A DNA stretch of 45,866 bases. Source: a virus. The stretch lies in the IMG/VR virus record IMGVR_UViG_3300004770_000032, positions 1-45,866 of that record, one strand, 5' to 3'. The translations under genes and the position numbers were made by a program. The notes beneath the pieces were generated by a model, which did not search any database, had not been told where the DNA came from, and saw only the letters and a program-made list of their open reading frames with translations. Positions 1 through 45,866 of this stretch are shown piece by piece (position 1 is the stretch's first letter; each line of letters starts with the position of its first letter).

Positions 1-2422
1 GCCAAATAGTGTGCATTGTTCTTGTTCCATCCTTCTTATATACATTAATTCTATTAATAATTTTTCTATAATTTAGTTCATGCAAGATGTGATTGGTCAT
101 TTTTTGGGACGGCAATCTCAATCCATCAGCATCAAAATCAATCTTAATACAAGAAGCCAAATAGGTTAAATCAATAACTTTTTCGTTAATAACGGCACAT
201 CTAAATTTTTCGATCAAGTCCTCCATCTGCTCCACCTCAGGATTTTTAGAAAGATTAACCATGCTGTCCCTGCCAAGAGTTGCAGGCGCACGAGATTTAT
301 GATCAAAATCTTTACTAATTTCCCTATTCATTAAGTAATGTGCAATGGCATCAGGGCGAAGTTTAATGCCATTATCAAACAAATTATTGAAATACGCTGT
401 TGCTCCATCTGCTCCACCTAATAACTTATTCAGCTGTTCTTTAGACTGAATAGCACCATAGATAATACAAAACCCACGCTCATCATCAGTAATTGCTAAA
501 GCATCAGGATGGTTAGAAAAGAATAAATAACTGCAAAAATTAGGCACATTCCTTGCGTTTTGGTTCTTTTCTTCTATTTGTATACTGTCGTTACGAATAT
601 AACCTTTTATTTTATTCATAAGCTCATATTTGTGATTACCAGCCACATATATTTCCTCTACTATATTAAGAGTAGATCCAGTTGCCCAACCTGAAAAATT
701 GCCCATAATTGATTGTGGTGTAACTTGCTGTGCATTTCTACCTAATAACCGTTGCATAACTTCACTAAAATAGGACTTACCTGTGCCTTGAGACCCTTGT
801 AATAATAACCCCCAATTAACACGTTGCTCCGGTTTTTTATATATATGGCACATCCAATCAAGCATAATAGTTTTTTCACGTTCATTATTAAAACTCATAT
901 CAACATGCTTAATAAAATCATCCACAACCCTTTGCCCTTCAGGATCATTGTCTAAACTCACTGCCGGAACAACGCCATAATTTTTATAGCTGTTAAGCAT
1001 ATTCTTACCTTCATCCTTACAAAATTGATCTGCTTTAGGCCAATACATAATATCTACAACAGTTTTCATTCTATACACCACGCTCATTAATTGAGATGCC
1101 AACATTTCAGCATCTTTACATTCTATTTCACCGCTAAATTTAATATTAAACGCTTCTTTACCAATTTCATAATTGGTAATTACATTATGATATTTGTTTC
1201 GTGTCTCTATAAATACCCAATCTTCTGCCCATTTAGGCCCTTTACCTTCTATAACAACTTTTTTATTTTTAGGCATTAACACTTTTAAAATAGCGGCTTG
1301 CTTCATGCCAACAACTTTCCCTATTTCATCGTAAATGGTTTTAGCCATCATTTGACGTTTGATTTCCGACACTACGGACAAAGAAAGTTTACTTAGACGT
1401 TCACCCAATACCATTAACGACGGTTCATCAGTAACTTTGTTCTTATTATCTTTTACAAGTTCACCTTCAATAGGAGCCGTTACATCCTCAAATAAGCCCG
1501 ATAGCTCAATTTCTCGTACCTCATTAGCCCTCATAACTACAGTAGCGAAGGTTAAAGGGGGTTTACCTGCAACAACTCGTTTGGTAAAAGACAACCACTT
1601 ATTCGACATCTCTTTAGCTTCAAATCGAGCAGGATCAAGTGCTGACCAGTTGTACCAAAGTTGATAACCTTGTTCACTACCTTCATACTGATGATACAAA
1701 GCTCTGCCAACATCCACCCAATCTTCATAAGGTATTATGTTTTCAGCTTTATAGACGAGCAGATGCTCTTGTATGTCATCATCGCTAATATCTAAAGGCT
1801 GGTACTTAAGATGGTCTTCAAGATCATTGGTAATACCTAGATTATCATCGCTGTCATTGTTTGCTATAGAGTCTCTGTACTTCTCTATATTAAAGTCATT
1901 AACATCTAAAAACTCTACGGTCTTACTATAACTAAAAGAGTCCATGATACTTTCCTGAGAGCTAGAAGGCATATACATAGCCAACTCAGGTTTAAAGGCG
2001 CAAGGATCGAAGATGAACTCTTTGAATTCATCAGCTAATGCCTTGCACAAGGGTTCATAATCTCGAGCAGGGATTTCTGATAATAAAGGGATAACTATTC
2101 TAAATTTAGGTTTGTCAACGCGGCTGCTATAAGTAGAATAAGCTAATAAGGTATAGGGTAAGTTATGCTCCAGCTCACTAATAACATCTTCACCTGTGCC
2201 ATCGAAACTATCAACATCAATAGTAACCATTGACCTGCTAACCATGTTCTCAGCATTACGCCTATTGTTTGCAAAAATACCACCTACAAAATAGCCATTA
2301 TCTTTTTTATCACTACCGACCTTATGAGTCGTTAACACCTCAACTATTTTAGGCCATTCCAGAGAATGATTTTTACATTCGGCGGCTATCTTCCGGCCTC
2401 TTGCTATGCTAAATGTTTGCAT
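1..2422 (-). CDS. DNA primase-helicase, C-terminus cut by window edge
   Basis: About 807 codons are open from an ATG at 2422 to the window start, with no stop, so the C-terminus is missing. Near residue 67 is an archaeo-eukaryotic-primase-type acidic motif (IDVDSF), followed by a KPKFRIVIPL strand typical of phage prim-pol domains. Residues about 225-275 match the PriCT_2 linker (YEDWVDVGRALYHQ...W..WS). Near residue 541 is a Walker A loop (GSQGTGKS), followed by a VEEI acidic motif, as in the D5/DUF5906 superfamily-3 helicases. Such proteins unwind DNA and lay primers at the phage fork. The start lies seven bases after the stop of the Cro-like gene, with a weak GAG ribosome site, so the two are probably one operon. 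Domains are read by eye; the primase-helicase call is firm, exact subfamily less so. Confidence 0.88.
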   Translation of the reverse strand, partial: MQTFSIARGRKIAAECKNHSLEWPKIVEVLTTHKVGSDKKDNGYFVGGIFANNRRNAENMVSRSMVTIDVDSFDGTGEDVISELEHNLPYTLLAYSTYSSRVDKPKFRIVIPLLSEIPARDYEPLCKALADEFKEFIFDPCAFKPELAMYMPSSSQESIMDSFSYSKTVEFLDVNDFNIEKYRDSIANNDSDDNLGITNDLEDHLKYQPLDISDDDIQEHLLVYKAENIIPYEDWVDVGRALYHQYEGSEQGYQLWYNWSALDPARFEAKEMSNKWLSFTKRVVAGKPPLTFATVVMRANEVREIELSGLFEDVTAPIEGELVKDNKNKVTDEPSLMVLGERLSKLSLSVVSEIKRQMMAKTIYDEIGKVVGMKQAAILKVLMPKNKKVVIEGKGPKWAEDWVFIETRNKYHNVITNYEIGKEAFNIKFSGEIECKDAEMLASQLMSVVYRMKTVVDIMYWPKADQFCKDEGKNMLNSYKNYGVVPAVSLDNDPEGQRVVDDFIKHVDMSFNNEREKTIMLDWMCHIYKKPEQRVNWGLLLQGSQGTGKSYFSEVMQRLLGRNAQQVTPQSIMGNFSGWATGSTLNIVEEIYVAGNHKYELMNKIKGYIRNDSIQIEEKNQNARNVPNFCSYLFFSNHPDALAITDDERGFCIIYGAIQSKEQLNKLLGGADGATAYFNNLFDNGIKLRPDAIAHYLMNREISKDFDHKSRAPATLGRDSMVNLSKNPEVEQMEDLIEKFRCAVINEKVIDLTYLASCIKIDFDADGLRLPSQKMTNHILHELNYRKIINRINVYKKDGTRTMHTIW

Positions 2423-2429
2423 GTTAATC

Positions 2430-2618
2430 TCAATGGCCTATTATAGGCATCTCAGTTGCTTTTAATTCCCCGTTGGTAATCTTCTCTATTTGTATCGCCC
2501 TATTAGCTGGGATTGTCTTTAACTTAGACCATTCACCTACAGCTTGACGGCTAACACCAAGCCGTAGAGCCATTTTTCGTTGATTACCAAAATGCTTTAT
2601 TATTATTTCTATATTCAT
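2430..2618 (-). CDS. Cro/YdaS-like helix-turn-helix regulator
   Basis: A 62-residue protein that is almost entirely one helix-turn-helix: FGNQRKMALRLGVSRQAVGEWSK is the usual YdaS/Cro arrangement, with the turn at LGVS and the recognition helix RQAVGEWSK. Small Cro-type proteins bind palindromic operators as dimers and switch phage early promoters. It is transcribed away from the DUF2800 gene, and a GTAAG-CTTAC inverted repeat lies in the 69-base divergent gap. It precedes the primase-helicase in one transcription unit. No CI-like partner is visible here; it may lie outside the window. The ATG has GAAAG five bases upstream as its ribosome site. Confidence 0.8.
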   Translation of the reverse strand: MNIEIIIKHFGNQRKMALRLGVSRQAVGEWSKLKTIPANRAIQIEKITNGELKATEMPIIGH

Positions 2619-2634
2619 GGTTGCTTTCTATTTA

Positions 2635-2663
2635 ATGACAAGGTAAGATTTACAGCTTACACT
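2635..2663 (+). promoter_or_regulatory. Early promoter with candidate Cro operator
   Basis: On the plus strand ATGACA (2635-2640) and TACACT (2658-2663) are separated by 17 bases, a good sigma-70 layout. An inverted repeat GTAAG-N8-CTTAC (2643-2660) fills the spacer and touches the -10 box, where a bound Cro-like dimer would block RNA polymerase. The downstream gene has AAAAGGA nine bases before its ATG at 2688. Promoter and operator roles are inferred from position and pattern. Confidence 0.45.
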
Positions 2664-2687
2664 AACTTTATAAAAGGATCAACTTAA

Positions 2688-3809
2688 ATGGTACACGCCA
2701 AACTTTCAGCAAGTGGTAGTCACACATGGCTAAACTGCACAGGTTCGATAAAGGCCCAACAGGAATATGGTAATTCATCATCACGTTATGCCGATGAAGG
2801 TACATGCGCTCATGAATTAGCTGAATATTGCTTAGATAAATCAGCTAACCCTTTTGACTTTGAAGATAAACCTTCACCAAGTTTTCCTGAAATAATTATC
2901 AATAGGGAAATGTGCTTGTCAGTGCAGATGTACATTGACTATATAAACAGTATAGTTGGTGATAAAACTTATGAAAATCGAGTAGATTTTAGTGATTATG
3001 CCCCTGAAGGCTTTGGAACTGCGGATTGTATCATCTACAATGAAGATGATGGCATTATTACTATAGTAGACCTAAAATATGGAAAAGGAGTTCGTGTCCA
3101 TGCTCATGAGAATAGTCAACTAAAACTATATGCTTTAGGGGCATTGGCTGGATATTCTAAACGCTATAAGATCAAAACAGTTAATGTTGTTATTGTCCAA
3201 CCTCGACTTGACCATATAGACGAGTTTGGACTAACAGTAGACGAGTTATATCGATTTGGTGAGTTTGTTAAAATACAAGCGGCTATTGCCCTATCTGATG
3301 ACGCGCCAAGAACGCCAGGTGATGAACAATGTCGATGGTGCAAACATAAACCTAGATGCCCTGAGCTGTTACAACTTACTACCGATACCCTAATGGCAGA
3401 GTTTGACAACTGCGATACTAAGCCAGTTAATAGACTTACTGATGACCAATTGTCTATGGTGTTAAAGAACTCTAAGCTGATTTGGTCATGGTTATCAGCG
3501 GTTGAAGACTATGTAAAAGACAGACTAGAAAACGGTAATGGGTTTACTGGTTATAAATTAGTCAATGGCAGGAGTAGCCGTGGTTGGAGTAATGAAAGAG
3601 AAGCGATAGAGGCTTTATCCGAGCTATATCCTCAAGAAGAACTATTTGAGCAATCGTTTTTGTCAGTAGCTAAGGCTGAAAAGTTAGTAGGTAAAAAAAA
3701 TATGAACGTAATAGATGAATTTATAATTAAGCGTGATGGTAGACCTACCCTAGTGCCAGAGTCAGATAACCGACCTTCTGTTTCAATATCGGCAAATGAT
3801 TTTGATTAA
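2688..3809 (+). CDS. DUF2800 family RecB-like nuclease
   Basis: A 373-residue DUF2800 protein. The visible PD-(D/E)XK core has D113 (GTADCI), D128-x-K130 (VDLKYGKG) and the QxxxY motif at Q144-Y148. C215, C218 and C224 (CRWCKHKPRC), with an upstream cysteine such as C17 or C40, resemble the iron-sulphur cluster of Cas4/AddB nucleases. Family members sit next to DUF2815 and a polymerase in many phages and are thought to process DNA ends in recombination or replication. Here it is the first gene of the early plus-strand block, followed by a promoter and the DUF2815 gene. The nuclease fold is well supported by motifs; its in vivo substrate is not known. Confidence 0.85.
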   Translation: MVHAKLSASGSHTWLNCTGSIKAQQEYGNSSSRYADEGTCAHELAEYCLDKSANPFDFEDKPSPSFPEIIINREMCLSVQMYIDYINSIVGDKTYENRVDFSDYAPEGFGTADCIIYNEDDGIITIVDLKYGKGVRVHAHENSQLKLYALGALAGYSKRYKIKTVNVVIVQPRLDHIDEFGLTVDELYRFGEFVKIQAAIALSDDAPRTPGDEQCRWCKHKPRCPELLQLTTDTLMAEFDNCDTKPVNRLTDDQLSMVLKNSKLIWSWLSAVEDYVKDRLENGNGFTGYKLVNGRSSRGWSNEREAIEALSELYPQEELFEQSFLSVAKAEKLVGKKNMNVIDEFIIKRDGRPTLVPESDNRPSVSISANDFD

Positions 3810-3814
3810 AGCTA

Positions 3815-3844
3815 TTGACATCACATAATAGGTTAAGCTAAACT
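3815..3844 (+). promoter_or_regulatory. Sigma-70-like promoter for the DUF2815 gene
   Basis: A perfect TTGACA (3815-3820) is followed 18 bases later by TAAACT (3839-3844), just after the DUF2800 stop and about 40 bases before the next ATG, which has an AAAGGAT ribosome site. It would allow extra transcription of the ssDNA-binding protein, usually needed in large amounts. Confidence 0.5.
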
Positions 3845-3887
3845 TTACATCGCCAATTAAGGCCAACCATTAAAAGGATAAAATAAA

Positions 3888-4397
3888 ATGTCAAGAATCA
3901 CAGTTAACAATGTAAGACTTTCTTTCCCATCATTATTTAAAAAATCAGTGTTTGACGGTGTAGAAACCAAGTTCGAAGCAACCTTTCTCATTGGTAAAGA
4001 ATCAACAACCAACAAGCAAGTTAACAAAGCAATAGATGCTTTTATTGAAGAAAAGTTTGCTGGAAAAACACCTAAAGGTTTGAAGATTACAGCCTACAAA
4101 GACGGTGATGAAAAAGATTATGACGGTTATGAAGGGATGATGGCGCTTAAAGCCGGAACTACTAAACGGCCTCTGATTATCGATGCTGATAAAACCCCAT
4201 TAATAGAAGATGATAACAAACCTTATGCAGGTTGTTATGTAAATGCCATACTTGAGTTATGGTATTCTGACCACCCTAAAGGTGGGAAACAGATTCTAGG
4301 TAATCTAGTGGCAGTTCAATTTGCCAGAGATGGTGAAGCCTTTGGTAATGGCACATCAGTTTCCGTTGATGATTTTGAAGATGTATCTGAATTTTAA
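3888..4397 (+). CDS. DUF2815 single-stranded DNA-binding protein
   Basis: A 169-residue protein with the typical DUF2815 opening (MSRITVNNVRLSFPSLF) and the central GCYVNAILELWYSD strand of this OB-fold-like family. The C-terminus is acidic (SVDDFEDVSEF), as in phage ssDNA-binding proteins such as T7 gp2.5, where an acidic tail recruits replication partners. It would coat single strands at the fork and assist annealing. It has its own promoter upstream and an intrinsic terminator just downstream, so it can be expressed separately from the polymerase. Confidence 0.85.
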   Translation: MSRITVNNVRLSFPSLFKKSVFDGVETKFEATFLIGKESTTNKQVNKAIDAFIEEKFAGKTPKGLKITAYKDGDEKDYDGYEGMMALKAGTTKRPLIIDADKTPLIEDDNKPYAGCYVNAILELWYSDHPKGGKQILGNLVAVQFARDGEAFGNGTSVSVDDFEDVSEF

Positions 4398-4419
4398 TAT
4401 AACTTAAATATTATCAATT

Positions 4420-4444
4420 AAGCCTGACTTGTTCAGGCTTTTTT
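4420..4444 (+). terminator. Intrinsic terminator after the DUF2815 gene
   Basis: AAGCCTGA (4420-4427) pairs with TCAGGCTT (4433-4440) across a five-base loop and runs into TTTTTT. It sits between the ssDNA-binding gene and the polymerase gene, so most transcripts from the strong upstream promoter should stop here and only some read into the polymerase. Confidence 0.8.
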
Positions 4445-4466
4445 AATCATGGTAAAAGGGTAAATA

Positions 4467-6239
4467 ATGGCATTGTTTATTGATGTGGAATGTTATAAAG
4501 ATTACTTTTTAGTTTGCGCAAAAAATAGTAAAACAGGAAAAATAACCAAGATCGCAATGCACTCTGATTGTGAACTGGATAAAAACCTATTAACTAAAAT
4601 GATGCTAGAAGAACTTATTACTTTTAATGGCAATAAATACGATATACCAATGATAATAGCAGCCTTATCAGGCTACACATGCCAAAAACTGCATGACTTA
4701 TCAAATGAAATAATTATGAGTGATGTACCAACTTATAAAATACTTAAAGCCAAGAATATAAACGTAGGTATTCTCAGACACATAGATCTCATAGAGGTTG
4801 CAATAGGCGTAGCTTCATTAAAGATTTATGGTGGAAGGTTACACGCTAAAAAGATGCAAGATTTACCTATAGACCCACAGGCTTCTATCTTACCTGAACA
4901 GCGAGACCTGCTGGAGCTGTATTGCCAGAATGACTTAGAGTTAACCGAATTACTTTATAACAAACTACTGCCTCAAATTAATTTGCGTACAGAAATGAAG
5001 GCGACATACGGCATGGACTTATGCTCAAAATCTGATGCCCAGATTGCTGAGACTATTATTAAATCAGAACTAACCGCCATCACAGGTGAAACCTATTTCC
5101 CACATATATATGAGGAAGGGTTCACCTTCAAATATAAAGACCCTAAGATAATAGCCTTTGACAACCCTGTCTTAAAAGACATCTTCATTAAGTTATTCAA
5201 TGAAGATTTTATGTTATCAGAAAAAGGCTCAGTCAAGATGCCAGTATGGTTAGCTAGACAAAAAATAACGATTGGTACAACAACTTACAAAATGGGTATT
5301 GGTGGATTACATAGCTGCGAGAAAGGCCAGTTAGTTAAAGAAAATAAAGGTTATTTAATATCTGATTTCGATGTTACTTCTTTTTATCCTAGTATCATTC
5401 TACAACAAGAATTATTCCCTGAATCTATGGGCAGAGAGTTCTTAACTTTATATCAATCTATTGTTGAACGCAGAGTCGCTGCTAAACGTAATAAAAATAC
5501 TGTAGAGGCTGATGTATTTAAGATTGTACTTAATGGCTCTTATGGCAAATTTGGTTCACGCTTTAGCTCACTATATTCACCTGAACTATTGTTGCAAACT
5601 ACGCTTACCGGACAACTTAGTTTGCTAATGCTCATAGAATCACTTGAGTTTAACGATATAAAAGTAATATCTGCAAACACTGATGGCATTGTTACTTATT
5701 ACCGAGCAGAGGAAAGTGAGAAGGTACAAAAACTTTTATTAGAATGGACTGCACAAACTACATATAACTTAGAGCAAACAGACTACAGGATATTAGCCTC
5801 TAGGGATGTTAACTCATACTTAGCAGTCAAGACGGACGGTAAAACTAAAGGTAAAGGTTGTTTTGCTGAACCTTCACTATCTAAAAACCCTGATGGGCAA
5901 ATAATCTATGAAGCTGTTATAGCCAAAATTGCGACAGGCACACCTATTAGTAAAACAATCAAGAAGTGTACTGACATAACTAAGTTTGTAACGGTACGGA
6001 CTGTTAATGGCGGTGCAATGTGGCAAGGTGAGTATTTAGGTAAAGCAATTCGTTTCTATCATACAGCGACACCTTATTTACAGGAAAGCACAATAACTTA
6101 TGTTAAGAATGGCAATAAAGTACCTAATAGCTTAGGTTGTAGGCCAATGATGGATTTACCAGATACTTTACCCGATGATATTGACTACAAATATTACATC
6201 GACAAAGCTAATGAGTTATTAATAGGAGTAGGTCGATAA
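4467..6239 (+). CDS. Family-B DNA polymerase
   Basis: A 590-residue replicative polymerase. The 3'-5' exonuclease is intact: Exo I D6-x-E8 (FIDVEC), Exo II FNGNKYD, Exo III Y152-x3-D156 (YCQND). The polymerase has an IGG-type motif (MGIGGLHSCE), motif A with D302 (DVTSFYPSI), motif B K352-x3-N356-GSYG, and motif C with T405-D406-G (NTDG). These are family-B signatures; polA-type motifs are absent. It is short for the family and shows no long TPR1/TPR2 insertions that would mark a protein-primed enzyme, but that judgement is by eye. Its stop overlaps the next start (TAATG), so it is translationally coupled to the VRR-NUC gene. In related cassettes this slot usually holds a family-A polymerase. 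Confidence 0.92.
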   Translation: MALFIDVECYKDYFLVCAKNSKTGKITKIAMHSDCELDKNLLTKMMLEELITFNGNKYDIPMIIAALSGYTCQKLHDLSNEIIMSDVPTYKILKAKNINVGILRHIDLIEVAIGVASLKIYGGRLHAKKMQDLPIDPQASILPEQRDLLELYCQNDLELTELLYNKLLPQINLRTEMKATYGMDLCSKSDAQIAETIIKSELTAITGETYFPHIYEEGFTFKYKDPKIIAFDNPVLKDIFIKLFNEDFMLSEKGSVKMPVWLARQKITIGTTTYKMGIGGLHSCEKGQLVKENKGYLISDFDVTSFYPSIILQQELFPESMGREFLTLYQSIVERRVAAKRNKNTVEADVFKIVLNGSYGKFGSRFSSLYSPELLLQTTLTGQLSLLMLIESLEFNDIKVISANTDGIVTYYRAEESEKVQKLLLEWTAQTTYNLEQTDYRILASRDVNSYLAVKTDGKTKGKGCFAEPSLSKNPDGQIIYEAVIAKIATGTPISKTIKKCTDITKFVTVRTVNGGAMWQGEYLGKAIRFYHTATPYLQESTITYVKNGNKVPNSLGCRPMMDLPDTLPDDIDYKYYIDKANELLIGVGR

Positions 6240-6505
6240 TGTTAGAGAAAACAATCGAAGCAGCATTAGGAAAAAAGGTTAAAACTTTAGGTGGTAAATA
6301 TGAAAAGTTTACGTCCCCAAGTAGACACTCAGTGCCTGATCGCATAATAACTTTAGCTGAAGGTCGTATTATCTTTGTTGAATGTAAAGCTCCAGGCAAA
6401 GTTGCTACTGATGCACAAGCGAGAGACCATGACCTTAGACGAGCATTAGGTTGTGATGTAAGAGTAATATCCACAATGGAGCAGATTGATGTTTTCCCGA
6501 ATTGA
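6239..6505 (+). CDS. VRR-NUC domain nuclease
   Basis: An 88-residue stand-alone VRR-NUC domain. The active-site residues are P33-D34 (SVPDR) and E48-x-K50 (FVECKAPG), followed by a glutamine and helix (DAQARDHDLRRALG). VRR-NUC enzymes cut branched or flap DNA, and minimal versions like this are common in phages beside a SNF2-type helicase. The start overlaps the polymerase stop, and the gene itself overlaps the helicase start, so all three are translationally linked. A role in joint-molecule or fork resolution is inferred. Confidence 0.9.
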   Translation: MLEKTIEAALGKKVKTLGGKYEKFTSPSRHSVPDRIITLAEGRIIFVECKAPGKVATDAQARDHDLRRALGCDVRVISTMEQIDVFPN

Positions 6506-7817
6506 TTTACACGATTATCAAAATAGAGCTGTAGAATTTATAAAAGATAAAAAGCGTTCATTTTTGATTTTAGAGATGGGATTAGGTAAAACAGTATCCA
6601 CATTAACCGCCATTGCTGATTTAATTAAACAGCGTTTAATTAAGAAAGTATTAGTCATAGCCCCATTGCGAGTAGCTAATTCCGTGTGGTTGCAAGAATC
6701 ACGCAAATGGGAACATACCAAAAACCTTTCAATACATAGGGTATTAGGCAGCCAAAGTGATCGCCTTAAGGTTCTTCATCATGATAGTGAAGTATATGTA
6801 ATTAACCAAGAAAACGTGCAATGGTTAGTTAATCATTATGGTAAAAAATGGCCTTTTGATATGGTTATAGTTGACGAAGCAAGCTCTTTCAAGAACCCTA
6901 GCAGTCAACGCTTCAAAGCCATTAAAAAAGTATTACCTTTTGTTGAATATATTGTGCTGCTTACCGGAACACCTTCACCAAATGGCTTACTGGATTTGTG
7001 GTCACAATGCTATTTAGTTGATTATGGTCATTCATTAGGTCGCACAATGACAGCCTACAAACAGCGTTTTTTTGAGCAAGGTTACATGGGGTATTCATTT
7101 ACACCACGAAAAGGCTCACAGGCTCAAATTGAAAAATTGATGCAACTCTACACCTTGTCTATGCAATCTGCTGATTATCTAGAGCTTCCTGATCGCATAG
7201 ATTTAATTGAAGAAATAGAATTAGCCCCTAAAGTATTAGCTAATTACAAACTATTTGAACGTAATTTGTTTATAGAGTTTGAAGGTCATCAAATAGAAGC
7301 AATTAACGCGGCTGTATTAGCTAATAAATTATTGCAATATTCAAACGGTGCTATGTATGTTGATATATATAAAAACTGGGCCGAACTACACACATCTAAA
7401 CTTGATGCCCTAGCTGAACTAATAGAACAAAACGATGAAAACATTCTTGTAGCATACAACTATAGAAGTGATCTTGAACGCCTTCAAGCACGTTTCCCCG
7501 ATGCTGTAGTTATGGATAAAAATGATGACACTATAACCTCATGGGATAAAGGCGATATTAAACTTCTTTTAGCACATCCTCGAAGTGCAGGGCATGGCCT
7601 TAACCTTCAACATGGTGGGCAACTTGTTATTTGGTTTTCACTTTGCTGGTCACTGGACTATTACCAACAATTTAACGCCAGATTATATAGGCAAGGTCAG
7701 ACCAAACCAGTACGCATAGTCCATCTGGTTGTAAAAAACACTATAGACGAACGAGTTATGAAGGTTATTAATGAAAAAGACGTTACCCAAAACAGATTAA
7801 TTACAGCTCTTAGATAA
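6489..7817 (+). CDS. SNF2/DEAD-like superfamily-2 helicase
   Basis: A 442-residue two-lobed helicase. Visible motifs are I (EMGLGKT near residue 30-35), II (VDEAS), III (LLTGTPSPNG), V (GHGLNLQHGG) and VI (QFNARLYRQGQ), the pattern of phage SNF2-related ATPases. It would translocate on duplex DNA and remodel forks or recombination intermediates with the adjacent VRR-NUC nuclease. A TTG at 6486 directly precedes ATG 6489; the ATG is preferred because GGAG lies seven bases before it. It is the last gene of the replication cassette, and a promoter for the candidate ncRNA begins 18 bases after its stop. Confidence 0.9.
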   Translation: MFSRIDLHDYQNRAVEFIKDKKRSFLILEMGLGKTVSTLTAIADLIKQRLIKKVLVIAPLRVANSVWLQESRKWEHTKNLSIHRVLGSQSDRLKVLHHDSEVYVINQENVQWLVNHYGKKWPFDMVIVDEASSFKNPSSQRFKAIKKVLPFVEYIVLLTGTPSPNGLLDLWSQCYLVDYGHSLGRTMTAYKQRFFEQGYMGYSFTPRKGSQAQIEKLMQLYTLSMQSADYLELPDRIDLIEEIELAPKVLANYKLFERNLFIEFEGHQIEAINAAVLANKLLQYSNGAMYVDIYKNWAELHTSKLDALAELIEQNDENILVAYNYRSDLERLQARFPDAVVMDKNDDTITSWDKGDIKLLLAHPRSAGHGLNLQHGGQLVIWFSLCWSLDYYQQFNARLYRQGQTKPVRIVHLVVKNTIDERVMKVINEKDVTQNRLITALR

Positions 7818-7835
7818 TTAAATGTAAATTAGAGC

Positions 7836-7864
7836 TTGACACTTTATTTTTAAATCTTTACTAT
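7836..7864 (+). promoter_or_regulatory. Near-consensus promoter of the candidate ncRNA
   Basis: TTGACA (7836-7841) and TACTAT (7859-7864) are 17 bases apart, among the best sigma-70 matches in the window. No coding region follows for more than 400 bases, so it would mainly drive the structured RNA, starting near 7871. Confidence 0.65.
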
Positions 7865-7870
7865 AGACAC

Positions 7871-8274
7871 AACTTAAAAAGTTAACGCATCCAGAGCGTA
7901 GAATCTGGGCAGGCCGGAACAGACACCGACAGACCTAGCAGAAAAAACTTTTTAATATAAGAAAACAGGCGGTTGTCGGTGATTGGCCTTAATAAAAACC
8001 GAGAGTGCAGGACTTTGGCCTTATATAAAGTTTTAAAATCACAGAGTGGCTGCACTTATGATTGCTTATAAAGCAATGCTGGATAACATAACCAGCCTTT
8101 TTAGTGATACATCAAGTTTCCTAGACAGAATTTCTTGGTGTATCAGTAAAAAAATGAGGCGGGTGTCCGCGTAGACCCGAAAAAGATACGTGTCAGTTGT
8201 TACATTTGGTAACTTTAAATAAGCCTCAATGTTAGACCCCATCAGCCTATTTAGCCTAGTAGGTTGATGGTTTT
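7871..8274 (+). ncRNA. Candidate structured non-coding RNA, about 400 nt
   Basis: No gene is supported in 7818-8301, but complementary arms are dense. They include AAAAAGTT 7876-7883 with AACTTTTT 7946-7953 enclosing CCAGA/TCTGG (7891-7895/7904-7908); AGTGCAG 8004-8010 with CTGCACT 8050-8056 enclosing ACTTT/AAAGT; ATTGCTT/AAGCAAT (8061-8077, three-base loop); GCTGG/CCAGC (8078-8096); TGATACA/TGTATCA (8105-8145); TGAGGC 8155-8160 with GCCTCA 8223-8228 enclosing CGGGT/ACCCG and GTTAC/GTAAC; and a terminator stem at 8239-8270. A near-consensus promoter lies just upstream. Large ornate RNAs such as GOLLD and ROOL occur in phages, but no signature identifies it as one of them. The GCTGG/CCAGC hairpin followed by CTTTTT could end a shorter form near 8102. 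Function unknown. Confidence 0.65.
8239..8274 (+). terminator. Intrinsic terminator of the candidate ncRNA
   Basis: CCATCA-g-CCTA (8239-8249) pairs with TAGG-t-TGATGG (8260-8270) and is followed by TTTTAT. It ends the structured region 28 bases before the ATG of the next gene. Confidence 0.72.
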
Positions 8275-8301
8275 ATAATAATAAATAATTGGAGATAGAT
8301 T

Positions 8302-8553
8302 ATGAATACAACCTCAGTAAAAATATTGGCTCTATTAGTAGCTTTTGGATCAGGCATATTTGCCCACAACTTTTATTTTAAACCTAGCAAAGATTTGGTT
8401 AAGCTTGAAGTTACTAAATCAGGACAGTTCGTCATCAGGGATGGTCATATTTACGAGCTGAACGAGCTTGAAGTGGCTGCAAAACCTACTTCATTACCAG
8501 ATTATAGTGAAGGTGCTTCTCAGTCATACCATTTACCAACAGGACGTAAATAA
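8302..8553 (+). CDS. Small membrane-anchored or exported protein
   Basis: An 83-residue protein whose residues 1-23 form one hydrophobic segment (KILALLVAFGSGIFAHNFYF) after a short polar start, either a signal anchor or an uncleaved signal. The rest is soluble and would face the periplasm if N-in. No family is recognised. A GGAG site lies eight bases before the ATG. Its last base is the first base of the next gene (TAATG), so the two are translationally coupled. Similar small inner-membrane proteins in phages can block superinfection, but nothing here proves that. Confidence 0.65.
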   Translation: MNTTSVKILALLVAFGSGIFAHNFYFKPSKDLVKLEVTKSGQFVIRDGHIYELNELEVAAKPTSLPDYSEGASQSYHLPTGRK

Positions 8554-8765
8554 TGAATACTCCAAATTTAAGTTTATTAAGAGAACGCCTGCAACAAGAA
8601 ATACAAACCTTGCAATCCGGTGAGACTAGCATTAATCAGGGTAAGGTGGTGTCGAATCTTGCTAATGCCGTGATTAATAGTGTATTAGCTGAAATCATGG
8701 CGACTAAGGCATTACCTGATAACCCAAACAAGGCTATTGAACATGACTACATTGATATTGAGTAA
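8553..8765 (+). CDS. Small hypothetical protein, helical
   Basis: A 70-residue, probably all-helical protein (RERLQQEIQTLQSGE then KVVSNLANAVINSVLAEIMA). No domain is recognised. It starts on the stop codon of the membrane protein and its tail overlaps the repeat-protein gene in another frame. The pattern resembles small phage proteins co-expressed with early accessory genes. Coding is supported by tight coupling with neighbours. Confidence 0.55.
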   Translation: MNTPNLSLLRERLQQEIQTLQSGETSINQGKVVSNLANAVINSVLAEIMATKALPDNPNKAIEHDYIDIE

Positions 8766-9114
8766 AAAGGAAAAGATTAAGGCGGATAGGGATAGATATC
8801 ACGCAGCTAATTCTGAAAAGATTAAGGCTAGCATGGCTAGATATCAAGCAGCTAATTCTGAAAAGATTAAGGCGTATATGGCTAGATATCAAGCAGCTAA
8901 TTCTGAAAAGATTAAGGCGTATAAGGCTAAATACATAGCAGCTAATCCTTCATCTAGTATTTTTAACAACATACAAAAAAAATACAACGTACCAAGATCA
9001 GAACTAAACAATCTAATCCCACAAGACCTGATTGACGTTAAGATTTTACAATTAACCCTGCACCGATTAATCAAAGAAAAAGGATGGAATAATGTGCCAG
9101 CACGAATGGGATAA
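8743..9114 (+). CDS. Repeat protein with four 15-residue units
   Basis: About 123 residues. Four tandem units of the form EKIKAxxARYxAANS occupy residues about 10-69 and are followed by a distinct C-terminal region (QKKYNVPRSELNNLIPQDL...LHRLIKEKG). Lysine/arginine-rich 'AYRAANPEKI'-type repeats are often found ahead of HNH or related nuclease domains in phage and bacterial proteins, so it may be a DNA-binding fragment of such a protein; no nuclease residues remain visible. The ATG at 8743 lies inside the previous gene; TTG at 8737 or 8758 is an alternative. The units are near-identical in DNA, a sign of recent duplication. Confidence 0.6.
   Translation: MTTLILSKKEKIKADRDRYHAANSEKIKASMARYQAANSEKIKAYMARYQAANSEKIKAYKAKYIAANPSSSIFNNIQKKYNVPRSELNNLIPQDLIDVKILQLTLHRLIKEKGWNNVPARMG
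8770..8949 (+). repeat. Four tandem 45-bp coding repeats
   Basis: Units begin at 8770, 8815, 8860 and 8905, each starting GAAAAGATTAAGGC and ending GCAGCTAATTC or similar. The two central units differ at only a few bases. They keep the reading frame, so copy number can change without breaking the protein. Confidence 0.85.
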
Positions 9115-9412
9115 CCAAGAGGACGAATTTATGTCTGAATATACTCCGAAACAACAAAAACATCAGGCACTAGCCGATGTGATTATGGCTAACATAGTTT
9201 CAAACTTTCAAGATGACGCAACAGAAGTAATGCGCATCTTGGCTAATAATATTCGCCAGATGGAAAAAGGTGAGCGTGATGGCGAGTGTTTAATAGCTGT
9301 TATTGATGGTGCTATTAGCGCACCATTTGATAAGCAGCACGATCCCTGCAACCGTTGGATCATTGATGCTATTTATGCCGAGTCTTTGGCTATGGCGGAG
9401 TTAAACTTATGA
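9092..9412 (+). CDS. Hypothetical phage protein
   Basis: A 106-residue protein of unknown function, mixed helical (KHQALADVIMANIVSNF, TEVMRILANNIRQME) with a DAIYAESLAMAELNL tail. Two starts are possible: ATG 9092, with AAGGA eight bases upstream and overlapping the repeat gene, or ATG 9131 (MSEYTPKQQ), with GAGGA upstream. The first is given; the second would give 93 residues. Its last bases overlap the next start (ATGA type). Confidence 0.6.
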   Translation: MCQHEWDNQEDEFMSEYTPKQQKHQALADVIMANIVSNFQDDATEVMRILANNIRQMEKGERDGECLIAVIDGAISAPFDKQHDPCNRWIIDAIYAESLAMAELNL

Positions 9413-9612
9413 TTATCAAAGTAAACGACATGGTTTTGGACGTTGAATGGAATCACCAGCCATACGAACCAGAGACATTAGAATACCCTGGTTGTCCAGA
9501 AAGCATCGAGGTAGATGGTGCTTATGTTGGCGGTATTAATATATTTAATGATTTGCCAGAATCATTAAAAGATAAGATTTCAGACATTTTATGGGATTTG
9601 GTATCAAAATGA
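9409..9612 (+). CDS. Small hypothetical protein
   Basis: A 67-residue acidic protein with a beta-rich first half (MIIKVNDMVLDVEWNHQPYEPE) and a helical tail (LPESLKDKISDILWDLVS). The look is of a phage protein carrying a conserved 'EYPGCPESIEVDG' turn, but no function is known to me. Its ATG overlaps the previous stop and its end overlaps the next gene. Confidence 0.6.
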   Translation: MIIKVNDMVLDVEWNHQPYEPETLEYPGCPESIEVDGAYVGGINIFNDLPESLKDKISDILWDLVSK

Positions 9613-10055
9613 GCGAAATAGCACAAAGAGCAAATAAAAAGCACTACGAAAAAAACAAACAAGCGATTCGCGTTAAAAACGCTGGTCATATTGCAAACAG
9701 ACGATTTGCAGAAAAAAATGGCTACATAACTCGAACACAAGCCGCTGTCTATTTAAATATAACAGCACATCAAATTGCTAACATAATTAAAAGCAAGAAC
9801 GCTGTAGGGAGTATTTGCGCATACACTAATGAAATGGGCATTACTTTTTTCACTGAAAATGGGCTTGAGGAATGGATGGCTTTAAACAAAGCCTATTATG
9901 CGGGACTAAAGAAGTTGGAAGCTCCAACTATAACATTTTCAAAAAGCTTTATGCTGATAGTTGAATTTATGAGAGCCAATGCAGGTCTTTATATAAAAAC
10001 AGCCAAGCTTTTAAAACTTAAAGAAAAAGAATTACTTTATAAAAGGTATGCGTGA
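9609..10055 (+). CDS. Putative helix-turn-helix DNA-binding protein
   Basis: About 148 residues from ATG 9609 (MSEIAQRANKKHYEKNKQ), chosen over an earlier in-frame ATG at 9591 because it overlaps the previous stop (AATGAG). A basic N-terminus is followed by YITRTQAAVYLNITAHQIANII, which reads as a winged or excisionase-like helix-turn-helix (TRTQAAVYLNI, turn, AHQIANIIKS). A second helical region (SKSFMLIVEFMRANAGL) ends the protein. It may regulate the accessory operon or help DNA rearrangement; that is inference. The stop overlaps the next start as TGATG. Confidence 0.6.
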   Translation: MSEIAQRANKKHYEKNKQAIRVKNAGHIANRRFAEKNGYITRTQAAVYLNITAHQIANIIKSKNAVGSICAYTNEMGITFFTENGLEEWMALNKAYYAGLKKLEAPTITFSKSFMLIVEFMRANAGLYIKTAKLLKLKEKELLYKRYA

Positions 10056-10339
10056 TGAGTAAAAAAGTAGAATTTTTAGCTACAAAGTACGGGATAACAG
10101 CTTTAAGTAATGACAATTTAAGCTTGTTTGTGTCGGAAATCTATAACGATGGTTATCATGACGGCAAAGCTTTTAAAGAAAGATACATGACTGTCCGCGA
10201 CCAATTTGCATCTTCGGCTATGCAAGGATTAATGTCAGCAGACCCTGAAAGTAGATGGAGTTATGAAGAATGCGCTAAATACGCCTATAAACAAGCAGAC
10301 GCAATGCTTACAGCAAGAGAGGTTGGTGATGACAACTAA
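10055..10339 (+). CDS. Small hypothetical phage protein
   Basis: A 94-residue protein from ATG 10055 (MSKKVEFLATKYG); a GTG at 10052 is in frame directly before it. The C-terminal half FASSAMQGLMSADP...YAYKQADAML resembles a short module frequent in small phage proteins, typically written as '..alqGllas....a..ay.iAdaML'. Function unknown. AAAAGG lies ahead of the start within the previous gene. The next gene starts inside its last codons. Confidence 0.6.
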   Translation: MSKKVEFLATKYGITALSNDNLSLFVSEIYNDGYHDGKAFKERYMTVRDQFASSAMQGLMSADPESRWSYEECAKYAYKQADAMLTAREVGDDN

Positions 10340-10487
10340 ATTTAAGGATGGTTACTACTTTTCCTGCCAACTATTAAAACTAGGAATTACGCAAAAAGAA
10401 ATTGAAGATCAAGCGAATAATCCTTTTGATTTTGATGATTTTGATAGAGGAATGCTTGCTAGATTGATGGAGTGCGATGATGAGTAG
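10329..10487 (+). CDS. Very small acidic protein
   Basis: A 52-residue protein (MTTKFKDGYYFSCQLLKLG...DFDRGMLARLMECDDE). ATG 10329 is preferred over an in-frame ATG at 10263 because GAGAGG lies six bases upstream and the start overlaps the previous stop, as elsewhere in this operon. No family is recognised; the acidic C-terminus could be a protein-contact surface. Confidence 0.5.
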   Translation: MTTKFKDGYYFSCQLLKLGITQKEIEDQANNPFDFDDFDRGMLARLMECDDE

Positions 10488-10884
10488 TCCAGAAAGAGAG
10501 TTACTAAAAAATGCTTCGGATATATTAAAACATCTTAATTATGACGATGACCTTATAGCAAATGGAGTTATATGGAAAATTGAAAAACTACTCGCTCAAC
10601 CTGAGTTAGAAAATAATATAGTGTGTTGGGGTAGTTTTGATTTAGGTGGTAAATGTGTAGGAACACATGATACAAGACGTTTAGCGGCACAAATTCAAGG
10701 AGGTAATGAGATATTGCCACTTTACCTTAAGCAAGAACCTAGAGAGCCGTTGAGTGATGAAGAACTAAGCACACTTGCAACCGATGATCTTTATGACTGC
10801 ACATACACAACAACGGTATTTGCTTATAAAGAGTATGCAAGAAAAATAGAAAAAGCATATGGTATTGGAGTAGATGATGAGTAA
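10480..10884 (+). CDS. LLAQPE/REPLSDE family phage protein, full-length copy
   Basis: A 134-residue member of a modular family repeated four times in this operon. An N-terminal helical module (SSPERELLKNA ... IEKLLAQPE) is joined to a middle segment and a C-terminal module (EPREPLSDEELSTLA...ARKIEKAYGIG). Proteins of this build are common in phages of Gammaproteobacteria, where they are of unknown role; many carry a DUF551-like or similar middle part. Start 10480 has GGAG seven bases upstream; an ATG three bases earlier is less well spaced. It overlaps both neighbours by a few bases. Confidence 0.6.
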   Translation: MSSPERELLKNASDILKHLNYDDDLIANGVIWKIEKLLAQPELENNIVCWGSFDLGGKCVGTHDTRRLAAQIQGGNEILPLYLKQEPREPLSDEELSTLATDDLYDCTYTTTVFAYKEYARKIEKAYGIGVDDE

Positions 10885-11119
10885 AGAAAGAGAGTTGTTG
10901 AGAAGGGTGATTGATGGAGGGGGTTCTTACAATGCTATGGAGTCGCTGGATAAAGAAATTGAAGAGTTTCTCGCCCAACCTGAGCATTTATCTCCGATTG
11001 AAAAACACGAAACCTTTTTAAAAAGTTTAATAGAAAATAATGGTGAGGGATTAAAAGAATTAAAAGCATTTGACATAGAAACATACAATAAACTAAAAGA
11101 GGTTTTTGGAAATGAATAA
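10877..11119 (+). CDS. LLAQPE family protein, short copy without REPLSDE module
   Basis: An 80-residue paralogue: SKERELLRRVIDGG ... IEEFLAQPEH matches the N-terminal module of its neighbours, but the C-terminal REPLSDE...GIG part is replaced by an unrelated helical tail (EKHETFLKSLIENNGEGLKELKAF). ATG 10877 has GGAG six bases upstream and overlaps the preceding stop. This looks like a module swap or partial duplication rather than a broken gene, since the frame is open and coupled on both sides. Confidence 0.55.
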   Translation: MSKERELLRRVIDGGGSYNAMESLDKEIEEFLAQPEHLSPIEKHETFLKSLIENNGEGLKELKAFDIETYNKLKEVFGNE

Positions 11120-11489
11120 AGAAAGAGAGTTGTTGAAAAAGATTTGGGAAGATTTAGATGGTGATAGAGATAATTACAATTTATTATGCGAGGAGATAGA
11201 AGAACTACTCGCCCAACCTGAACAGACTGAGCAAGAGCCTGTTGGTATTGTAACAACGATTGGAGGCTACCCAGACGACTCTGAGCATACAGTTAAATTG
11301 GCATGTAGACATGGAGACATAAAGAACGGGGATTTGCTCTACACATCACCACAAAAGCGTGAGCCTTTGAGTGAAGATAAACTTGATGTGCTTGCTGAGG
11401 CTCGTATAACAGATGAGGGTTTTGCAGGATATTATGCTGGTTTTAGAGATGCAGAAAAGCATCACGGTATAACTGGAGCAACAAAATGA
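11112..11489 (+). CDS. LLAQPE/REPLSDE family phage protein
   Basis: A 125-residue paralogue: NKERELLKKIWEDL ... IEELLAQPEQ, then a middle segment ending in GDLLYTSPQ and the C-terminal module KREPLSEDKLDVLAEARI ... DAEKHHGI. The 'LLYTSP.KREPLS' joint is characteristic of many phage hypothetical proteins. The start ATG overlaps the previous stop (ATGAATAA), and the end overlaps the hexapeptide-repeat gene by four bases. Role unknown. Confidence 0.62.
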   Translation: MNKERELLKKIWEDLDGDRDNYNLLCEEIEELLAQPEQTEQEPVGIVTTIGGYPDDSEHTVKLACRHGDIKNGDLLYTSPQKREPLSEDKLDVLAEARITDEGFAGYYAGFRDAEKHHGITGATK

Positions 11490-12157
11490 CTGAATTTTTT
11501 GATTTTAAAGATGGGAATGGATTAGTTCCAGCACACCGCCATATTAATGGCGGTGGATGGGTAGCTGAAAGTGTAACGGTAGAAAAATCAGCTTTTATTG
11601 ACATCAATGCTCGTGTGTCTGGCGAAGCTCGTGTGTCTGGCGAAGCTCGTGTGTATGGCGATGCTCGTGTGTCTGGCAATGCTCGTGTGTCTGGCGAAGC
11701 TCGTGTGTATGGCAATGCTTGGGTGTATGGCGATGCTCGTGTGTCTGGCAATGCTCATGTGTCTGGCGAAGCTCGTGTGTATGGCAATGCTTGGGTGTAT
11801 GGCGAAGCTCGTGTGTATGGCGATGCTCGTGTGTCTGGCAATGCTCATGTGTCTGGCGAAGCTCGTGTGTATGGCAATGCTTGGGTGTATGGCGAAGCTC
11901 GTGTGTATGGCGAAGCTCGTGTGTATGGCAATGCTCAGGTGTATGGCTATGCTCATGTGGAAAAATCACCCATTAACATAATAGGTATTGAATACAACAT
12001 AACAATCTATACAGACTTAGCACAAGTGGGTTGCAAGTTATACAGTATTGAAAAATGGAAAAAGTTTACTGCTGATGAAGTAGCTGAAATGGATGGCGAA
12101 AAAGCAATTAACTTTTTCCCTAAATTGTTGGCAATATTTTCAGCACTAGGACTATAG
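11486..12157 (+). CDS. Hexapeptide-repeat left-handed beta-helix protein
   Basis: A 223-residue protein in three parts. Residues 1-41 (EFFDFKDGNGLVPAHRHINGG then GWVAESVTVEKSAFID) are a lead-in seen in other phage hexapeptide proteins. Residues about 42-155 hold 19 uninterrupted hexapeptides of the type A-[RHWQ]-V-[SY]-G-[EDN]. Val at every third position and Gly two residues on would stack as a left-handed beta helix. A tail of about 68 residues (IGIEYNITIYTDLAQ ... FFPKLLAIFSALGL) follows. Hexapeptide proteins are often trimeric acyltransferases, but no catalytic histidine loop is seen, so a structural or binding role is as likely. It sits between two LLAQPE paralogues, overlapping the upstream one. 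Confidence 0.75.
   Translation: MTEFFDFKDGNGLVPAHRHINGGGWVAESVTVEKSAFIDINARVSGEARVSGEARVYGDARVSGNARVSGEARVYGNAWVYGDARVSGNAHVSGEARVYGNAWVYGEARVYGDARVSGNAHVSGEARVYGNAWVYGEARVYGEARVYGNAQVYGYAHVEKSPINIIGIEYNITIYTDLAQVGCKLYSIEKWKKFTADEVAEMDGEKAINFFPKLLAIFSALGL
11609..11950 (+). repeat. 19 tandem 18-bp repeats coding for hexapeptides
   Basis: The unit is GCTCGTGTGTCTGGCGAA with small variations. Units 4-7 form a block of four, and units 8-12 and 13-17 are near-copies of each other as five-unit, 90-bp blocks, so expansion occurred at two levels. Long stretches are open in other frames on both strands because the unit has no stop codon; those are not genes. Confidence 0.95.
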
Positions 12158-12167
12158 GAGAAACACA

Positions 12168-12476
12168 ATGAATAAAGACCTACTCGCCCAACCTGAGCAT
12201 ATTGCTGATGTTGGGAATATGGTTAAGCAAGAGCTATTTAAACCCGACTGGGCTAATTACCGTCAGGGAGTAGAGGATTCAAAACGAGAGCCTTTGAGTG
12301 ATGAAAGACTGCGAGATTTAAGTAATTCAATTCATGCTCACCCTGATTTTGAAAATGTCTCAGTATGGCAAGTTTTTTATATAGCTAGATTAATCGAAAA
12401 AGCACGCGGTATTGGAGATGGGGAAGAAAACTTTCATGAACGATTAAAGGAAGATTTGGAGAGATTAGATGAGTAG
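12168..12476 (+). CDS. LLAQPE/REPLSDE family protein with shortened N-terminus
   Basis: A 102-residue paralogue beginning MNKDLLAQPEH: the ERELLK helix present in the other copies is missing, as if deleted between MNK and LLAQPE. The C-terminal module is complete (SKREPLSDERLRDLSNSI ... ARLIEKARGIG) and is followed by an extra acidic helix. The ATG has AGGAG upstream. The gene downstream starts inside its last codons. Confidence 0.6.
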   Translation: MNKDLLAQPEHIADVGNMVKQELFKPDWANYRQGVEDSKREPLSDERLRDLSNSIHAHPDFENVSVWQVFYIARLIEKARGIGDGEENFHERLKEDLERLDE

Positions 12477-12645
12477 TTTGGAGAAATTAATACATAACGG
12501 GCAGTGGGAAGCGTACTTCAAGAGCAAAGAAGTTAAAAGCTTTATAGCTGAAATGCGTAGACTAGATAGAATGGGCAGGGCTGTTGGCTATAGTAATGAA
12601 ATGCAAAGACTATCAACAAAAGATATATTAGGAAGTAGGAAATGA
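12469..12645 (+). CDS. Small basic hypothetical protein (58 aa)
   Basis: ATG 12469 begins MSSLEKLIHNGQWEAYF and runs 58 codons to TGA at 12643. The middle is basic and helical (FIAEMRRLDRMGRAVGYSNEM). GGAGAG lies a few bases before the start. It overlaps the previous gene by eight bases and the next by four (ATGA), the same coupling as the rest of the operon, which is the main reason to believe it. No family recognised. Confidence 0.55.
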   Translation: MSSLEKLIHNGQWEAYFKSKEVKSFIAEMRRLDRMGRAVGYSNEMQRLSTKDILGSRK

Positions 12646-12806
12646 AACTTTATGAGCTATCAAGAGACACGCGGTTTACGATAAACGGAGATGAGTCTAA
12701 AACCGTTTTTTGCTTTGACCATATAGATGGCGCGTATAGCGTGTGCTATTTAGGCGATGCAACGGTGCATTTATCAGCTAATACAGAGGTTGAAGAAATA
12801 AAATGA
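12642..12806 (+). CDS. Small phage protein of the 'DTRFxINGDE' type (54 aa)
   Basis: A 54-residue protein, MKLYELSRDTRFTINGDE followed by FDHIDGAYSVCYLGDATVHL and a TEVEEIK end. It resembles a small, widespread, probably beta-barrel phage protein with the pattern 'LPRDTRFRINGDE...F.HIDGAYS.C...G.VVHL...TEVE'. Its function is unknown to me. It overlaps both neighbours by four bases (ATGA). The match to a recurrent pattern makes it more certain than its size suggests. Confidence 0.7.
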   Translation: MKLYELSRDTRFTINGDESKTVFCFDHIDGAYSVCYLGDATVHLSANTEVEEIK

Positions 12807-13024
12807 AAAAATACACAGGTGTTATAACTTTTAAAATAGATATTGAAGCAATTGACAAAGAATCTGCTGAATACATAGCTATGCAAGCCTTGCCGCATCA
12901 TTTCGGCTTTATGGATGGTAAAGGTGGCTCAGGTAAGTTTTTGCGTGGATTATCGCCAGTAGTTTATGAAGAAGAAAACCCAGCGGACAAATTTAAAGAA
13001 ATACCTAAGTGGAATAAAAAATAA
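12803..13024 (+). CDS. Small hypothetical protein, last gene of the accessory operon
   Basis: A 73-residue protein with a beta strand, helix, strand order (YTGVITFKIDIEAIDKES then AEYIAMQALPHHFGF). An alternating strand followed by '..d.esAey.A.qa' is common in small phage proteins of unknown role. It ends in a lysine-rich tail just before the shared terminator. The start overlaps the preceding stop (ATGA). Confidence 0.55.
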   Translation: MKKYTGVITFKIDIEAIDKESAEYIAMQALPHHFGFMDGKGGSGKFLRGLSPVVYEEENPADKFKEIPKWNKK

Positions 13025-13057
13025 AAAAAAGGGCAGTCAAATTACTGCCCTTATAAC
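13023..13057. terminator. Bidirectional terminator between early and late operons
   Basis: GGGCAGT (13031-13037) pairs with ACTGCCC (13044-13050) over a six-base loop. On the minus strand the stem is followed by eight T (A8 on plus), making a strong terminator for late transcripts. On the plus strand the following TTATAACC is weaker. It separates convergent genes ending at 13024 and 13062. Confidence 0.85.
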
Positions 13058-13061
13058 CAAA

Positions 13062-13310
13062 TTACATTATTGGTTTAGCTGCATACATAGCTGTATCTGC
13101 CATGTCACCACCCATCAGGCCAACATTCATACCAGCGTTAAAAGCTTCTTTAGCTGCTATGTTCATTTCCGGCTCTATCATAGCTTTAATAGCCGCCATT
13201 TCTTCAACATCTGATGGATAAATTGTTTTGCTTGCCGTGACTATTTCTGAAACTAATGTATCTAGCCACTTTGGTTCTAAAGCAATAACATGCTTAATTA
13301 ATACTTTCAT
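13062..13310 (-). CDS. Small hypothetical protein at the end of the late strand
   Basis: An 82-residue protein starting MKVLIKHVIALEPKWLD. ATG 13310 has a perfect AGGAG six bases upstream; longer in-frame starts do not. Helices rich in Ala and Met (AAIKAMIEPEMNIAAKEAFN) fill the second half, ending in a Gly/Met-rich tail. No family is recognised. It partly overlaps the upstream gene's 3' end and is the last gene before the terminator. Confidence 0.55.
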   Translation of the reverse strand: MKVLIKHVIALEPKWLDTLVSEIVTASKTIYPSDVEEMAAIKAMIEPEMNIAAKEAFNAGMNVGLMGGDMADTAMYAAKPIM

Positions 13311-13668
13311 AATAACTCCTATAGCTCTTAAAAAACTGCTGTAAAGTAGACTTACCCTCATCAGTATGAATGTAATTATCAATAATAAAGTTATCTACAC
13401 CCCGAAGAACAGCTGGATTGCAAAGCCATTCACATTCTTCAGGGGTAAATAACATATTTATACATTCTATCGGTGAAAGCCGTTTAACTTCACTTATAAC
13501 CGGGGCAATGACAGTTAATTCACTTAACTTTTTAGCAACGCCTTTATTGATCATCTCCTGAATTGTTTCTAATGTAAACTGAGGTATCTCAGTAACACTA
13601 GGGGTTGTTAATTCAAGTATTCTAGCTTGGGTTGCTGCTAATTGTTGTTCAAGTGTTAAAACCGCCAT
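13294..13668 (-). CDS. Hypothetical protein
   Basis: A 124-residue protein beginning MAVLTLEQQLAATQARILEL, a likely coiled coil, followed by a helical region with RLSPIECINMLFTPEECEWL. GGTAGGT stands ahead of the ATG. It follows the Ala-rich gene and precedes the 82-residue gene with a short overlap, so the three probably form one unit from the promoter near 14750. Function not recognised; virion or morphogenesis roles are possible. Confidence 0.5.
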   Translation of the reverse strand: MAVLTLEQQLAATQARILELTTPSVTEIPQFTLETIQEMINKGVAKKLSELTVIAPVISEVKRLSPIECINMLFTPEECEWLCNPAVLRGVDNFIIDNYIHTDEGKSTLQQFFKSYRSYYESIN

Positions 13669-13704
13669 ATTACCTACCTTTTTTAAGTGAAATTAAACCA
13701 TACC

Positions 13705-14673
13705 TTAAGACTTTACGTTTGTTGCAGTTTGTCCAGAACCAATCATAGTACCTAAGTTTACTGTACTTTGAGTGTTATGCTGAACAGAAGTTAACAACTG
13801 AGTCAAAAGACCATTAGTAGTAATGGCTTGTTGTTGAGCTTGAGACTGAGCCACCGCTTGATTTACAGAAGTGTTTATTTCAATCCCACCTTTAGCAGTG
13901 TTTCTATCGCCAAGTAATTCAGCAATACGATTATCAGCAACTATAATCTGACGATTTAAAGCAGCATTATTTATACCTTCAATCATCGCACGAGTCTTAT
14001 CACCATCATTACCGATAGCAATTAAAGTATCATACTTAGCTTGAAGAACACCTAAACTAGCAGCAGCAGCATTATTAGCAGCTTGTGTAGCCAAAGCATT
14101 AGTAGTAGCTAACAAAGAAGCTGTATTAGCAGTTGCAGAAGCAATCACATTAGCAGCAGCGGTTGTAGTAGCGTTTACAGCTTCCCAACCAGTAGTATTG
14201 ATAGCCGCCACAATAGCAGCATTTTGAGTTGCAGAATCAGTTGAGATTCTGTTTATATCAGCTAAAATACTACCTTGACCTTGCAAATTAGCAATTTCAG
14301 CATTCAATGTTGCTAATTGACCAGCGTTTTGAGCAGCTGAAATTGAAGATTGTACTTGACCTTCAGCTTTCCAAATTTCGCCTTGTACACTACCTAATGT
14401 TTGACCATTAAGTGCAGTAGTTATTGCAGTATTAACATCAGCAGCAGTCAACACATGAGCGGCAGCGGCAGCTGTTGCAGCTCCATTATCATTATTAAAT
14501 AAACGAGGTAATAAAGCACCCACTAAAACAGCACCTAAAGCACCACCACCTAAACCCGTTGAATCAGTCATTGTATTGCCTCCTAAAATATTTGGAATCG
14601 CGTCAGAAAGAGCTTTCATAACGCTTGGATCTTTCAAAAGTCCACTTATACCTGTTGTATCAGCAACAGTCAT
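13705..14673 (-). CDS. Alanine-rich, low-complexity coiled protein
   Basis: A 322-residue protein. Residues about 35-60 are a Gly/Leu-rich stretch (STGLGGGALGAVLVGALL) that could touch a membrane. The rest is long Ala/Asn/Thr-rich helix (ATAAAAAHVLTAAD, TTTAAANVIASATANTASLL) with heptad character, ending with NTQSTVNLGTMIGSG. Such sequences suggest an extended helical, perhaps oligomeric structural or injected protein. No family is recognised. AGGAG lies eight bases before the ATG, and a minus-strand promoter and two hairpins lie just upstream, so it is probably strongly expressed on its own. Confidence 0.6.
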   Translation of the reverse strand: MTVADTTGISGLLKDPSVMKALSDAIPNILGGNTMTDSTGLGGGALGAVLVGALLPRLFNNDNGAATAAAAAHVLTAADVNTAITTALNGQTLGSVQGEIWKAEGQVQSSISAAQNAGQLATLNAEIANLQGQGSILADINRISTDSATQNAAIVAAINTTGWEAVNATTTAAANVIASATANTASLLATTNALATQAANNAAAASLGVLQAKYDTLIAIGNDGDKTRAMIEGINNAALNRQIIVADNRIAELLGDRNTAKGGIEINTSVNQAVAQSQAQQQAITTNGLLTQLLTSVQHNTQSTVNLGTMIGSGQTATNVKS

Positions 14674-14690
14674 AATTTTCTCCTAAAATA

Positions 14691-14734
14691 ACTAGCGTGT
14701 GCTAGTCGGCACATAGGGGTACTTTACCCCTATG
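14691..14734. promoter_or_regulatory. Two back-to-back palindromes in a divergent gap
   Basis: ACTAGC-GTGT-GCTAGT (14691-14706) and CATAGGGGT-acttt-ACCCCTATG (14712-14734, nine perfect pairs) sit in the 5' leader of the Ala-rich gene, downstream of its predicted promoter. Neither is followed by a T-run in either direction. They could be operators or, on the minus-strand mRNA, 5' stabilising hairpins. Confidence 0.6.
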
Positions 14735-14740
14735 GAGCAA

Positions 14741-14781
14741 ACTATACAGGGCTTGACTTTAATGTAAATTCGTAGTAATAC
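14741..14781. promoter_or_regulatory. Overlapping divergent promoters
   Basis: Plus strand: TTGACT (14753-14758) and TAATAC (14776-14781), 17-base spacer, facing the SleB gene. Minus strand: TTTACA (14768-14763) and TATAGT (14746-14741), 16-base spacer, facing the Ala-rich gene. The two overlap physically, so polymerase binding at one should compete with the other. Confidence 0.5.
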
Positions 14782-14817
14782 TTATATAACATCTATGTTG
14801 TGTGGATACAGGAGGTA

Positions 14818-14862
14818 TTGACGTTAAATAACTATTATGAGACCATACTTTATGAAAAATAA
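14818..14862 (+). CDS. Possible 14-codon leader peptide before the SleB gene
   Basis: The only strong ribosome site here, GGAGGT (14811-14816), is placed for a TTG at 14818, not for the hydrolase ATG 20 bases on. TTG opens MTLNNYYETILYEK and stops at TAA 14860-14862, immediately before an in-frame hydrolase ATG at 14864 (TAATATG). Stop-start coupling would let ribosomes re-initiate on the hydrolase. Inferred from spacing only. Confidence 0.3.
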   Translation: MTLNNYYETILYEK

Positions 14863-15241
14863 TATGATATATGCCATTCTAGCAATGGTTTTAGCGCCTA
14901 CTATTGGACACAGCAACGAATCTAAGTGCCTAGCAGAGATAATGTTTTCAGAGGCATCTGGCGAAAGTCTTGAAGGATTAATTGCAGTGGCTCAGGCTAG
15001 CTTAAATAGGTCTAAAGGCACTAATAGATCAATTTGTGGCTTACGAGGCGTGACGAGGCGTGTGCTTCCTTCTAATATAGCAAAACATTATATTAGCTTA
15101 GCGGCATCAATTATGGATGGTGGAGTGTCAATAGTTGGTAAAGCGGATAGTTGGGAAAGGGCTAAAAAGCCTCGTTATGCAGGGAGAATAACGAGGCGTA
15201 TCGGAGAACACACTTTTTATGTGTCTAGGCGGCTAGGATAA
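14837..15241 (+). CDS. SleB-type cell wall hydrolase (Hydrolase_2), exported
   Basis: A 134-residue protein with an N-terminal hydrophobic signal (MIYAILAMVLAPTIGHS) and the family core EIMFSEASGESLEGLIAVAQ, where the Glu of SEA is the expected catalytic acid, followed by SLNRS. The C-terminus ends with HTFYVSRRLG in place of the usual 'g.HyFy'. SleB/CwlJ hydrolases cleave peptidoglycan. ATG 14837 is given, but ATG 14864 gives a cleaner signal peptide and may be used after the leader peptide. It is the only plus-strand gene inside the late block; its own promoter lies upstream, and its 3' end overlaps the endolysin 3' end by nine bases. About 120 residues is short but usual for phage copies. 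Confidence 0.8.
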   Translation: MRPYFMKNNMIYAILAMVLAPTIGHSNESKCLAEIMFSEASGESLEGLIAVAQASLNRSKGTNRSICGLRGVTRRVLPSNIAKHYISLAASIMDGGVSIVGKADSWERAKKPRYAGRITRRIGEHTFYVSRRLG

Positions 15242-15667
15242 TAATAACTCAGATTCTTTTTTACGCCTTATGGTCAATCCTTTGAGCGTGACTCCATTAG
15301 CTTTGTCCCACTTCTTAATTTCACCGGATGCCGCCAGCCAATTACTTTTGTCTACATATTTTTTTAGTGTAGACTTTGAATAATTACCGATGCCTAGATT
15401 AAATATAAAATCAGCTATTGCGATTAGTTTATTACTTGATGCAAGTATTAAACTTGGTGATGCTTTCATTGCCTTCCTGACTGCATCATTTGCTAATATA
15501 TCCAGTTCCGCGTCTGCCTGTTCTTGAGTCCATACAAGCCCTTTTTTTATGTCTGCTCCGGTGACTCCAAAACCGATAGTCCATATTCCAGCACAATCTG
15601 TGTAGGCCGTTAATTTACAGCCCTCACTATCTTTTATTAGTTGGGTTAAAGTATTTATGCTGCCCAT
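15233..15667 (-). CDS. T4-type lysozyme, endolysin
   Basis: A 144-residue glycoside hydrolase family 24 enzyme. The catalytic triad is E15 (DSEGCKL), D24 (AYTD) and T30 (IWTIGFG) with the usual eight- and five-residue spacings; ALNDL-like helices follow (ADFIFNLGIGNYSKSTL) and the end has GLTIRRKKESELL. It cuts the glycan strand of peptidoglycan at lysis. ATG 15667 is chosen over a longer in-frame start because the family begins there and it shares a base with the upstream stop (TGATG). There is no signal peptide, so a holin is needed for release. Confidence 0.92.
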   Translation of the reverse strand: MGSINTLTQLIKDSEGCKLTAYTDCAGIWTIGFGVTGADIKKGLVWTQEQADAELDILANDAVRKAMKASPSLILASSNKLIAIADFIFNLGIGNYSKSTLKKYVDKSNWLAASGEIKKWDKANGVTLKGLTIRRKKESELLLS

Positions 15668-15903
15668 CAGTTTTTCCAATGCGACTGTAGATAATAAAAT
15701 GCAGCACTGGCTATAGCGGCAACTCCCCATCCAATAATTGTTTTTTTAGCTTCTTTGTAATATTCTTCTCTAGCCTTTTCCGTTGCAATCCTATCCTTTA
15801 TCCATTCATGATGTTCTGCATGAGCATCGATAAATATCTCATGATGTTGCGCCAAAGCTTCAAGCATAATTTCTTTTATAGTCTCTGAATCTTTAGTTAT
15901 CAT
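15667..15903 (-). CDS. Small one-TM protein, possible holin or lysis accessory
   Basis: A 78-residue protein: a charged helical stretch with histidines (HHEIFIDAHAEHHEWIKDRI), a basic coiled segment, then one transmembrane helix at about residues 56-73 (IIGWGVAAIASAAFYYL). The plan recalls XhlA-type or class III lysis proteins. It is translationally coupled to the endolysin, as holin or spanin partners often are. The membrane topology is clear; the lysis role is inferred from position. Confidence 0.6.
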   Translation of the reverse strand: MITKDSETIKEIMLEALAQHHEIFIDAHAEHHEWIKDRIATEKAREEYYKEAKKTIIGWGVAAIASAAFYYLQSHWKN

Positions 15904-15907
15904 TTTC

Positions 15908-16225
15908 TTATGTCAGCTTAGCTTCAATTAAATCGCCAACTTGACTAGCTACAGCTCCAGCAATTGGATTTATGGCTTTAACATAAGCGACACCAAGCTC
16001 TATTAATAGATTTAGAATATGTGCAGCAATAGGCTCAATTAAATCATCAAAAATAATTTCAATATCAGCTAATACTTTATTTCTTTTATCATGACCAGTG
16101 CCAACTGGCAATGCAATATTAGTGCGTTCAATTTCATTTACAATGCGAGAAAATATATGACCTTGCCCCATTAAATCTACAAAAGTGCTTATAGCTGCTG
16201 CTTCTATTTGATTACCGATTAACAT
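15908..16225 (-). CDS. Hypothetical protein in the lysis cassette
   Basis: A 105-residue protein, mostly amphipathic to hydrophobic helix (AAAISTFVDLMGQGHIFSRI, PIAAHILNLLIELGVAYVKA) without a clean transmembrane span, and a Gly/Ala-rich end (NPIAGAVASQVGDLIEAKL). No family recognised. It ends five bases before the one-TM protein and starts next to the lipoprotein stop. Its location suggests a lysis or late accessory role. Confidence 0.5.
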   Translation of the reverse strand: MLIGNQIEAAAISTFVDLMGQGHIFSRIVNEIERTNIALPVGTGHDKRNKVLADIEIIFDDLIEPIAAHILNLLIELGVAYVKAINPIAGAVASQVGDLIEAKLT

Positions 16226-16402
16226 TTAATTCACCACGCATGTTAAATTTAATATAATACCATTTGGCATTATTGTATTTGATACAGTGTTTAAAGCTAA
16301 AGCCTGATATACACCAGGTTTTAGCTCACATTCTTGTAAATCAAGTATAGATATACTACACCCCGAACATAATATCGCTAATATAACTATACTTTTGTTA
16401 AT
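16226..16402 (-). CDS. Putative small lipoprotein with a non-standard ATT start
   Basis: An open frame of 58 codons on the minus strand has a textbook lipoprotein signal: NKSIVILAILCSGC, with lysine, a hydrophobic core and a LCSGC lipobox. The mature chain would start at Cys15 and has two further cysteines (QEC, LTC). The only plausible initiator is ATT at 16402-16400; an in-frame TAA lies eight codons upstream and no ATG, GTG or TTG intervenes. The region is otherwise gene-free, and it overlaps the holin-like gene's 3' end by 16 bases. Rz1-type spanin lipoproteins occupy this position in many phages, but it lacks their proline content. Rare ATT starts occur (infC), so this is possible but unproven. 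Confidence 0.45.
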   Translation of the reverse strand: MNKSIVILAILCSGCSISILDLQECELKPGVYQALALNTVSNTIMPNGIILNLTCVVN

Positions 16403-16590
16403 GGCGTAGCTTCTTTAATAAAAAACCCTAAGCTACCAAAGAAAATGCCAGCGGCAATCATGGCATCATGAGCTATACCAACATCCAAATTTAAGCCACC
16501 TAAAGCTAATAATGAGGCAATGGAAGCATGTGTAGATGGCTCTGCTAAACGGCCTTGTAGATATATCCAAACGCTTAATAATTTGTCCAT
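16387..16590 (-). CDS. Holin-like membrane protein
   Basis: A 67-residue protein with two hydrophobic segments, about residues 19-34 (THASIASLLALGGLNL) and 41-58 (AHDAMIAAGIFFGSLGFF), after an amphipathic start ending in GRLAEPSTHAS. The 'R..EPSTHA' entry into a helix is typical of small phage holins. It lies in the lysis cluster, upstream of the lipoprotein and endolysin. A holin would form inner-membrane lesions that release the lysozyme. Family assignment is by pattern only. Confidence 0.6.
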   Translation of the reverse strand: MDKLLSVWIYLQGRLAEPSTHASIASLLALGGLNLDVGIAHDAMIAAGIFFGSLGFFIKEATPLTKV

Positions 16591-16599
16591 AATAATTCC

Positions 16600-16908
16600 T
16601 TAAGAAATAATGCTAGGGTTTACAACTAAAGTGCCTTCCGCCGCACCGTGATTAGGCGCTGTTGATTGCCATCTATACCGCCATGTACCAGCTTGTGATA
16701 ATACAACAGTTATGGTGTATATTCCTGTGGATTTTTTAACAATATTAATACCTACGCCATAGGTATTAATTACAATAACCCCATCAGGCTGTTCATACTC
16801 AAAGATCAAAGCTGACGGATCTACTAATACGCCAGCTTTGGTTATATTTACGGTTATTACTGATGCTGAACCAATTAAATATTGGATTGGTGAATTACAC
16901 ATTAGCAT
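16600..16908 (-). CDS. Small beta-sandwich virion-associated protein
   Basis: A 102-residue, all-beta protein with an Ig-like pattern: SASVITVNITKAGVLVDPS, then GIYTITVVLSQAGTWRYRW and AAEGTLVVNPS. Short proteins with the 'GtW.YRw.s......a.eG...V' ending follow tail-fibre genes in many phages and may decorate the baseplate or head. Located between the fibre genes and the lysis cluster. Confidence 0.55.
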   Translation of the reverse strand: MLMCNSPIQYLIGSASVITVNITKAGVLVDPSALIFEYEQPDGVIVINTYGVGINIVKKSTGIYTITVVLSQAGTWRYRWQSTAPNHGAAEGTLVVNPSIIS

Positions 16909-16923
16909 TAGTTGCCACCATAG

Positions 16924-17577
16924 TTAATCAGAAGTAATTGCGCTAGATACCATCATAATATCATAGTTATCAGTTATATTTAAAATAAGTTCAGGCATTG
17001 ATGTTGATACAAAATTAAAATCAACACCTATTTGATACAGTAAATTAGCAGATGTTCCAGCAACAGTATAAGTACCATTACCTAATGCTAATTTCTTATT
17101 TAAAAGTAAATTAGCATTTCGTCCTGTTATAGCATAACTACCATTATTACAAATTAGTCTATAACGGTTAGTGTGAATTAAAGTAGAGGGCTTACCCGTA
17201 ATAACATACGCGCCATTAATACAAGTTAATTTATGATCTATTCTAAAGGTTGCTGATCCGCCATAAATACTATATGTGCCAGTATCCGCAGGAAAGGTTT
17301 TTGCTAAATGTAATAATGCAATTTTACCTGTAATGGCATAACTGCCACTTGTACAGACTAATGTATAATTACTAAGATAAGCTAAATTAGCGGATGCACC
17401 TGTTACAACATAACCGCCTGCATTACCTGATAATGAATAATGGTGTAAGGGTATTAAATTAGCGTTATTACCATTTACAGTGTAGACACCATTAGTGGCG
17501 AACAAACTCCTATATGTTCCAACTACAGTTTTTACTGTAGAGAATGGATATACCCCAAAAGCACTATTACCAAACAT
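16924..17577 (-). CDS. Repeat protein with seven GxYxITG units, fibre accessory
   Basis: A 217-residue beta-rich protein. After a short start (MFGNSAFGVYPFSTVK) come about seven repeats of 20-24 residues with the core G-x-Y-x-[IV]-x-G-x-x-A-x-L, for example GSYAITGKIALL and GTYTVAGTSANL. Each unit likely forms a pair of strands. The C-terminus (FVSTSMPELILNITDN) differs. Similar repeats are found in phage tail and virion proteins. Its start shares a base with the upstream stop (TAATG). Confidence 0.6.
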   Translation of the reverse strand: MFGNSAFGVYPFSTVKTVVGTYRSLFATNGVYTVNGNNANLIPLHHYSLSGNAGGYVVTGASANLAYLSNYTLVCTSGSYAITGKIALLHLAKTFPADTGTYSIYGGSATFRIDHKLTCINGAYVITGKPSTLIHTNRYRLICNNGSYAITGRNANLLLNKKLALGNGTYTVAGTSANLLYQIGVDFNFVSTSMPELILNITDNYDIMMVSSAITSD

Positions 17578-17948
17578 TAGTAACTAGGATACCATTTAGT
17601 AGTAGTGGCATCGTAAGTCATCATCAATGCTTTACCGACCACCGCTGTGCTAGCTAAGGCAATATTACCTGCCGTTGTAGTTGTAAAAATCCCTGTTGGA
17701 ATAAGCGTAATTTGTCCGCCAGTTACTAATATATTAGTTGGTGGAGTAATGGTAACTACGGCAACTACTCCTGACACAAAGCTAATCAAAGTAGTTGGGG
17801 CAATAGTTGTGGCACTGGCTATAGTTGGGGCTGTTTGAATAGTCTTTAATGCACCTGATACTGGCACATCTTGATCTAAGAACGCAGCTTTACCCAGCAT
17901 CCCATTTACAGGAACTTGATCTGAGCCTGTCCCTATTAGTGTACTCAT
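17577..17948 (-). CDS. Tail-fibre-associated hypothetical protein
   Basis: A 123-residue protein rich in Thr, Ile and Val. The N-terminus (GSDQVPVNGMLGKAAFLDQ) resembles the start of many phage fibre or adhesin modules, and the rest is alternating strands ending in YDATTTKWYPSY, a typical closing of trimeric fibre head domains. Coupled to both neighbours by overlapping stop and start codons. Probably a fibre tip or accessory; no specific family. Confidence 0.55.
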   Translation of the reverse strand: MSTLIGTGSDQVPVNGMLGKAAFLDQDVPVSGALKTIQTAPTIASATTIAPTTLISFVSGVVAVVTITPPTNILVTGGQITLIPTGIFTTTTAGNIALASTAVVGKALMMTYDATTTKWYPSY

Positions 17949-18241
17949 TTACCAGCTCCAGCAAACATTCTTACGGGGTTATTAGGCACAGCGGTAGGTT
18001 GTAATATAGCTAATTGTTCAGGTGTAAACTCGCCCATAATATTAGCAAACCAGCCGACTGTTGGGATAGGGTTTAATGGGTCAGTTGTATTGTAGATAAT
18101 ACCTATAGTGTCCACTGTATAACCTTGTTTAGGGACAACCATATCAACGCCATCTTCATCTTGTATAATCTGACAAACCTCAGCCGCTACTAAGGCTGCA
18201 TCTTGTGCCGCTTGATCTGTTGAGTTTAGGTAGATAATCAT
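17945..18241 (-). CDS. Small protein in the tail-fibre cluster
   Basis: A 98-residue protein: helix rich in Ala near the start (STDQAAQDAALVAAEVCQII), then a beta segment with GYTVDTIGIIYNTTD and PTVGWFANIMGEFTPEQL. The last part looks like the short proteins that follow host-range fibres in myophages, which act as chaperones or tips. Function is inferred from location only. Confidence 0.5.
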   Translation of the reverse strand: MIIYLNSTDQAAQDAALVAAEVCQIIQDEDGVDMVVPKQGYTVDTIGIIYNTTDPLNPIPTVGWFANIMGEFTPEQLAILQPTAVPNNPVRMFAGAGK

Positions 18242-18250
18242 TTTATGTCC

Positions 18251-20284
18251 TTATGATGTAAGCGCAACTAGGTTTGCAGAAGTTAGTGCTTGTGGATAGT
18301 AGGATAGTTTGCGGATGTGACCTATCATCGTACCAATAGGTTGATAAGCTGCGCCTATCGTAAGATTTACCATAGGGGTCAAGGCTAAAGCAGGATTGAC
18401 AATGCTAATGGGTAAACCGTTGCAAACAAACCCGTACAATGTTGACCCAAACGTTGATGCAGTTTTAGCTACCCCAGATAATGTTTGTGATGAACTCTGA
18501 AAAGAAGAACCTCCTACCGAAATCTGATAGATCAGTTTATTATTACTTATATAGCCCTGAATATTATCTGATGGTCCTGATACAGAAGCATTTATTCTCC
18601 ACACAGAAATGTAGTTATTCCCAGTTAACTCACCTTCATAATACAAACTCCCCTGACTCTGATTATACCAAGAACTAAAGTTAGTCCCAGTCATACTCGC
18701 TTGGTCAGCATTACGAGTGACTTGCGCTGAGGTTGTGGGGACGTAGGATGTTGCGAGAGAGCCTGCTTCTACTTGTGCGCCCCATACATACACTCCATTA
18801 TATCCATTGCCAACAACCGAGTTGCTCGTACCATTTGTTGAACTACCAAACTGAGTAACTAAACTTGTAGCTGTGTTGCTTGTGCCTGTGATATTGCATC
18901 TATACCAGCCATTTCCTATTGATGTAGGCGCAGTTGCAGACAAAGCAGTAAACGCAGTGCCAATACCAGCAACAGCGGTAGAAATAGCCCCAGTGGTTAG
19001 ATTAAAATATACAATAGCGCCATTGCCAGCACCATCAGATATTTGTAACCATGAATAAGTATATTGATTAGCTTTAAAATAAATTGTTGATGTATAAGCA
19101 ATAGCTGATGCTGCTTTGGTAACTGTTTGAGCAATCGCTTGTAATCCTGTTGTTGTATTACTTGCCAAGTTAAACGCAGTCTGCGTACCATCTGGGGCAA
19201 TAGTCGCTGCCGCTGTTAATGTGGCATTGGTTAATGTCCATGCTGCATTAGAAAACGTAGCACTATAAGTCAGTAAATTAGTCCTCTGCTCCTCAATCAA
19301 CAAACCTAATGCCTGACCCGTCACAGGATTGTAGTCCAATCTTGGCACACCAGCAGGTGCAGTCACTAGCACTGGTATGTAGTTGGTTATGGCTGCTGTG
19401 GTTGTGATATTAACAGCAGTCATGCTGCTTCTGTTTTCTAACTGTGAACTAAAGATATTAACCACATCGCCAGATATCGCCAACTGTAATCCAATAGTAT
19501 GACTAGCCGCAGTTGGCGTAGCTGTGACCTGATATCTGGCCCACGAGCCTGTAATAGTTTGTGGGGTAAGTGTTGTACCATCTAGCGTTAAATTAACTGC
19601 ACCTGTGCCTGTTACTCGTTGGATATAGAAACTTAGAGTATAAGGAGTGGCTGTCGTGGTTAATGTTTGGTAAAGCGTAGCTACACCTGTTGCAGTAAAA
19701 CTAAATGCAGTTGTAGTTCCGGCAGGATCAGTTACTCCAGAAGCAACAGTTCCATTTGTTGCTACCCATGCAGCATTAGAAAAGATATTAGATTGCAACA
19801 ACAAATTCTGCTCAGCCATAGCAGTGGTTTTGCCATCATAGTAAGTCGCTGTTGTGGATCGTAAGAAGGTAATACGTGGATCGATTGTATTTGAGTTGGC
19901 GAAGTCTAGGTTTAAACTAGGTTTGATTGTTGGGTATGTGCCACCACCTCCACCTGAAACTGATGTTACGGCAGAATAGGTGATAAAGACATTTTTAGTA
20001 CCAGCACCAAAGTTTACCAATGCGCCAGCATTAGAGCTGGATAATACAGTAGTTCTACTTAAAGTGCTGCCTGATGTGGTATAAGTTCCAATCCCAGTTT
20101 CCCAGTTTACGCCAGATTGATCTGCAATATTGTATTCAGTTGAATACGATATTGTATTACCAGTTGACACGCCAACAGCAGCAAACGATTGAAACTGAGT
20201 CACCGCCCCCAGCAAGGTTAGTGTACCTGTTCCTGTTGTGGTGCAAGTTTCCTGAGTTCTATCGCCTACTACTAATTGTGCCAT
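18251..20284 (-). CDS. Receptor-binding tail fibre with tandem carbohydrate-binding-like modules
   Basis: A 677-residue fibre. Residues 1-105 form an attachment domain shared with the fibre at 20716-21834 (DRxxE...TGTGT, GAVTxFxSF, SSNAxALVxF). After a Gly hinge (SVSGGGGG) come a segment of the type LDFANS..DPRITFLRSTTATY and two similar lectin-like modules, about residues 160-285 and 330-515; the second is introduced by GLLIEEQRTNLL, a recurrent phrase in phage host-range proteins. A LamG-like C-terminal domain (GSLYYEGELTGNNYISVWRI ... GHIRKLSYYPQAL) follows. It probably binds cell-surface glycans. Modules were assigned by eye. Confidence 0.78.
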   Translation of the reverse strand: MAQLVVGDRTQETCTTTGTGTLTLLGAVTQFQSFAAVGVSTGNTISYSTEYNIADQSGVNWETGIGTYTTSGSTLSRTTVLSSSNAGALVNFGAGTKNVFITYSAVTSVSGGGGGTYPTIKPSLNLDFANSNTIDPRITFLRSTTATYYDGKTTAMAEQNLLLQSNIFSNAAWVATNGTVASGVTDPAGTTTAFSFTATGVATLYQTLTTTATPYTLSFYIQRVTGTGAVNLTLDGTTLTPQTITGSWARYQVTATPTAASHTIGLQLAISGDVVNIFSSQLENRSSMTAVNITTTAAITNYIPVLVTAPAGVPRLDYNPVTGQALGLLIEEQRTNLLTYSATFSNAAWTLTNATLTAAATIAPDGTQTAFNLASNTTTGLQAIAQTVTKAASAIAYTSTIYFKANQYTYSWLQISDGAGNGAIVYFNLTTGAISTAVAGIGTAFTALSATAPTSIGNGWYRCNITGTSNTATSLVTQFGSSTNGTSNSVVGNGYNGVYVWGAQVEAGSLATSYVPTTSAQVTRNADQASMTGTNFSSWYNQSQGSLYYEGELTGNNYISVWRINASVSGPSDNIQGYISNNKLIYQISVGGSSFQSSSQTLSGVAKTASTFGSTLYGFVCNGLPISIVNPALALTPMVNLTIGAAYQPIGTMIGHIRKLSYYPQALTSANLVALTS

Positions 20285-20296
20285 TATTATTAATCC

Positions 20297-20713
20297 TTAA
20301 GCTACTTGAAAAACGCCATTAGTTGCATCTAGCGTCACGGTGAAAGTATCGCCATTAGTGCCAGACATCACTACCGAGATGGCATAATCCCAATAGCCCA
20401 CTGGTATTAATGTGGTGGCATCATAGATAATTACATATCGGAATGTAAAGCCAGAGCCCGTTGCTGTCCAGGCTGCAGGTGAGTTAAGGATAAGTTTATA
20501 AGTTCCTGCTGTATCAACTGCTGACACAAGAGTAGCTGCATTACCACCAGCGGTATAACCACCAGCAGTTGCAAGATCAGATGTGCCGACTACAAAAGCC
20601 GTATCAGCAGCGTTGACCGTAGCCGCTAAAGCTATTTTCCAGTTATCTGTTGCAGCGTTATTGCCTTCAAGCATTGGTTTTACTGCATTGGTGTATTTAT
20701 TGTATGTTGCCAT
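20297..20713 (-). CDS. Tail-fibre cluster protein, beta-rich
   Basis: A 138-residue protein beginning MATYNKYTNAVKPMLEGNNA and continuing with NWKIALAATVNAADTAF, a pattern seen in a widespread small phage tail protein. It contains a GGYTAGGNAATL loop and an exposed strand TFRYVIIYDATT, and ends with DATNGVFQVA. It lies between two fibre genes. Role unknown; likely a baseplate or fibre component. Confidence 0.6.
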   Translation of the reverse strand: MATYNKYTNAVKPMLEGNNAATDNWKIALAATVNAADTAFVVGTSDLATAGGYTAGGNAATLVSAVDTAGTYKLILNSPAAWTATGSGFTFRYVIIYDATTLIPVGYWDYAISVVMSGTNGDTFTVTLDATNGVFQVA

Positions 20714-20715
20714 TG

Positions 20716-21834
20716 TTAAATCCTATATAAAATGTAAGTGTTAGCGGCTGTTCGTCTCAATCTAAAATTAGCTGATATACCTGTGAGTATAGTTAATGAG
20801 CCTAATGATGTTACGCCTGTATTTATAGCGATTGTAATAGTTCCAGATGCAGTATTTATAACATGAAAATCAAATCCAACATTAGTTATTGTGGTAATTG
20901 GGAATCCTGCATCAATATCCGTACCTGTTGGCATAGTTACAGTATAAGCAGACCCAGTTGTATTAATAATATTTGTTTGTATTTGAGCAATGGTTAATGT
21001 AGTTGTTGTTGATATACTTGTGTGGGACGGTGCTTTTTGCCAAAGATTACCGACAGTTAAAAAAGTATTTCCAATATCATCTATAACCACTGTGCTAATA
21101 CTAGAGCTGTTAGTAAAGTTATATAAATTAGCCTGAAATCTTAAAGGCAATGGTGAAAATCCAACGCCATTATAACTATTAATAACGCTAGTTCCACCCG
21201 TGCTGTCATACCAAAGGGACATACCTACATTGCTTGTAGTTGTAAATGATTGACCTGTTATTACTAATCCTTTTGATGATATATCTCCATTTACCGTAAC
21301 CATACCGCCACTAGTATTTGTTGTACCAATACCAAGAGCCGTACCACTAAAATATAAATTACTACTATAATTTAATGCAGAAACTCCATTACCATAAGGA
21401 ATATACCCTGCTGGGATTGTTACAAGTCCTGTTCCTCCTAAAGAAACAGTTACGGTGCTAAGTAATGAATTAACTGTGGAAAAGCTAGGCGTAGTTCCGT
21501 CTGTGGTTAATATTTTTCCCGCATTAGCTGTTTGGTCTGGCAGATAATCAACAGAAATAGCTGCTATATACACATACTTATTACCAGCAGCAAAACTTAC
21601 TAAAGCATTTGCATTGCTTGATTCTAAGACTGATCTAGTTAACGTATTTGTGCCAACAACTCCATTTCCTATTTCCCAGTTACCTGCATAATCATCAATA
21701 ACATATCTGACTGTTACGCCATTAGACACTACTGAATTAAATGATCTAAAATCAGTTACCGCACCACCTAAGGCAATAGTTCCTGTACCTGTGGTTATTG
21801 TTATTTCTTTTATTCTATCGGCTAGTATTGGCAT
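20716..21834 (-). CDS. Tail fibre, paralogous attachment domain
   Basis: A 372-residue fibre whose first 95 residues match the attachment domain of the large fibre (ADRIKEITITTGTGTIAL, SSNANALVSFAAGNKYVY). A repeat-poor shaft follows, with VSLGGTGLVTIPAGYIPYGNG, a motif of tail-collar and fibre proteins, then AMGIGTT-like shaft (SGTALGIGTTNTSGGMVTVN) and a beta C-terminus. Probably a trimeric side fibre. Its coupling with neighbours indicates one fibre operon. Confidence 0.7.
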   Translation of the reverse strand: MPILADRIKEITITTGTGTIALGGAVTDFRSFNSVVSNGVTVRYVIDDYAGNWEIGNGVVGTNTLTRSVLESSNANALVSFAAGNKYVYIAAISVDYLPDQTANAGKILTTDGTTPSFSTVNSLLSTVTVSLGGTGLVTIPAGYIPYGNGVSALNYSSNLYFSGTALGIGTTNTSGGMVTVNGDISSKGLVITGQSFTTTSNVGMSLWYDSTGGTSVINSYNGVGFSPLPLRFQANLYNFTNSSSISTVVIDDIGNTFLTVGNLWQKAPSHTSISTTTTLTIAQIQTNIINTTGSAYTVTMPTGTDIDAGFPITTITNVGFDFHVINTASGTITIAINTGVTSLGSLTILTGISANFRLRRTAANTYILYRI

Positions 21835-21835
21835 T

Positions 21836-22918
21836 TTAGTATCCTATTGCAGACCAAGAAAACAATCCAGGGGCTGTTAATGCATTTGTTTGAGCAATGT
21901 AGCTAGTCCATTGCATTGCTGAGGTAGTGTCAAGGACTGCATCCACAATTATACCACCAGCAACACCAATATTCCCAGGTCGAGATACGTTAGAAGTGCT
22001 TATTGACATAACAGCCGTTGGGAAAGGAGACGCAAAAGTTATAGTTCCAGAGGTTGCCGCTGAATCAATAATACCGCCTTTCATTATCATGCCACTAGGC
22101 ATTTTTTGAGAGTACGTATATATTGTTATACCATCAGAAGTAACCGTTGATGTTTTAGTAATTGCTGATGAATTAGCTACAAAGGCTGTTGTAGCTGCAT
22201 TTGTAGTTGCATCACCTGTTGTCCTTGTTGGACACGTAGTTGTCCCAGTTGACGCAAAACCAGCTGTGGTAATAGCCTTAAAGTTTTCAGTTGCTTCATT
22301 AGTTGAGTAGACAATATTGTATCCAGTACCATTAAAAACAGCCCCAATAATACCGTTAATTTGTATTTCTCCACCCGTAAAAGCATTACCACTTTGGCTA
22401 ACTATGGCGTATTGAGTCCCACTATTAATAGTTATTGTAGATGCTCCTGTATTAGCATGCGCAGCTTTGAACATAACAAAGTCACCTAACTGGCTAGTCG
22501 GCATACTTGGATTAAGTGCTATTGCATAAGCATTAGCAATACCAGTATCTAAAGCATATCTAACAGCATTGTCTTGATCGGCAGCAGGGCTATAAATATT
22601 GACCATCATTCCTGCTGTTATTTCATTGGCTGCGATATCTCCAGCTGAAAAGCCTACTGCAGCAGTACCTTCTTGCGCTCTGGTAATAGTAAGAATATCG
22701 GTTGATCTATTTGTACAGAATACAATTTCATTAACAGGTAAACCGCTAGAAGTGACTGCTGTAGAACTAGTTAATGTTAGTCTAAAAAAATTACCTGATG
22801 CTGTGGTGACAGCAGGGAATAATACACCTGTGCCAGATGTCAATGTAACAGTTGTAGCACTACTTATAATTGATGTGGCTAATTTTGATATAGCATTATT
22901 AGCGAAAACTTCTGACAT
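21836..22918 (-). CDS. Tail fibre or collar protein
   Basis: A 360-residue beta-rich protein. The N-terminus (MSEVFANNAISKLATSIISS) and strand ATTVTLTSGTGVLFP, then NEIVFCTNRSTDILTITRAQEG, form an attachment domain common in phage fibres ('R.qeGT.a..w..Gd'). A central NLPxx-like fibre segment includes TGDATTNAATTAFV. The C-terminus shows PSGMIMKGGIIDSAAT, similar to fibre knob starts. A candidate extended -10 promoter lies just upstream. Confidence 0.68.
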   Translation of the reverse strand: MSEVFANNAISKLATSIISSATTVTLTSGTGVLFPAVTTASGNFFRLTLTSSTAVTSSGLPVNEIVFCTNRSTDILTITRAQEGTAAVGFSAGDIAANEITAGMMVNIYSPAADQDNAVRYALDTGIANAYAIALNPSMPTSQLGDFVMFKAAHANTGASTITINSGTQYAIVSQSGNAFTGGEIQINGIIGAVFNGTGYNIVYSTNEATENFKAITTAGFASTGTTTCPTRTTGDATTNAATTAFVANSSAITKTSTVTSDGITIYTYSQKMPSGMIMKGGIIDSAATSGTITFASPFPTAVMSISTSNVSRPGNIGVAGGIIVDAVLDTTSAMQWTSYIAQTNALTAPGLFSWSAIGY

Positions 22919-22941
22919 AATGTCCCCTTAGATATTAATGT

Positions 22942-22950
22942 AGTATAGCA
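22942..22950 (-). promoter_or_regulatory. Candidate extended -10 promoter before fibre genes
   Basis: On the minus strand TGCTATACT (an extended TGn plus TATACT) lies about 25 bases before the fibre ATG, which has a strong AAGGGGA ribosome site. No convincing -35 is seen, as is allowed for extended -10 promoters. Confidence 0.3.
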
Positions 22951-23715
22951 TTAGATTATATTTACAGCATAAGTAAACTGAAACGGTAATGGTAGCACTG
23001 GAGTAGCTATTGAATTTTTAAATATGTTAGCTGCTACAAGAACAGATGGGTCTAGCGGAACTGTTGAAACAGTTGTTTCCGGTGCTTGATAGTCTGATCC
23101 AATTGCTGAACTAGCTATTGCAGGATTACCTAGTGATGCAGATTGAATATTATAAAATCCAACCCCGTAAGTAATTAGCCCTAATGAATTAATTTTTGAA
23201 TTATAAAGCTGAGCAGTATTAATATTTATAGTAATTGCATTAGTTATTACAGTTATGTCAATACCCCATAATGAGGCTATTTCTACATCATTTCCGTTTA
23301 TACCATACAAAAATCTGATTATTCTGCGCTTTAGCCAATCAAAATTAAAAACTTGTCCATCGCCTTTATAATATTGCCATGTAATTACCCTTTGGTAAAT
23401 ATCATCATTAGCTAATGTTGCTAAAGGTTTTTGCAATGAGTTATAAGCTAGCCCAGTATTAAAGGCTACTGTGTTAAATTCGCCAATCCAGCTTGTTAAT
23501 CCAGGTTGTAATGTTGGTCTAGCTACACCATACAATCCTAAGCCTACCCAATCTAATAACTGACTAGATAACCCCGTGTATACAGGTAAATTAGCATTAA
23601 CAAACCAATCCACATATTGTTGTGTCATGGTGTTATAAGCTGATACAAAAGCTTGTAAAGTTACATCATCACTATATTCATCATACAGATAGCTAGGGAT
23701 AGTGTTGCTAATCAT
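22951..23715 (-). CDS. Baseplate protein downstream of gpJ (tail protein I position)
   Basis: A 254-residue protein next to baseplate J. It has SQLLDWVGLGLYGVARP, DIYQRVITWQYYKGDG and FNFDWLKRRIIRFLYG, aromatic helical segments characteristic of the wedge protein that follows gpJ in myophages (gpI-like, DUF2612-like). It would link the baseplate wedge to fibres. Assignment is mainly by position plus pattern. Confidence 0.65.
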   Translation of the reverse strand: MISNTIPSYLYDEYSDDVTLQAFVSAYNTMTQQYVDWFVNANLPVYTGLSSQLLDWVGLGLYGVARPTLQPGLTSWIGEFNTVAFNTGLAYNSLQKPLATLANDDIYQRVITWQYYKGDGQVFNFDWLKRRIIRFLYGINGNDVEIASLWGIDITVITNAITININTAQLYNSKINSLGLITYGVGFYNIQSASLGNPAIASSAIGSDYQAPETTVSTVPLDPSVLVAANIFKNSIATPVLPLPFQFTYAVNII

Positions 23716-23719
23716 TTAA

Positions 23720-25171
23720 TTAACCCTGAGTTATAGTGATTGCCGATGGTGTAGTATAAAAATAACTTTCAACATCACCGACTATAGCTTGAGTCCCTGA
23801 TAATGGCGTGCTAACTACTCCATTAATAGTTACCGTAAATAACATTTTATCAATAAGGTTTGCAGGGACTAAGCTAGATATGCTAGCCACAAATGCTTCT
23901 TGAGCTGCAAATAAATTTATAGGCTGCCCTAGCGGAATACTGTTTATATAAACCGATATTGCTGGAGAACCAAGCTGACTAACAGCTGATGCTGATATTA
24001 AATTGGATGCTCCATATACATTCCACACAAGGCTTATAATAACCACTTGCTGAGGTGGCAATACATATTTAATACTATACGTATTTGAACCGTCTATAAT
24101 GTTTATATTTTGATTTCTTGGATTTGGCGTTAATGTACCACTATTAGCTACGTATGTACCAAGAGACGTTGTGTTGATGCCTATGGTGAACGAATTTTGT
24201 GAAACGATGGTAATGGTTAAGTTAACGCCATTAATGCCCGTCATCCCTGTTACGCCATTAATTTGTATATTATTACCGCCAAATAATGATACTACTGCAC
24301 CATTTGCGCCAAGTCCGTGATTGAGTGATGTTGTTGCAAGTCCTACTGTAGCGTTAGTTATGCTAGTCACTGTCATAGTTGATCCAACCAATAATCCTAT
24401 ACTTGCACCCAATGCTTTATAAATAGCATAAGATACTGTGTACGGATCACCTCCACCAACAATAACTTTCCATGCACCGCCTGTTTGCTGTTGAATGGCG
24501 ATATTAAGAGGATTTACACCATTAATACTTGATAATTGAGCTGTCAGCATAGTTGCCATGCCCGTAGACATAACTAATCCAGCGTTAAGCACTTGCGCCC
24601 TATAGCTATCAACTGTCTGAACGCCTGAGCTTGGCGTTCCTGCGGTAGTATTTGTACAACTTAGAATATAGCCACTAGGCACTGATGTGTTTATCGTAGT
24701 TACTGTCCCAGCAGGAATAGACCATGAGCCTGTTTGAGTAGCTAAGCAATATAATGGTGTAGTAGTGCCACCAGCAGGGATAACCCCACCATCAACAACT
24801 GTATATTGATAATTTCCGTCTGATACAGTAAAGCCTGTAGGGATTATGTAGCCTATTGAGCCTGTAAACACAACATAAACGCTTGTGTTAGTAGTTGCGC
24901 CAAGCTGCACACCATATATTTGACCTAACTGATTTAAAATAAATTCATTAGCACCATAGGGCGTTAGGGAATTGACAAGTTCAACCCTAGCATTATCAAT
25001 TAAAATCATTGCGCCAACATCAGTTCCACTAATGTCATCTATCAATGATCCAGGTAAATTAGCAGTGTAGCCAGGTACGGTTGATGATACTAATGCAATA
25101 AGCTGAGCTAATAAATCAGTTGGTTTTTGTGGCTGTAAGCCTTGTGGTGTCAGTATTGTGGGTAATGTCAT
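23720..25171 (-). CDS. Baseplate J-like wedge protein
   Basis: A 483-residue protein with the gpJ opening: LDLLAQ-like helix, PGYTANLPGSLIDDISGTDVGAM and ARVELVNSLTPYGANEFILNQLGQIYGV. The central beta region has TGSWSIPAGTVTTINTSVPSG, ending in the typical 'a.pSgGvqTvdsYRaqvL' (TPSSGVQTVDSYRAQVL) of the J family. It assembles six wedges round the hub. ATGA overlap with the upstream gp25-like gene supports an operon. Confidence 0.85.
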   Translation of the reverse strand: MTLPTILTPQGLQPQKPTDLLAQLIALVSSTVPGYTANLPGSLIDDISGTDVGAMILIDNARVELVNSLTPYGANEFILNQLGQIYGVQLGATTNTSVYVVFTGSIGYIIPTGFTVSDGNYQYTVVDGGVIPAGGTTTPLYCLATQTGSWSIPAGTVTTINTSVPSGYILSCTNTTAGTPSSGVQTVDSYRAQVLNAGLVMSTGMATMLTAQLSSINGVNPLNIAIQQQTGGAWKVIVGGGDPYTVSYAIYKALGASIGLLVGSTMTVTSITNATVGLATTSLNHGLGANGAVVSLFGGNNIQINGVTGMTGINGVNLTITIVSQNSFTIGINTTSLGTYVANSGTLTPNPRNQNINIIDGSNTYSIKYVLPPQQVVIISLVWNVYGASNLISASAVSQLGSPAISVYINSIPLGQPINLFAAQEAFVASISSLVPANLIDKMLFTVTINGVVSTPLSGTQAIVGDVESYFYTTPSAITITQG

Positions 25172-25518
25172 ACGGCAACCTTTCTTGAAATAGTAGACCC
25201 TGAATGAGTCAAAATGTTTATATTATAATATGGCGCTACCATATTAGGCACTTTAGCAATAACTATGGATGCGAAATGTGGTGCAAATTGTTGTTGTATT
25301 TGCATAACATACATGTCTGGAAACAATTGCGTAACTACAGATTGTTGTGCAGGAATACCATAATTACCATTGAACGGTGACTCACCTAAGTTGAGTTTTA
25401 AACATTGAATTAATGTTGTCACATAAACGGCATCATTAAATCCATTAGCATCAGTGTTTACTTCAACCCAAGTATAAGTATTGTCTACTACATCATATGA
25501 TCTGCCATAAGTTCTCAT
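25168..25518 (-). CDS. Baseplate wedge protein, gp25/gpW-like
   Basis: A 116-residue protein placed between the spike and gpJ, the usual place of the gp25-like wedge subunit. It contains VTTLIQCLKLNLGESPFNGN, resembling the 'i..iL.t..GE...p.fG' of that family, then QFAPHFASIVIAKVP. In myophages gp25 carries part of a lysozyme-like fold without activity. Coupled to both neighbours by overlaps. Confidence 0.7.
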   Translation of the reverse strand: MRTYGRSYDVVDNTYTWVEVNTDANGFNDAVYVTTLIQCLKLNLGESPFNGNYGIPAQQSVVTQLFPDMYVMQIQQQFAPHFASIVIAKVPNMVAPYYNINILTHSGSTISRKVAV

Positions 25519-26168
25519 GTTGGCACTCCTGTATTTACTAAGCCAGCTGTTACACCAGAATGTTTATGTGTAGATCCGACTGCATGACCATTGTTTGTTA
25601 AAGTCCCTGTGGTCGTTATGTTGCCTGTGATAGTCACATTACCTGTAATCGCAACGCCAGCAGGTGATATGTCCATAATAGTTGATCCTGTTGTTATTAC
25701 AACATCAGTGGGCGTAATGCTAACTATAGCACCTGTCGCAACTGAATAAAGTCTTAAGGTGTTTGGATCAATTACAGGCCAGTTAACAGCATTGCCTATA
25801 GGTACAAATGTAAGCGCCTCTAAGCTTGCGGGCGTGGTTAATCCTGAAAAGGTTGATCCTAGTCCTGTTATATTACCAATCATTGCCGTAGCTGGTATAG
25901 CTAGCCCTTGACACCCAACTCTGATAGGTACTCTAATATATTCAGAACCTATTACCGGAATAGTTACTTCTGGCAATGGATAATCAGTTACAACTTCAAA
26001 CTTAACAGTAACTATCGGTACAACATTAACACCATCTGGGGCTAATTGCACATTAGTTACTGTGCAAGGATAACAATCACCCAATCCTTCTAAAGCATTG
26101 GATATTTGAGTGTTTGTAAATTTAGTTAATGTTGTTGATAACGGAAATCTTTTTGAGTAATCTATCAT
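25515..26168 (-). CDS. Baseplate central spike protein (gpV/Gp138-like)
   Basis: A 217-residue protein: an OB-like N-terminal domain (CYPCTVTNVQLAPDGVNVVP ... VTIPVIGSEYIRVPI) with the GCQGLAIPAT turn of Gp138-type spikes, then a short beta-helix segment (ISPAGVAITGNVTITGNITT). The tip GHAVGSTHKHSGV contains the HxH iron-binding motif of membrane-piercing spikes. It would puncture the outer membrane as the sheath contracts. Upstream of gp25-like gene with an ATGA overlap. Confidence 0.82.
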   Translation of the reverse strand: MIDYSKRFPLSTTLTKFTNTQISNALEGLGDCYPCTVTNVQLAPDGVNVVPIVTVKFEVVTDYPLPEVTIPVIGSEYIRVPIRVGCQGLAIPATAMIGNITGLGSTFSGLTTPASLEALTFVPIGNAVNWPVIDPNTLRLYSVATGAIVSITPTDVVITTGSTIMDISPAGVAITGNVTITGNITTTGTLTNNGHAVGSTHKHSGVTAGLVNTGVPT

Positions 26169-26169
26169 T

Positions 26170-27219
26170 TTATTGTATTAATGCCTCAATAGTTACTGTT
26201 GGTGTGACTTGAGCTTTCATTATCGGCGTTACCGTTATTATTGTCATCCAATCCAAAGCATTAGAGCTTCTTGAATTGCCTGTATGACGCAGCTCAGTTA
26301 TATAAAATTCACCTTGAAAGGCTGCTCCATTTCTGTCAATTTGGTTGTATTGAGATAATGCCGCTGCTGATGTAGTAACTGGCGTTTCTGGTAATGTCAG
26401 AATATCCAATACTGACAAGTCCCCTCGCATGACCAAATACAATTGTATGGTAACTGGCCCTACCCATGCAGGCTGCCCTATTAAATCACTAAATTCTATT
26501 TTCTTGGGTGTTCCGGTTTTGTTTTTTGGCTCGGTGGCATGATCTGTTATCCACAAAAGATCATTTCTATAAAAAGAAGTTATGCCATTATACGTATAAG
26601 ACATATTATCTCTAGGCTCAACTCCATTTATAGCTATAAATGTTTGTGATTGTAAATCCGCCATGAAATTATGTAGGCCATTGCTCCTAAATGTTTTTGA
26701 TTCATTCGGGACAATATCTTTATCTAATGAATCAACTGTAAACTTTTTTATTTTTGATGCGGTTAATGTGGCATTTAAAAAATCACTTAATTTCTGTTGT
26801 TTATACCATGTAGTATAAAAGCATTTAGGATTAGCAATTAGTCCTGTATCAGACCCTATAACGAAGCTAAGAGTCATTGCAGTACCTATCCAGTTGGTAT
26901 AACACTGGAATATTGCACCTTGCAATAATAGACCTTGTTGCATAGGATTAGCTAGCGGAAGTCCTTTTAACATACCGCCATAAACACTGATAGTATAAGG
27001 GGTAATTGGATTAGCCCAATTTCTATAAGTAGAATGGTCGGGGGCTATTCCCCATAACGTGAGCGTGGCTTTATCGGTTGATAACGCTTGTTGCGTTAAT
27101 GTAGCATCTATCTCAAAAGTTAACGCGCCAGTATCAGGTGTTCCATCAGCTTTTGCACTGCTAAATGTTTTAACAGGATTGCCGTATTGATCTTGAATAA
27201 ATACATAATAAAATCTCAT
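26170..27219 (-). CDS. Baseplate hub protein (gpD / gp27-like)
   Basis: A 349-residue protein just upstream of the spike, the canonical hub position. It opens FYYVFIQDQYGNPVKTFSS, continues with an ALTFEIDATLTQQAL domain and ISVYGGML, then a second beta domain with NGLHNFMADLQSQTFI. The ending GAAFQGEFYITELRHTGNS recalls the hub's 'F.G.f.v..v.H.Gd.R' phrase. It links tube and spike. Family is assigned by order and these features. Confidence 0.72.
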   Translation of the reverse strand: MRFYYVFIQDQYGNPVKTFSSAKADGTPDTGALTFEIDATLTQQALSTDKATLTLWGIAPDHSTYRNWANPITPYTISVYGGMLKGLPLANPMQQGLLLQGAIFQCYTNWIGTAMTLSFVIGSDTGLIANPKCFYTTWYKQQKLSDFLNATLTASKIKKFTVDSLDKDIVPNESKTFRSNGLHNFMADLQSQTFIAINGVEPRDNMSYTYNGITSFYRNDLLWITDHATEPKNKTGTPKKIEFSDLIGQPAWVGPVTIQLYLVMRGDLSVLDILTLPETPVTTSAAALSQYNQIDRNGAAFQGEFYITELRHTGNSRSSNALDWMTIITVTPIMKAQVTPTVTIEALIQ

Positions 27220-27479
27220 ATTACTTGAAATTGTTGCAGATCTGGGCGATATATTAACTGAGATGTAAAGTACCCAGCCGTCATGCTTATATTTTTATCA
27301 ATTGGTGACCCGATTAGTGGCAAACATACAATTAGGCCAAATGATTGGTCGTAGATATTTACGTAATATCTTTGTCCAAATACATTCCATGTCAACATAA
27401 CAACATAGCTAGAGCCATCTAGCATAGGTTGAAATTGAAAGTTATTGACTGAGTTAGGCGTAAACTGATAAGTCATCAT
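27216..27479 (-). CDS. Baseplate plug-like protein
   Basis: An 87-residue all-beta protein: MTYQFTPNSVNNFQFQPML, then VVMLTWNVFGQRYYVNIYD and GLIVCLPLIGSP. The 'y.l.l.WN.fgqrYy.ni.D..G..i...pl.gsp' pattern is that of the small phage baseplate plug family (DUF6983). It overlaps the hub start and the preceding stop (TAATG), so it is part of the hub assembly unit. Confidence 0.75.
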   Translation of the reverse strand: MMTYQFTPNSVNNFQFQPMLDGSSYVVMLTWNVFGQRYYVNIYDQSFGLIVCLPLIGSPIDKNISMTAGYFTSQLIYRPDLQQFQVI

Positions 27480-28189
27480 TAGAATAAATTACTCACTGCT
27501 GTAGGGATATTTGCAACAAATCCAGAAAATGAGCTTAATGAAGAATTACTTTCTAAAAATCCAGACCATGACGGATCACCAGTAATCTCTGTTCCATTTG
27601 ATAGCTTATTCATAAGTTTGCTCATTACTCTATCGCTTGGGGCTACAATTAACGGTTGTACAAAATCAAACTGCCATGATGTTTGAACCTGCTCAGACTC
27701 ACCACCTGAAACGTCCGTTATGCCCACCAACACACAATCTGTATAAATGTAACTTGGTGTAGCAACTGTGTAAGTCCCACCATTTTGATTATGATAATCT
27801 AAAGTCATTTTTAATGCTGCTATTGTAGCAAGCTTTACTAAGAAACCACCGGGGTTTTGCACGGGGCAGTGCATCACCATCGAAATGGTTAATGGATTTT
27901 TTACGATAGCATTGGCGGCAACTGATTGACTAGCAAACGGATAAGAGCCGATATCATTACGCATTAATTGCGTACCTGGCAACACTTGCCAATGGGCAAA
28001 CATTTGGTCAACTGTAGGCAATGTTAAGTTGATAAGATCGCCTAATAAATTAGCCGCTTCCGTTATTAACACGATGGGGATCATTCCGCCTGTATAAGTC
28101 CATTGTGCAGCTATACCGCGTGTTAAAATTACTGGTGATCCTTCAAAACCAGTACGCCATATACCTCTACCTATATCTCCAAAGCTCAT
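27479..28189 (-). CDS. Baseplate / tail hub-associated protein
   Basis: A 236-residue protein between the tape measure and the plug. It has MIPIVLITEAANLLGDLINL, the phrase MVMHCPVQNPGGFLVKLATI, and a C-terminal beta part with EQVQTSWQFDFVQPL. Proteins in this slot in baseplate-J myophages (LysM-like or gp53-like initiators) join tube and hub. No sure family; the location is informative. GGAGG lies upstream of its ATG. Confidence 0.6.
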   Translation of the reverse strand: MSFGDIGRGIWRTGFEGSPVILTRGIAAQWTYTGGMIPIVLITEAANLLGDLINLTLPTVDQMFAHWQVLPGTQLMRNDIGSYPFASQSVAANAIVKNPLTISMVMHCPVQNPGGFLVKLATIAALKMTLDYHNQNGGTYTVATPSYIYTDCVLVGITDVSGGESEQVQTSWQFDFVQPLIVAPSDRVMSKLMNKLSNGTEITGDPSWSGFLESNSSLSSFSGFVANIPTAVSNLF

Positions 28190-28193
28190 ACGC

Positions 28194-30005
28194 TTAATTA
28201 CCTCCGTTTAGTTTATTAGCTTGAAGGCTAACATCAGCACTTGAATTATTATTAACCGTTACTGTTGTGTTATTAGACGCTCTATTGATATTTCCGCCAA
28301 ATTTTTTATAATTAGCTCTAAAAGTAGCAAGTCCTTGTGTTTCATTGCGATTCCCTTGTAATTCACTTAAATAAGCAGCAGCACCTTCATGATGAGCCGA
28401 TGCTATATCACCAGCCGATGGTTTTTTACCCATGCCAGTTGTTAGCTGTTTATTTATTAATTCCCAATACTTTATAGCTGTATCAGTTTGTGTCGCAACG
28501 TCATTTTTTTCTCTATATCTTTCCCAGTCAGCACCATATATGTCAGAATACACACCTTTAGTGGATTGAAATAATCCTAATGCGCTTGTTTGTTTTTCTC
28601 CGGGCTTGGGTATATTTTTTAAATATGGATCAAACTGAGCGTTTTCAGTTTCAGCCAATGCCATAATATCGCTTCTTGTAAGCCCAGTTTTTGATAAGTC
28701 TTTATCTTTTAAATATAAAGATAAAGTAGCTCTAGCTCTTTCAACATCTGATGGTGATTTTTTAGAGGCAGTATCATTTTGAAATGATGCTAATCTTGCT
28801 TCTCTTTCTGATTTAGATTTTTCATCTTGTTCTTTTCTTCTTTTATCACCCATATCTGCTGGGTATCCAGTAGTGAATAAAGCATCAACACCACCAGTTA
28901 AAGCATCGATAGGATGCGCACCCACTCTAACAATTTTGGCAACATCACCAATAAAGTCAGTGAATGTTTTTATGTCTTCTTTAAATTTATCAGTAGTTAA
29001 GTAATCAGCAAATTCCTTTATATTTACAGATGCTGATTTTACTAATTCTTTAAATCCATCTGAGCCAACAAATGTTTTAACGGTTGCTGATACAGATTCG
29101 GTTAGCTCCCTGATAGGCATATTGGCATCTACTAACCCTTTTATAAATGAGTTTTCTATTTCTTCACCAGCTCTACTTAGCGTATTAACTGTTTGAATAT
29201 AGGAATCTGTCATCCGGTAATTTAAATCAAGATTTACTTTATCAGCTTCATTATGCTGAGTCATTAAATCGATAGATTCTTTAGTGATTTGCCTAGTTCT
29301 GGCAACATCACTCATATCCTTAAATTGACCCCATCCTGATGCGGCTAGAGTTGATTCATTTAATGTTGGGTTAGCTTCTACATATTGTTTAAATAGCGGG
29401 GCCATTGCTGCAAATATTTCAGCAGGGTTTTTACCTGTAAAATCTACACCACCTCTATTAGCAACTTGATTAAGAGTCCATTGTTTGCTAAGATCAAATT
29501 GTGCCTCTTGAATCTTAGAAAGAGATGTTCCGATATCATCCGTTAACGCTGAATAATTAATACTTAAAGATTTTAGTTCCCCTGATGATACGCCTAAGCC
29601 TCTGGACTTATACGCTGCACCAGCAACTGATTGCCCTAGTTTAGCGCCAGCGTATGCCCCAACAAGGCTTAAGCCTGCCGTCCATTTACCTAAACTTTTT
29701 ATTGATGATGCTAATGCCTTAGAAAAAGAAAGTCCCTCTGTTCCAACTTCTTTCCAAAATTTAGTTTGATTTTTTTGGAAATCTTTCTCTTTTCTTTTTT
29801 GTTCCTTGACTTCTCTCGGTGTATAGATAGTCCCTGGAACTACTTTATTTGGCGCGGAAGGGGAAGTGGGGTTTTTTGAAGAATGTGGAGCATTAATATC
29901 GCCAGCACCGCCCTCAACCTCCAGCGTGATAGTTCTAGTTTGTTTTAACCATTCTTGAAATTTGGTGTCATCAACTTGAATTTCAACAATACTTTTCAAA
30001 GCCAT
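28194..30005 (-). CDS. Tail tape measure protein with a muramidase-like domain
   Basis: A 603-residue protein directly after the tail chaperones. The first 130 residues hold a basic coiled segment and a glycine/alanine hydrophobic stretch (KWTAGLSLVGAYAGAKLGQS). A long helical centre follows. Residues about 425-590 form a lysozyme-like transglycosylase domain: ALAETENAQFDPYLKN with the likely catalytic Glu, SALGLFQ, and SAHHEGAAAYLSEL. It sets tail length and probably opens peptidoglycan during DNA entry. The length is short for a tape measure, implying a short tail, if no other part is missing. Confidence 0.82.
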   Translation of the reverse strand: MALKSIVEIQVDDTKFQEWLKQTRTITLEVEGGAGDINAPHSSKNPTSPSAPNKVVPGTIYTPREVKEQKRKEKDFQKNQTKFWKEVGTEGLSFSKALASSIKSLGKWTAGLSLVGAYAGAKLGQSVAGAAYKSRGLGVSSGELKSLSINYSALTDDIGTSLSKIQEAQFDLSKQWTLNQVANRGGVDFTGKNPAEIFAAMAPLFKQYVEANPTLNESTLAASGWGQFKDMSDVARTRQITKESIDLMTQHNEADKVNLDLNYRMTDSYIQTVNTLSRAGEEIENSFIKGLVDANMPIRELTESVSATVKTFVGSDGFKELVKSASVNIKEFADYLTTDKFKEDIKTFTDFIGDVAKIVRVGAHPIDALTGGVDALFTTGYPADMGDKRRKEQDEKSKSEREARLASFQNDTASKKSPSDVERARATLSLYLKDKDLSKTGLTRSDIMALAETENAQFDPYLKNIPKPGEKQTSALGLFQSTKGVYSDIYGADWERYREKNDVATQTDTAIKYWELINKQLTTGMGKKPSAGDIASAHHEGAAAYLSELQGNRNETQGLATFRANYKKFGGNINRASNNTTVTVNNNSSADVSLQANKLNGGN

Positions 30006-30006
30006 C

Positions 30007-30692
30007 TTAAAACATCCTATTTCTTAATTCTTTTAGTAAATACCGCTCTCTAAATTCTTGGGCAGAGCCATAACTTATATCGTACTTATTAAAATATTCT
30101 TGAAAGCCCTCATCAGAAAGCCAATCAAGAATATATGATACTAAATGCTCTCCACTTTTGTGGAAGTTTCTACTTTTATCAATGTCGGCAATGAAGCTGC
30201 GAACTCCGTAGAGGTCAAGTATTCTTCCTGCGCACCCCAGCGCTCTAAAAGGGGCATCACCAATGGTAATCCCTTCTTGCCATGCACGGACGAGGCTAAG
30301 ATAAAAAAAATTACAATACTTTCTATTTCAGATATGTCATCAGCAGTAAGTCTGTTTTGTTGTACCGCGACATAATAAGGCAATGTTTCCCAACCATTAA
30401 TGCCAGGGATGACTAAATTAGTAAGGCGCTTAATTTCGTTTATAAGACCGTTTTGTACACCGTCTGCACCTTCCCATTCCCCAAGTCGTTTAGCTACTTT
30501 CTTAAGCATCATAGCCGCTATTTTAGGCGCTGCTATATGATTACCTTGAGCATACATGGTTGATAAGGCTAAGCTCATCGGCTCAAAGTATTTTTCAAAT
30601 ACGTCTAAGCTAATTGGAGTTGAATGTATCCAGCAGTCTACGCCATCAATTTCAACTGGTAAGACTAAGTTTAAACTTTTATTAATTCTCAT
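30007..30692 (-). CDS. Tail assembly chaperone G-T fusion made by -1 frameshift
   Basis: Ribosomes that slip -1 at T_TTT_TTT (30309-30303) leave the G frame after about residue 130 and read 98 more codons, YLSLVRAWQEGITIGDAPF ... LKELRNRMF, to TAA at 30009-30007. That second frame has a stop five codons upstream of the slippery site and no usable start, yet is open for 99 codons and ends one base before the tape measure ATG. It is the standard G/G-T arrangement of tailed phages. The extension is acidic-basic helical (SYILDWLSDEGFQEYFNKYD). The fusion would load the tape measure for tube assembly. Slippage itself is inferred, not measured. Confidence 0.78.
30141..30692 (-). CDS. Tail assembly chaperone G
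   Basis: A 183-residue, mainly helical protein from ATG 30692 (MRINKSLNLVLPVEIDGVD); a GTG at 30701 is an alternative. It lies between tail tube and tape measure, the position of phage G-type chaperones, and contains IHSTPISLDVFEKYFEPM, a segment common in these proteins. The slippery site near codon 130 and the non-frameshifted C-terminus (MPLLERWGAQEEYLTSTEF ... VESI) together produce the short form, which keeps the tape measure soluble until the tube is built. A knotted RNA element precedes it. Confidence 0.75.
   Translation of the reverse strand: MRINKSLNLVLPVEIDGVDCWIHSTPISLDVFEKYFEPMSLALSTMYAQGNHIAAPKIAAMMLKKVAKRLGEWEGADGVQNGLINEIKRLTNLVIPGINGWETLPYYVAVQQNRLTADDISEIESIVIFFILASSVHGKKGLPLVMPLLERWGAQEEYLTSTEFAASLPTLIKVETSTKVESI
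30303..30309 (-). promoter_or_regulatory. Slippery heptamer for -1 ribosomal frameshifting
   Basis: The minus-strand message reads GTA ATT TTT TTT ATC in the G frame: T_TTT_TTT fits X_XXY_YYZ, and both tRNA-Phe anticodons re-pair perfectly after a -1 slip. The run is eight T. The slip leads into TAT CTT AGC CTC. Only a weak hairpin can be seen downstream. It lies where tail-chaperone slippery sites are expected. Confidence 0.75.
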
Positions 30693-30711
30693 ATTATCCA
30701 CTAATAATAAA

Positions 30712-30775
30712 GCCCACTAAATAATTTACGGCAGAATGAGTGGGCATCTTTTCGGTTTGCAGACCTAGCCGTAAA
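30712..30775 (-). promoter_or_regulatory. Interleaved hairpins (pseudoknot-like) before tail chaperone G
   Basis: Read on the minus strand: TTTACGGC (30775-30768), 22 bases, GCCCACT (30745-30739), 6 bases, GCCGTAAA (30732-30725), 6 bases, AGTGGGC (30718-30712), then TTTATTATT and the G start. The first arm pairs with the third and the second with the fourth, so both helices form only as a pseudoknot or the two exclude each other. The second hairpin plus U-rich tail resembles a weak terminator. It could tune expression between the abundant tube and the scarce chaperone. Confidence 0.6.
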
Positions 30776-30788
30776 ACTTTTTATAACC

Positions 30789-31232
30789 TTATAACGACCA
30801 AAGGCTGCTATTTACATAATAAATACCATTAATGGTAATACGAGCCTCTGCCGTAGATCCATCAAAAGGTAAGTCACCAATGCTAATAATAGTGCAGTTA
30901 GTAAAGGTATAATCGCTTAATGCGACTGTATCACTCACTACTCTAATATCACCAATGAAACTAGCGTTCTCTAGCTGTGTGCGCCATAAGCCTAATGTAC
31001 CTGTAGTCTTGAGAACATCAATAGTAATTGTTGCTACCAGATAAGGTTCAGGTGACGGCACTGCGCCCGATGCTGTTTGAATATAAGCAGAAGCATCACC
31101 TTGGAAGGCAACACTAACCATATTTCTACCTAAGAATGGCGCTGTTACGTTTAGCGTGTTATCGCCAGTTACGATAACGCTAGACCGTACTTTGTTTAAA
31201 GTACCTTGTGCTACTTGTGGATTACCAGCCAT
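30789..31232 (-). CDS. Tail tube protein
   Basis: A 147-residue beta protein just after the sheath gene: GTLNKVRSSVIVTGDNTLNV, FLGRNMVSVAFQGDAS and the ending SIGDLPFDGSTAEARITING. The pattern matches small tube proteins of DUF3277-like myophage tails ('gtlN.v..sv.v.d...LNvt..ylgk...s.sf.g'). It polymerises inside the sheath. Strong late expression is likely, and a hairpin element follows it. Confidence 0.78.
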   Translation of the reverse strand: MAGNPQVAQGTLNKVRSSVIVTGDNTLNVTAPFLGRNMVSVAFQGDASAYIQTASGAVPSPEPYLVATITIDVLKTTGTLGLWRTQLENASFIGDIRVVSDTVALSDYTFTNCTIISIGDLPFDGSTAEARITINGIYYVNSSLWSL

Positions 31233-31241
31233 GATTATTCC

Positions 31242-32588
31242 TTAAGGTGCTAAATTGCTAATTGTTAAGTTAAATGTAATTGTTTGGAAACCTTGTTGGG
31301 TAGAAACAGTTACATATAAACCATTGTAAATACCATTACCGTAATCATTAGGATTAGTTGCGGTATATGTTAAATAAGGAATACCAACAACCAATGGTGC
31401 GCCACCGATTAGACCAAATGCAACAGCTTGATTAATGATTGTTTGGGCAGTAGCGGTCAATACTGCTATACCCTGTTGGTTGTAATACAAAGGATTAATT
31501 GTATTATTAGAACCTAAGATAATTGTATTAGCCAAACCCTGATGAACTTGGATATTACACCAGTCAATTGCATACCAATGGTTTAGCTGTGATCCATCAG
31601 AATAAACGCCCATTTTTAAAATGGTATTTGATAATCCACCTTCTGCGCCTGATGAAGCAAAGTTAACATAGTCAGCAATTAAACTAGGGATATTCGTATT
31701 ATTTACAGGCCATTTAGTTAAGCCAAATAAGAACGTATAGGCTGCCTGTGGCACTTTATTAACCATTGATGGGGCATAATTAAGCACAATGGCAGATAAT
31801 GCAGCAGCCATTTTTTCGGTTGACGGAGCCAATGGCGATAATGCACAGACTACTGCTGACTTCAATCCTTTATATGTTGTATAACTAGCTGACCCGACAT
31901 CAAAATAAAAGTAAGTCATACTTTTATTATTTGAATATGAATTTATTAATGTAAGAAAAGTAACATCGCTTGACCATGAATACGGACAAACCAAAATATA
32001 AAATACTAAAGGATTTGCGACTAAGAAACTTGTTAAAGCCGTAACACCATGAGCGCTATCACCAACACCAAGTTCAATAACATAAATACCTACGCCATTT
32101 GATGATTGCGTAAAATATGCAGATACTTTATTTACTAATGATGCAACATCAGCATCAGTTACTACTGTAGTGCCTCCAGAAGTACCTGGATTAGTGGCAA
32201 CAGCATAAGTAAACTGTGTGGCGCTAGTAATGGTACAAATAAACGTACCATTATAGCCTGTAGCCGTATTACCAGCTATAGTTAAGCTAATAGACTGACC
32301 TGTTGGATAACCATGACCGGTAGAATCGGTAGCCGTTACTATTCCAGTTGTCCATGTTAATGTATTTAGTGTTTGCGCTCCAGTTAAATAGGCAGTTAAA
32401 TCACTAGCCTGAGATAGGAAAAGTGTATTTCCTACTACAGGTGCGCTGCCTAATGCTGCTGGTAATGCTGTTACAGCTGGAGTTAATGTTGTACTACCTT
32501 GAGAAATAATTGCTCCGGTAGCTTGTAATATATTTGGTATTGCCGCTGGTAAAACATTAACGACAACATTGACAATGTTATTGCTCAT
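31242..32588 (-). CDS. Contractile tail sheath protein (DUF3383-like)
   Basis: A 448-residue protein with the sheath opening IVNVVVNVLPAAIPNILQ. A probable insertion domain (residues about 75-150, rich in Gly/Thr, TGHGYPTGQSISLTIAGNTA) follows LTAYLTGAQ. The core has GVGIYVIELGVG, then the conserved C-terminal part TILKMGVYSDGSQLNHWYA with DWCNIQVHQGLANTII and YNQQGIAVLTATAQ, features of DUF3383 sheaths. AAAAGGA precedes the ATG. Sheath plus tube gives contractile-tail identity for the whole phage. Confidence 0.88.
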   Translation of the reverse strand: MSNNIVNVVVNVLPAAIPNILQATGAIISQGSTTLTPAVTALPAALGSAPVVGNTLFLSQASDLTAYLTGAQTLNTLTWTTGIVTATDSTGHGYPTGQSISLTIAGNTATGYNGTFICTITSATQFTYAVATNPGTSGGTTVVTDADVASLVNKVSAYFTQSSNGVGIYVIELGVGDSAHGVTALTSFLVANPLVFYILVCPYSWSSDVTFLTLINSYSNNKSMTYFYFDVGSASYTTYKGLKSAVVCALSPLAPSTEKMAAALSAIVLNYAPSMVNKVPQAAYTFLFGLTKWPVNNTNIPSLIADYVNFASSGAEGGLSNTILKMGVYSDGSQLNHWYAIDWCNIQVHQGLANTIILGSNNTINPLYYNQQGIAVLTATAQTIINQAVAFGLIGGAPLVVGIPYLTYTATNPNDYGNGIYNGLYVTVSTQQGFQTITFNLTISNLAP

Positions 32589-32605
32589 TATTGATCCTTT
32601 TTAGT

Positions 32606-33514
32606 TTAAATAAAAGTAACATTTGGAATGGCTGTTAATACTAATTGTCTTGCTATATTTTGCGAAACACCTTGATAATAACTAATTTCAAATTCGATTG
32701 ATTTCTTCATTCCGCGTATATTTAATTCAGCTTGTGTCCTAATCTCATCCTTGATAATAGGCATGTTTATAATACCAAACGTATCATTTAAGCTATTTTT
32801 TATAACATAATCTTGAAACTTAAGAGCTGCATCATTTCGTAAACCATAAATAATGATCTTCACCTTCTCTTTTATCAATTGAGAATGATTAGATGTTTTA
32901 TCTAAATACGGAAAATACTGTAATGCAGACTGAGAATCAGGATCAATTTGCACAACGGCATACGGAGGCGTAAGGTTTATAGGCGCTATGTATGCCGGAT
33001 AAATAGGCATTAAAGCGTTTTGTGCCATCCATATAGGCAAGCTATTAGAAACAACTTGGCTTTGATCTGCTAATTGAGCAACATCATTAATAATTTGAGT
33101 TTTCATTGCAGGGTAAACTGCATCACCTTTATAGTGATATAGCCCAGACTGCTGGTAAAAAAGAGTCCTAGAGCTAAAAGTAAACTCTAAATCTTGATAG
33201 CTACCTAAGTAAATTAAAGTAGATTCTAATTCATTAAATGGTGCTATTTCTTTAGTTGTTGTAAACAATATTGACTGCATGACAACAGTCTCATCTTCAT
33301 TTTGTATCTGCTCAGAACTATAATGCAATGAGCCGTTAACACAAATAGAAAGAGGGCATGACGGCATAACAGCTAATAAATCAGCTCTCACCCAATACAC
33401 AAACCCGTCTAAAGGCAATACAACTTGGCTATATAAATTAAAGGTAATTGATTGACTGGCAGATATGGTATCTAATCCAGCTACTAAAGCAGGTGCTAAA
33501 CCTTTAATATTCAT
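32606..33514 (-). CDS. Neck/tail completion protein, putative
   Basis: A 302-residue protein in the connector block between the head-tail adaptor and sheath. It has no known motif I can name. It contains aromatic beta segments (TFNLYSQVVLPLDGFVYWVR; LPIWMAQNALMPIYPAYIAP) and ends GVSQNIARQLVLTAIPNVTF. Proteins in this slot in sheath-DUF3383 myophages are tail terminators or neck proteins. Overlaps the upstream gene by four bases. Confidence 0.55.
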   Translation of the reverse strand: MNIKGLAPALVAGLDTISASQSITFNLYSQVVLPLDGFVYWVRADLLAVMPSCPLSICVNGSLHYSSEQIQNEDETVVMQSILFTTTKEIAPFNELESTLIYLGSYQDLEFTFSSRTLFYQQSGLYHYKGDAVYPAMKTQIINDVAQLADQSQVVSNSLPIWMAQNALMPIYPAYIAPINLTPPYAVVQIDPDSQSALQYFPYLDKTSNHSQLIKEKVKIIIYGLRNDAALKFQDYVIKNSLNDTFGIINMPIIKDEIRTQAELNIRGMKKSIEFEISYYQGVSQNIARQLVLTAIPNVTFI

Positions 33515-33936
33515 TTAGTATCTATCCATGCCCTAAAGTTGTCTTCATAAAGCCATGAGTCCTTAAAACTTGGACGTATTGGCCCACTACTTCTTTTTAA
33601 TTTTTTTGACTTACCTAATAATGATGCTTTGGTTGGTACGCCAGCAGTTTTTCCATCCATAGCTTTTGAATCTATAAAATTAGTAAACTTACTTTTTATA
33701 GACTTTACTGTAAGAGACTCTCCGTATTGGCGAGTATCTTTTCCTGACAATACGTCAAGATAAGTTTGCACAGCTTCATCCGCTATCGATTGACCATTTG
33801 AATCAGCAAAAAATCCCATAATACCATAGGTTTTTTCTAGTCTTTCTGCAACTTGACCTGTAGTTACTTCCCCACGTTTTACTGTAAATCTAGCAGGATA
33901 AATAACATCATTAACGCCAAGATGCAAAATTACCAC
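33511..33936 (-). CDS. Head-tail joining or neck protein, putative
   Basis: A 141-residue basic protein: YPARFTVKRGEVTTGQVAER, then AGVPTKASLLGKSKKLKRSS and an ending KDSWLYEDNFRAWIDT. The closing with its 'r.sf.dSgly..nfraW...' phrase is typical of minor head-tail proteins. Overlaps both neighbours. Function inferred from gene order. Confidence 0.55.
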   Translation of the reverse strand: MVILHLGVNDVIYPARFTVKRGEVTTGQVAERLEKTYGIMGFFADSNGQSIADEAVQTYLDVLSGKDTRQYGESLTVKSIKSKFTNFIDSKAMDGKTAGVPTKASLLGKSKKLKRSSGPIRPSFKDSWLYEDNFRAWIDTK

Positions 33937-34334
33937 GGTATTGTAGCTCTTGCTTTATATCTAAAACCTCTAAAAGAGGCTGTAGCTTGCCAAAATGACG
34001 CGCCATATTGCGTTTGCTGAAACCACGGGCCAGAACCGGAAGTCATCGTTATGTATTCAAGCTCTGTTTTAGTAGAGCCATCCTCTGCACTAGCTACACG
34101 ACCTACAGGCCTTACTTCCCCATATCCTCCACATCCACTTAAGGCAGCGATATGGGCAGTAAGCATCCATAATAAGGATTGGCGCTGCGTAAGATTCACT
34201 ATCCTGCTTTGGTCGGTATTATCGCAATACAGGCCTGCATCAACAAAATAAGCTGATAATTGCAAGGACGACACGCTTTGAAACTCAGGATATCTTATAG
34301 TAAAAGCAAATGAATCAAACGCAACGACTGCCAT
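33930..34334 (-). CDS. DUF4054 head-tail connector protein
   Basis: A 134-residue protein matching DUF4054: FAFTIRYPEFQSVSSLQLSA, a helical AHIAALSG segment with RQSLLWMLTAHIAAL, the strand GRVASAEDGSTKTELEYITM and the ending WFQQTQYGASFWQATASFR. Such proteins form the connector ring under the portal. It overlaps the gene upstream by one base and the one downstream by seven. Confidence 0.85.
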   Translation of the reverse strand: MAVVAFDSFAFTIRYPEFQSVSSLQLSAYFVDAGLYCDNTDQSRIVNLTQRQSLLWMLTAHIAALSGCGGYGEVRPVGRVASAEDGSTKTELEYITMTSGSGPWFQQTQYGASFWQATASFRGFRYKARATIPW

Positions 34335-34666
34335 TATTCGCCCTTATCTTCTATTACGCCATGTGAACTAGGGTCTAAAGGTTTAAAACCAGTATCAATA
34401 GTCGCTTGTTCTTTACCTTTTGCTTTAGCACTTTTTTCATCATTAGCTTCATAGATAGCGCCAGAAATGTAAGCAGTAAATGACCAATTTGCTTTTTTCC
34501 ATGCTGCCCAAAAGTCAGCGTCTACATCAGTAATACCAAAATCACCCAGTAGCTTAAAATATTCAGATGTTTGTTGGTTTGCACCAGCAATTTCAACGGT
34601 TACATCATTATGATGCAGGATTATACCGTGTGGTAATGTACAACCAATTTTAATTGTTCCAGCCAT
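34334..34666 (-). CDS. Small protein downstream of the capsid gene
   Basis: A 110-residue protein beginning GTIKIGCTLPHGIILHHNDV, a beta segment, followed by DFWAAWKKANWSFTAYISGA and a charged, Lys/Glu-rich tail. The 'vk.gc.lphGl.l' opening occurs in small phage proteins next to capsid genes. Its role may be head-tail completion or capsid decoration; uncertain. It shares one base with the DUF4054 start. Confidence 0.55.
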   Translation of the reverse strand: MAGTIKIGCTLPHGIILHHNDVTVEIAGANQQTSEYFKLLGDFGITDVDADFWAAWKKANWSFTAYISGAIYEANDEKSAKAKGKEQATIDTGFKPLDPSSHGVIEDKGE

Positions 34667-34688
34667 GTTTATTCTCTTTTATTAATGA

Positions 34689-34715
34689 AAAGTAGGGTAG
34701 CCATTGCAGCTACCC
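34689..34715 (-). terminator. Hairpin after the major capsid gene
   Basis: On the minus strand GGGTAGC-TGCAATG-GCTACCC is followed by TACTTTTC, seven pairs with a short U-rich tail. It sits 16 bases after the capsid stop and may reduce read-through and protect the abundant capsid message. Confidence 0.55.
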
Positions 34716-34730
34716 AACCATTATACGGTA

Positions 34731-35786
34731 TTAAATGCCGCTCATTTGTGAAATTAAGAATGGACGATATATGATCGCACCCCAAGTACCTTGTGATTTC
34801 TTTTGTTTGAAAGAAGACACATCAAGAATAACTGGATGCGCTCTTAATTTCTCAGAGAAAGCCACTTCCATAGTACGTTGACCTTCAACTTCATCAGCAA
34901 TCAACTGCATTAACTGACCAGCAGAACCAGCGTATTCAGGTGCAGTCTTAACAGTTAAGTTAGGAAAGTTTTTAGCTAATAAATCTTGAACATTTACGTT
35001 GTACTGAGTAGTCAGCGTTAATGCAACTTCAGACGATGGCGACATAGCCAAAGTCATTGGAGTGCTTAAGTCAATTAAACCCTGTGATTGAGTTTGAAGT
35101 AACTTAAATACAGCTTGAATATCAGCATAAACTTCTAAAGCAGTCGCGTTAACTGCACCAGCAGAAGTAAACCAAGCATTAGTACCTGATGTGCCAAAGT
35201 TAGCTTTAACACCTGGACTTAAGGCCGCGCTTAACGATGGGTCATTTAACAAACCATAGTTTTGCAAGCCTTTAATGCCGTAGAAATAAGACAAGTTTTG
35301 AAATTTGTTCAGCGTTAATACTGATGCAATATTCAAACGTGATGCCCAGTCAATACGAGCTTGACCCATACGTGCTAATTCTCTCTCGCCCCATTTAGTA
35401 ACGGTTTGATAGAAATGTTGCTGACGTTCAGGCCAGTTAGCATTTGCAGATGAACGACCAGTAGTACTAAAGTCGCCATAAGCAGATACGTTACCAGTTG
35501 ATTCAATAACAGGAAATAACCAAGTTGTATCTACCCAACTACCTTTTTTAACTTCTGAACCAGCAATTTCTGCTGCTTTCATCGGAGTAGTTAAAATTTC
35601 GATGATTTTAGGATCAACAACAGTTGTTAAAAATGCAGGGATAGCACTGTTACTATAAGTTACAGTTTGTGTCTGTGCATCTAACGCCATCATTTTTTCT
35701 TTGTAATCAGCAGAATCCATGGCTAATTCGTAGCCTTCTGGATAAACAACACCAATCAAATCTTTTAATACGTCTAAATTATCCAT
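34731..35786 (-). CDS. Major capsid protein
   Basis: A 351-residue HK97-fold candidate (DUF2184-like). ATG 35786 (MDNLDVLKDLIGVVYPEG) has AGGAG seven bases upstream; a longer frame upstream has none. It contains SNSAIPAFLTTVVDPKIIEI, an E-loop region with DTTWLFPVIESTGNVSAYGD, and a C-terminal part with SEKLRAHPVILDVSSFKQKK then GAIIYRPFLIS. It follows the cement and protease-scaffold genes in the late direction, as expected. Strong ribosome site and flanking hairpin fit a highly made protein. Confidence 0.85.
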   Translation of the reverse strand: MDNLDVLKDLIGVVYPEGYELAMDSADYKEKMMALDAQTQTVTYSNSAIPAFLTTVVDPKIIEILTTPMKAAEIAGSEVKKGSWVDTTWLFPVIESTGNVSAYGDFSTTGRSSANANWPERQQHFYQTVTKWGERELARMGQARIDWASRLNIASVLTLNKFQNLSYFYGIKGLQNYGLLNDPSLSAALSPGVKANFGTSGTNAWFTSAGAVNATALEVYADIQAVFKLLQTQSQGLIDLSTPMTLAMSPSSEVALTLTTQYNVNVQDLLAKNFPNLTVKTAPEYAGSAGQLMQLIADEVEGQRTMEVAFSEKLRAHPVILDVSSFKQKKSQGTWGAIIYRPFLISQMSGI

Positions 35787-35797
35787 GTATAAGCTCC

Positions 35798-36349
35798 TTA
35801 AGCCGCAGAAATAATAGTGATTTCGTTGACTGCAACAGTCGCACGACATACGAATATAGTTTCAACAAAACCTGAAACAGTTGCTCCAGCAGCAGCAAAC
35901 TGAATAGAACCATCAGTTGATTTAGCAAAAGCTTTTTGACCATAAGTTGCGCCGGCAACAGTCGCTTTAGCATAAAAGCTACCTGATTCAAACACAGTAA
36001 CAGGTTGGCCGCCGGGGATAGAAACACCGTACCAAGTATCTGTAGAAGGTGTAATACCAGTTGGAAAAGAAGTTATTAAACCTGCTTGAGAACGAGGAAT
36101 AAAACCATCTGGAGCATTTGTTGAAATACCGACATTGTCAATAGTTCCATCTGCTTGAATCCAAGCAAATGTACCAATATCAACGCCAGTTGCATTAGCT
36201 AGAAACGTATCTACAGCAGCACCATTAGCTGCATCTATACCACCAGCAATACCGAATGGTGGAATTAATTGACGAGCTGGATTTTCAGATGCGAAATCAC
36301 CTGGCAAACCTACGGGTTGTGCATTATTTACTGTACTTTGAAATCCCAT
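35798..36349 (-). CDS. Capsid cement / decoration protein
   Basis: A 183-residue beta-rich protein with the phrase QPVGLPGDFASENP near the start, then GVDIGTFAWIQADGTIDNVG and GVSIPGGQPVTVFESGSFYA. The 'Q.vGvpGd.a..np' opening and 'G.fA...' pattern are those of the structural cement family found before the capsid gene. It would bind to the outside of the mature shell. Twelve bases from the capsid ATG. Confidence 0.75.
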   Translation of the reverse strand: MGFQSTVNNAQPVGLPGDFASENPARQLIPPFGIAGGIDAANGAAVDTFLANATGVDIGTFAWIQADGTIDNVGISTNAPDGFIPRSQAGLITSFPTGITPSTDTWYGVSIPGGQPVTVFESGSFYAKATVAGATYGQKAFAKSTDGSIQFAAAGATVSGFVETIFVCRATVAVNEITIISAA

Positions 36350-36358
36350 GAATATTCC

Positions 36359-37732
36359 TTAAAAACGTGATAAGCCAGGGAAAGCATCCGTCATAGACTT
36401 AACTTTACCACTGAAGGTTTTGTGAGTTACTGCATCCATCGTTAGTGAAGCTTTAAATACGGCTTTTAAACCAGCAAGTTCATTAACACCATCAAATGCA
36501 ATTTTTTTAGATTTAAGCGCGAATTTATAAATATCTTCTGCACTATCCATACCCAGAACATCGCCTACTACCGACCGGACATCAGCTTTAGCTAGTTCCA
36601 ATTCTTTAAATTTAGCAGTAAGCTTAATCTCATGAGCTTTTAATGCGGCATCCATTGCTGGCTTACCCCATTCTTTACTATCTTGATCTTCTTCAATGAT
36701 TTCATCTTCCACTGGTTTACCTTCCATTTTACTTTCAGGTGATTCTTCAATAACTTCATCGCTATCTGAACAATCAGTGCTTGGAAAGAAACCTTTAGCA
36801 GTTTCAATGTCATCTTCGCCTAGCCCTTTACCAGCTAGAAAGCCATGTAATTTTTCATGCGGAGAACCTTCACTTTCCACGCCTTCTTCATCACCTACAC
36901 CCGCTTCTGTTGGCTCTAGGTTTTGTGCTTCTGGATTTGAATCAATTTCTTCAACACCTAATACAGCATCGATGATGTTGTCTAATTGTTCGGGATCCAT
37001 TGAATCATCAAAAGCTAAGTAAAGGTCTTTAATCTTTTTAGCGTCAAGTGTTTTACCGTTTACTAAAGCTGGCAGAGCTGCATCTTGCGCCATCTTTGGT
37101 AAAGCGGCTTTTAGCAACGTCAATCTTGCTTTGCCTTTTTTAGTCATTCTCATCGTGTCATTTTCCTTAGATGAAGATTTATAGAACGGGTTAGAATCAG
37201 CCACGACCACATCTGGCCCAGCCCTTCCTGACTCGACAACGGCAACATGATTTCCACGAATGTTCCTCATGACACCATCGTACTTTATGCCATTAATCTC
37301 ACCGGAAGTCATATCTGCATCGTATAAATAAGCACTTGATAATTCTTTTTTAGCGTTAGCCTCAATAAGATTTATAGCTTGCTCATCCCATATAGATAGG
37401 GATACTGACAAATAAGGTGGATTAAATTCAACATCCGAACCAGTAGACCCTATAATTAGGTCTTTTGGTGGTGCGTCTGCGAATACTGGCACATGTTTAG
37501 ATAGCACAGGTAAATTACGGAAGCTATCAGCTGATTTTGCTAATTCGTCCGCGTCCCTGTACATATAATAGGTTTTATCTGGATCAAGTCCTAGTTCTTC
37601 ACTTTTAGGAATCTCATAACCCATGTAAGGATTGACCACTGCCTTGCTGATATTAGTTTCATCAACGTGCAGCATACCATTCTCATCTAAGTGACGTACC
37701 GACTTGTCAAACGCTAATTTTAGTATTGTCAT
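36359..37732 (-). CDS. DUF2213 prohead protease fused to scaffold
   Basis: A 457-residue two-part protein. Residues 1-200 match DUF2213 proteases: MYRDADELAKSADSFRNLPV, SSAYLYDADMTSG, then GNHVAVVESGRAGPDVVVAD with the likely catalytic His and Ser. The rest is an acidic, charged, scaffold-like domain (ESPESKMEGKPVEDEI; KSMTDAFPGLSRF at the end). The protease probably frees itself and removes the scaffold as the shell matures. Start ATG 37732 has AGGT eight bases upstream; a GTG at 37738 is also in frame. Its own promoter is next to the start. Confidence 0.85.
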   Translation of the reverse strand: MTILKLAFDKSVRHLDENGMLHVDETNISKAVVNPYMGYEIPKSEELGLDPDKTYYMYRDADELAKSADSFRNLPVLSKHVPVFADAPPKDLIIGSTGSDVEFNPPYLSVSLSIWDEQAINLIEANAKKELSSAYLYDADMTSGEINGIKYDGVMRNIRGNHVAVVESGRAGPDVVVADSNPFYKSSSKENDTMRMTKKGKARLTLLKAALPKMAQDAALPALVNGKTLDAKKIKDLYLAFDDSMDPEQLDNIIDAVLGVEEIDSNPEAQNLEPTEAGVGDEEGVESEGSPHEKLHGFLAGKGLGEDDIETAKGFFPSTDCSDSDEVIEESPESKMEGKPVEDEIIEEDQDSKEWGKPAMDAALKAHEIKLTAKFKELELAKADVRSVVGDVLGMDSAEDIYKFALKSKKIAFDGVNELAGLKAVFKASLTMDAVTHKTFSGKVKSMTDAFPGLSRF

Positions 37733-37759
37733 TATCACTTACCTGTAATATTAATCTTG

Positions 37760-37786
37760 ATTATAACATATTTTCACACAAGTCAA
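37760..37786 (-). promoter_or_regulatory. Extended -10 promoter before the capsid assembly genes
   Basis: On the minus strand TTGACT (37786-37781) and the extended -10 TGTTATAAT (37768-37760) lie 15 bases apart, in front of the protease-scaffold, cement and capsid genes. The -35 overlaps the stop codon of the upstream morphogenesis gene. Strong hexamers offset a short spacer. Confidence 0.55.
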
Positions 37787-38547
37787 GCGTTTATTATGGC
37801 GCGGCTTACACATTTACAGTTTATAAGTTGAGCAGGTTGAATATATTTACCGCCAATTAAGCATCCCTCGGCTATGGCGTATATTTTACCATCCGCAGCA
37901 AGATGATCCGGCCTAGGGACACCAAGATGACTATGTACCCATTTAGCGTGGGTAATACCTGCTTCTGTATAGCGTATATTTTGCACCACCATATTTATTT
38001 TAGATATTTGATCGTTGGTTATGATCGTTGCCCTACGTTTAGTAATAGGGTAGGCGGCTTGTATTTCTTGCCTAATAATGTCTAAATCAGAGCCGCTAGA
38101 ATACCCCCTCATCACAATACCTTCTATTTTGGTATGATATTGCTCAGGAATAGACTGTATAAGACTTACATTTTCAGCAACAATGGCGCTTATAGCGTCT
38201 TGCATAGCGCGACTATTAATAAAAGCAGTCTCAATACCAGCACCACCAAATATTTGCTTTAGTATTCTTTCTGTAATGTTTTTTGTCTTTTTAACATGAA
38301 ATAACGCAAGATATAACGCTATTAGCTCAAACCTATGCTTCCATTGCTCATGCAGCTTATCCAGCTCCTGCTGAGCAGTTTTTGACGGTAATAAGTCTAC
38401 CGCCATATTAGAGGGAGGGTTCTTTTTATAAGCTGCTGTTAACCAATATAGATAGCTATCGGACATCTCTTTAATGATGTCCTCTAGTTGCCTTCTATAT
38501 TTAGCTATTGCACCTCTATTAGCGTGGATCGGTCTGAGCGTCTGCAT
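37783..38547 (-). CDS. Head morphogenesis protein (SPP1 gp7 / Mu F-like)
   Basis: A 254-residue minor head protein. The C-terminus has the family signature: PRPDHLAADGKIY, then an EGCLIGGKYIQPAQLINCKC pattern (H..ldG....P......P....nCrC). The N-terminal half is a long helical region (AIAKYRRQLEDIIKEMSD). It binds the portal during procapsid assembly and is ejected in some phages. It overlaps the portal 3' end by 29 bases. Confidence 0.85.
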   Translation of the reverse strand: MQTLRPIHANRGAIAKYRRQLEDIIKEMSDSYLYWLTAAYKKNPPSNMAVDLLPSKTAQQELDKLHEQWKHRFELIALYLALFHVKKTKNITERILKQIFGGAGIETAFINSRAMQDAISAIVAENVSLIQSIPEQYHTKIEGIVMRGYSSGSDLDIIRQEIQAAYPITKRRATIITNDQISKINMVVQNIRYTEAGITHAKWVHSHLGVPRPDHLAADGKIYAIAEGCLIGGKYIQPAQLINCKCVSRAIINA

Positions 38548-40042
38548 TATCTATTTCTTCTTGACTAGATATACCCTTTTGTGTGCTTTCTTTAGGGTCA
38601 AATGGTATTTCTTTAAAAGGGTCGGGGTTGTTATCCTCAAATGGATTATTAGGGTTAGTCATACCTTCATTAGGGTCTAATATCTCAATAGTAAGATCAA
38701 TACCTTGATAACCTGAATCTGGATCATGAGCAAGCTTTTCTCGCACCTCAGATGGATCTAATACGCCATTGGCTATATATATGGCTGAAGTATCAGCGTC
38801 CATCTTTCGGACGTTTGCCATCTCGGTATAGCTTTGTTCCCATAATGGATTAAAGTTAAAGCCAATATCACCGTCTATTTCGCCCCATAGGTGCAGTTGA
38901 ATAACTTCAAGTATGGTTTGCATACCTGTTCGATAATGCGCCTCAAGCTGGGATAGTATCCAATCGTAAAATATACGAATCTCGCCATCAGATGATGCGT
39001 TCATCCCAGCAGGTGAAATACCAGTATAAATCATGGCTGGTATGCGCGTAACAGAACAAATATGCTCTAATGCCTGAGATTGTAGGTCACTTAAGCCACT
39101 CAACGGTACATTTAATTGTACCAACTCCTCAGTATCCTTATTGATAAGCATCATGCCGCGATTAGAACGCAACATTGTAAACAAGTCGGCTCTAGCGTCA
39201 ATATCTGAACCATTACCGCCCATTAGAGTTTGGCTCATGTCAGTAGCAAGGGCAGTGGTAGAAAAGTTATTAACAAGATCCGAAACGGCTTGTCTTGTGC
39301 GTAACCAGTTATCTACATACGCTTCCGCCATTTGGGATAGGCTCATACCACTAAAGTTATAGGACGGTTTAAGCATATCCGGTAAAGGACGAGTAATAAA
39401 TGTCAGCAATCTTGAAGCGTGGGTTTCTTCACCAAGCATAAACCATGCTCTTGGTTTATAAAAATCGGGTTTATAAGGCTTAAGCGCATTATATGCACTT
39501 GGCGTAGTCCACATAGGCTCTATTGATTTAAAACCAACTACAGAGCCTTTTTTGATGGTGAAATGACTAATCACCAATGGATCATCCATATTATGACCAT
39601 CAACATCAATATAGATCTGTCCACGACCAAATAACCCCTCATTAAGAATGGCTTTATTCAAAGTGGGCTGAATATCAAAGTCTGTCATTGCCTTTTCAAG
39701 CTCTTTGATCTTGTTGTTATATTCTACATCACCATCTTTAGTTGATGTTATAGTAATCCAACCACGAGTCATTTCATTAGCAATGGTGGTGGATATTTGC
39801 CTAAACTCTGCTCGCGTAGTCAATGCCGCCAAATACGGATAGCCGGGGAAGGTTTGAAAGTTTGTAGAAAATAGATTGTTACTATAAGTGTAAGCTCCCA
39901 TAGCATCATCCATAGTAACAGCAGCTTGTCTACCTTCTGGAACAACACCCGCCATTAACTTAGGTGCTTTGAATTTCTGCTTTGCTGGTCGTTTTGATGC
40001 TTTGTCTAACGCTAAGGCGCTTATAAATTTTTTTTCATTCAT
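38519..40042 (-). CDS. Portal protein (DUF1073-like)
   Basis: A 507-residue portal. Recognisable parts include YLAALTTRAEFRQISTTIAN, NEGLFGRGQIYIDVDG, and the segment GNGSDIDARADLFTMLRSNR with IPAMIYTGISPAGMNASSDG and EIRIFYDWILSQLEAHY, hallmarks of DUF1073 portals ('R..gv.lId...E....'). It forms the dodecameric ring that TerL docks on. It lies two bases after terL and carries the head morphogenesis overlap. Confidence 0.88.
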   Translation of the reverse strand: MNEKKFISALALDKASKRPAKQKFKAPKLMAGVVPEGRQAAVTMDDAMGAYTYSNNLFSTNFQTFPGYPYLAALTTRAEFRQISTTIANEMTRGWITITSTKDGDVEYNNKIKELEKAMTDFDIQPTLNKAILNEGLFGRGQIYIDVDGHNMDDPLVISHFTIKKGSVVGFKSIEPMWTTPSAYNALKPYKPDFYKPRAWFMLGEETHASRLLTFITRPLPDMLKPSYNFSGMSLSQMAEAYVDNWLRTRQAVSDLVNNFSTTALATDMSQTLMGGNGSDIDARADLFTMLRSNRGMMLINKDTEELVQLNVPLSGLSDLQSQALEHICSVTRIPAMIYTGISPAGMNASSDGEIRIFYDWILSQLEAHYRTGMQTILEVIQLHLWGEIDGDIGFNFNPLWEQSYTEMANVRKMDADTSAIYIANGVLDPSEVREKLAHDPDSGYQGIDLTIEILDPNEGMTNPNNPFEDNNPDPFKEIPFDPKESTQKGISSQEEIDNADAQTDPR

Positions 40043-40044
40043 TA

Positions 40045-42630
40045 TTAAAACCTACGTCTGTTGTTAATAGCTGCTCTTTCTAAAGCAGCGCTGCTGATCT
40101 TAAAGCCCATGCCACCTGTAAGTAATTGCTCAAAGCATCGAGATAGTGCATCAATTTGGTCATCATATTTTCCATTGGGGAACATTATCATTTCATTTAC
40201 TAAGGTTTGATTCCATACGCCACGTAGCATATAAACATTACCGATATTTACCTGAGCTGCAAAAGGCTCTGCTCTAGTAATCTTGTTTCCAGACTCCACG
40301 CTTGAAACAACCCTATACCCCTGTAGTTGTCTGGTTAAGTAGAGTATTTGAGTTTTACCAGCTTGCCCCGGATCTTGAGGAAGGGATATTTTGCACATTC
40401 TACCGTCAAACGCAGCGGTATTCTGTATAGCTATGTCTCTTTCATCCGCATTTACTTTAATTCGCACCATATCGGCAATGACTAATCTACCATCAGCCAA
40501 TCTACCTAGTTTAGCACCCGCTGTATAATCGCCATTAGTTGATGATGCTAAATCCCAGCCTCTTACCCATGTTATAGGTTCATTAGGTAAAATCTCCATT
40601 ATCTTTAGCTGTTCAGGTCTAAATAAACCACCGTCAGGAGGGGAGGGCATTTGTAGATATTGGCCTGAAAAGTTATAGGCATTAGCCATTTCCATTTCAC
40701 GCAACTTTTCAATTGTGTGCTTATGAGGCCATAGCGCCGTTCCATCAGGATTTATTGCAGGGATATTGATGTGATCCCATTTCTCACCGCTCCCGCCATC
40801 TAATAAAAATCCAGATAAATCATTTTCATGAAGTCTCTGCATGATTAAAACGATAGGCGTATCCGTACTATTTACCCGTGATGCTAAAGTATTGCAATAC
40901 CACTCAATAACATTATTACGCATGGTGTCAGAGCGTGCCTCGTCGCTTTTATGCAAATCATCAAGTAAAACGCAGCCGCCAAACTCAGCTCTTTCTTTAC
41001 CTGCACCATATCCGGTTAATGCTCCACCTGTACCTGTTGAATAGAACACACCACCTTTAGTAGTCTTCCAATGATCTTTAGATTTACTATCCGACCTAAG
41101 CTTTACATCAGGGAATATGGTCTGATATTCAGGGTGGGTAACTATGTTTTTTACATTAAAAGAGTTCTCGCCAGCTAATTGAGCAGAATAAGAGGCATGT
41201 ATAAATTCACTATCAGGGTATCGGCCTAAGCACCATGCGGCAAACATGACTATGACCATTTCTGTATTATGAGATACCAGCCCTTCAACAATAAAGTTAT
41301 GTGTCCGGTTAATACTTAAATGTATTAGGTCTGTTTCACCAACATCTTCAATATTTTTAATAGTGTCCCAATAAAATTCAATATTTCTGTACTTTTCAAG
41401 CTCAGGAAATTTATCGGCGCATTTATCAAATGTCTCCTGCGTCATATTAGCTTTATTAGCAGGACGACCTTTATTTATCTTAGCCCATGCATAAAACCCT
41501 TTAATACCCTTCACAATAGATGATGGATAGGTATTAATTAATCCTTGTGGTTTTTTATCAAGAAGCTTTAATGCGTTCTCTCTTTTATGATAAAAAGAAA
41601 TTCTTGGTAATAACTTAATTCCTTCTTCACGACCTATCTGCAACGCCCAAGCATTAGCATGATTGTTCTTTTTAAATGATATGCTTGAAATTATTTTACA
41701 AGTAGACATTAACTGCTGAATATCATCAATTAACTTCTTATTAGCTAAAGTAACACCTAATTGTCCTGCTTTAACACAAACATAACCATCAGTTGCAAAC
41801 ATAATGTCAATAAACCGTAATTTTTGACGCATTGATAATGTAAAGAATATTTGTGGTAATCGCTTATTTAGGGCAGAACACCCTGCAATGTTGTACTTTA
41901 TCAATAATTGATTGGCTATACCTGATTGTCCGCCCATAAGGCAATAATCATATTTTTTAGATGATTCATACTGCTTTACTTCAATATTTAGTTTAGAGCA
42001 TACATCTAAAAATGTAGTTGTGCCTTGATTAGTATCACCAGAAAATCTAATATTTTTTCCCGTACAATTGCCTTCAAATATCATAAAAGCAATAAAAGCT
42101 AATTCGTCATCGTTTATTTCATTACCTGTTGCAACATTAGTATTAATGCATCTTATTCTATCCCCAACAATAAAATCCTCTGCATTGGTATATCCATTAA
42201 TACCAAGCATTGGGTGGTCATGGCTCATTGTTAATGAACGTCCGCTACGCATAGTAATCTTTAAGCTTTTTTTCCTTGCAGACTCAGTTCCTAAACATTT
42301 CTCCGTTGTAAGCCATCCATCGTCATAAGTATAAACATCATCACCAACTAGGATATTTTGCGCTTCAACCATACCCCTAGTTGTCATGACTCTAGCTGTA
42401 GGGTCAATACACTTCCCGTACCGAGGCGCAATGTTGATAATAAGCCTAGTGATCCTTTTATGGAATACATCGTTCATAGCTTTCGCCATAACTTCGTGGT
42501 GGCTATTCTTTATCCACTCTACATTTTTGTTGTGGTAAAACATCCACCTTACAAAAAAATAAAAATCCTGTCGGCAAAACTCTCTCGCCAGTGCTGTTTC
42601 GCTTTCTGTAAATACTTTGCTTTCACTCAT
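40045..42630 (-). CDS. terL: Terminase large subunit interrupted by an intein
   Basis: An 861-residue precursor: 479 residues of terminase with a 382-residue intein at residues 74-455. The N-extein ends NIAPRYGK and the C-extein resumes TEMVIV, so splicing recreates the Walker A loop PRYGKTE. Walker B is GCVLLDDLHK. The nuclease domain has GWDLASSTNGDYTAG, LPQDPGQAGKTQ and DDQIDALSR as metal-binding acidic sites. TerL cuts concatemers and pumps DNA into the head. Before splicing the ATPase should be dead. It follows terS by ten bases and precedes the portal gene. Confidence 0.95.
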   Translation of the reverse strand: MSESKVFTESETALAREFCRQDFYFFVRWMFYHNKNVEWIKNSHHEVMAKAMNDVFHKRITRLIINIAPRYGKCIDPTARVMTTRGMVEAQNILVGDDVYTYDDGWLTTEKCLGTESARKKSLKITMRSGRSLTMSHDHPMLGINGYTNAEDFIVGDRIRCINTNVATGNEINDDELAFIAFMIFEGNCTGKNIRFSGDTNQGTTTFLDVCSKLNIEVKQYESSKKYDYCLMGGQSGIANQLLIKYNIAGCSALNKRLPQIFFTLSMRQKLRFIDIMFATDGYVCVKAGQLGVTLANKKLIDDIQQLMSTCKIISSISFKKNNHANAWALQIGREEGIKLLPRISFYHKRENALKLLDKKPQGLINTYPSSIVKGIKGFYAWAKINKGRPANKANMTQETFDKCADKFPELEKYRNIEFYWDTIKNIEDVGETDLIHLSINRTHNFIVEGLVSHNTEMVIVMFAAWCLGRYPDSEFIHASYSAQLAGENSFNVKNIVTHPEYQTIFPDVKLRSDSKSKDHWKTTKGGVFYSTGTGGALTGYGAGKERAEFGGCVLLDDLHKSDEARSDTMRNNVIEWYCNTLASRVNSTDTPIVLIMQRLHENDLSGFLLDGGSGEKWDHINIPAINPDGTALWPHKHTIEKLREMEMANAYNFSGQYLQMPSPPDGGLFRPEQLKIMEILPNEPITWVRGWDLASSTNGDYTAGAKLGRLADGRLVIADMVRIKVNADERDIAIQNTAAFDGRMCKISLPQDPGQAGKTQILYLTRQLQGYRVVSSVESGNKITRAEPFAAQVNIGNVYMLRGVWNQTLVNEMIMFPNGKYDDQIDALSRCFEQLLTGGMGFKISSAALERAAINNRRRF
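41266..42411 (-). other. Intein with LAGLIDADG homing endonuclease in TerL P-loop
   Basis: Intein of 382 residues, first residue Cys (CIDPTARVM), last His-Asn (LVSHN), next extein residue Thr, so all class 1 splicing residues are present; block B has T61-x-x-H64 (TMSHDHPM). Two dodecapeptide-like motifs mark a LAGLIDADG endonuclease: LAFIAFMIFEGN (E113 in place of Asp) and FIDIMFATDGYV (D208). Insertion is between GK and T of the ATP-binding loop, a favourite site of inteins in nucleotide-binding proteins. The endonuclease looks full-length and may still be active. Confidence 0.93.
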
Positions 42631-42640
42631 TAATGATTAC

Positions 42641-43111
42641 TCATATTTTAGTTAATAATGCCGCTGCAACGTCTTTAAGCTGATCTAATGGTACGGTTAT
42701 GTTAGCACTAAGACTGCGTATAGTTGATTCAGACCTCTCTATATAAAGCCCCCCAGCTTTACCCCTAGCAACTTCCGCTGAGCAAGCCGCTCCAAAATTA
42801 CCAGCAGCTATAGCTTTATCGCGAATCATTTCAAGGGTGTCTAAATGGCTTTCTAAGGTCATCCCCATTCTAATAAGCATAGGCGCACGGATTTTATCCA
42901 TGTGGGCAATTACCTTAGGATTATTAAGTAATCTACCCCCTCGTTGCCCTAAACTTGACTTGGTGGCCTCTGTTACCTCTATTTCGTACGCTAAAGCATA
43001 AGAACTGCATGATCCGTGGCCTGCAATCATTAATTCACAAAATCTACTTTGACTTGGCGTTAGGTCTTTGTTAGAGACTCCTTCGGGGTGTCTTCCGGTT
43101 GGTCTTCCCAT
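42641..43111 (-). CDS. terS: Terminase small subunit
   Basis: A 156-residue protein: basic start (MGRPTGRHPEG), then LTPSQSRFCELMIAGHGSCS leading to a Phage_terminase_2-type helix-turn-helix (SYALAYEIEVTEATKSSLGQ, NPKVIAHMDKI). A central oligomerisation helix (LESHLDTLEMIRDKAIA) and a C-terminal TerL-contact region follow. TerS selects the packaging start on phage DNA, often near its own gene; the repeat-rich region upstream is a candidate. First gene of the late operon. Confidence 0.85.
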   Translation of the reverse strand: MGRPTGRHPEGVSNKDLTPSQSRFCELMIAGHGSCSSYALAYEIEVTEATKSSLGQRGGRLLNNPKVIAHMDKIRAPMLIRMGMTLESHLDTLEMIRDKAIAAGNFGAACSAEVARGKAGGLYIERSESTIRSLSANITVPLDQLKDVAAALLTKI

Positions 43112-43136
43112 ATTTTACTCACGTATATTTTGCTTA

Positions 43137-43156
43137 TGTGATTGTATCGTATCACA
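43137..43156 (-). promoter_or_regulatory. Candidate operator at the late promoter
   Basis: TGTGAT-N8-ATCACA is a 20-bp palindrome about 26 bases before the terS ATG. On the minus strand it overlaps TACAAT (43146-43141), a possible -10 box, though no good -35 is seen. It resembles a CRP site but has a ten-base gap between TGTGA and TCACA instead of six, so CRP is unlikely. Confidence 0.35.
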
Positions 43157-43489
43157 AAAGGCAATTTGGTTTTTTGTAAATTTTATAGGGAGGCTTAGTC
43201 AGATGCTTTGTTTTATAGGGTTTGCTGCCTACCCCCCCCTACTTGGCTAAAAACAGTATACAAATCAATGACTTAGAGTAATAACCACAGCAGGGGGGAG
43301 GTTGATTTTAATGGATAATACACAATAACATAAAACTTCGCATAATGTATATTATGTTAAATTGCCCGTATTCCGTGGCCTACAGGGCTTTTTATCACTC
43401 CCCTGCCCTATAAAGCCCATTCAAAAGGGATTTTAATTAAACGCCGTTTAATTCACCATGATGTGATGTTATAACATAACATTCGTAGC

Positions 43490-43612
43490 AACTATACCGG
43501 CAACCTGACCAGTATGCAGTTAACCGGTCTGGGCATGACCAGCGGCAGCATCACCTACGGTGGTATGACCACACTTGCGATAGGCTTGGGCTCTACACTT
43601 ATATATACATAA
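43490..43612 (+). pseudogene. Fragment of a large repeat adhesin-like gene, foreign composition
   Basis: The frame from 43490 reads NYTGNLTSMQLTGLGMTSGS, then ITYGGMTTLAIGLGST, and stops at TAA 43610-43612; there is no start. The alternating Leu/Thr/Gly strands recall long repeat exoproteins or adhesins of environmental Proteobacteria, not phage genes. It is clearly GC-richer than its surroundings and uses ACC, CTG and GGC codons rare nearby. It is probably a small piece of a host gene captured in the phage, now non-coding. Confidence 0.5.
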
Positions 43613-43615
43613 AAA

Positions 43616-43659
43616 ATATTATTTAAAAGTTTTGATATTATTTAAAAGTCGTGTATAAT
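43616..43659 (+). promoter_or_regulatory. Promoter with two 15-bp direct repeats
   Basis: TTGATA (43632-43637) and a perfect TATAAT (43654-43659) are 16 bases apart, aimed at the RadC cluster. ATATTATTTAAAAGT occurs at 43616-43630 and again at 43635-43649, one copy overlapping the promoter, so a regulator could bind both. The following leader has a short CTCA/TGAG hairpin with a T-run. Confidence 0.6.
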
Positions 43660-43704
43660 CTTTACATCGCCTCAATATCTGAGACGCTTTTTAAGGATTA
43701 CATC

Positions 43705-43848
43705 ATGACTATCATTATATACAAAGGCGCTGCCTATAAAATATTACTAAAAGAAGATGATATGATGTTTATTATGTCAGTGAAGATACATCATAGCAGC
43801 GGCCGCCATAGCATGTGGTTAAGCGCCAATAAACTTTGGAATCAATAA
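43705..43848 (+). CDS. Small hypothetical protein (47 aa)
   Basis: A 47-residue protein, MTIIIYKGAAYKILLKEDD then FIMSVKIHHSSGRHSMWLS, ending NKLWNQ. ATG 43705 with AAGGA seven bases before it is preferred over an in-frame ATG upstream that lies on the promoter side. It appears to be a short beta-rich polypeptide of unknown role, first in the RadC operon. A GGCGG-N8-CCGCC stem (43863-43880) followed by AATTTT lies after its stop and could partly terminate. Confidence 0.5.
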   Translation: MTIIIYKGAAYKILLKEDDMMFIMSVKIHHSSGRHSMWLSANKLWNQ

Positions 43849-43912
43849 ACACACAAACCGACGGCGGCGTGAAAACCGCCAATTTTAACTAACAATATAA
43901 GACCTGAATACA

Positions 43913-44404
43913 ATGAATAAAATAAAAAATGAACAATCATCAATTTATAGTGCTAAGTCTATAGATAGTGACGATATGACTATTAAAAAAGCTCTTTTGA
44001 TTTTAGAGTCAAGACTAATAAAAAAAGAGCATTATTTTAAAAGTCCAGAAGATACCGAAAACTATCTAAAAATCAAATTAGCGGGCTTAGAGCACGAAGA
44101 ATTTCATTGCCTTTTTTTAGACAATCAGCACGCGCTTATAAAACATGAATGTCTTTTTACGGGCACTATAGACGGCGCTAGCGTATATCCTCGAGAGGTC
44201 ATAAAAAAGGCTTTGGCTTATAATGCAGCCGCTCTAATTTTTGCTCATAATCATCCTTCGGGCAATTGTCAGTCCTCTCAAGCTGACAAAACAATTACAA
44301 AAAAAATTAAAGATTGTGCGAATATGTTTGATATTAGAGTACTAGATCATATCATCGTCGGCGGCGTTGACGTGTATTCTTTAGCTAATAATGGTGATAT
44401 GTGA
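43913..44404 (+). CDS. RadC-type JAB/MPN domain protein
   Basis: A 163-residue protein without the helix-hairpin-helix of chromosomal RadC, i.e. the phage/plasmid form. The metal site is complete: Glu in HEEFHCLFLD, then HNHPSGNCQSSQAD, which is H-x-H-x7-S-x2-D of the JAMM motif. Surrounding segments (GTIDGASVYPREVIKKALAY, ALIFAHNHPSG, LDHIIVGGVDVYSL) match. The family's chemical activity is unsettled (zinc peptidase fold); it is common in mobile elements, sometimes near anti-restriction genes. It is the first sizeable gene after the promoter. Confidence 0.9.
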   Translation: MNKIKNEQSSIYSAKSIDSDDMTIKKALLILESRLIKKEHYFKSPEDTENYLKIKLAGLEHEEFHCLFLDNQHALIKHECLFTGTIDGASVYPREVIKKALAYNAAALIFAHNHPSGNCQSSQADKTITKKIKDCANMFDIRVLDHIIVGGVDVYSLANNGDM

Positions 44405-44408
44405 TGCT

Positions 44409-44798
44409 ATGAAACATTTTAACAATTCAGCGGAACAAACAAAAATCTTAGATGATAATGGCGCTTTTTTTGCATTTAGCGCTAAACAATGGGCACTTGC
44501 AAGCGACGCAAGTAAAAAATATAAAAGCTTAGGCGGCGGCTTGTATTGTCCAGAAAACAACGCTTTAGTGCTAACAAAACAATTAAATAATAGCTACGCT
44601 CTTAAAATAAAATGGGAGCTAGAAAACAATGCATTAAAAGATATAATCTGGTACGAATTGGCGAATCACGAATGTCAAATAACAGGCGATACAAGCGACG
44701 CGTTAGAAGCGTTAAAAGATTATGACATAACTAACGCTACTGTTAAATATGAGTATGCTAAATATTATCAACATTGTGTTGATAATGACTATTTTTAA
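44409..44798 (+). CDS. DUF7659-like phage/plasmid protein
   Basis: About 129 residues from ATG 44409 (MKHFNNSAEQTKILDDNGAF); an in-frame ATG at 44391 would overlap radC and add six residues. The opening 'FNNSAEQ..il...GAFFAFs..QF' is a recurrent sequence of accessory proteins found next to RadC-like genes on plasmids and phages. The rest mixes strand and helix (GGGLYCPENNALVLTKQL; DIIWYELANHECQITGD). Function unknown. No clear ribosome site, suggesting translational coupling to RadC. Confidence 0.65.
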   Translation: MKHFNNSAEQTKILDDNGAFFAFSAKQWALASDASKKYKSLGGGLYCPENNALVLTKQLNNSYALKIKWELENNALKDIIWYELANHECQITGDTSDALEALKDYDITNATVKYEYAKYYQHCVDNDYF

Positions 44799-44827
44799 AA
44801 ATAAACTAAACCAAAGAGAAAATAAAC

Positions 44828-45361
44828 ATGAAAATCAAACATTTAAGACTAGCGCTAAGCGCAACACCTAAAAAAGCACACATTAGATTTTATCTGAATG
44901 GGATTTTAATAAAACAAGACACTATCGTTGGTAGCGACGGTCAGCGACTATGTTGTATAAGTGATTGCTACAATGAGATTCCTGACGATAGCATAATTGT
45001 GCCCGTTGATACTATAAAAGCACTATTAAAAAAGATTGGCGCAAAACATGAAAACAGTGAAGTTTGTATTTTTAAAATAAATGGTCGTTATGAACTTCAA
45101 TGTTTAAATCAGATTGAAATATTTGAACCTATTGATCATGTATATCCTAACTTTGATAAATTTATTACTAAAATTAAAGAGCATAATATTAATGATGTTG
45201 TCCAGCATCAATTTAACTGGCAATTTGTTGGCGAAGCTCAAAAAGATATAAATAAATACATGGGTAACGATAGTTTTAAGTATTTTAGAGTGTTAGCAGA
45301 TGTCGGTTATTTTAGGCCTGAAGACAATATCATATATATCATCATGCCGGTGCGGGACTAA
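44828..45361 (+). CDS. Beta-clamp-like phage protein
   Basis: A 177-residue protein. RFYLNGILIKQDTIVGSDGQ followed by RLCCI looks like the first beta-clamp (DnaN) repeat with its '..ATDGhRL' loop (GSDGQRL), and DDSIIVPVDTIKALLKKI matches the 'i.ip...l..l.k.l' helix that follows. It is too short for a full clamp (about 370 residues), so it would be one module, perhaps a decoy or binding platform. Preceded by AAAGAGAAA eight bases from the ATG. The clamp likeness rests on these two stretches and is moderate. Confidence 0.55.
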   Translation: MKIKHLRLALSATPKKAHIRFYLNGILIKQDTIVGSDGQRLCCISDCYNEIPDDSIIVPVDTIKALLKKIGAKHENSEVCIFKINGRYELQCLNQIEIFEPIDHVYPNFDKFITKIKEHNINDVVQHQFNWQFVGEAQKDINKYMGNDSFKYFRVLADVGYFRPEDNIIYIIMPVRD

Positions 45362-45365
45362 GCTG

Positions 45366-45530
45366 ATGACACTTAAAAAAGTAGGCAGACCTAAGGTTGC
45401 TGATAAAAAGCAGCCGATGAGCTTTACTCTCTCGATTGAGCTTATCGAGCTGCTAAAAAAAGAACGTAATAAATCATTAGTTGTCAGTCAAGCGCTGACA
45501 ACTTATTTTAATAATAAAATTGGAGAATGA
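45366..45530 (+). CDS. Short basic protein, possible ribbon-helix-helix regulator
   Basis: A 54-residue protein from ATG 45366 (MTLKKVGRPKVADKKQPMSF). After a GRPK-type basic arm the sequence MSFTLSIELIELLKKERNKS reads as strand-helix, then SLVVSQALTTYF as a second helix, which is the MetJ/Arc/CopG plan. Such proteins repress their own operons; the direct repeats at the promoter are plausible targets. A longer frame from 45300 overlaps the clamp-like gene in another frame and is not preferred. Confidence 0.6.
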   Translation: MTLKKVGRPKVADKKQPMSFTLSIELIELLKKERNKSLVVSQALTTYFNNKIGE

Positions 45531-45533
45531 AAA

Positions 45534-45746
45534 ATGGAAACAGTTACTAGCTTGTTAAAAAAGAAGAAAGAATGCAAAGCAGCAATCATACAAAATGGCT
45601 GTAGTCTGTTTTATAACCGCAGCCTGGGCGGATACCAAGTCATCAAAGGATATACTTCGTCTGAAGTAGAATATGCCTCGATATCTGGCAAAGATATGAT
45701 TTTAAATAAAGCTCAATTAGAGCGTTTGTATTCTTATTCTAAATAA
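45534..45746 (+). CDS. Small hypothetical protein, last gene of the RadC operon
   Basis: A 70-residue basic protein, ETVTSLLKKKKECKAAIIQN then GCSLFYNRSLGGYQVIKGYTSS, with a final helix. It starts three bases after the regulator stop, with AGGAG-like GGAGAATG ahead. No family recognised. A strong terminator follows within 20 bases. Confidence 0.55.
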   Translation: METVTSLLKKKKECKAAIIQNGCSLFYNRSLGGYQVIKGYTSSEVEYASISGKDMILNKAQLERLYSYSK

Positions 45747-45765
45747 TCCTTAACCACAAACCAAC

Positions 45766-45793
45766 AAGCCGGCATCATAGCCGGCTTTTTTTT
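45766..45793 (+). terminator. Strong intrinsic terminator of the RadC operon
   Basis: AAGCCGGC (45766-45773) pairs with GCCGGCTT (45780-45787) over a six-base loop, followed by eight T (45786-45793). This GC-rich stem plus long U-tail is one of the clearest terminators in the window. Confidence 0.92.
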
Positions 45794-45800
45794 GCCTACG

Positions 45801-45866
45801 CATCAAGCACACCAGCATCAAGCACACCAGCACACCAGCACACCAGCATCAAGCACACCAGCACAC
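45801..45866 (+). repeat. Two-word minisatellite running off the window end
   Basis: The last 66 bases are built only from two words, CATCAAG (A) and CACACCAG (B), in the order A B A B B B A B and a partial B. The array continues beyond the window. One frame reads Ala-Ser-Ser-Thr-Pro repeats, which could be a protein linker, but no start is seen. Confidence 0.9.

Follow-up and report, generated by a model that had tools for sequence, protein, structure and literature searches.

Organization of the locus

The window analysed here was the whole 45,866-nucleotide stretch of viral DNA held in IMG/VR record IMGVR_UViG_3300004770_000032. Within it, a SNF2-type helicase gene (6486–7817) and an accessory operon (from 8302) enclosed a 484-base stretch, in which the following features were recognized, together with the first gene behind it:

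7836–7864, + strand: sigma70-type promoter, near-consensus TTGACA-17-TACTAT (promoter scan)
7883–7942, + strand: M1, the 5′ module, two abutting hairpins, candidate put-like antiterminator element (covariance model R1, pair counts)
7891–7908, + strand: M1 hairpin 1, CCAGA/UCUGG with the 8-nt loop (G)CGUAGAA (R1, pair counts)
7909–7939, + strand: M1 hairpin 2, GC-AGG/CCU-a-GC and CGG/CCG (R1, pair counts)
7943–8097, + strand: M2, an insert found only in the window (absent from relatives L046 and L049)
8098–8151, + strand: M3, a long hairpin (z -5.25)
8155–8228, + strand: M4, with closing stem 8155–8160/8223–8228, inner stem 8161–8164/8175–8178 and predicted pseudoknot 8168–8173/8187–8192 (compensatory changes in L046 and L049)
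8239–8274, + strand: intrinsic terminator, hairpin of 13 pairs (8239–8270) followed by UUUU (terminator scan, z -7.0)
8302–8553, + strand: first gene after the leader, 83 aa, with a small hydrophobic N-terminus (no Pfam family)

The initial annotation had described this stretch as a structured RNA of about 400 nt with a near-consensus promoter and a clean intrinsic terminator, devoid of any supported gene and of any signature that would place it. The promoter and the terminator were both recovered by the scans, and the open reading frames listed inside the stretch were short (42 to 58 aa) and ran in both directions, with no supported gene among them. No Rfam family, tRNA or tmRNA was detected in the stretch at Rfam gathering or permissive thresholds: the Rfam 15 covariance models, GOLLD and ROOL included, gave no match at gathering score, and the permissive search returned weak matches only (best E 1.1). 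The fold was also better than expected by chance, with a folding energy of -124.1 kcal/mol for 7868–8280 versus -91.7 (sd 5.5) for shuffled sequences (z -5.85; 0 of 100 shuffles as good). Taken module by module, this signal came from M3 and the terminator, while M1, M2 and M4 singly were not unusual by energy (z -0.9 to -1.3).

The product of the first gene had homologues in L003 and L041 (32 and 30% identity) and in L046 (80%). Three repeat features were observed further along the window: (i) 45-nt direct repeats (SEKIKAYMARYQAAN units) at 8770–8949 in the open reading frame 8737–9114; (ii) 18 near-identical direct repeats with an 18-nt period (VSGEARVYGDA type) at 11533–12013 in the gene 11486–12157, whose product is probably a beta-helix protein; and (iii) LLAQPE and REPLSDE motifs (repeat families D3 and D4) common to several small operon proteins within 10477–12476, with homologues in L012, L021 and L046, these proteins forming a family multiplied within the operon. 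Elsewhere in the window, a Cro-like protein (2430–2618, - strand; P22_Cro, E 1.8e-17) was encoded divergently from the replication operon, which points to a phage that is, or once was, temperate.

Modular leaders in relatives

The sequence comparison was applied to 43 helicase relatives from IMG/VR. The closest, L002/L049 (helicase 92% identical), shared the promoter, M1, M3 and the 3′ domain with the window, with the middle missing. L046 kept the order M1–M3–M4–terminator behind an unrelated YqaJ/DEAD-helicase cassette, and L050 contained M3–M4–terminator without M1, having a small basic open reading frame in the place of M1. L012 and L021 (helicase 60%), as well as the unrelated L048, harbored M1 but neither M3 nor M4, and in L012 and L021 it lay in a short leader with no terminator ahead of the first gene. 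In L003, L004 and L041, a homologous promoter, with homology extending over the first approximately 12 transcribed bases (CACAACTTAA), was followed by a short leader and then by a homologue of the gene next to the leader of the window.

Modules were thus gained and lost independently, and the stretch is a string of modules rather than one ornate RNA; the simplest reading would be that an old promoter and its first gene came to be separated by the insertion of structured modules. Since, in relatives devoid of the RNA, the same promoter directly feeds a homologue of the gene that follows here, the stretch is to be regarded as a leader: a real, conserved and structured one without an Rfam family. 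Of the initial proposal, the structured RNA itself was retained, in the form of a modular 5′ leader and not of one large GOLLD- or ROOL-like molecule, while its argument that the stretch was not simply a leader for the next gene was probably wrong, given the direct supply of that gene in L003, L004 and L041, the short leaders with M1 and the coming and going of modules.

These arrangements also bear on whether the stretch specifies a discrete non-coding RNA of some 400 nt (approximately 7871 to 8274, ending at 8270) that would act in trans on host or phage targets. The strong promoter and the terminator that frame the stretch, the overall folding z of -5.85 and the M1–M3–M4–terminator order kept in L046 and L049 would all suit such an RNA, but M1 stood alone in the short leaders of L012 and L021 with no terminator before the gene, the middle was missing in relatives, and the homologous promoter of L003, L004 and L041 fed the next gene directly, so we regard a trans-acting RNA as rather unlikely.

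Further elements were found at or near corresponding places in the relatives. The open reading frame of L050 (L050:8526–8624), 32 aa and basic (MSTNKMFKNVVTRSGCSRKVAWRFAKAVRKAA), lay between the promoter and a terminator-like hairpin; it had no significant relative in the phage collection and may encode either a leader peptide or a small, basic protein for antitermination. Behind the L049 terminator, a second structured stretch (L049:11358–11540) displayed a long closing stem, AAAGATGGTTATTG..CAGTAACCATCTTT, crossed by AAGGCAGGT/ACCTGCCTT pairing. Another conserved leader RNA occupied the same post-helicase place in L010 (6378–6540), L011, L013, L014, L015, L023, L038 and L040 (also L083–L090); it was composed of ACCCTATCGG..GGGGAT..CCGAGAATACAA..TTGTATTTACGAT and then a hairpin with matching differences between lineages, had no match in Rfam or the phage database, and is possibly an alternative element for the job of M1.

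Structure and covariation of M1

The covariance model R1 was trained on three other phage genomes, L012, L051 (elsewhere L021) and L048, with the window excluded. R1 found M1 in the window (41.1 bits, E 1.5e-8) and also in L046 (E 2.4e-9) and L002 (E 3.5e-8). M1 measured 60–63 nt, and zero bases separated its two hairpins. Hairpin 1 had a 5-bp stem and an invariant CGUMGAA loop, and in L012, L021 and L048 both sides changed in all five pairs (C-G/A-U, A-U/C-G, A-U/U-A, C-G/G-C and A-U/C-G), three distinct hairpin 1 sequences entering the comparison. Hairpin 2 displayed one bulged base low in its 3′ arm, with c/AYAGA as its asymmetric internal loop and AAC...A at the apex; its sequence was nearly invariant, so that its pairs draw no support from covariation. 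Hairpin 1 is conserved by shape and hairpin 2 by sequence. All cells (100%) of the M1 structure were paired versus 17–49% in controls with one arm slid, cell counts that overstate the independent events because the copies came from few lineages.

Folded without constraints, the L048 copy formed hairpin 2 and not hairpin 1. An H-type pseudoknot drawn by eye for M1 was dropped in favor of the two-hairpin form, which covaried and which the window copy adopted unaided. The support for M1 was that of covariation and not of folding energy. Covariation among relatives had been put forward initially as a check on the RNA, and it was present here in hairpin 1 as well as in M4 and the terminator as compensatory changes (see below).

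The searches were extended beyond the relatives. Blastn against the phage and plasmid collections gave just short chance matches, and no further copy of M1 was found in GTDB genomes, INPHARED or PLSDB, so the M1 family as seen here is small. M1 was absent from the named isolates with the nearest helicase (Pseudoalteromonas, Vibrio and Marinobacter phages). Several candidates were discarded: (i) six GC-rich matches to a hairpin 2 pattern in GTDB, lacking the hairpin 1 loop and judged to be chance; (ii) one 24-bit R1 match, antisense to a peptidase gene, among 369 genomes of one class, likewise judged to be chance; and (iii) pattern matches in L047, L064 and L065.

Modules M2, M3 and M4 and the terminator

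M2 enclosed both of the GGCCTT elements (7986–7991 and 8018–8023) previously singled out as recurring in different stem contexts, and these were not conserved, M2 being absent from L046 and L049. One M2 segment could pair in part with hairpin 2, and M2 was therefore considered as a switch that masks this hairpin; the idea was set aside, because 21 of 1000 shuffles did as well and the complementarity was unusual to a moderate degree only. An apparent pseudoknot was also observed in M2, with a AAAACUUU../AAAGUUUU closing stem crossed by AGUGCAG/CUGCACU.

M3 carried an apical 18-nt sequence, GUUUCCUAGACAGAAUUU (8116–8133), identical in the window, L046, L049 and L050, and was perhaps an RNase III-type processing hairpin. 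A second terminator had been suspected near 8102, giving short and long forms; it was not recovered by the terminator scan, the U run concerned formed the 5′ arm of M3 and also occurred in L046 and L049, which have no such hairpin before it, and the two forms were left unsupported.

M4 and the terminator showed compensatory changes. The M4 closing stem was UGAGGC/GCCUCA in the window, AGUGCGGC/GCCGCACU in L049 and CCUAAGGC/GCCUUGGG in L046, and the inner stem was GGGU/ACCC, CGGU/ACCG and GGAG/CUCC, respectively; the predicted pseudoknot had 6 bp in the window and 4 bp in L046, the choice of pairs in L049 being ambiguous. The terminator displayed a compensatory U-A to C-G change in L046; in the window, it had four U only and overlapped TATAAT, so a weak promoter of its own is possible for the operon.

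The leader could be another kind of cis-regulatory element, in which M4, adjoining the terminator, would be a riboswitch or attenuator, M3 would be processed by RNase III, and M1 would stabilise the 5′ end or control translation. The compact predicted pseudoknot of M4, with its compensatory changes and its place directly before the terminator, and the fixed loop of the long M3 hairpin are in keeping with such roles, but no competing pairing able to open the terminator was apparent, no Rfam riboswitch matched, and M4 was absent in L012, L021 and L048, where M1 stayed near promoters of other operons; we consider this explanation rather unlikely.

Gene settings of M1

M1 lay approximately 5–20 nt past a predicted sigma70 start in six genomes, distributed over three gene settings: (i) after the helicase of a DUF2800/Enc34-type replication cassette (the window, L002/L049, L012 and L021); (ii) after a quite different YqaJ/DEAD-helicase cassette (L046); and (iii) just past a leftward promoter that lies behind a CI-type repressor gene (L048). 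The immunity region of L048 contained the CI-type repressor gene (Phage_CI_repr, E 6e-5) and a divergent Cro-like gene, and its order was leftward promoter, M1, terminator GCTCCGTAGCGATACGGGGC-TTTTTT, small genes, ERF and exonuclease, M1 occupying the putL/nutL place of lambdoid phages. No second copy of M1 was found in the window or in L048, with one M1 per genome.

A co-directional intrinsic terminator was located downstream of M1 in five of the six genomes (the window, L046, L012, L021 and L048), the hairpin of the L049 terminator falling below the scan criteria. L012 and L021 carried an identical strong terminator, GCCCCAGCAATGGGGC-A-TTTTTTTT, inside the operon and between genes of the same direction, 0.45 kb (L012) and 1.35 kb (L021) past M1. 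The association between M1 and terminators is only suggestive, because the five of six loci with M1 stand against terminators at 5 of 17 M1-less loci, one of them directly behind the helicase; L041 had an operon terminator and no M1.

The 33-kb L048 record and the window shared a single protein match, a weak Cro-like one (E 6e-4), and M1 thus moves with no protein that is evidently its partner, in agreement with an RNA whose target is the host polymerase. Lambda nut sites consist of boxA and boxB and work with N protein. M1 as the RNA half of such a two-part system, a nut-like site for a phage antitermination protein or host Nus factors, would agree with the position of M1, which is that of nut sites, with the sequence-fixed internal and apical loops of hairpin 2, which could be protein-bound, and with a boxA-resembling CGCUCUUU just after M1 in L048; however, no boxA-like string was kept in the other M1 leaders on inspection, and the weak Cro-like match was all that the window and L048 shared. 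Lacking a conserved boxA and a candidate N protein, M1 is unlikely to be a nut-like site.

Proposed RNA-only antitermination

M1 may instead be an RNA antiterminator of the put kind, with a leader that is processed or regulated, and then a terminator, behind it, an explanation which rests on position, architecture and covariation and to which we give about an even chance. The promoter at 7836–7864 would produce an operon leader RNA with M1 as its first folded part; M1 would act in cis like HK022 put RNA, folding while leaving RNA polymerase, and might bind the host elongation complex via hairpin 2 and its internal loop; the polymerase would then pass the terminator at 8239–8270 and continue into the accessory operon (from 8302). 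The modules, the M1 covariation, the constant place behind predicted promoters in three settings and the co-directional terminators downstream were shown by computation, whereas transcription, readthrough and the binding of polymerase are inferred. An RNA kept where proteins are not, adjoining early promoters and lying ahead of terminators, has the profile expected of an antiterminator directed at the host polymerase; the counterpoint is L050, which retained the terminator without M1.

More tentatively, and with somewhat less than an even chance, M1 would found a second, sequence-unrelated family of RNA-only processive antiterminators, borne by uncultivated phages that do not belong to the HK022 group and exchanged between phages with hardly any common proteins. 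HK022 put is the well-studied phage RNA that alone makes RNA polymerase ignore terminators. If M1 acts likewise, RNA-only antitermination would have arisen or spread more than once, and M1 would provide an independent set of bases for testing how such an RNA holds polymerase, as well as a compact part for building terminator-resistant transcription.

Comparison with known systems

GOLLD, ROOL and other large phage RNAs resembled the stretch as large non-coding stretches in phage genomes; the window differed in having a modular leader rather than one conserved fold, and no Rfam match. Lambda nut sites shared with M1 the position after early promoters and ahead of terminators, but the M1 leaders had no conserved boxA (the boxA-like string being found only in L048) and no shared N candidate. 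Bacillus EAR and Tn916 canT, the latter a conjugative-transposon element of approximately 450 nt (PMC11658703), are like M1 leader RNAs proposed to alter the elongation complex, but no Rfam match of any kind was obtained in the window.

The HK022 sites putL and putR, approximately 70 nt each, form two stem-loops downstream of PL and PR, and U68 is left unpaired near the base of stem II; they bind the beta′ zinc-binding domain and need no phage protein for their action (PMC9378689). No similarity in sequence between M1 and putL/putR was found, and R1 found nothing in the HK022 stretch L058. HK022 has two sites versus one M1 per genome, and stem I of put is long, bulged and in part triplex, in contrast to the short, simple 5-bp stem of M1 hairpin 1. 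The likenesses were as follows: (i) two stem-loops with at most one base between them in about 60–70 nt (60–63 nt and none between in M1); (ii) a place that follows an early promoter and precedes terminators, the promoters and early timing of M1 being predicted; (iii) an unpaired base low in stem II and in M1 hairpin 2; and (iv) no companion phage protein apparent for M1. M1 thus shares the plan and the place of put and not its sequence, and it may work like put, although it is not called put here.
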